A stretch of 25,844 nt of DNA from a virus: IMG/VR virus record IMGVR_UViG_3300048833_000285, positions 1 to 25,844 of that record; one strand, given 5' to 3'. The notes beneath the pieces were generated by a model that saw nothing but the letters and a program-made list of their open reading frames with translations, searched no databases and was not told the DNA's origin. A program made the translations under genes and the position numbers. Shown in pieces: positions 1-25,844 of this stretch; the first letter of the stretch is position 1, and each line of letters begins with the position of its first letter.

Positions 1-1231
1 TGTTCAGGCTCTTGGTGGTGATGTTCTGGCCGGTGAAGAACCAGCGATCGCGCATCACGCCCTGCTGCATGCGGCCGATGAGGCTCTCGATGGGCTTTGC
101 CTTCGCGTTGTATGGCTGTGCAGGGAAGTGCAGTTTCGATGCACGGCTGTAGAAGTCCTGGGACTCCCGCTTCTTGTGGCCTCCCTGGTTGTCATACAGC
201 CACTGCAGGGGGCGGTGACCGCTTGCCTTCAGGGCCATCTTCGCAGCGGTGAACTGGGCGCGGAAGTCCTCCGTGTGGCCAACGCTGTAGCCCAGTACTG
301 CCTCGCTGTACACGTCCATGATGAGGTATACCTGCAGCTTGGCCATCATGCCGCCCGCGCCCTGGTAGAAGTAGTTCAGCTTCGTACCATCGCTGCACCA
401 CAGTGCATCGCGGAAGGCAGGGCCACGCAGCTTCAGCGTGTGGGCGAACTCGTTCCGGTAGGCGGCTGCACCGTGGCGACCGATGTACCACAGCGGCTGG
501 ATATCGGACCGCATCAAGTGCTTGTAAATGGCCGTTTCACAAAGGCTTGGCCAGCCCTTGGCCTTGGCCTCTGCAGCGTAGCGTGCCGTCACCTTCGCGG
601 TGTCCGGCTTCGTGGGCTGTGCGTACTGGGCAACCAGCCAGGCGCTCTGGTCCATACCGATCTTGCGGCTGTTCTGGTTGCCCCACTTGGCGCTGATCAC
701 CGCAGTTGCACCGTTGGTGCGGTAGTCCCGCACCTTGGCCATGATGCGGCCATAGGCGTTCGGCAGGTCCACTTGCTCCTCCTGGATGTGGGCGATGATA
801 TCGGCCTGCCATTCGCGGGTGCTGCTGTAGCCCCATGCGGCCACCTGCTTGCGCGTCACCGTATTGAACAGGCGCAGGTAGGCACAGGCCTTGGCGTAGC
901 TGGCCACCGCGTCCTCGGGCAACGTGCTGCCATCGGGCAGCGTGTGGGTGCGAAGAACGGTGAGGTCGGCGGCGGCAGCTTGCAGGTGAGAAACCCATAA
1001 CACTCTGCGGGAGTCTGCCACCGCACGACCATGCACCTTGTCCACCACGGCCTTCACCGTGGGCTTCAGGTCATCATACTTCACCAGCACCTTGCGGCGG
1101 TCCTCTGGATCGTCAATGACGGTCCACCCTTTGGAGCCACGTTGCCGAGCCTTCTTGACGGTATCGTAAGCGATACCGGCAGTCAGTAGCTCTGACACCT
1201 CCAGGTAGGTTATGCCGCCAATGGTGCGCAT
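1..1231 (-). CDS. MuA-like DDE transposase (3' end beyond window)
   Basis: Catalyses DNA strand transfer for integration and replicative transposition. Reading leftward from ATG at 1231, the frame stays open to base 1 (410 codons), so the C-terminus is missing. Residues 1-70 (MRTIGGITYLEVSELL...) look like a DNA-binding region. The catalytic triad is visible: D281 in WCSDGTKL, D347 in WLYDNQGGHK and E382 in AKPIESLIGRM, a DD(34)E spacing within an integrase (RNase H) fold. The length and layout fit MuA, whose catalytic acids lie at 269, 336 and 392. The ATG is 2 bases past the stop of the XRE-like gene, so the two are co-transcribed from the early promoter near 2110-2141. A MuB-like ATPase would be expected further left. 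The triad makes the assignment strong; the fine family is inferred. Confidence 0.92.
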   Translation of the reverse strand, partial: MRTIGGITYLEVSELLTAGIAYDTVKKARQRGSKGWTVIDDPEDRRKVLVKYDDLKPTVKAVVDKVHGRAVADSRRVLWVSHLQAAAADLTVLRTHTLPDGSTLPEDAVASYAKACAYLRLFNTVTRKQVAAWGYSSTREWQADIIAHIQEEQVDLPNAYGRIMAKVRDYRTNGATAVISAKWGNQNSRKIGMDQSAWLVAQYAQPTKPDTAKVTARYAAEAKAKGWPSLCETAIYKHLMRSDIQPLWYIGRHGAAAYRNEFAHTLKLRGPAFRDALWCSDGTKLNYFYQGAGGMMAKLQVYLIMDVYSEAVLGYSVGHTEDFRAQFTAAKMALKASGHRPLQWLYDNQGGHKKRESQDFYSRASKLHFPAQPYNAKAKPIESLIGRMQQGVMRDRWFFTGQNITTKSLN

Positions 1232-1233
1232 GC

Positions 1234-1884
1234 TCAGGCCAGCTTGATAGCGAGTTGTGCGAGTTGGATACGGTGCAGGTACTCTGCAGCGCTTGCCTTG
1301 GCCTGGGCGGTCTCCTGGCGCTGCTGGGCCAGTTCCTTTTCCAAGGCCTCCACGCGATCGCCGAGCTTGTCAGCTACCCGGTCCGCCACGGTGCCGATGC
1401 CAGTGCCTGCGAGGGCTTTCACTGCGTTGTTCGCATCGGCCAGTTCCGTTAGGTCCTTGTGCAGGCTTCGCAACTCCGTGGCCATTGCACTGTTGCGCTC
1501 CTTGTAGCCCTCCAGCTCAGCCTGTGCAGCATCCAGGTCCTTGCCCTGCGCCACCAGCTTCTCTTGCAGGTCACGCAGTTCCTTCTGCAGGTGGGCATTG
1601 TCACTCTCGACTGCGGTGAGTCGGCTCTTGTCTGTAAGGCCAACCATCGCGTCTGGGCTAGTCTTCAACACAAGGCAGAGGCCCAATAGTGTTGTGAAGT
1701 CAGGGTAGGCAACCAAGCACTCCCAGTTACTGATGCTGTTGGCCTTGACGTTGAGGCGATCCGCCAACTCGCCCTGGCTCCAGCCGTACTGTTTGCGGAG
1801 CGCTCGTAAGGAAGCCGAAAAGGTTTTCTGCATGCCAGCAATGACATCGTTGGTCACTTGACCCTTGTTCTTCGGAGCACTCAT
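1234..1884 (-). CDS. XRE-family HTH regulator with long coiled coil
   Basis: 216 aa. Residues about 23-75 form a Cro/CI-type helix-turn-helix (LRALRKQYGWSQGELADRL, then VKANSISNWE). Residues about 85-212 are rich in Glu, Lys, Gln and Ala with heptad-like spacing, so an extended coiled coil for oligomerisation is likely. The gene overlaps the upstream small gene by 4 bases (ATGA at 1881-1884) and ends 2 bases before the transposase start, placing it in the early leftward operon. By position it could be a Ner-like negative regulator of early transcription or a factor acting with the transposase. The coiled coil is unusual for Ner, which is about 75 aa. DNA binding is well supported; the exact role is inference. 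Confidence 0.8.
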   Translation of the reverse strand: MSAPKNKGQVTNDVIAGMQKTFSASLRALRKQYGWSQGELADRLNVKANSISNWECLVAYPDFTTLLGLCLVLKTSPDAMVGLTDKSRLTAVESDNAHLQKELRDLQEKLVAQGKDLDAAQAELEGYKERNSAMATELRSLHKDLTELADANNAVKALAGTGIGTVADRVADKLGDRVEALEKELAQQRQETAQAKASAAEYLHRIQLAQLAIKLA

Positions 1885-2078
1885 TTGCGGCTGCGAGTTG
1901 GCGTGCGTAGAGAGAGCACCTCGTTGTACAGAGCAGTGATACCTGCGTTCTTGCGCGTGCCTGCGATCACCCTCTTCACATGATCGTAGCAGTAACCCTG
2001 CTTCGTCCGGCCCATCCGCCTGGCTTTGGCCATCTGCATGACCAGTCGGATATCCCCATATTCCTTGTTCGGTGTCAT
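1881..2078 (-). CDS. small HTH-like early protein
   Basis: 65 aa, strongly basic (many Arg and Lys). It is the first gene of the leftward early operon, starting about 30 bases downstream of the promoter-like boxes at 2110-2141. The segment from about residue 28 to 58 (YCYDHVKRVIAGTRKNAG, then ITALYNEVLSLR) resembles small phage regulators in which a short helix-turn-helix is followed by G-x-R-K-N and a helix. That suggests a Cro- or Ner-like protein, but the similarity is by eye only. Translational coupling with the next gene is likely because the stop and start overlap as ATGA. No membrane segment or signal peptide is seen. Function not established. Confidence 0.7.
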   Translation of the reverse strand: MTPNKEYGDIRLVMQMAKARRMGRTKQGYCYDHVKRVIAGTRKNAGITALYNEVLSLRTPTRSRK

Positions 2079-2098
2079 CGGTTGCTTACTTTGGTCCT

Positions 2099-2151
2099 GA
2101 AGTCGGGTACAAATATGGATCGAAGTAGATAGAAAGTCAAACGGAAGTAGA
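2099..2151. promoter_or_regulatory. candidate repressor operator repeats (GAAGT series)
   Basis: GAAGTAGA occurs at 2122-2129 and again at 2144-2151, 22 bases apart. A shorter copy, GAAGTCGG, begins at 2099, 23 bases before the first. Spacing of about two helical turns places all copies on one face of DNA. They lie between the divergent early gene (2078) and repressor gene (2173) and overlap the early promoter boxes. This is the expected position of phage operators. Binding itself is inference. Confidence 0.5.
2110..2141 (-). promoter_or_regulatory. early leftward promoter, Bacteroidota type
   Basis: On the minus strand TTTG (2141-2138) is followed after exactly 20 bases by CATATTTG (2117-2110). 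This matches the Bacteroidota consensus TTTG, N19-21, TAnnTTTG with one mismatch. Transcription would start near 2103, giving a leader of about 25 bases to the ATG at 2078. The GAAGTAGA repeats lie between and just upstream of the two boxes, so a repressor bound there would block this promoter. Confidence 0.6.
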
Positions 2152-2172
2152 CATTGAGTTTTCCACCGAGCG

Positions 2173-2610
2173 ATGTCAATTACTGAAAGACTGCAGACCT
2201 ATATCCAGGAATCTGGATTGAACGTCAACAAGGTGACGGTTCGCTGTGGCCTTCGGCCGGGCACGCTGAACAAGGCTTTGAAGTACGGCAAGAGCCTGAA
2301 CAGCGATACTGTTGAGGCCATCTTGAAGAACTACACTGACCTGAGCGCGGAGTGGCTGCTACTTGGCTATGGCCCCATGCGGAGGCGCTCAGCGCGGGTG
2401 ATGAATATGGAATCAGGTAGAGAGCTGAGTGCAGAGGAGTTGGCAAGGAATGAATCAAGCCTTGAGGATTGGAAGAAGAAAGTTGGTCCGCCAGACCTGC
2501 TACAGAAGCAGCTGCAGATACAACAGGCCATTGCCGAGCTACTTGACCAAGAGGACCTGGAAGTACTTCGGAAGCTGATTGACCACTACAAGCACGGCAG
2601 TCGGAGCTAG
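2173..2610 (+). CDS. CI-like phage repressor, HTH family
   Basis: 145 aa. Residues 1-60 form a helix-turn-helix typical of Bacteroidota phage repressors: SITERLQTYIQESGLNVNK, then LRPGTLNKALKYGKSLNSDT, followed by the conserved L-x-x-E-W-L-L-x-G-x-G-P-M motif (AEWLLLGYGPM). The C-terminal half is charged and helical, probably for dimerisation. No LexA/S24 peptidase domain is visible, so induction does not look like simple RecA-driven self-cleavage. The gene is transcribed away from the early operon, with 94 bases of control region between them, and is the natural lysogeny repressor. Downstream it converges on the end of the leftward late operon. The start is taken at the first ATG. Confidence 0.85.
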   Translation: MSITERLQTYIQESGLNVNKVTVRCGLRPGTLNKALKYGKSLNSDTVEAILKNYTDLSAEWLLLGYGPMRRRSARVMNMESGRELSAEELARNESSLEDWKKKVGPPDLLQKQLQIQQAIAELLDQEDLEVLRKLIDHYKHGSRS

Positions 2611-2884
2611 CAGAGCACTGCCCTACCTCCTCCGCTTCCGCCTGGTGGCGATGAAGAGGTGGATGGAGAGTAGCAGGGCGAAGAGAAGCTTGCGCATCTG
2701 TGTTGGGTTTGGCTGCCAAGGTCTCCAGGTGCCCACCCTCGAAAAAACGACAAGCCATTTTTCGTGGCCGCACTGAGCACCCGGCCAGGTCCACCAGTAC
2801 CAGGATCACCCCTAGGATGATGGTCACCACGATGCCGTCCTTGATGCGTTGCCAGGTGCGGCGGGTATAGGGGTCGGTGCTCAT
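2225..2884 (-). CDS. lipoprotein/membrane-like ORF, antisense to repressor (doubtful)
   Basis: Open frame of 219 codons starting with ATG at 2884, overlapping the stop of the upstream 78-aa gene as ATGA. That overlap suggests a real start at the end of the late operon. The N-terminus has positive charges (R8, R9, R12, K14), a hydrophobic run (IVVTIILGVILVLVDLAGC) and a lipobox-like LAGC. After about residue 50 the sequence becomes low-complexity, with many Ser, His and Cys. Its last 386 bases lie opposite the repressor gene, so the C-terminal part is probably meaningless. A shorter true product, made by a frameshift or an unrecognised stop, is possible. Could encode a small membrane protein or lipoprotein. 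Only the first 45 residues or so look protein-like. Confidence 0.35.
   Translation of the reverse strand: MSTDPYTRRTWQRIKDGIVVTIILGVILVLVDLAGCSVRPRKMACRFFEGGHLETLAAKPNTDAQASLRPATLHPPLHRHQAEAEEVGQCSASSDCRACSGQSASEVLPGPLGQVARQWPVVSAAASVAGLADQLSSSNPQGLIHSLPTPLHSALYLIPYSSPALSASAWGHSQVAATPRSGQCSSSRWPQQYRCSGSCRTSKPCSACPAEGHSEPSPC
2740..2764. terminator. weak A/T-rich inverted repeat between convergent genes
   Basis: CGAAAAA (2740-2746) and TTTTTCG (2758-2764) form a 7-bp stem with an 11-base loop, and either strand ends in a T- or A-run. It lies in the convergent zone after the repressor gene, inside the doubtful lipoprotein-like ORF. It could act as a bidirectional terminator, but the stem is weak. 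Confidence 0.25.
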
Positions 2885-3117
2885 TGGGCAAGGGTTGAAA
2901 GGTGGGCGTCAACAGCGGCCTGTACATCGGCGTCTGACCAGGTGCCATTCACGTAGGGCTGTGCAGGCAGGTCATAGTGGATGCGGATGTTAGCACCGCT
3001 CTCCAGGACAACCGAGGGTTGGAAGGTCTGCTCTGTCGGCCTGTCCAATGTGGCCACCACGGTCACCGTCGGATCGATGATCAGCACTCCAGGATGTGAG
3101 GGTACTTCGATGGTCAT
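2881..3117 (-). CDS. hypothetical 78-aa protein downstream of tail/DUF1566 gene
   Basis: The ATG at 3117 gives MTIEVPSHPGVLIIDPT..., a compact, mostly beta-strand-like sequence ending in a helix (SDADVQAAVDAHLSTLAQ). A longer upstream frame exists, but its first 54 residues are rich in Pro and Arg and overlap the preceding gene, so the internal ATG is preferred. It begins 10 bases after the stop of the gp37-like/DUF1566 gene and overlaps the next ORF by 4 bases, so it belongs to the leftward late operon. The position suggests a chaperone or accessory subunit for the DUF1566 protein, much as small fibre-assembly proteins follow fibre genes. That is only positional inference; I do not recognise the family. 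Confidence 0.6.
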   Translation of the reverse strand: MTIEVPSHPGVLIIDPTVTVVATLDRPTEQTFQPSVVLESGANIRIHYDLPAQPYVNGTWSDADVQAAVDAHLSTLAQ

Positions 3118-3127
3118 GGCTGAGAGG

Positions 3128-4777
3128 TTAGGGTGTCCAGCGGCGAACGCAGATGCCGAACTGGGAGGCAGAGGTCTTATTGGTCGCCGAGGCCGCACCC
3201 AGAGCATTGGTGATCCTAAGGGCCTGAGCGGTGGATGCCGGGCTCGTGGTACTGGACCACGGCAATATCGCAGAGGCAATAGCGAAAGGTCCGTAGTTCA
3301 GCACAGAGCCGGAATTGTACAGTGCAACGGAGTACCACACCCCTATAGGCGGAACCTTCCAATCGTTATGGCCATCGAACGTCAACGCTAATGCGGCATC
3401 GATAGCAGTGTTCCACACTGCCGTCAATGTTGGGTCGTTCGGCACGTACCACTGCAGCCTGGTGAGGTGGTCAATGAACGTGCGGTCTCCAGTGGTCCCG
3501 AAAGCAGCACCACTGGGATCGGTGAAACGATTCGTATTGCCGAACACATTGGGAATACCAAGGGTGGTCCAATTCACCAGGTACTGCTTCTGTGATGAGC
3601 TGCCAAACGATGGAACATGGTCGAACCATCCTGCTGCCCTGATGCTCTGCTCATCACCGCTCCTGTAGCTCACGGCCTGGCCGCTCCACAGCTCTGTGCC
3701 GAATGCGTAGATGATAGGGTCTCCAGCAGGGATCGGGTTGACCACGTTGATGGGTGTCCCGGCTGGTTGTGAGGCATACGGCACACCGTTCAGCGATACC
3801 GCCACATCAGGTGCGGCCGGTGCAGTGTCTTCAAAGAGCGTATCCAGGTCAATGCGGCCGTATTCTGTGCCAGCACTGTTGCGAAGCGATCGCGCTGGTA
3901 CGGCAATGTTCGGTGTCATCTCGGGACCGTAGTAGGCGGTCTCAAATGCCCGGCTGACGATGATGCCACCAGCAGCAAGCTCGTACAGGAACACCGAATA
4001 GGGCAGCCCCCATATGGTGCCGGGTGGCAACAGGGCAACAGGGATGCCAGGTGATAGGTCTGTTTGCAGCACCAGCACCGGATCGCTGCTCGCGAAGGTG
4101 CATTCCATCGGCACCTGAGCTGGTAGACGTATGCTTTCCCCATTGCTGTCGATGTGTACCACATCCGGAAGCACATGCTCTGCAGGTGCGGTCACATTCA
4201 CCACATAGCTGCTGTCACTGTTGCGCACCAGCACCACGCGGCCTGATGGCACCGGCATTGGCGGGTTGGCGTCGATCACCAGGGCGGGCACCGGCCGGGT
4301 CACGTAGGTGGCCGGGTCCATGTCCGTGCAGAGCAGGCTGCGGAACGCCACAGTGTCCACGCGGAACTTGCTGAAGCCGTGGTCCGGCTCCATGCCGATC
4401 AGGCCCACGGTACCGTAGCCCACGCCACGCATACCGATCAGGCGCTTGCCGATCTCCTTAACCTGGTCATAGGTGGCACGCGTGCTGGTGATGCGGCCAG
4501 CTGCGCGATCGCTGCCCAGGGGATCGTCCACCATGTCCCGGAGGATGTCCAGGTAGAACACGCCCTGCGCCTCGTAGTGCTTGCGGCCACGGGCCTCCCA
4601 CTTGGGTTCCTCGTAGCGCACCAGCACAGCAGGCAGCAGCAGGCCATCGATCATCTCCCCGCCCTCCATTCTCTCGGGCTGGTCATTGAACCAGTCGATG
4701 GTCCTGATCTTCAGGTCCGGCTTCGTGGGGTCAGTGAGCCGGTCGCGGATGGCGATATAGAGGTCGTCCAGTATCAT
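3128..4777 (-). CDS. gp37-like neck protein fused to DUF1566 (Lcl_C) domain
   Basis: 549 aa. Residues 1 to about 150 resemble the Mu gp37-type tail terminator or neck protein (ILDDLYIAIRDRL..., then LVRYEEPKWEARGRKHYEAQ, and FRVDTVAFRSLLC). Residues about 155-400 look beta-rich and low in Lys, like a phage decoration or fibre stalk. Residues about 410-549 match a DUF1566/Lcl_C fold: DHLTRLQWYVPND, a Trp/Ala helix, GHNDWKVPP, and the terminal FGICVRRW. DUF1566 belongs to the C-type-lectin-like group and often binds surfaces. The ATG overlaps the gpG-like gene stop (ATGA). A neck protein with a lectin-like tail is an unusual fusion, suggesting a surface-exposed adhesin at the head-tail junction. 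Domain calls are by eye. Confidence 0.75.
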   Translation of the reverse strand: MILDDLYIAIRDRLTDPTKPDLKIRTIDWFNDQPERMEGGEMIDGLLLPAVLVRYEEPKWEARGRKHYEAQGVFYLDILRDMVDDPLGSDRAAGRITSTRATYDQVKEIGKRLIGMRGVGYGTVGLIGMEPDHGFSKFRVDTVAFRSLLCTDMDPATYVTRPVPALVIDANPPMPVPSGRVVLVRNSDSSYVVNVTAPAEHVLPDVVHIDSNGESIRLPAQVPMECTFASSDPVLVLQTDLSPGIPVALLPPGTIWGLPYSVFLYELAAGGIIVSRAFETAYYGPEMTPNIAVPARSLRNSAGTEYGRIDLDTLFEDTAPAAPDVAVSLNGVPYASQPAGTPINVVNPIPAGDPIIYAFGTELWSGQAVSYRSGDEQSIRAAGWFDHVPSFGSSSQKQYLVNWTTLGIPNVFGNTNRFTDPSGAAFGTTGDRTFIDHLTRLQWYVPNDPTLTAVWNTAIDAALALTFDGHNDWKVPPIGVWYSVALYNSGSVLNYGPFAIASAILPWSSTTSPASTAQALRITNALGAASATNKTSASQFGICVRRWTP

Positions 4778-5277
4778 GCGCTTTTAGCTCCTTTGAACAC
4801 GTCTTCAAGGCCCGCCAATATCTCGGCACTGATCTCCTTAGCCAGCGGCTCGGTCGTGACCATGAACGGACGTGCGGGCATTGCTGCCGGTGTGTTGCTC
4901 TGCCTGCGGCGTATGAGGCCGCTGCGCAGGTTGGTGCTCCATGCTGCAGCCTGTCCCTTCAGGGCACCGCCCCGGTTATGGATCGCGGCATAGGGCGTGT
5001 TGTTGATCACCCTGGCATACTTGAAGTTGGGTGCGCTACGCAAGGCCCTGCGCAGGCGGCCGCTCTTCACCAGGATGGCGCGGCCCTTGTCCTTGCCGCT
5101 ACGGCGCGGCTCCCACTTCTCCAGGCTGCCACCGCTGCCGGTGAATGCACCCTGCCTGCGGAAGTTGGCGCGGAAGTGGTTCTCGGCCAACTTGCTCGCA
5201 ATGCGAGGCAGCTCCCGGCGATACGCACGGAAGCGGCTGGCCATGTCGCTGAAGGGGCTGGGGAACTGCTTGCTCAT
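4774..5277 (-). CDS. phage virion morphogenesis protein (Mu gpG-like)
   Basis: 167 aa, basic. Features of the Phage_tail_S / virion morphogenesis family (PF05069) include the N-terminal helix with Phe and Arg (FRANFRRQGAFTGS), W-E-P-R-R, a central ILVKSGRLRRALR, NNTPYAAIHNRGG, and the C-terminal PARPFMV followed by an amphipathic helix. In Mu, gpG works in head completion and tail attachment. It lies between a 59-aa gene (overlapping 4 bases) and the gp37-like gene (overlapping 4 bases), which matches the usual Mu-like order. The start ATG at 5277 is the first one and keeps the ATGA coupling. Length is close to the family norm. Confidence 0.88.
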   Translation of the reverse strand: MSKQFPSPFSDMASRFRAYRRELPRIASKLAENHFRANFRRQGAFTGSGGSLEKWEPRRSGKDKGRAILVKSGRLRRALRSAPNFKYARVINNTPYAAIHNRGGALKGQAAAWSTNLRSGLIRRRQSNTPAAMPARPFMVTTEPLAKEISAEILAGLEDVFKGAKSA

Positions 5278-5453
5278 GAGATCACATCCACATCGCCCTC
5301 CGTCCTAGGCAGGTAGTCCTCGCTCGCGATCAGTTCGGCCAGCTCACGGCTGTAGCCCATGATGAGCATCAGCGCTGTGACCAGCTCCTCGCCCGTCAGC
5401 TCGTCCCGCTCTAAGCGGGCACGCAGCTCCTCGATGTTCACTTTGTCCGCCAT
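5274..5453 (-). CDS. hypothetical 59-aa acidic protein in head operon
   Basis: Starting with ATG at 5453 this gives MADKVNIEELRARLERDELT..., a small acidic all-helical protein of 59 aa. Its start lies inside the last codons of the large portal fusion gene (16-base overlap, different frame), and its stop overlaps the gpG-like gene by 4 bases. A longer frame beginning at 5516 reads implausibly through the portal gene and is rejected. AAAAGG stands immediately before the ATG, a weak ribosome-binding signal, so expression is probably coupled to the upstream gene. No family recognised; conserved small genes at this point in Mu-like phages often encode head-completion helpers, but that is inference. 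Confidence 0.7.
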   Translation of the reverse strand: MADKVNIEELRARLERDELTGEELVTALMLIMGYSRELAELIASEDYLPRTEGDVDVIS

Positions 5454-8200
5454 CCTTTTGCAATGAAAAGTAAGTCGATCGCCTTGGCGATGGGGGCGAA
5501 GTCCTTCGCCGTCCATTGCGTAGGTATGCCACTGCTGCGTACCGTCTTCAGGTCCTTGAGCAGGGCCTCGTCACCACTGCGCACGGCCACGTACTGGCTG
5601 TATGCCCGCGCCCACTGTTCCTTGGGGTTGGCCAGGTAAGTGTAATACTTGCGCAGGCGTAGGGGCAGGCGCACGTCATTGCCTGCGGTGTCCTTTACGA
5701 TGCCGGTGTTCAGTACTTCGTTGATGCCCTTGATCACCTTGCTCTGGGCCATGGCCGCCTGCACCGCCTTCATCTCTGCACTGGCAATGCTGCTGGTGCC
5801 CCAGGACACACCCTGCCCCAGGCCAATGTGGTCAAGCCAGTGGCCCACCTCGTGTGCCAGCGTCAGGTGCTGGTGATCGCCGGTGAGGCGCACACCGATA
5901 TCCACTGCATTGTAGAAGGTGCTTCGGTAGAAGCCGAACGCCTTTGCCCTGGTAGGCTTCAGCGGGATCGCGCTCAGCACACCATCACCGTGTACGCTGT
6001 CGATCGCCTTCATGGTCCGCGTCAGCACAGTGCTCAGGGCCTTGTTGTCCGTGGTGAGCGAGCCGCTCACCGGCGTACCCTGGGCGCGGTTGGTGATGGC
6101 CGCGCCTTCATCACCCAGGACATCCTGCACCAGCTTCTCCACCTTGGCCTTCACGGCCTTCGGTGCCTTGCTACTGTAGGGGTGGTCCTTGGGGAACACC
6201 ACGCCATCCTTGCCCACGTTGCTGGCGAACATGCCTTTGCGGACAGGCTCCCAGTTGGCGGGCAGGCTGCGGCCACCACCCAGGCGAGCCACCTGCTCCA
6301 CATCGCACCTACAGCGCCAGCCGTTGGGTGGATAGTTCGTGTCCCAGAATGGGTGATCGATGTGTTCGGTGATGCCGTCATAGCCCTCGTGCTCATCGCG
6401 CACACGGTCATCGCCCACCGTGCTGTAGCGCAGGAAGGGGAAGAGGTCCCGGTCTGCCTGTAGGTCCGTCCAGCGCTGGGCCATCTGACCGCTGGCCACC
6501 GCGTGCTCATACTCGCTGCGCAGGTAGTTCTTGTTGTAGGTCTCGTCAATGGCCAGCACCCGCTTCTTGAAGTCAACGAAGGAGCGGAACTGGCCGTCCT
6601 CGTCCATCAGTTCAGCGCTCACGGCCTTGGCCACTTGGTAGCTCTTGAAGCCGGAGAACGTGAATACGTTGTCCCGCATGAAGGCCTGCAGCTGCTCGCT
6701 CTGTGGCCCTGCACCATCATCCAGGTCCATGCCGCCCATCACGCCCTTGAACAGCTGGTCCGCTGTCCACTGCATCAGCTTCGGGTCTACGTGGTCACCG
6801 GTGATGCGGCCGTCATGGAAGGCCCTGGCCAGTTCATCCATGATGCCATCGCTGTCCTCGTCCGGTCCACCAGCGGCCGTGAAGCCGTGGGTGTGCCCGT
6901 GGGCGCGGTACAGTCGATCGATGGCCTTCTGCATGCTGGCCGTGTCTGCTCGGTCTACTTCATCATCCGCCTCACCCTCCTCCTCCTTCTTTGGTGTGGC
7001 AGGGTCGGCCTTAGGTGCGTCCTCCTTGGCCTTGTCCAGCTTGATGCGCTCTGCAGCCGTGGGCATGGGGATGCCGTAGGTATCGTACCAGTAGCTCTCC
7101 GGCACGTCCACCTGTTCGGCCACCTTCTTGTCCACCTCAATGCGCTTCTCCAGGGGCAGGCCCACGGTCACATCAAAGGCAAAGCGGCCATCCTTCACAG
7201 GGTAGCCCAGGCGCATCAGGCGGTCCTTCAGCTCCCAGTTCAGCAGGAACTCGATGCGCTTCATGTCGGCCAATGCGATGTCGGCCTCCACGCCTTGGTG
7301 AACATCGCCCAGGCTGCGGGCACCGTTCTCCCCCTGCTCGGTGGTGAGCGTGTTGCCCAGGAAGATCTTGGAGAGCTCCGCGTTGCAGGCGCTCACCATG
7401 TCCTTGAAGATGGCGCTCTGGCCCTGGCTGCTGGCCGGGTTATGGAACTCCAGTGAGGTGCCATCCGGGATCACCGCATAGCCTGCACCGCCCATCTCTG
7501 CCAGGGCGGTCATCAGCTTGCTCCTGGTGCTCTCGTCCCAGGGGTTGTACTTACCCACCCTGAAGGGCTGGCCGAACAGCTCCACGAACTGTGCCCAGTC
7601 CCCGAAGGTGCCCCGCTTGTAGAGGATGTACGGCAGGGCGATCATCATCGCGCCCAGGTCACGGGGCCTGCCCACTTCGATCAGGTAGGGCGTGTACTTC
7701 GGGTCCTCCCGGTACATGATCCAGGGCGTGGTGGTATTGCTGGCGTCCTTGCTGATGTGGCCGAACTCGGGCACCACGTTCGCACGCGGTACCACCTCGC
7801 ACCGGCTGATGAGGCCCGCCTCCGGTATCAGCTCCAGTAGGGTGGGGCCATAGGGCACCACCTGCATGCTGCCGGTGATGAAGTCATAGAACCAGGGCGT
7901 GTCCAGGATGTCCTCGTGGATGCTCTTCATCAGCGCATCGCTGGCACCGTCCTGCACCCAGGTGATGCGCTTGTTCGCCACGTTGATGGTGCGCTTGTTC
8001 AGCACCGCGTGGAAGTGGCCGTCCAAGGCCAGGTTCTCATAGAGCTCATACAACGCCTTGCGCCGTGGGTTCTCAATGGACCGGGCGCTGTTGATGGCGG
8101 CCTGCACATCAGCGATGTCCTGGTTGCGCAGGGTGATGCGGGCCACGTTGACCTGGCCGATGACCGGTGATGACTTCCCTACCCGTGCGTTCTGGCTCAT
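5438..8200 (-). CDS. portal (DUF935) - MuF - zinc metallopeptidase fusion
   Basis: 920 aa, three modules. Residues 1 to about 395 are the portal protein, DUF935/Mu gp29-like (WVQDGASDALMKSIHEDIL, then NPWDESTRSKL and GQSAIFKDMVSACNAELSKI). An acidic/Lys linker (about 395-425) follows. Residues about 500-635 are a MuF/gp30 head-morphogenesis domain: RYSTVGDDRVRDEHEGYDG, then HPFWDTNYPPNGWRCRCDV ending near C632. The C-terminus (about 725-920) contains H783-E-V-G-H787-W-L-D, an HExxH zincin motif, with E861 in KEQWARAYSQY as a possible third ligand. In Mu, portal and MuF are separate genes. Here one translation product would enter procapsids at portal stoichiometry. The peptidase may mature head proteins or be carried into the host. 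Confidence 0.88.
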   Translation of the reverse strand: MSQNARVGKSSPVIGQVNVARITLRNQDIADVQAAINSARSIENPRRKALYELYENLALDGHFHAVLNKRTINVANKRITWVQDGASDALMKSIHEDILDTPWFYDFITGSMQVVPYGPTLLELIPEAGLISRCEVVPRANVVPEFGHISKDASNTTTPWIMYREDPKYTPYLIEVGRPRDLGAMMIALPYILYKRGTFGDWAQFVELFGQPFRVGKYNPWDESTRSKLMTALAEMGGAGYAVIPDGTSLEFHNPASSQGQSAIFKDMVSACNAELSKIFLGNTLTTEQGENGARSLGDVHQGVEADIALADMKRIEFLLNWELKDRLMRLGYPVKDGRFAFDVTVGLPLEKRIEVDKKVAEQVDVPESYWYDTYGIPMPTAAERIKLDKAKEDAPKADPATPKKEEEGEADDEVDRADTASMQKAIDRLYRAHGHTHGFTAAGGPDEDSDGIMDELARAFHDGRITGDHVDPKLMQWTADQLFKGVMGGMDLDDGAGPQSEQLQAFMRDNVFTFSGFKSYQVAKAVSAELMDEDGQFRSFVDFKKRVLAIDETYNKNYLRSEYEHAVASGQMAQRWTDLQADRDLFPFLRYSTVGDDRVRDEHEGYDGITEHIDHPFWDTNYPPNGWRCRCDVEQVARLGGGRSLPANWEPVRKGMFASNVGKDGVVFPKDHPYSSKAPKAVKAKVEKLVQDVLGDEGAAITNRAQGTPVSGSLTTDNKALSTVLTRTMKAIDSVHGDGVLSAIPLKPTRAKAFGFYRSTFYNAVDIGVRLTGDHQHLTLAHEVGHWLDHIGLGQGVSWGTSSIASAEMKAVQAAMAQSKVIKGINEVLNTGIVKDTAGNDVRLPLRLRKYYTYLANPKEQWARAYSQYVAVRSGDEALLKDLKTVRSSGIPTQWTAKDFAPIAKAIDLLFIAKGWRTK

Positions 8201-8275
8201 TCGTTTTCTTCGATTTGCGGGCTTATCTCCCCTTGGGTGGGGTTCCGATACCGCTCGCGGTGGGTTCGTGGCTAT

Positions 8276-8312
8276 TTAAGGCCGCTTAAGGGGTCTTTAA
8301 GGGGGTCCCTTA
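8276..8312. repeat. three TTAAG repeats and hairpin between gp36-like and portal genes
   Basis: TTAAG occurs at 8276-8280, 8286-8290 and 8297-8301, about 10-11 bases apart, in an otherwise gene-free gap (8201-8309). TAAGGG (8298-8303) and CCCTTA (8307-8312) form a perfect 6-bp hairpin that overlaps the stop codon of the gp36-like gene. The gap is the only sizeable one in a leftward operon where genes otherwise overlap, so it may hold a processing, attenuation or protein-binding site. Confidence 0.4.
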
Positions 8313-8750
8313 GTTCAGGTGATTGTTCCGGCGTGGGTTGCTCCCATACTGGACGTATTCCTTGGCATCGCCATCGGGGCTGGGTACCAGGGGCAGGTCG
8401 GGCGGGTTCACCTCTTGCTTCTGCACCCGGTGCAGCCACTTCTCGGCCGCCTCATAGTTGTACACCCGCATGTCCGGCACCTGGTTGGCGGGCAGGCGCT
8501 GGTACAGGTAGTACAGGCTGATGTCCACCGCATACTTCACCAGGATCGGGTTGCGGTCGCTGCCCGTTGCGTTGAAGATGGCCACCACGTCATAGCGGGC
8601 GTTGAGGTAGCCGCGCATCAGTTCAATGGCCGTGTTCTCGGCATCATCCAGGAGAGAGGTCAGCAGGCCGCTGTTGCCCCCGGCGATGCGCAGCAGGATA
8701 TCGCTATCGATGCTGGTCTGGTAGTCGGTCTCGGTGATGAAGGTGCTCAT
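8310..8750 (-). CDS. gp36-like head-tail connector (DUF1320)
   Basis: 146 aa. The sequence has the DUF1320 pattern: acidic N-terminus with DYQTSIDSDILLRIAGG, a helix with AENTAIELMRGYLNARYDV, then the signature NPILVKYAVDISLYYLYQRL and a helical AAEKWLHRVQKQEVNPPDLP. Family members (Mu gp36) sit at the head-tail junction. Here it overlaps the zinc-ribbon gene by 4 bases and is followed by a 109-base gap with TTAAG repeats before the portal gene. In Mu, gp36 lies downstream of the capsid gene, so its position between terminase and portal is rearranged. The ATG at 8750 is the natural start. Length is normal for the family. Confidence 0.88.
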   Translation of the reverse strand: MSTFITETDYQTSIDSDILLRIAGGNSGLLTSLLDDAENTAIELMRGYLNARYDVVAIFNATGSDRNPILVKYAVDISLYYLYQRLPANQVPDMRVYNYEAAEKWLHRVQKQEVNPPDLPLVPSPDGDAKEYVQYGSNPRRNNHLN

Positions 8751-9061
8751 TTGAAGGTGTGTTTACAGCGCATGCAGGACATGCCGCGAATGCTGGATAG
8801 GAACCGCACGGCCAGTTCCTCACTTCCGCATTGAGGACAGATGGCAACGATGGGTAGGTCTGGCGTTGTAGGCTTGTAGACGGCATAGCCATCGTTCCGC
8901 GAGTCCTCAATTACGAAGGCGTGGAAGTTGCCCCAGCCACGCAGGATAGCGTTGGTCATCTCTAGGTGGGCACCTGGCACCTCGCAGACCTTCCCTTCGC
9001 GCAAGGCATCGAGCAGCTCCTTGCGTGTGGATGGTCGGTAGTATGTCGCTACCTCACTCAT
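8747..9061 (-). CDS. zinc-ribbon protein between terminase and connector
   Basis: 104 aa. The C-terminus carries two CxxC knuckles, CPQC and CMRC, about 18 residues apart, forming a probable zinc ribbon. The N-terminal part (RPSTRKELLDALREGKVCEV, then a GWGNFHAFVIED-like stretch and GYAVYKPT) is a compact alpha/beta segment. It overlaps the large terminase by 4 bases and the gp36-like gene by 4 bases, so it is translated with the head genes. A packaging accessory role (DNA or terminase contact) is possible by position. Zinc ribbons of this kind also occur in unrelated proteins, so the function is unknown. Confidence 0.75.
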   Translation of the reverse strand: MSEVATYYRPSTRKELLDALREGKVCEVPGAHLEMTNAILRGWGNFHAFVIEDSRNDGYAVYKPTTPDLPIVAICPQCGSEELAVRFLSSIRGMSCMRCKHTFK

Positions 9062-10566
9062 AGCCGGTGCTTGCTTCTGTGGCGCTGCCCGATGCTGATG
9101 TCAGCACCATCCGTCACTGCGCTCTGCAGGTCATGGATGGCCCCCTCCAGGGCATCGGGTCCGTCCTTGTGTGTCTTCACGCCCGGCTGGAAGTTCAGGA
9201 GTTGCTCCTTCAGGCGCTTCATGTGGTGGTCCTCGTCCTCGGCTTCGTTGAAGTACACGTTGCCGCGTTCAAAGTGTCCGCTGATGGCCTCGATACGGGC
9301 GTCCTTCTCGGGCTTCTTGCGCTTGTCGCCTTGCAGGGGCAGGGGCACGCCGCGCTTCAGGGCCTCAGCGGCGAAGTCCTGGTAAAGCAGGTCCTGCAGG
9401 AATACCTCCTCCATCCGCAGGCGCACGGCACCGCCGCGCTGCTGCACATAGGTCTGCAGCTCGTAGCCCCAGCCCACCATCTCAATAACGCTGGCCACGC
9501 CCACGAATGCCTTGATGATGTGGTACTGGCCTTCGTGCAGGCCCACCAGTACCCACGCCTTGCTGTCCGAGGTAGAGGACTTCTTGAAGCCGGGGTCCAA
9601 GTAGCCCACCAGCGCCCGGTAGCTCTTCAGCGGGGGCAGCTTCTTGCTCACCAGCCATTCACGCTGGAAGGTCTTTCCCTCCTGGATCGGGTTATTGAAG
9701 TACTCCCGCTGGGCTACGTTGTAGCCCATCTTCGTGATCATGAACTGGCACTCCTCCAGGGTGTAGCGCTCCGGCCATGACGGCTGACCCTTATCATCCA
9801 GGATGTTCACCGTCATCTTGTGATCGGCGATCTCGTACACCCTGGCCAGTACCATGTCCTTGGCGAAGCGGTTGCCCACCATCACGAAGCGGCCCCGGCC
9901 GGTGATGTCCATGGCACCGAACAGCGCACCGCGTAGCCACTTCTCGGCCTCGTCCACCCGCTTGGGGTTGCGGCTCTGCTCGTCCTCATCGAAGTCATCC
10001 GCCACGATGTAGTCCGGGCGCACGGGTTCATTGCGGACACCGCGTGGGCTCTGCCCGCTGCCGATGGCCACGAAGAACCAACCCTGCTGGGTGATGAACC
10101 GACCTTGCTCCCAGTCACCGAGACCCTTGAAGGGACCGAAGTCCTGGATAAGGCGCTGGTTCGCCTCCAGCTCTGCCTGCAGGTCGCTGAGCAGGGTGAT
10201 GGCGTTGGTCTCGCTGTAGCTGGTGAGGAGCATGGTGCGCAGCTCACCGTTCACCGAAAGGAACAAGGGGTTCAGTATGGTGTGGATCACGCTCTTCGCG
10301 TGTGCCCGTGCGATCACCCACACGAACACCCCGCGCGGGTGGTCATACACTGCACGCTGTTGCTTCAGCTGGAACTTGCCGAAGGGTGCGGTACAGTAGT
10401 GCGGGAAGTAGTATGCACAGAACTCTTTGAAGTCCCCTTTAAGCCGGGCCACACGTTCCTCCTTCACACGCGGGCTCTCGTCCACGTCCACCGGGGTGGC
10501 ACGGCGAATGCCCAGGAGGTGGTCCTCCCAGGCGCGTAGTGCGTGGCGTTCTCCCGGCTTCAGCAT
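9058..10566 (-). CDS. terminase large subunit
   Basis: 502 aa; the ATPase/nuclease that packages phage DNA into procapsids through the portal. The ATPase part shows a Walker A-like loop ARAHAKS (K91, S92), where the usual Gly before Lys is Ala, and a Walker B YIVADD (residues 186-191) with nearby acidic residues. FVMVGNRF (227-234) is a coupling motif. The nuclease part shows YLDPGFKKSST (D324) and the C-terminal HKDGPDALEGAI (D468, D471), the usual RNase H-like acidic residues. Length is close to Mu gp28 and related terminases. The start overlaps the small-subunit stop as TGATG. A phage that packages by headful would cut host-flanked DNA as Mu does; that is inference. Confidence 0.95.
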   Translation of the reverse strand: MLKPGERHALRAWEDHLLGIRRATPVDVDESPRVKEERVARLKGDFKEFCAYYFPHYCTAPFGKFQLKQQRAVYDHPRGVFVWVIARAHAKSVIHTILNPLFLSVNGELRTMLLTSYSETNAITLLSDLQAELEANQRLIQDFGPFKGLGDWEQGRFITQQGWFFVAIGSGQSPRGVRNEPVRPDYIVADDFDEDEQSRNPKRVDEAEKWLRGALFGAMDITGRGRFVMVGNRFAKDMVLARVYEIADHKMTVNILDDKGQPSWPERYTLEECQFMITKMGYNVAQREYFNNPIQEGKTFQREWLVSKKLPPLKSYRALVGYLDPGFKKSSTSDSKAWVLVGLHEGQYHIIKAFVGVASVIEMVGWGYELQTYVQQRGGAVRLRMEEVFLQDLLYQDFAAEALKRGVPLPLQGDKRKKPEKDARIEAISGHFERGNVYFNEAEDEDHHMKRLKEQLLNFQPGVKTHKDGPDALEGAIHDLQSAVTDGADISIGQRHRSKHRL

Positions 10567-11018
10567 CAGACCAGCAGGCTCTTGATGTACTGGTCGCTGA
10601 GCTCACCGAAGCGCTTGGTGGTCTCCAGGTCGCTGGCCTCGCGCAGCCACTTGGTGAAGCGCATGAACACGTTCACCGTGGCACTGAGGCCCGTGTCCTG
10701 CTCCAGCTTGGCGATAGCGGCGCTCAGCTTGTTCTGGGTGTCGGCCTCCGTGGCCGTGGGGTAGCGGCGCTCGGGGTCCCGCTGTTCGATCGCGGTGTTC
10801 AGTGCGCTCAGCTGCTGGTAGAACCGGCTCAGTTCGCTCTCCTTGGTGGTGGTCACAGCGGCCCGCTGCTTGTCCCATCCATCGGCGTTCTTCCACAGGC
10901 TGATGGTCTTTTCGCTCACACCGATCAACGCTGCGATATCCTGCTGCAGCACGCCATTGCGGACGTAGAGCTGCTGGGCCTTGCTGCGCTTCTCGGCCAT
11001 CTTCCCCTTGCTTGCCAT
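10566..11018 (-). CDS. terminase small subunit-like (DUF1804/gp27-like)
   Basis: 150 aa from the ATG at 11018. An HTH is clear at the N-terminus: KRSKAQQLYVRNGVLQQDIA, then GVSEKTISLWKNADGWDKQRA, the pattern of DUF1804 and other small terminases that recognise DNA. The remainder is helical (ELSRFYQQLSALNTAIEQRD, ...FGELSDQYIKSLL), as expected for oligomerisation. A GTG six bases upstream (11024) would add two residues; ATG is preferred. It is the first gene of the leftward late operon, and ACACTTTTGTGT, containing a promoter-like CACTTTTG, stands directly before it. Its stop overlaps the large terminase start by 1 base. Confidence 0.85.
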   Translation of the reverse strand: MASKGKMAEKRSKAQQLYVRNGVLQQDIAALIGVSEKTISLWKNADGWDKQRAAVTTTKESELSRFYQQLSALNTAIEQRDPERRYPTATEADTQNKLSAAIAKLEQDTGLSATVNVFMRFTKWLREASDLETTKRFGELSDQYIKSLLV

Positions 11019-11066
11019 GGACACAAAAGTGTGATCCTACCCGCGCGTAAGGAATTCGGGTTTCCC

Positions 11067-11141
11067 CGTTACTGGCAAGCGTTGGGTAACGCGTCCCCAT
11101 TGGCCGGGTAACGGCCGGAAGCGATTTGATACGCGTTGCCC
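11067..11141. promoter_or_regulatory. four GGGTAACG-related motifs in divergent late region
   Basis: GGGTAACG occurs directly at 11084-11091 and 11106-11113, exactly 22 bases apart. Inverted relatives flank it: CGTTAC at 11067-11072 and CGTTGCCC at 11134-11141. The set sits in the 149 bases between the two divergent late operons, the position expected for a late-gene activator (compare Mu C or Mor). The activator itself is not identified in the window. Confidence 0.5.
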
Positions 11142-11156
11142 GTGCGTTGACTTTTG
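11125..11156 (+). promoter_or_regulatory. rightward late promoter, Bacteroidota type
   Basis: TTTG (11125-11128) and GACTTTTG (11149-11156) are separated by exactly 20 bases, matching TTTG, N19-21, TAnnTTTG except for the first base. The start site would be near 11162, only a few bases before the protease ATG at 11168, giving an almost leaderless mRNA. The opposite direction has CACTTTTG (minus strand, 11031-11024) at a similar position before the terminase gene but lacks a clear upstream TTTG, so that side may depend more on an activator. Confidence 0.5.
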
Positions 11157-11167
11157 CCCTCGTCAAG

Positions 11168-12337
11168 ATGCCACACACGCAGAAACATCAGTTCGTAGCG
11201 GCGGCCACGCGCCAGGGTACCGAGGTGGTCCTGGTGCTCAGCGGCTACATCTGGCCGGACAACAGCAACGCGTCCGCTGCCATCGCTGCGCAGTTGGCCA
11301 CGCTCCAGGAAGGTGACCAGCTCACCGTGATGGTGCGCAACCTGTACGGTGGTGACACGGACGAGGGGATGACCATCTACCACGACCTGCTGACCTACAA
11401 GCCGAAGGTGAAGGTGGACGGTGTGGTGGCCAGCATGGGCTTCGCCATCATGCTCGCCGGTACGGAGATCGAGATCAGCAGCCACAGCAAGGGCATGATG
11501 CACCGGCCCACCGGTGGGTGTATCGGTGACTTCGAGGACATGCGCGAACGGGCGGACCGGAACGAGCAGATCTACAACGAACTGGCCGACCTGATCGCCG
11601 CCCGCACCGGCATGACCGCTGACCTGGTGAAGGCCACCCTGATGCCCAAGGGCAAGGACGTATGGCTGACCCCCGCCAAGATGGTGGAGATGAAGCTGGC
11701 CGACCGGGTGACCACGGGCAGCCTGCTGCGCAGCACCGTGGCCATGAAGGAGCTGCGCAAGCTCACCGATGCAGATGACATCCTGGGCAAGTTCCAGGCA
11801 TGCCTGGATGAAGACGAACTGCCAACCTCACAAACCGAGGCACCCATGAACAAGGAACTGTTGAAGACGCTCGGCCTGCCCGAGTCCGCAACGCAAGAGC
11901 AGTATGACGCTGCTGTTGCCGAGCGCATCAAGAAGGGCGATGCCGCCAGTGTGCGTCTCGCCGATGTGGAACGCGACCAGGCGGCCGCCCAGGAGAAGGA
12001 GCTCGATGAGCTTCTGGACAACGGGGTGAAGAGCAACGTCCTGACCATTGCCCGGCGCGATGAGCTGAAGGCTCAGGCCAAGGGCAACGTGGCCGTGGTG
12101 CTGCCCATCGTGAAGAGCCTGGTGCAGGACATGCAGCCGCACCGCTCTGCCACTGAGCAGATCCGTGGCACCCCGGACAGCGCCACGGCCAAGAAGATGG
12201 CCGACCGTGCGGAGTGGGACTATAAGCAGTGGGCCGAAAAGGACCCCACTGGCCTGGCCCAGATGCAGCAGAAGGACAACGCAGCCTTCGAGGCGCTCAA
12301 GAAGGCTTACGTCGATAACCTGCGCAGCGCTCGGTAA
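11168..12337 (+). CDS. prohead protease (ClpP-like, S14) fused to scaffold
   Basis: 389 aa. Residues 15-185 are a ClpP/S14-type serine protease: VDGVVASMGFAIMLAG with nucleophile S89, KGMMHRPTGG with H112, and KGKDVWLTPAKMVEMKLAD with D164 corresponding to the ClpP Asp. Residues from about 227 are a charged helical scaffold (NKELLKTLGLPESATQEQYD, ending in KKAYVDNLRSAR) with no enzyme motifs. The protease cuts scaffold and head proteins during capsid maturation. An ATG at 11126 in the same frame would precede the likely transcription start, so 11168 is used. It is the first gene of the rightward late operon, and its stop overlaps the next start (TAATG). It matches the Mu gpI/gpZ arrangement. 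Confidence 0.9.
   Translation: MPHTQKHQFVAAATRQGTEVVLVLSGYIWPDNSNASAAIAAQLATLQEGDQLTVMVRNLYGGDTDEGMTIYHDLLTYKPKVKVDGVVASMGFAIMLAGTEIEISSHSKGMMHRPTGGCIGDFEDMRERADRNEQIYNELADLIAARTGMTADLVKATLMPKGKDVWLTPAKMVEMKLADRVTTGSLLRSTVAMKELRKLTDADDILGKFQACLDEDELPTSQTEAPMNKELLKTLGLPESATQEQYDAAVAERIKKGDAASVRLADVERDQAAAQEKELDELLDNGVKSNVLTIARRDELKAQAKGNVAVVLPIVKSLVQDMQPHRSATEQIRGTPDSATAKKMADRAEWDYKQWAEKDPTGLAQMQQKDNAAFEALKKAYVDNLRSAR
11846..12337 (+). CDS. nested scaffold protein, in-frame internal start
   Basis: An ATG at codon 227 of the protease gene is preceded by GAGG six bases upstream, in a phage whose other starts mostly lack such a signal. Starting here yields a 163-aa acidic/helical protein (MNKELLKTLGLPESATQEQY...) containing only the scaffold. 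Mu gpZ inside gpI and lambda Nu3 inside C are made exactly this way, giving many scaffold copies per protease. Domain logic and the upstream GAGG support it; expression is inference. Confidence 0.6.
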   Translation: MNKELLKTLGLPESATQEQYDAAVAERIKKGDAASVRLADVERDQAAAQEKELDELLDNGVKSNVLTIARRDELKAQAKGNVAVVLPIVKSLVQDMQPHRSATEQIRGTPDSATAKKMADRAEWDYKQWAEKDPTGLAQMQQKDNAAFEALKKAYVDNLRSAR

Positions 12338-12552
12338 TGATGCACCACCCTGGTGATGCCCTCGTCTCCGTGCTTGCAGGGTCGGCAACGGCCCTGCTGG
12401 CACACGCTGCCAACCTCGTAGAGGCGGCCAGCTTGGGAGGTGAGCTGTTGAGCACGGTGCTCTACGGCTTCATAGGGGGCGCAGCCGGGTACATGGGCCG
12501 CTTGCTGATCGATCACTTGAAGAACCGAAAACGAACCAACCCGAAACAATGA
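12337..12552 (+). CDS. small two-segment membrane protein between scaffold and capsid
   Basis: 71 aa. Two hydrophobic stretches, about residues 8-28 (ALVSVLAGSATALLAHAANL) and 38-58 (LLSTVLYGFIGGAAGYMGRL), are separated by a short loop. A basic tail, HLKNRKRTNPKQ, follows. The size and plan resemble a class II holin, but the gene lies within the head module: its start overlaps the scaffold stop (TAATG) and its stop overlaps the capsid start (ATGA). The lysis cassette is elsewhere, near 14443-15925, with its own holin candidate. A membrane role in prohead assembly is another possibility. I do not recognise the family. Confidence 0.75.
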   Translation: MMHHPGDALVSVLAGSATALLAHAANLVEAASLGGELLSTVLYGFIGGAAGYMGRLLIDHLKNRKRTNPKQ

Positions 12553-13688
12553 AGACGCCGAAGATGAAGACGCTCCTGACCGTACTGGTGCTCGCAGTGA
12601 TGAGCCTGGCTGGCGGTACTGTGATGGCCAGCGTGGCCACCTCGGGGCCTGACCCCTTGACCACCAACTACGACCTCGCCCTGGCAGTGAGCACCGGTGC
12701 GGTGTTCAGCCTCAGCGTGGCGAAGCGCTACGTGAAGTCCCCCTACTTCCAACGCCCTGCCAACGTGGTGGGTGCGGATATCACCGTGGAGATCTGGGTG
12801 GACATGATCGTGGAGTACCTGCGCAAGAACAACGATGTCCTGGGCAGGGCCTTCCGTGAGGATGATCGGGTACTGGGCGGCAAGGTGGTGCACATCCCCC
12901 AGGCCGGTGCCAACCTTGGCGGTGAACGTAGCCGTACCACGCTGCCTGCGACCGCTTCAAAGCGTACCGATACGGACGTGACCTACACCCTGATCGAGTA
13001 CACCACGAACCCTGCGATCCTGCAGAACACGGAACAGGCCGAACTGAGCTACGATAAGATGGTGAGCCTGATGGCCGACCAGCTGGCCTGGCTCGATGAG
13101 AACATCACGGCGGACCTGTTGCAGATCTGGGCCGCTGCGAGCGCTGCACAGATCGTGCGCACCACCGGTGCCGACAGTACGCTGAACTTGTCCGTGGGTG
13201 CCACCGGTACCCGCAAGATCCTCACCGTTGCCGACTTCAAGAAGGCCATGGTGCTGATGAACAAGAACGATGTGCCCAAGGCCAACCGCATCGCTCTCCT
13301 GGACAGCGACATGTACGGTGAGCTGTTGGATGACCCCATCCTGCAGAACCGCGATGTGGCCAAGGAGGCCGACTACGTGAACGGTGTGGTGGCCCGTCTG
13401 TTCGGGTTCGACATCCTGGAGCGCAGCGAGAACACGGTGTTCACCAACGCTGGCACCCCGGTCAAGAAGGCCGTGGGCGCTGCCACCGCTACCAGTGACA
13501 ACAAGAGCTCCCTGTTCTTCGAGCGGATGAGCGTTGCCGCTGCCCTGGGCCAGAAGGAGTTCTTCGAGAGCAAGCAGGACCCGCTGTACTTCGGTGACGT
13601 GTACAGTGCTCTGATGCGTGCTGGCGGTCGCCAGCGCCGTGCCGATGGCAAGGGCATCGTGAGCATCGTGCAGACGGTGGGTGCCTAA
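12549..13688 (+). CDS. major capsid protein with N-terminal signal-like extension
   Basis: 379 aa. From about residue 77 the sequence follows Bacteroidota phage capsid proteins: ITVEIWVDMIVEYLRKNNDV, KVVHIPQAGANLGGERSRTT, then SKRTDTDVTYTLIEYTTNPA, and the C-terminal half with SDMYGELLDDPILQNRDVAK and LFGFDILERSENTVF. The first 33 residues are unexpected: three Lys (K2, K5, K7), a hydrophobic core LLTVLVLAVMSLAGGTVM and a VMA/S signal-peptidase-like site. The extension may be removed by the prohead protease or may anchor proheads to the membrane. An A-rich leader precedes the ATG at 12549; M6 (12564) is an alternative start. It overlaps the small membrane gene by 4 bases. A large hairpin follows the stop. 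Confidence 0.9.
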   Translation: MKTPKMKTLLTVLVLAVMSLAGGTVMASVATSGPDPLTTNYDLALAVSTGAVFSLSVAKRYVKSPYFQRPANVVGADITVEIWVDMIVEYLRKNNDVLGRAFREDDRVLGGKVVHIPQAGANLGGERSRTTLPATASKRTDTDVTYTLIEYTTNPAILQNTEQAELSYDKMVSLMADQLAWLDENITADLLQIWAAASAAQIVRTTGADSTLNLSVGATGTRKILTVADFKKAMVLMNKNDVPKANRIALLDSDMYGELLDDPILQNRDVAKEADYVNGVVARLFGFDILERSENTVFTNAGTPVKKAVGAATATSDNKSSLFFERMSVAAALGQKEFFESKQDPLYFGDVYSALMRAGGRQRRADGKGIVSIVQTVGA

Positions 13689-13694
13689 GTGATA

Positions 13695-13752
13695 CCCTGA
13701 TGTAGCGAAGGAGCGCGGGTAGTGGACGCACTGCCCTCGCTCGCTACCAGGG
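13695..13752 (+). ncRNA. large stem-loop after capsid gene (attenuator/processing element)
   Basis: Four stem blocks stack with small bulges: CCCTG (13695-13699)/CAGGG (13748-13752), GTAGC (13702-13706)/GCTAC (13743-13747), GAGCG (13711-13715)/CGCTC (13738-13742), and GGGTAGTG (13717-13724)/CACTGCCC (13729-13736) with one G-T pair and a GACG loop. That is 23 pairs starting 7 bases after the capsid stop. No T-run follows, so it is not a classical terminator. It may stabilise the capsid mRNA 3' end or attenuate readthrough into the next genes. Confidence 0.6.
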
Positions 13753-13841
13753 GGAACGAGTGGGTCAACGGTTTCAAGCTCCTTTCAGCCCCATCAACAA
13801 AGAGATCAAGAGGCTTGTGACGCCTGGGAAAGACCAGGGAT

Positions 13842-13914
13842 CGGATGGTAGCTCAGACGGCAGAGCAGCGGACTGATAACCCGCAGGACGGTGGTTCGAT
13901 TCCACCCTACCCGA
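13842..13914 (+). tRNA. tRNA-Ile(GAU)-like gene, possibly degenerate
   Basis: 73 nt fold as a cloverleaf. The acceptor is CGGATGG/CTACCCG, with one G-T pair and one A-C mismatch. TA precedes the D stem GCTC/GAGC. The anticodon arm is GCGGA-CTGATAA-CCCGC with anticodon GAT (13875-13877) and an A-C mismatch at the base of the loop. The variable loop is AGGAC and the T arm is perfect, GGTGG-TTCGATT-CCACC. The discriminator is A and no CCA is encoded. It lies in the late operon between capsid and the Lys/Ala-tail gene. The two mismatches could mean decay, a special editing-like tolerance, or a tRNA-like processing signal. Confidence 0.75.
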
Positions 13915-13941
13915 CAAACACCAATCAACACCACCACAGCC

Positions 13942-14439
13942 ATGGACCGTAAAGCGTTTCTCAATCAGGTAAAAGAGGTCTTTGATGCCAACGAACTGGC
14001 AGAGAAGTACTACGTGACCCGCGATGCCCAGTGCTTCGCCCGTGAGGCCGATGCCATCAATCATCAGCGCTTCCTGGGGCCGCACAACAGCGGCGTTGAA
14101 CCCATCACCCGCGAAGGGTTGAAGGCCATGATCAACGGCAAGGTCGTGAAGATCAAAGACGAAGGGCTTGCAGCGGGTGCCGGTGAGGACGAACAGGGTG
14201 GCAAGAGCAGCAGTACCGTGGCCGCCGCATCCGACAGTGCCCCCGGCACCTCTGCACCCGGCGAGACCGACGAGGAGCGCACGGCCCGTGAGACTGACGA
14301 GAACGCAGCTGATGAGGCCGCAGCTGCAGCGGAGGCAGCCAAGGAGGTAGCAGCCCCGAAGGCCGCTGCAAAGAAGGCTGCACCCAAGAAGGCCGCCACC
14401 AAGAAACCTGCGGCCAAGAAGGCTGCCAAACGCAAGTAA
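13942..14439 (+). CDS. capsid-adjacent protein with histone-like Lys/Ala tail
   Basis: 165 aa from the ATG at 13942; an upstream in-frame ATG would start within the tRNA and is rejected. Residues 1-75 form a small domain (VKEVFDANELAEKYYVTRDA, then FLGPHNSGVEPITREGLKAM). Residues 80-135 are acidic and Ser/Ala-rich, and residues 135-165 are alternating Ala and Lys/Pro (PKAAAKKAAPKKAATKKPAA), closely resembling histone H1 or Hc1-type tails that bind DNA non-specifically. The acidic part could mask the basic tail until DNA is packaged. The N-terminal pattern (Y-V-T-x-D-x-x-x-F, then a helix) is common in small proteins next to phage capsid genes. Role inferred: head decoration or DNA condensation. 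An A-rich and C-rich leader precedes it. Confidence 0.8.
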   Translation: MDRKAFLNQVKEVFDANELAEKYYVTRDAQCFAREADAINHQRFLGPHNSGVEPITREGLKAMINGKVVKIKDEGLAAGAGEDEQGGKSSSTVAAASDSAPGTSAPGETDEERTARETDENAADEAAAAAEAAKEVAAPKAAAKKAAPKKAATKKPAAKKAAKRK

Positions 14440-14442
14440 CCC

Positions 14443-14862
14443 ATGCCCACCTACGTCTACATCCTTATGGTGATCGTGTACCTGGTGCTAGTGGCCATCT
14501 GGCTCCGGCACCTGGCACCGGCCAAGCGCAAGGCGCTCGGGCAGCGCATCATGGCGGTGTGGACGTGGATGGTGAGCAACGTCCAGGAGCTCATCGGCAT
14601 CCCGGCCGCTCTCCTGGTGTTCTACTTCAGCGGCCTGGTGCTGCGGTGGGTAGAACCCAGCAGCGCCATCTACGATGCCGGTGTGCTGCAAGGCGTCACC
14701 GTGGTGATCGTTCACCTCATCATCGGCAACAGCATAGCCCGCGTGGGCGTGAAGCTGAATGTCGAGAGCTTCTACAAGTCCGAAACCATAACCCCCTCAG
14801 ACCGCCAATGGCTGTTCGTGATCTACTTGCTTGCCTATTGCTTGCTGGCAGCTGTGCTGTAG
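14443..14862 (+). CDS. four-TM membrane protein, holin candidate
   Basis: 139 aa with four hydrophobic segments: residues 4-21 (YVYILMVIVYLVLVAIWL), 51-67 (IGIPAALLVFYFSGLVL), 81-98 (VLQGVTVVIVHLIIGNSI) and 123-139 (WLFVIYLLAYCLLAAVL). A basic loop follows the first segment (KRKALGQR). It starts 3 bases after the Lys/Ala-tail gene and overlaps the endolysin start by 55 bases in another frame, the classic compact arrangement of holin and endolysin. No known holin family signature is recognised, so the call rests on topology and context. It could alternatively be an antiholin or another membrane factor. Confidence 0.8.
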   Translation: MPTYVYILMVIVYLVLVAIWLRHLAPAKRKALGQRIMAVWTWMVSNVQELIGIPAALLVFYFSGLVLRWVEPSSAIYDAGVLQGVTVVIVHLIIGNSIARVGVKLNVESFYKSETITPSDRQWLFVIYLLAYCLLAAVL

Positions 14863-15389
14863 GTTCTGGGGTTCGGGCTTCGGACCCGTGCCAGACCAAC
14901 GCACTGAACGCCCTGGAGCAGGCCGTTGACGACCTTGGTGTCCGTGAGGCCACCGGTCGCAACGATGGCCCCCGCGTGGAGAAGATGCTGCGCAACACGG
15001 GCCTGCCGAAAGGCAATCCCTGGTGCGGAGCCGCCGTATACACCTGGCTTGTGGAGGCTGGAGTGGTGTTGCCGGGAGGGGGCCGCGCTTACGCGTGGTC
15101 CCCGACCTGGCACCCTGCCCACCGCCAGGTATGGACCAACGCCCGAGGGGTGAACAGCAAGTTCCAGGGCATGGGTGCGAAAGGCCCACAGCCAGCCGAC
15201 GTGTTCGGCCTGCACTATGCCAACCTGGGCCGCATCGGTCACACCGGCATCCTGCTGAAGGACGAGGGCAGCTATTGGGTCACCGTGGAGGGTAACACCA
15301 ACGGTGTGGGCAGCCGTGAAGGCGATGGCGTGTACAGCAAGCGCAGGCGTAAGGACCAGATCACCGTGATAAGCCGATGGGTATGTTGA
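14808..15389 (+). CDS. endolysin, CHAP-like peptidoglycan amidase with signal peptide
   Basis: 193 aa from the ATG at 14808. Residues 1-25 look like a secretion signal (MAVRDLLACLLLAGSCAVGS, then GVRAS/D). The mature part has a cysteine peptidase fold: NPWCGAAVYTWL with nucleophile C73, GRIGHTGILL with H145, and WVTVEGNTNGVG supplying E161/N163. This pattern is that of CHAP/NlpC-like amidases which cut peptidoglycan. An upstream in-frame start at 14559 gives a charge-rich shadow through the holin gene and is rejected. Having its own signal peptide suggests export without the holin, as with SAR or Sec endolysins. The stop overlaps the u-spanin start. Confidence 0.85.
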   Translation: MAVRDLLACLLLAGSCAVGSGVRASDPCQTNALNALEQAVDDLGVREATGRNDGPRVEKMLRNTGLPKGNPWCGAAVYTWLVEAGVVLPGGGRAYAWSPTWHPAHRQVWTNARGVNSKFQGMGAKGPQPADVFGLHYANLGRIGHTGILLKDEGSYWVTVEGNTNGVGSREGDGVYSKRRRKDQITVISRWVC

Positions 15390-15925
15390 ACCAACCCGTG
15401 AAGATGCGGATCGCGATGCTCTTGCTCATCGTGAGCCTGGTGCTTGCCCTGGTGAGCTGTAAGACCTTCCTGGAAGGGTTCCGCAGCCACACCGAGACCA
15501 TCACCGAGCGCACTGTGACCAAGCGGGACACTGTATGGCACACCAAGGCCGACAGTGCCACCATGCGCATCGTTGCCGATGTGGTGGCCCTGCGCAAGCT
15601 GATCGAGAGCCTGAAGCAGGACGGTGCCCGCACCGTACGCGGGACGCACAACGCCAGCCTGGTGATGAGCGTGGTGGGCGATACCCTGGTCCTGGATGCC
15701 AGGTGCGACAGCCTGGCCATGGAGCTGGAGAACGCCCTGGTCACCATAGAAACTACCCGCGAACGCAATACGGAGCTGGAACGCACCGTAACGCAGGTCG
15801 GGAACGAAACGAAGGGAGTGATCCCCGGATGGATGAAAGGCACCATCTACATCATACTGGCGGCGCTCCTGGCGCTGTTCGCAGTCTACCTCCTCATCAA
15901 TAAAACGCTCTTTAAGAGGCTCTGA
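15377..15925 (+). CDS. u-spanin-like lysis protein (lipobox plus C-terminal TM)
   Basis: 182 aa. Lipoprotein signal with lipobox LVSC (C28) after MRIAMLLLIVSLVLA; residues 32-150 are charged and helical with coiled-coil character (SLAMELENALVTIETTRERN, then TELERTVTQVGNE). Residues 154-174 are a transmembrane helix (KGTIYIILAALLALFAVYLL) with a basic tail. An outer-membrane lipid anchor plus an inner-membrane helix is the plan of unimolecular spanins (T1 gp11), which fuse the two membranes at the last lysis step. The start overlaps the endolysin stop. Alternative starts are at 15383 and 15404, the latter giving a neater signal sequence. Role is inferred from topology and its place after the endolysin. 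Confidence 0.78.
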   Translation: MGMLNQPVKMRIAMLLLIVSLVLALVSCKTFLEGFRSHTETITERTVTKRDTVWHTKADSATMRIVADVVALRKLIESLKQDGARTVRGTHNASLVMSVVGDTLVLDARCDSLAMELENALVTIETTRERNTELERTVTQVGNETKGVIPGWMKGTIYIILAALLALFAVYLLINKTLFKRL

Positions 15926-15928
15926 ACC

Positions 15929-17152
15929 ATGGCACTACCTAACGTTACGATCAACCTCAGCAACGGCAACCTTGGCCGCCTGCCTGCCAACCAGGACGGT
16001 GTGGCCGGTCATGTGTTCGGCCCTACCGCTGTAGCCCCTGCGAGCGCCACGCTGAACACGGCCTACCTGATCCGCACCCTTGCGGATGCCGAGGCCCTGG
16101 GCATCACCGAGGCCTACGATGTGGCCAACGATGTGATCGTGTGGCACCACCTGAAGGAGTTCTACGAGGAGTGCGGTGGCACCAGCGAGCTCTACATCAT
16201 CCTGTTCAACGGTACCATGGCGGCCCAGTTCGACGTGGACGGTCCTGCGGACAAGCTGATGCAGGCCAGCGCCGGTGATATCCGCCTTGTGGGTTCCGCG
16301 TACACCCCGGCAGTGGGTGCCGTGGCCGACACGGACGGCCTGGCTACCGGTGTGATCGCGGCGATCGCCACTGCAAAGGCCTTCGTCATCCGCCAATTCA
16401 CCGCGCACAAGCCGTGCCGCGTGCTCCTGGAGGGTTACGCCATCGAGAGCGTTGCCGCCCTGGCCTATGACCTGCGAGACACCACCGGTCCCGTTGCGGA
16501 TCCCGTGGGCGTGGTGGTCGGCCAGACGGCCGGGTTGCTGCCGTCCAGCATGTCCGACTTCACCCGCTATGCCAGCATTGGCCGGGTCATGGGTCGTGCG
16601 GCCCGCATCGCGGTGCACTACAACCTTGGCCGCGTGAAGGACGGCCCCCTGGTGGGTGTGGTGTCCGGTGGCTTCAGCGATGCCAGCGCCCTGGCAGCTG
16701 CCACGGATGCGCAGCTCGAAGCGCTGAACACGCTGGGCTACATATTCTTCCGCGTTCACAGCGGCCTGGCCGGGCTGTTCATCAATGATGACCACATGGC
16801 CACGCCGATCACCAGCGACTACAGCGGCCTGGCCCGTGGCCGGGTGATCGACAAGGCCGCCCGGATCGCGTACCGCGTGTACGTGAACGAGCTGAACGAT
16901 GACGTGGAACTGGACGGCACCACGGGCCAGCTGGCCCTGGCCACGGTCAAGAACCTGGAGAGCATCATCGAGACGGCCATCGGCAGCGAGATGGCCGGTG
17001 AGATCACCAGCGTCGATGCCTACATCGATCCGGTGCAGAACATCCTGAGCACCGACCAGATCAACGTGGAACTGAACATCGTCCCACGGGGAATTGCACG
17101 AAACATCCGGGTAACGCTTGCGTACCGGAACCCCGCAGCCGCCACGGCGTAA
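15929..17152 (+). CDS. tail sheath protein, DUF2586-like
   Basis: 407 aa. It begins MALPNVTINLSNGNLGRLPA, the signature of the DUF2586 group, a Bacteroidota phage tail-sheath family. The C-terminal third has the sheath core with LARGRVIDKAARIAYRVYVN and a C-terminal strand segment after NVELNIVPRGIARNIRVTL. A contractile sheath means a myovirus, consistent with Mu. It begins 3 bases after the u-spanin stop and is followed by the tube gene after 56 bases. The middle region is Ala/Val/Asp-rich, with a hinge at GFSDASALAAATDAQLEAL. Confidence 0.9.
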   Translation: MALPNVTINLSNGNLGRLPANQDGVAGHVFGPTAVAPASATLNTAYLIRTLADAEALGITEAYDVANDVIVWHHLKEFYEECGGTSELYIILFNGTMAAQFDVDGPADKLMQASAGDIRLVGSAYTPAVGAVADTDGLATGVIAAIATAKAFVIRQFTAHKPCRVLLEGYAIESVAALAYDLRDTTGPVADPVGVVVGQTAGLLPSSMSDFTRYASIGRVMGRAARIAVHYNLGRVKDGPLVGVVSGGFSDASALAAATDAQLEALNTLGYIFFRVHSGLAGLFINDDHMATPITSDYSGLARGRVIDKAARIAYRVYVNELNDDVELDGTTGQLALATVKNLESIIETAIGSEMAGEITSVDAYIDPVQNILSTDQINVELNIVPRGIARNIRVTLAYRNPAAATA

Positions 17153-17208
17153 GGTAGGAGGCACCAGGAGCAGCGACCCAGTAACGAACGACAGGTAAAT
17201 CAGACCCC

Positions 17209-17634
17209 ATGATCAACGGACAGGAATACGCCTACGAGGATGTGCAGATCCAGGTGGAGGGCAAGAGCATCCCCCTCACCGGAGTGAAGCGCATCGAATA
17301 CGGTGAGACCAAGGTGCACACCAACATCTATGGACGCGGCAACCGCCCGGTGTCCATGGGTCGTGGCAAGAAGGAGATGAAGGAGGGCACCCTCACCATC
17401 CTGCAGAGTGAGCTGAGCGCCATGGAGGATGCCATGCCCAAGGGCAAGAGCATCGCCGACCGCAAGCCCTTCGCCATCACCGTGGCCTACGCCCCGGAGA
17501 CCGGACCGCGCCGCACCGACAAGCTCCTCGGATGCCGCATCACGGACATCCCCAAGGGGATCGGTGACGAGGACACCGAGATGACGGTGGAACTGAAGTT
17601 CCTGCCGTTCGCCATCGAATACGGAAGCCTTTAA
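17209..17634 (+). CDS. tail tube protein (gpM-like)
   Basis: 141 aa. It begins MINGQEYAYEDVQIQVEGKS with the beta-rich layout of Mu gpM-type tube proteins, followed by NIYGRGNRPVSMGRGKKEM and the terminal MTVELKFLPFAIEYG. Lysines and glycine turns are typical of tubes stacked in hexameric rings inside the sheath. It lies directly after the sheath gene and before the tail-assembly chaperone, the standard sheath-tube-chaperone-tape order. The 56-base leader before it has GTAGGAGG-like purines near 17154, far from the ATG, so no clear ribosome signal stands close by. Confidence 0.88.
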   Translation: MINGQEYAYEDVQIQVEGKSIPLTGVKRIEYGETKVHTNIYGRGNRPVSMGRGKKEMKEGTLTILQSELSAMEDAMPKGKSIADRKPFAITVAYAPETGPRRTDKLLGCRITDIPKGIGDEDTEMTVELKFLPFAIEYGSL

Positions 17635-17642
17635 CGGGGTAA

Positions 17643-17670
17643 CAAGGGGCATCACCAGCGGTGCCCCTTG
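17643..17670 (+). terminator. hairpin after tail tube gene
   Basis: CAAGGGGCA (17643-17651) and TGCCCCTTG (17662-17670) pair perfectly for 9 bp around a 10-base loop, 8 bases after the tube stop codon. No strong T-run follows (AAACCTTTC), so it is more likely a partial terminator or RNA-end stabiliser that lets tube mRNA exceed downstream tail genes. Confidence 0.5.
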
Positions 17671-17708
17671 AAACCTTTCACCAACACACCACTTTCAATC
17701 CATTATCA

Positions 17709-18038
17709 ATGACCACTACCAGCACCAACACCACCAACAAGCCGACCACCGAACAACTGAACGCCTGGAAGAAAGAGCACGGTGTGCTTCACAGTCTGTC
17801 CACCGAAGATGGTTACGAGGCCATCGTGCGATCGCCACGCCTGACCGATCTGGAGCAGGCCATGGATAAGAGCAAGAAGCCCGGAGCCCGCAGCCTTGAT
17901 TTCAACCGCGTTCTCTTCCGGCGCTGCTGCCTGTGGAACTCGGATGGCCTGATGGATGACGAGGACCGTCAGCTCCAGATACTGACCGCCATCGGCAGCA
18001 TCAGTGACGTAAAGGAGGCCACGGTAAAAAAGATTTAG
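17709..18038 (+). CDS. tail assembly chaperone, short form
   Basis: 109 aa from the ATG at 17709; an in-frame start at 17661 lies within the hairpin and is rejected. The N-terminus is Thr/Ser/Asn-rich (MTTTSTNTTNKPTTEQLNAW), followed by helical sequence with LTDLEQAMDKSKKPG and the cysteine pair FRRCCLWN. The position between tube and tape measure is that of the gpG/gp41-type chaperone. The frame ends right after the slippery run A AAA AAG with ATT TAG, so the short form adds only one residue after the slip. The longer -1 product is listed separately. Such chaperones coat the tape measure before tube assembly. The family is inferred from position and frameshift more than from sequence. Confidence 0.82.
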   Translation: MTTTSTNTTNKPTTEQLNAWKKEHGVLHSLSTEDGYEAIVRSPRLTDLEQAMDKSKKPGARSLDFNRVLFRRCCLWNSDGLMDDEDRQLQILTAIGSISDVKEATVKKI

Positions 18039-18232
18039 AGCAGCACCAGGAGCGTGTGGAGGCCGCGCCTTACGCTCAGATGCTCGCTCTGCTCAAGTAC
18101 CACTACAGAGATCCGCGGATACACAGGCGGCTACCTGATACCGAACTGATCAGGCTATTCGCAGAACTGCAGTGGGTGCGATCACAGGAGGCAAAAGCAA
18201 CAGCAACAGGACATGGCTCTACGGGTGGATGA
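17709..18232 (+). CDS. tail assembly chaperone, -1 frameshift (GT-type) form
   Basis: Slipping back one base at 18026-18032 continues the chaperone for 66 more residues to TGA at 18230-18232, 174 aa in all. The extension, DLEQHQERVEAAPYAQMLAL, then KYHYRDPRIHRRLPDTE and LIRLFAELQWVRSQ, reads as a helical protein domain and has no good start codon of its own. Its end overlaps the tape measure start at 18213 by 20 bases. The lambda gpG/gpGT and Mu gp41/42 pairs are made this way, with the T part contacting the tape measure. Supported by an intact coding frame and a canonical slip site; protein-level proof is missing. Confidence 0.82.
18013..18032 (+). promoter_or_regulatory. -1 ribosomal frameshift signal (A AAA AAG, AGGAGG)
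   Basis: The zero frame reads GTA AAA AAG, so the heptamer A AAA AAG (18026-18032) is aligned exactly as in dnaX. AGGAGG at 18013-18018 ends 7 bases before it, mimicking the upstream Shine-Dalgarno-like stimulator known from dnaX. A stop (TAG, 18036-18038) follows in frame 0. I see no strong stem-loop directly downstream. Confidence 0.8.
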
Positions 18233-20150
18233 ATGGCGGATGAAGATGAGTGAGAACGTGCAAGCCACGCTCACCAAGCTTCGCAGTGCGAACGATCGCA
18301 CTGTTGCCGCATTCACCAAAGGCCAGGACCGTATCAACCAGTCCTTCAGTAGGATGAAGACTGGCATCAAGGATGGGATCGGCGGGGCATGGCAAGGAGC
18401 CAAAGCATCGCTGGGCGAGTTCAAGGAGGGCATGCTCAGCAGCCTGCCGATCCCTCCCCAGATGGCCAGCGCACTGGGTGCGTTGGCCGGACCGTTGGGT
18501 ATTGCTATCGCTCTGGCCGCTGGCCTCACCCTGGGCTTGGTGAAGAGCGTGCAGGCAGCGGAGGCCTTTGGTGTGCCGTTCCGTGAGCTGCGCAACCTGA
18601 ACCTGGACAAAACGAGCGAGCAGCTGCAGACGCTGAATGATGACCTGCTGCGCCTGTCCTTCGACAAAGGCCTGAACGCAGAGGCCGTGACCCGTGCCTA
18701 CTATGACATTCAGAGTGCCACGGGCAAGTATGGCCCGGAGGTGCTGGCCATGACCGGCCGTATCGGTGAGGCGGCGCGTGCACTGAACATGGACTACAGC
18801 GCAGCGGTGAACGGGGTATCGAAAGCGATGCTCGTTTTCAAGTTGCAAGCCAGTGATCTCGACTCTATCCTGGAGAGCAATGCGAAGACCGTGCAGGTCG
18901 GCATGGTGAACTTCGACCAGCTCGCACAGGTGCAAACGGAATACGCTGGTGCTGCAGGTGCAGTGAACCAGAAACTGGACACTGCCAACAAGGTGTTCGC
19001 GGCGCTCACGCAGAGCACCAAGGATGCGAACATCGCGGCCACAATGACCAAGGGGGCGTTCCAGGACCTGACCAAAGACTCCACCGTGAAAGGCTTGAAG
19101 TCCATCGGTGTCAGTGTCTACGATGCCAGCGGAGCGATGCGCCAGGCGGATGACATCTTGAAGGACTTGGTACCGCGACTTTCAGGAATGACCGACCTCC
19201 AGTTCAGCACGCTCAAAGAAGAGATCGGTGGAAGTGAGGGTATCCGTGGCCTGCTTGACCAGGCGAAGGGCAGCGGGGATACGCTGCTTCAAACGCTGGA
19301 GACTTTCGACTCCAGTAAGTTCAGCGTCAGTGATGCCATCCGCGCCAGCAATGGTGACCTCGATGTGATGAAGGACATGCTGAGCAACAAGATCAACGCC
19401 GCGATGATCCATGTAGGACAAGCTGTGTTGCCCTTGGCCGCGAACATCACAGACATGCTCATTGGCGCGGTGAACGGCATCCGTAACATGGTAGCATGGC
19501 TGAAGGGACTCTACGATAGCTCTGCCCTCGTGCGGGCTGTTTGGGAGAGCATCTTCGTGTTGTTGAAGACGGGCTGGGAGATGGTGGTGGCTGCTGTGAA
19601 GGTGCCACTCAACCTGATCATGACCATTGCGAAAGCTGCGGTCGAAGTTCTCTCGGGCAACTTCTCCCAAGCATGGGAGACGGTGAAGCAGGGTGGCAGT
19701 GACGTGGCCGACAACCTGGCCAATATGGTCACCGGTATCGGGGGAGCCTTTGGTAGTGCGTTCGACAACGTGATGCCCAAGGATAACCAGACGTTCAAGG
19801 CCAAAGCATCCATTGACACCAGCGCTGCACAGAAGGCCATGGAGGGCGTGAGCGGAAACATGGTGATGGACCCGGCCAACAAGCCCAACCCCGGCAAGGC
19901 CGCTGACCTGCTCGGTGGTACCGGAGCTACCAAGGGCGCTGCCACCACCAACGTGAAGCAAGGTGTGACCGAGGTGGTGGGCGGTGGCCAGCAGATGCGC
20001 ACTGTGACCGTGAACATCCAGAGCCTGGTGAAGGAGCTCACCGTGCAGACCACGAACATGCGTGAAGGCAGCGCAGAGATCCAACGCCTGGTGACGGACG
20101 CCCTGGTGCGTGCCGTGAACGGTGCCGAACTGGCCATAGCGAACGACTGA
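18213..20150 (+). CDS. tail tape measure protein
   Basis: 645 aa. Charged N-terminal helix (residues 12-70, with VQATLTKLRSANDRTVAAF), a hydrophobic segment about 84-110 (MASALGALAGPLGIAIALAA) and further hydrophobic helices in the middle (VWESIFVLLKTGWEMVVAAV). The central part has the TP901-type pattern of helices with Ala, Gln and Thr (FAALTQSTKDANIAATMTKG, then VSVYDASGAMRQADDILKDL). This is the length-setting core of the tail; the residue count predicts a tail of roughly 90-100 nm using about 1.5 angstrom per residue. The ATG at 18213 overlaps the frameshift product; M12 (18246) could be the real start. Confidence 0.92.
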   Translation: MALRVDEWRMKMSENVQATLTKLRSANDRTVAAFTKGQDRINQSFSRMKTGIKDGIGGAWQGAKASLGEFKEGMLSSLPIPPQMASALGALAGPLGIAIALAAGLTLGLVKSVQAAEAFGVPFRELRNLNLDKTSEQLQTLNDDLLRLSFDKGLNAEAVTRAYYDIQSATGKYGPEVLAMTGRIGEAARALNMDYSAAVNGVSKAMLVFKLQASDLDSILESNAKTVQVGMVNFDQLAQVQTEYAGAAGAVNQKLDTANKVFAALTQSTKDANIAATMTKGAFQDLTKDSTVKGLKSIGVSVYDASGAMRQADDILKDLVPRLSGMTDLQFSTLKEEIGGSEGIRGLLDQAKGSGDTLLQTLETFDSSKFSVSDAIRASNGDLDVMKDMLSNKINAAMIHVGQAVLPLAANITDMLIGAVNGIRNMVAWLKGLYDSSALVRAVWESIFVLLKTGWEMVVAAVKVPLNLIMTIAKAAVEVLSGNFSQAWETVKQGGSDVADNLANMVTGIGGAFGSAFDNVMPKDNQTFKAKASIDTSAAQKAMEGVSGNMVMDPANKPNPGKAADLLGGTGATKGAATTNVKQGVTEVVGGGQQMRTVTVNIQSLVKELTVQTTNMREGSAEIQRLVTDALVRAVNGAELAIAND

Positions 20151-20716
20151 TGGCTGAGATGAACCTGCGCCAGCTCTACGGTACGACCTTCGGGTTCGTG
20201 GCCCTTCCCTTCCGTAAGGAGACGGGCAGCGTGGAGGTGACCAAGGCCGAACCGTTCCAAGGCCAGGCCGTTGGTGGCCAGGAACCGGAGCGCTATGGGC
20301 TGATGGGCACGCCCATCCACCTGCCGTGCAAGCTGGAGAACTATGACCTACCGAACGAACCGCTGATCGATATCACCGGTGAGCGCATCATCGTTAAGAC
20401 CCAGGTGGACGGCAATGATGGCACCTTCAAGGAGCTTTATAGCACCGGTGATATGGCCATCACCATCCGTGGTATCTGTGTGAATGAGGATGACCCGGAC
20501 AGCTACCCCGAGGACCAGGTGCGGGCCATCCGCAACATCATCGAAACGCGTAGGCATGTGAAGATCGTGAACAGGCTCACGAGCCTCTTCAACATTGAGC
20601 ACGTGGCCATCGAGTCCTTCAGCTTCCCATCCATGGAAGGAGAGCTTGGGATGCAGGCCTATGAGCTGCGCTGTGTCTCGGATCGCGAATTCGCCCTCAA
20701 CCTCCGTGAGCAGTGA
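20150..20716 (+). CDS. DUF6046-like tail/baseplate protein
   Basis: 188 aa. It begins MAEMNLRQLYGTTFGFVALP and has the conserved beta-rich section GTPIHLPCKLENYDLPNEPL, then DITGERIIVKTQVDGNDGTF and IKG-like FSFPSMEGELGMQAYELRC with SDREF at the end. These are typical of DUF6046 proteins found between tape measure and hub in Bacteroidota Mu-like and related phages, where Mu has its gp43 DNA-circularisation-type protein. Its start overlaps the tape measure stop (TGATGG). It may link the tube to the baseplate. Family call by eye. Confidence 0.75.
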   Translation: MAEMNLRQLYGTTFGFVALPFRKETGSVEVTKAEPFQGQAVGGQEPERYGLMGTPIHLPCKLENYDLPNEPLIDITGERIIVKTQVDGNDGTFKELYSTGDMAITIRGICVNEDDPDSYPEDQVRAIRNIIETRRHVKIVNRLTSLFNIEHVAIESFSFPSMEGELGMQAYELRCVSDREFALNLREQ

Positions 20717-20721
20717 AGGCG

Positions 20722-21645
20722 ATGAACGCACATATCACCATCGGTCAGTATGACTTCCGCTACGTGCACCAGGTGAGCGTGGAGAGCAGTTGGAAGGTGC
20801 TTGCTGATACTTGCACCATTGAGCTGCCCAATGTGGAGGGGCAGCTCACGAAGGCGATCGTGCCGGGTGACGAGGTTATCGTGCGCCTGGGGTATGATGG
20901 TGCCTATAGCGAGGACTTTCGCGGCTACGTGTCAGCTGTGGCCCCAACCAGCCCGGTCCGCATCGAGTGTGTTGACGCGATGTGGAAGCTCCGCCAGGAG
21001 ACCATCACGATGAGCTGGCGCAGCGTGTCCCTTGCGGACGTGGTGCGCTACATCGTACCGGGATCCGTGGTGTCGGTGCCGGATGTGACGCTGGCACCCT
21101 TCCGCCTGGACAAGGTGACCCGTGCCGAGGCACTGCAGGTGGTGAAGGAACAGTACGGGCTCTGTGTCTTCTACCGTGGCCCTGAGCTGTACGTTGGCCT
21201 TCCGTACGGCATTGACCAGGTGCCCCTTGAATGGCGCTACCACATGCAGCGCAACGTGGCCAGCTTCGGCAGCCTGGCGTTCAAGCGTGCCGATGATGTG
21301 AAGGTGAAGGTGCAGGCCATCAGCATCCGCCCGGACAACAGCCGTCTGGAGGTGGAGGTCGGTGACAGCCAGGGCGAGCAGCACACGCTGCACTTCTACA
21401 ACCTCACCGAGCCGGAGCTACGCCAGCAGGCAGAGCAGAAGCTTGGGCTGATGAAGTACGATGGCTACACCGGCGCGTTCACCGCGTTCGGCTTCCCCAC
21501 GGCACAGCACAGCGGGATCGTTGATCTGGCTGATGACCGCTATCCTGGACGCGGTGGCCGGTACTTCATCGATGCGGTGAAGGTGAGCTACGGACCGAAC
21601 GGATACCGCCGTGAGATCACCCTCGGAAAGCGGGCATCATCATGA
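20722..21645 (+). CDS. baseplate hub protein (Mu gp44-like)
   Basis: 307 aa starting at ATG 20722 (MNAHITIGQYDFRYVHQVSV); a GTG at 20713 is also possible and would overlap the previous stop. Sequence features match the hub/late-control gpD group: the N-terminal SSWKVLADTCTIELPN, GDEVIVRLGYDGAYSEDFRG, a central LPYGIDQVPLEWRYHMQRNV, and SYGPNGYRREITLGKRAS at the end. The hub trimer joins tube and spike. It is followed by the spike gene with a 4-base overlap, as in Mu gp44/gp45. Length is within the usual range. Confidence 0.85.
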   Translation: MNAHITIGQYDFRYVHQVSVESSWKVLADTCTIELPNVEGQLTKAIVPGDEVIVRLGYDGAYSEDFRGYVSAVAPTSPVRIECVDAMWKLRQETITMSWRSVSLADVVRYIVPGSVVSVPDVTLAPFRLDKVTRAEALQVVKEQYGLCVFYRGPELYVGLPYGIDQVPLEWRYHMQRNVASFGSLAFKRADDVKVKVQAISIRPDNSRLEVEVGDSQGEQHTLHFYNLTEPELRQQAEQKLGLMKYDGYTGAFTAFGFPTAQHSGIVDLADDRYPGRGGRYFIDAVKVSYGPNGYRREITLGKRASS

Positions 21646-22214
21646 GCACCGAGCGGGTCAATAGCGCACTGAGGAAGCTGGTGAAGCGCCAGCAGACCGT
21701 GCCCGTGATCAGTGGCACGGTGACCGCCGTCAATGGCATGCTGTGCGATGTGCAACCGAGCGATGGCGGTGCGGTGATTTTCGATGTGCGGATGAAGGTG
21801 GCCAGCAACGAAGGCGATGCCGGGTGTTATGCCGTTCCGATGGTAGGCAGCCGCGTTCTCCTGGTGATGCTGGAAGGCAACGTGAACGCCTGGGCATTGC
21901 TGCAGGTGGAGACGATTGACCGCTGGGTGCTGAAGCTGGACACCGGCGCTGAGCTGGTGGCATCACAGGGCGGTGAAGTGGCCATCAACGGGGACCAGTA
22001 CGGAGGCCTGGTGAAGGTGAACGAACTACGCACAGAGCTGCAGAAGGTGAACACCTTCCTCACTGCATTACGGACGGCGATCAGTAGTGCGATACCAGTA
22101 CCGAACGATGGCGGTGCAGCACTGAAGATCGCCATCACCAACGCGATCGCCGGGCAGCAGTTGCCGACCTACTCAGGTATCGAAAGCACCAGGACGAAGC
22201 ATGGAGGTCTTTGA
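21642..22214 (+). CDS. baseplate spike/assembly protein gpV-like (Mu gp45)
   Basis: 190 aa. An OB-fold-like N-terminus (VISGTVTAVNGMLCDVQPSD, then VRMKVASNEGDAGCYAVPMV, GSRVLLVML) fits the gpV/gp45 spike, which forms a membrane-piercing trimer. In the middle, GAELVASQGGEVAINGDQYG is beta-helical, followed by a helical C-terminus (NELRTELQKVNTFLTALRTA). A His-x-His iron-binding tip motif of gpV is not obvious; the C-terminus ends in TRTKHGGL. It overlaps hub and wedge genes at both ends. The helical C-terminal extension is common in Bacteroidota homologues. Confidence 0.82.
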   Translation: MSTERVNSALRKLVKRQQTVPVISGTVTAVNGMLCDVQPSDGGAVIFDVRMKVASNEGDAGCYAVPMVGSRVLLVMLEGNVNAWALLQVETIDRWVLKLDTGAELVASQGGEVAINGDQYGGLVKVNELRTELQKVNTFLTALRTAISSAIPVPNDGGAALKIAITNAIAGQQLPTYSGIESTRTKHGGL

Positions 22215-22503
22215 TTTCATATTCGATGAGGATGGCGACCTGTTCGTGCAGGGAGGTGACCTTGCGCTGGGCGAGTCCACCCTGGATCATCAGCGCGACC
22301 TGATCCTGGCTGCCAAAGGTGACTTCAGGCAGTGGCCGTTGATCGGGGTGGCCATCCGCACGGAACTGCTCAACGCTATCGGCCCGAGTGACATCCGTGT
22401 GGCCATCCAAAGAGAGATGGAAAGGGACGGCATGGCGGTGAGCAAATTGGTTGTCACCAATGAGCTGGATATTGACCTCGTAGCCTCATACCGTGATGCG
22501 TAA
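22201..22503 (+). CDS. baseplate wedge protein, gp25/gpW-like (Mu gp46)
   Basis: 100 aa. It has the gpW/gp25 pattern: acidic FDFIFDEDGDLFVQGGDLAL, a conserved helix TLDHQRDLILAAKGDFRQWP, then GVAIRTELLNAIGPSDIRVA and a beta strand at the end (SKLVVTNELDIDLVASYRDA). Gp25 relatives form the wedge core of contractile baseplates and carry lysozyme-like names in older annotation, although lysozyme residues are not expected here. It overlaps the spike gene by 14 bases and the next gene by 8. Mu gp46 has a comparable place between gp45 and gp47. Confidence 0.85.
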   Translation: MEVFDFIFDEDGDLFVQGGDLALGESTLDHQRDLILAAKGDFRQWPLIGVAIRTELLNAIGPSDIRVAIQREMERDGMAVSKLVVTNELDIDLVASYRDA

Positions 22504-23371
22504 GACAACGGTCCTGGACAGGCAGACCATCGTGGATATCGCGGTGCGTGAACACGGCTCGGTTGAAGGGCTGTTTTCGGTGCTGAAAGACAACCCTCAG
22601 GTGGAAGGCGTTTCGGACCAGCTGCTACCCGGTCAACAGCTCGATGTAAAGGCTGCTCCGGTGGACGCTGTTGTGACCGGCTTCTACCAGGCGAACAACC
22701 TCTACCCGGTGACCGATACCCTGCTGCCTGTGGATGAGTGCAGCGGGTATCCGTGCATCCCCCGTAACGTGCAGGCCTACGCGGTCACCACGCCCGACTT
22801 CCAATCCTCATTGGAGGTGATCGGCACCCCTGTCGGAAGGAGGTTCTTTATCACCGACCTGACGCCTGCCGAGGACCCTGAGACGGCATCCCTGTTCGCA
22901 CGCTACACGGGCTACGTTCTGAGGTGGCGTGGACTGGGTGATACCGGTGGTGCGGAAGGCACTGCTTGGGATGTGATCAGTGTGGCTCCTGGGTCGGTGA
23001 TCGACATCAACACGGGCACCAGCTATTGGAAGAGCTGGAACGCTGCCAGCGGCACCGCTGTATACCCCTCCGGCCGCTTTGGTCTGCCCTGGCTTCCGCC
23101 CCCCACTGAGGAGGGTTCATTTGAGAAGGTGAGCCGGTCCATGGAAGAGCCTATCCAAAGCGCCATGTTCAGCCCTTGCCGATGGTGGCAGGTTCAGCGT
23201 CAATCGCTGATGGAGGGAGGTGACTTTGTGGACTTCGGAGAGCGCCGAAAAGAGAACGACCCAACGCTGTTCCCATTGGAGGGAGGCTTCTACTTGTACC
23301 GCATCCTCTGGAGCACCGGCGCAGGCACGATCTGCGTACAGGGCTACAGTGAAACAATCCTATTGGTCTGA
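22496..23371 (+). CDS. baseplate protein with LysM-like N-terminus
   Basis: 291 aa from the ATG at 22496; a GTG at 22493 would add one residue. Residues 5-52 resemble a LysM fold (RQTIVDIAVREHGSVEGLFS, then NPQVEGVSDQLLPGQQLDV), as in gpX-like baseplate proteins. The rest contains aromatic-rich segments (YWKSWNAASGTAVYPSGRFG, and SMEEPIQSAMFSPCRWWQVQ) that I cannot assign. In Mu no gene lies between gp46 and gp47, so this is an insertion relative to Mu. LysM modules bind glycan or act as oligomer adaptors in tails. The stop overlaps the baseplate J start (TGATGG). Confidence 0.7.
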   Translation: MRKTTVLDRQTIVDIAVREHGSVEGLFSVLKDNPQVEGVSDQLLPGQQLDVKAAPVDAVVTGFYQANNLYPVTDTLLPVDECSGYPCIPRNVQAYAVTTPDFQSSLEVIGTPVGRRFFITDLTPAEDPETASLFARYTGYVLRWRGLGDTGGAEGTAWDVISVAPGSVIDINTGTSYWKSWNAASGTAVYPSGRFGLPWLPPPTEEGSFEKVSRSMEEPIQSAMFSPCRWWQVQRQSLMEGGDFVDFGERRKENDPTLFPLEGGFYLYRILWSTGAGTICVQGYSETILLV

Positions 23372-24240
23372 TGGCACGCACACTGACGGAGATCTATGAC
23401 GCACTGGCTCTGGAGAAGAGCGAGATGCCTGAGCTGACAGCGCTGCAGCCGAACATCGATACGGCACAGAGCCTGCTCAACTCGCTAGCCACACCCAGCC
23501 GGGTGGCACGCTGGCGTTTGATGCTCTGGGTGGTGGCAGTTTGCACCTTCGTTCATGAGAACCTCTGGGACCTCTTCCGTGCTGAGGTGGATGCGATCGC
23601 GCTCGGGTCCACCATTGGTACTTTGCGGTGGTACGTGAACAAGGCTCTGGCCTATCAGCACGGCTATGACCTGGTGATCATCGACAACGTACCGAAGTAC
23701 GAGCTGGATGTGCCCGCTGCACGTATCGTGAAGAGCGCTGCCGGACGCGATGTGACCGGGCATGTGATCATCAAGGTGGCCAAGGTGGTGAGCGGCAACC
23801 TGGCCCCGCTCAGCACGCCCGAGTTTGAAGGCTTCGAGGCGTACATGGATGCCATCAAAATGGCGGGTACCGTGCTCACTGTTCTCAGCGCTCCACCGGA
23901 CCAGGTTAGGGTGACCGCAACCGTGTACTACAACCCCCTGCTTTTGGCTGCCAATGGAAGCCTGCTCACAGATGGCTCTGTGTTCCCCGCCGAGGACGCG
24001 ATCCGGGAGTACTTCAGCTCCCTTCCCTTCAATGGTGAGATGAGCATCACGGCGCTCCAGGATGCACTGCAGCGTGTCCCATCCATCGTGAACCCGGTGA
24101 TCAGCTCCGTGCAGACCCAGTACGGTGCATTCCCGTTCACGCCGGTGGTGCAGTACTACACGGCCTACGCGGGCTATCTCATCATAGATCCGCTGACGCC
24201 GCTGGCCACCACCATCACATACGTGCCCTATGCTCTTTGA
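23371..24240 (+). CDS. baseplate J-like protein (Mu gp47)
   Basis: 289 aa. The N-terminal helical part (MARTLTEIYDALALEKSEMP) and hydrophobic ARWRLMLWVVAVCTFVHENL are typical of Bacteroidota baseplate J variants. A central beta domain follows (KSAAGRDVTGHVIIKVAKVV, then PDQVRVTATVYYNPLLLAAN) together with AEDAIREYFSSLPFNGEMSI and TALQDALQRVPSIVNPVISS. In contractile tails gpJ/gp47 forms wedges that bind the gp25-like protein. Overlaps its neighbours by 1 and 11 bases. Length is shorter than Mu gp47 (about 380 aa), as usual in this group. Confidence 0.85.
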   Translation: MARTLTEIYDALALEKSEMPELTALQPNIDTAQSLLNSLATPSRVARWRLMLWVVAVCTFVHENLWDLFRAEVDAIALGSTIGTLRWYVNKALAYQHGYDLVIIDNVPKYELDVPAARIVKSAAGRDVTGHVIIKVAKVVSGNLAPLSTPEFEGFEAYMDAIKMAGTVLTVLSAPPDQVRVTATVYYNPLLLAANGSLLTDGSVFPAEDAIREYFSSLPFNGEMSITALQDALQRVPSIVNPVISSVQTQYGAFPFTPVVQYYTAYAGYLIIDPLTPLATTITYVPYAL

Positions 24241-24829
24241 GGTCAACTGGGTGCAGTTTGCGCAGACCCTTATGCCCTCTTGGTGGCGTAAGGTTCGCTT
24301 CGTTGCATTCATGCGTGTGATGGTCGGTCAGGTCCGGGTGCTGCACGGTGCGTTCCTGTCCTTCCGTAGCACAACGCTCTACAACATGACGCACACGGCT
24401 CAGACGATGAGCCTGGAGCATATCATCAATGACCGTTTCGACCCGCTACTGCGCCGTATCTACATCGACAATCAGCCTGACCCGACGCAGGCCTACATCT
24501 TCCGCCTGGTTGAGGCAGAGGATGGCCCAGCTCTATACCGGCGCTGGCGCATCGTCACTGCCTACACTACAGGCCAACGTGTGGCTCATAATGGGGTCAT
24601 TTACACCGCACTGGCCAATAACACCGGGGTGGCACCTGTAGATGGCAGTCCATCGTGGTCAGTGACCGAACCGAGCTACACTATCACCACCCTGTACGAT
24701 GCGCTGAACGCGGCGGACTTCAAGGTGATGATCCCGGACGTCATGTACGTCGATCCGGCCGCTATGCGATCGCTGGTGGACGGGTATAAACTGGCAGGCA
24801 AACGCTACACCATCGAATCCTATGAATAA
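24230..24829 (+). CDS. gp48-like tail protein with carbohydrate-binding-like segment
   Basis: 199 aa. Residues 1-85 follow the pattern of the Bacteroidota gp48-like tail proteins (QFAQTLMPSWWRKVRFVAFM, then TMSLEHIINDRFDPLLRRIY). Residues about 108-140, ending in SPSWSV, resemble a small CBM5/12-type carbohydrate-binding module: AYTTGQRVAHNGVIYTALAN, with the terminal Trp. That suggests contact with host surface glycans. The remaining C-terminus is helical (AMRSLVDGYKLAGKRYTIES). The start lies within baseplate J (11-base overlap) and the end overlaps the fibre by 8. The gp48 assignment rests on position and the first motif. Confidence 0.75.
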   Translation: MLFEVNWVQFAQTLMPSWWRKVRFVAFMRVMVGQVRVLHGAFLSFRSTTLYNMTHTAQTMSLEHIINDRFDPLLRRIYIDNQPDPTQAYIFRLVEAEDGPALYRRWRIVTAYTTGQRVAHNGVIYTALANNTGVAPVDGSPSWSVTEPSYTITTLYDALNAADFKVMIPDVMYVDPAAMRSLVDGYKLAGKRYTIESYE

Positions 24830-25730
24830 GCTCGACTTCACCCTCAATGGAGGGTTCCCTCTGGACTCTGATGACCTGGCCTGGCAACAGGATGGTATGA
24901 CCAATGTGCTGGCAGCAATCCTCAATGCTTTCGGGACCGGCCCCTATGGGCTCAATGGGCTCGCCATCACTGCTGGCTCAGGCGCTGGTCTTTACAACGT
25001 GGCTGCTGGCTGGGTTGTCATCGCGGGCGAGGCACACTACTACCCTGGGGGCACCGATGTGGCAATGCCAGGCGGCTTTGCCCTTTGGGGGCTGAGCCCG
25101 GTGCGTGATGTTGACCCTGCCGGTGAAGAGGTGTTCCGGGACCTGAGCGTCCAGAATGCTTGGAAGCGGACCACTTGTGCGGTCGTGCCCTCATCACCCC
25201 TTCCTGACGAATTCTGGCCCTTCAATGGTCTGCGGGTGGATCGCCGTCTGCGCAATGGAGCCGCAGTACCCCGTGGCGGCCTGATACCGTACGTGGGCTC
25301 ACTGGAGTTCTTCGATACCACTGGGTTGGGCATTACAGGAACACCGATGGAAGGATGGGCGGTGGCCAACGGTCTCAATGGCACAATCGACATGAGGGGG
25401 ATGGTGGCCGCTGGAGCTACCACGGTGCCTGCCAGTGGAGCACCAGACCGCTTTTCGGGCGTCACGGTGGATACTATCCCAGGAACACGGTATGGCCGCG
25501 ACCTGCTTCAACTGGAAGCGAACCAGCTACCACAGCACACGCACCCGCTATCATTCCCATCGGAACAGTACCCATCGGCGCTACAGCCAGGCAGCAGTGC
25601 GTTCGGATCAGGTGCATCGCACCCCTACCAGCCCTTCCCGACCGCGACCGACCCGAACGAGAGCCTTCTTACCCCTGTTGACATGCGTCAGCCGACCTAT
25701 ATGTTGGTCTGGCTACAGAGCATGGATTAA
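24822..25730 (+). CDS. tail fibre with collar-type domain
   Basis: 302 aa. The N-terminal attachment part has LDFTLNGGFPLDSDDLAWQQ and a Gly/Ala-rich stretch. The C-terminal half matches the phage tail collar pattern: GGLIPYVGSLEFFDTTGLGI, then GWAVANGLNGTIDMRGMVAA, LEANQLPQHTHPLS, and the terminal VDMRQPTYMLVWLQ. Collar domains trimerise and carry the receptor tip. It is the last gene of the rightward late operon, overlaps the gp48-like gene by 8 bases, and no fibre-chaperone gene follows. It is short for a main fibre (usually over 400 aa), so a tail tip or side fibre is possible. No invertase or alternative C-termini are seen nearby. Confidence 0.85.
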   Translation: MNKLDFTLNGGFPLDSDDLAWQQDGMTNVLAAILNAFGTGPYGLNGLAITAGSGAGLYNVAAGWVVIAGEAHYYPGGTDVAMPGGFALWGLSPVRDVDPAGEEVFRDLSVQNAWKRTTCAVVPSSPLPDEFWPFNGLRVDRRLRNGAAVPRGGLIPYVGSLEFFDTTGLGITGTPMEGWAVANGLNGTIDMRGMVAAGATTVPASGAPDRFSGVTVDTIPGTRYGRDLLQLEANQLPQHTHPLSFPSEQYPSALQPGSSAFGSGASHPYQPFPTATDPNESLLTPVDMRQPTYMLVWLQSMD

Positions 25731-25731
25731 G

Positions 25732-25745
25732 GGCCTGTAAAGGCC
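25732..25745 (+). terminator. weak terminator-like hairpin after tail fibre
   Basis: GGCCT (25732-25736) and AGGCC (25741-25745) pair around GTAA, one base after the fibre stop, followed by TCATTAAC. The stem is short and the T-run poor, but it stands at the end of the late operon. Confidence 0.35.
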
Positions 25746-25774
25746 TCATTAACCCCGTTCTTTGACATCCTGGC

Positions 25775-25816
25775 AATTTGCACCTTTGGATTTCAAGATC
25801 TGCACGTTTCGATTTC
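25775..25816. repeat. paired 20-bp direct repeats, candidate transposase end sites
   Basis: Copy 1 (25775-25794) reads AATTTGCACCTTTGGATTTC and copy 2 (25797-25816) reads GATCTGCACGTTTCGATTTC: 16 of 20 identical, repeat period 22 bases. Their place after the last tail gene, near where a Mu-like right end should be, and the 22-base period recall MuA end-binding sites (about 22 bp). Partial TGCAC echoes continue to 25832. The phage terminus itself is not proven in the window. Confidence 0.5.
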
Positions 25817-25844
25817 CGGCTTCTAGCTGCACCACCACGCTTAC

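Follow-up and report, generated by a model that had tools for sequence, protein, structure and literature searches.

What is a metallopeptidase-like domain doing at the end of a phage portal protein? The question is raised by a 25.8 kb IMG/VR virus record (hereafter the window, meaning the whole stretch of DNA analysed), in which one polyprotein joins a portal, a MuF domain and a zincin-like C-terminus. An earlier note on this DNA had read the peptidase either as a second head maturation protease or as cargo ejected into the host. The features that bear on this choice are listed here; L183 is a relative described below.

5438..8200, minus: portal-MuF-zincin polyprotein, an ORF of 920 aa with an ATG start (coordinates take in the stop codon)
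7070..8050, minus: Mu-type portal (DUF935), residues 51-377; Pfam Portal_Mu PF06074, E 2e-69
6299..6571, minus: MuF domain, residues 544-634, with WRCRC at its end; Pfam Phage_Mu_F PF04233, E 1e-12
6089..6295, minus: region between MuF and zincin, residues 636-704; low pLDDT and a drop in identity to L183
6065..6079, minus: GTPVS motif, residues 708-712, where the zincin cassette begins; conserved in alignments of 24 and 66 rows
5441..6088, minus: zincin-like putative effector domain, residues about 705-920; AlphaFold2 model, both alignments and Foldseek
5840..5854, minus: HEVGH, putative zinc-binding and catalytic motif, residues 783-787; conservation of HExxH, helix 777-794 of the model
5618..5620, minus: E861, presumed third zinc ligand, within E-x-W-A-R-A-Y; near-invariant, helix 859-875 of the model
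5274..5453, minus: acidic small ORF of 59 aa, candidate immunity or inhibitor gene; overlaps the end of the polyprotein gene
4774..5277, minus: gpG-like virion morphogenesis protein (Phage_tail_S), the next gene; PF05069, E 2e-11; overlaps the small ORF
11126-12337, plus: ClpP-like protease; Pfam

Architecture of the polyprotein

The portal part of the polyprotein matches the whole PF06074 profile (positions 1-336 of 336), and in phmmer searches it also matches the PDB portal chains 9khx and 8rka. The WRCRC motif occupies residues 628-632, and this motif, HEVGH and E861 all lie where the earlier note had placed them. Behind the MuF domain, residues 636-704 comprise the tail of a Bacteroidota MuF region (NVGKDGVVFPKDHPY) followed by a variable linker. 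Portal-MuF homology to other phages ends near residue 677 and zincin homology begins near residues 705-720, indicating that the junction lies in between. PHROG 35074 (890 aa) covers residues 13-678, and PHROG 4529, annotated as 'minor head protein and DNA pilot', matches residues 750-911 (E 3e-7); neither Pfam nor NCBIfam holds a family that covers the C-terminus. Several in-frame ATG and GTG codons between residues 423 and 560 are candidate internal starts from which a MuF-zincin protein could be made separately, none with clear support. In Bacteroidota, Shine-Dalgarno sites are often absent.

The fusion recurs in two relatives. Contig L002 overlaps the window over 7.3 kb at 99.7% identity, its reading frame uninterrupted from the middle of the portal across the zincin, and L183, found among 395 sampled genomes of a single Bacteroidota class and located in a Bacteroidia genome assembly, encodes an ORF of 929 aa with the same three domains, 48% identical over polyprotein residues 1-919. 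Given this recurrence and the two Pfam matches, the claim that a single frame joins a DUF935 portal, a MuF domain and a zincin stands, and the fusion is evidently no artefact. A sample of 396 genomes of the phylum, scanned at a strict E-value and with no positive control, gave no additional match. Judged by these relatives, the hosts of the phage are probably Bacteroidota. The window and L183 are 61% identical in the portal, 49% in MuF, 10% in the linker (residues 676-704) and 32% in the zincin. Despite the gap between portal and zincin, we do not claim that the zincin was swapped between them, as the tree test was unresolved and did not reject one clade for both (p-AU 0.77).

The terminase and portal genes (5438-11024, minus) diverge from the ClpP-like protease and major capsid genes (11126-13688, plus), a layout also seen in Porphyromonas and Winogradskyella phages. 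An HTH regulator lies at 1234-1884, and together with the position of L183 inside a Bacteroidia assembly this suggests that the phage may be temperate or prophage-derived. The tail region encodes a protein (3128-4777, minus) whose C-terminal Lcl_C domain (PF07603, score at the cut-off) is a possible adhesin-like display domain.

The C-terminal domain as a divergent zincin

No locus came up when genomes were scanned with the window sequence alone; scans with alignments of the zincin found 29 loci in IMG/VR and 63 in GTDB. Where the neighbouring region of these relatives is recognisable it is usually MuF, and they belong to phages and prophages of many phyla; some are stand-alone, shortened or larger proteins. 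One MuF-zincin relative, L009 (4078-6615), carries an intein in its MuF domain (residues about 283-594, PF14890, E 3e-9) just before CRCW.

As examination of the relatives showed, HExxH is present in 82 of the 85 distinct sequences, the exceptions being two fragments (L099 and L100) and the degenerate L102. This conservation is not a product of selection bias, because HExxH was left out of the search patterns used to collect the relatives. The partner glutamate equivalent to E861 is near-invariant in the 66-row alignment, with Asp in L070, and the invariant positions include H737, H783, E784, H787, A864, R865, Y867 and Q869, at a mean column identity of 19%. The AlphaFold2 model has a pLDDT of 84 overall and at least 92 across most of the zincin domain, with low confidence at residues 636-676 and 696-700; the model sets HExxH on one helix and E861 on a later one. 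In BFVD, Foldseek matches MuF proteins from uncultured phages (best E 1e-18). Its matches in the PDB are weak, none with E <0.001, and zincins are prominent at the top (M61, MATCAP, lethal factor, snapalysin); a profile search of the PDB points to ADAMTS-5 (E 0.004), mirolysin, ulilysin and IrrE. From the conserved putative ligands, the confident model and the weak but zincin-dominated structure matches, we conclude, in agreement with the earlier assignment, that the C-terminal domain is a predicted zincin of divergent sequence.

Exchange of cassettes on portal-MuF carriers

Portal and MuF share one ORF in 42 of the 80 IMG/VR loci found by portal-MuF alignment, or 44 such fusions in total with the Porphyromonas phages BK068090 and MT835523. 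The scanned C-termini carry PBECR2 in 35/42 cases and CdiA_C in 2/42, and a relative with split portal and MuF carries a Gln_amidase toxin domain. A zincin was found neither on any fusion recovered by the portal-MuF alignment nor on the split Gln_amidase relative. Hymenobacter encodes a Mu-type portal and a MuF-zincin protein in adjacent separate genes, and the zincin is joined to many other MuF types as well. Among the loci surveyed, the portal-MuF fusion is thus common and a zincin on such a fusion appears to be rare.

In the window, an N-terminal MuF domain (PF04233, residues 544-634) precedes a variable domain, and related portal-MuF carriers bear PBECR2, CdiA_C, Gln_amidase or zincin at that place; both features are those of the MuF class. 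Because related fusions carry PBECR2- and CdiA-type nucleases there, the zincin C-terminus is predicted to be an exchangeable MuF effector cassette rather than a conserved maturation protease.

A small acidic protein encoded at the gene end

The earlier note had missed a small downstream gene that co-occurs with the zincin. The 59-aa ORF of the window starts within the end of the polyprotein gene, and among distinct loci with enough downstream sequence, an ORF of 40-110 aa starting -30 to +15 nt from the gene end accompanies 72 of 81 zincin genes, as against 11 of 76 MuF genes without zincin (Fisher p 2e-22, relatedness ignored). The most frequent start offsets are 0 and -9 nt. Other long ORFs in the zincin loci have such an ORF at their end in 31 of 178 cases. 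The products are acidic, with a median pI of 4.35 compared with 11.2 for background ORFs.

Profiles built from one half of the small ORFs score the other half above background; one background match turned out to be the second of two tandem copies in L085 (5603-5797 and about 5819-6028), which lie behind one zincin gene, as in polyimmunity arrays. A profile made without the window and L183 recovers both (E 6e-4 and 2e-3), whereas the best of 2,053 background ORFs reaches E 3. The small ORFs beside zincin genes are, by these profiles, one homologous family with the loose consensus 'Eeav..Lm...GmsreeAe..va...Ge..GDvv', the proteins being short and divergent enough that some assignments are unsure. 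In Akkermansia phages a small ORF occupies a similar place, with a profile score at background (E 3.5). UBA is matched by 3 of 58 members (best E 2e-4), and the family seems to resemble UBA domains. The product of the window small ORF has no match in Pfam, PHROGs or PADLOC, and it is modelled as three helices (pLDDT 76) with no significant fold match. Profile matches of the family to designed TPR and alpha-repeat proteins in the PDB were discarded as matches of helical composition.

The degenerate relative L102 (3669-5207), a copy in an Akkermansia genome, has lost HExxH and retains E-F-A-R-A-Y, and there is no small ORF at its gene end. The joint loss of HExxH and small ORF is a single case and suggestive only. 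The small acidic ORF is the best candidate for an immunity protein of the zincin.

What the peptidase may do

The polyprotein is probably a MuF-type phage-borne effector, with the portal as carrier, the zincin as cargo and the small ORF as its likely inhibitor. The portal and MuF domains would put the chain into the virion head. After ejection or release, the zincin would act as a protease in the entered bacterium and cut a protein of the host, of a defence system or of a competitor. The small acidic protein, translated from the overlapping start, would probably keep the peptidase inactive in the producing cell and perhaps in the lysogen too. The observations beneath this reading are the domain order, the conserved putative metal ligands, the exchange of cassettes, and the specific co-occurrence and homology of the small ORFs. 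From them we infer that the zincin is a protease, that it is packaged, freed from the portal and ejected, and that the small protein inhibits it. Ejection into the host, one of the two options raised earlier, is thus retained as the supported one.

Delivery would be hard without cleavage, since the zincin is covalently bound to a portal that stays in the virion. The step by which the zincin would leave the portal is the weakest in the proposed mechanism, and the same problem arises for the commoner portal-MuF-PBECR2 proteins, which makes it a general question about the portal-MuF-effector architecture. The earlier expectation of about 12 peptidase copies at the portal ring would require that the chain stays uncut and is not translated from an internal start. 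A bolder version of the effector reading, speculative and rather doubtful, takes the ring itself as the carrier: about 12 uncut chains would form a protease dodecamer at the DNA exit, each inhibited by a dedicated UBA-like protein until ejection, and zincin and inhibitor would be one effector-immunity family across many bacterial phyla.

The peptidase may instead be an injected non-lethal effector that cleaves a host defence or regulatory protein, aiding infection or the choice between lysis and lysogeny, with the small ORF as chaperone or timing inhibitor. Such a role was proposed by Jamet et al. for MuF peptidases of low toxicity (PMC5576092), enzymes fused to portal or MuF are widely taken as early host-takeover effectors (PMC5512222), and the genomic evidence for delivery is identical to that for the toxin-like reading; the tight coupling of the small ORF to the zincin is more typical of toxin-immunity pairs, yet compatible, and this alternative seems somewhat unlikely while still deserving weight. 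That the zincin instead cuts its own chain or its neighbours, freeing the MuF and effector parts from the portal, would supply the release step that a portal-tethered effector needs; it agrees with the GTPVS motif ahead of the domain and with the proposal of Iyer et al. that zincin-like peptidases process phage polyvalent proteins (PMC5512222). It is nevertheless improbable, as the zincin is the last domain of the chain and nothing follows it that could be freed, the nuclease-bearing sister fusions have no such peptidase, and in most relatives the zincin follows a MuF domain unfused to a portal.

Head maturation, the other option of the earlier note, in which the zincin would be a second prohead protease beside the ClpP-like one, takes its appeal from a position in the head gene cluster and the tether to the portal. 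The zincin is not conserved among phages with the same head module: the closest architectural relatives bear nucleases in its place, indicating that such heads do not need the peptidase to mature, and the dedicated ClpP-like protease named in the earlier note is present. The zincin also diverges faster than the portal between the window and L183, and this reading has become very improbable. The least probable reading of all is a structural domain or a decayed enzyme without catalysis: the degenerate L102 and the weak PDB fold matches would fit it, whereas HExxH in nearly all relatives and a near-invariant glutamate at so low a column identity argue for catalysis.

Relation to described systems

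Novelty had been overstated in the earlier note, as both MuF metallopeptidase toxins (PMC5576092) and portal-MuF-effector fusions (PMC5512222) were published before. Of the set of MuF polymorphic toxins that Jamet et al. 2017 (PMC5576092) described in temperate phages, about 20% have a metallopeptidase domain. The window shares with them MuF followed by a variable, toxin-like C-terminal domain, a portal/terminase neighbourhood and a downstream small ORF, and differs in that a single chain carries its MuF behind a whole Mu-type portal. Iyer et al. 2017 (PMC5512222) described portal/MuF-PBECR and portal/MuF-2H fusions. A portal-MuF-PBECR2 protein occurs in Porphyromonas gingivalis phages such as BK068090, which share with the window the N-terminal architecture, the protein size (852 vs 920 aa) and the surrounding gene order; they differ in carrying a predicted RNase cassette without an overlapping small ORF of the family seen in the window.

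Closest in the arrangement of toxin and immunity genes are Bxa, a MuF toxin of a Bacteroides prophage that is neutralised by adjacent small ORFs, and Apk2 (PMC11699363). Both are prophage MuF proteins with a C-terminal toxin next to small immunity ORFs, an arrangement resembling the one proposed for the window. The two toxins act as an ADP-ribosyltransferase and an alarmone synthetase, their MuF is unfused to the portal, and their toxicity and immunity were assayed, whereas both are predicted for the window. The 'head morphogenesis' proteins of the Akkermansia phages Chambord and Chantilly end in a homologous zincin (33% identity, HExxH and E-F-A-R-A-Y); these are separate proteins of 557 aa, and in Chantilly the portal gene lies elsewhere. 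Anthrax-lethal-factor-like and other zincins are known as polymorphic toxins (PMC3482391). The main texts of open-access papers yielded no description of a zincin on a portal-MuF chain, nor of the UBA-like partner family. The locus extends the effectors known from portal-fused MuF proteins to a predicted protease and provides a testable pair of genes, a conserved zincin and a conserved small partner beside it, present in phages of many phyla; for all portal-fused effectors it sharpens the question of how a portal-attached domain reaches the next cell.

The zincin family also bears on LPD1 (PF18796, large polyvalent protein-associated domain 1), a domain to which the authors who described it assigned no function (PMC5512222). 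Its 78-position model aligns with the C-terminal half of the zincin family, including the segment of the third ligand, and leaves out the HExxH half. The window polyprotein has no LPD1 match at the Pfam gathering score; only relatives reach the threshold, L074 with 27.5 bits (cut-off 27) and L034 with E 2.5e-20. The latter (857-4597) is a 1,246-aa protein of a Leptospira weilii plasmid that is matched by the zincin profile as well, which indicates that LPD1 probably corresponds to the second half of a zincin and gives this unexplained domain a possible function, as half of a peptidase.
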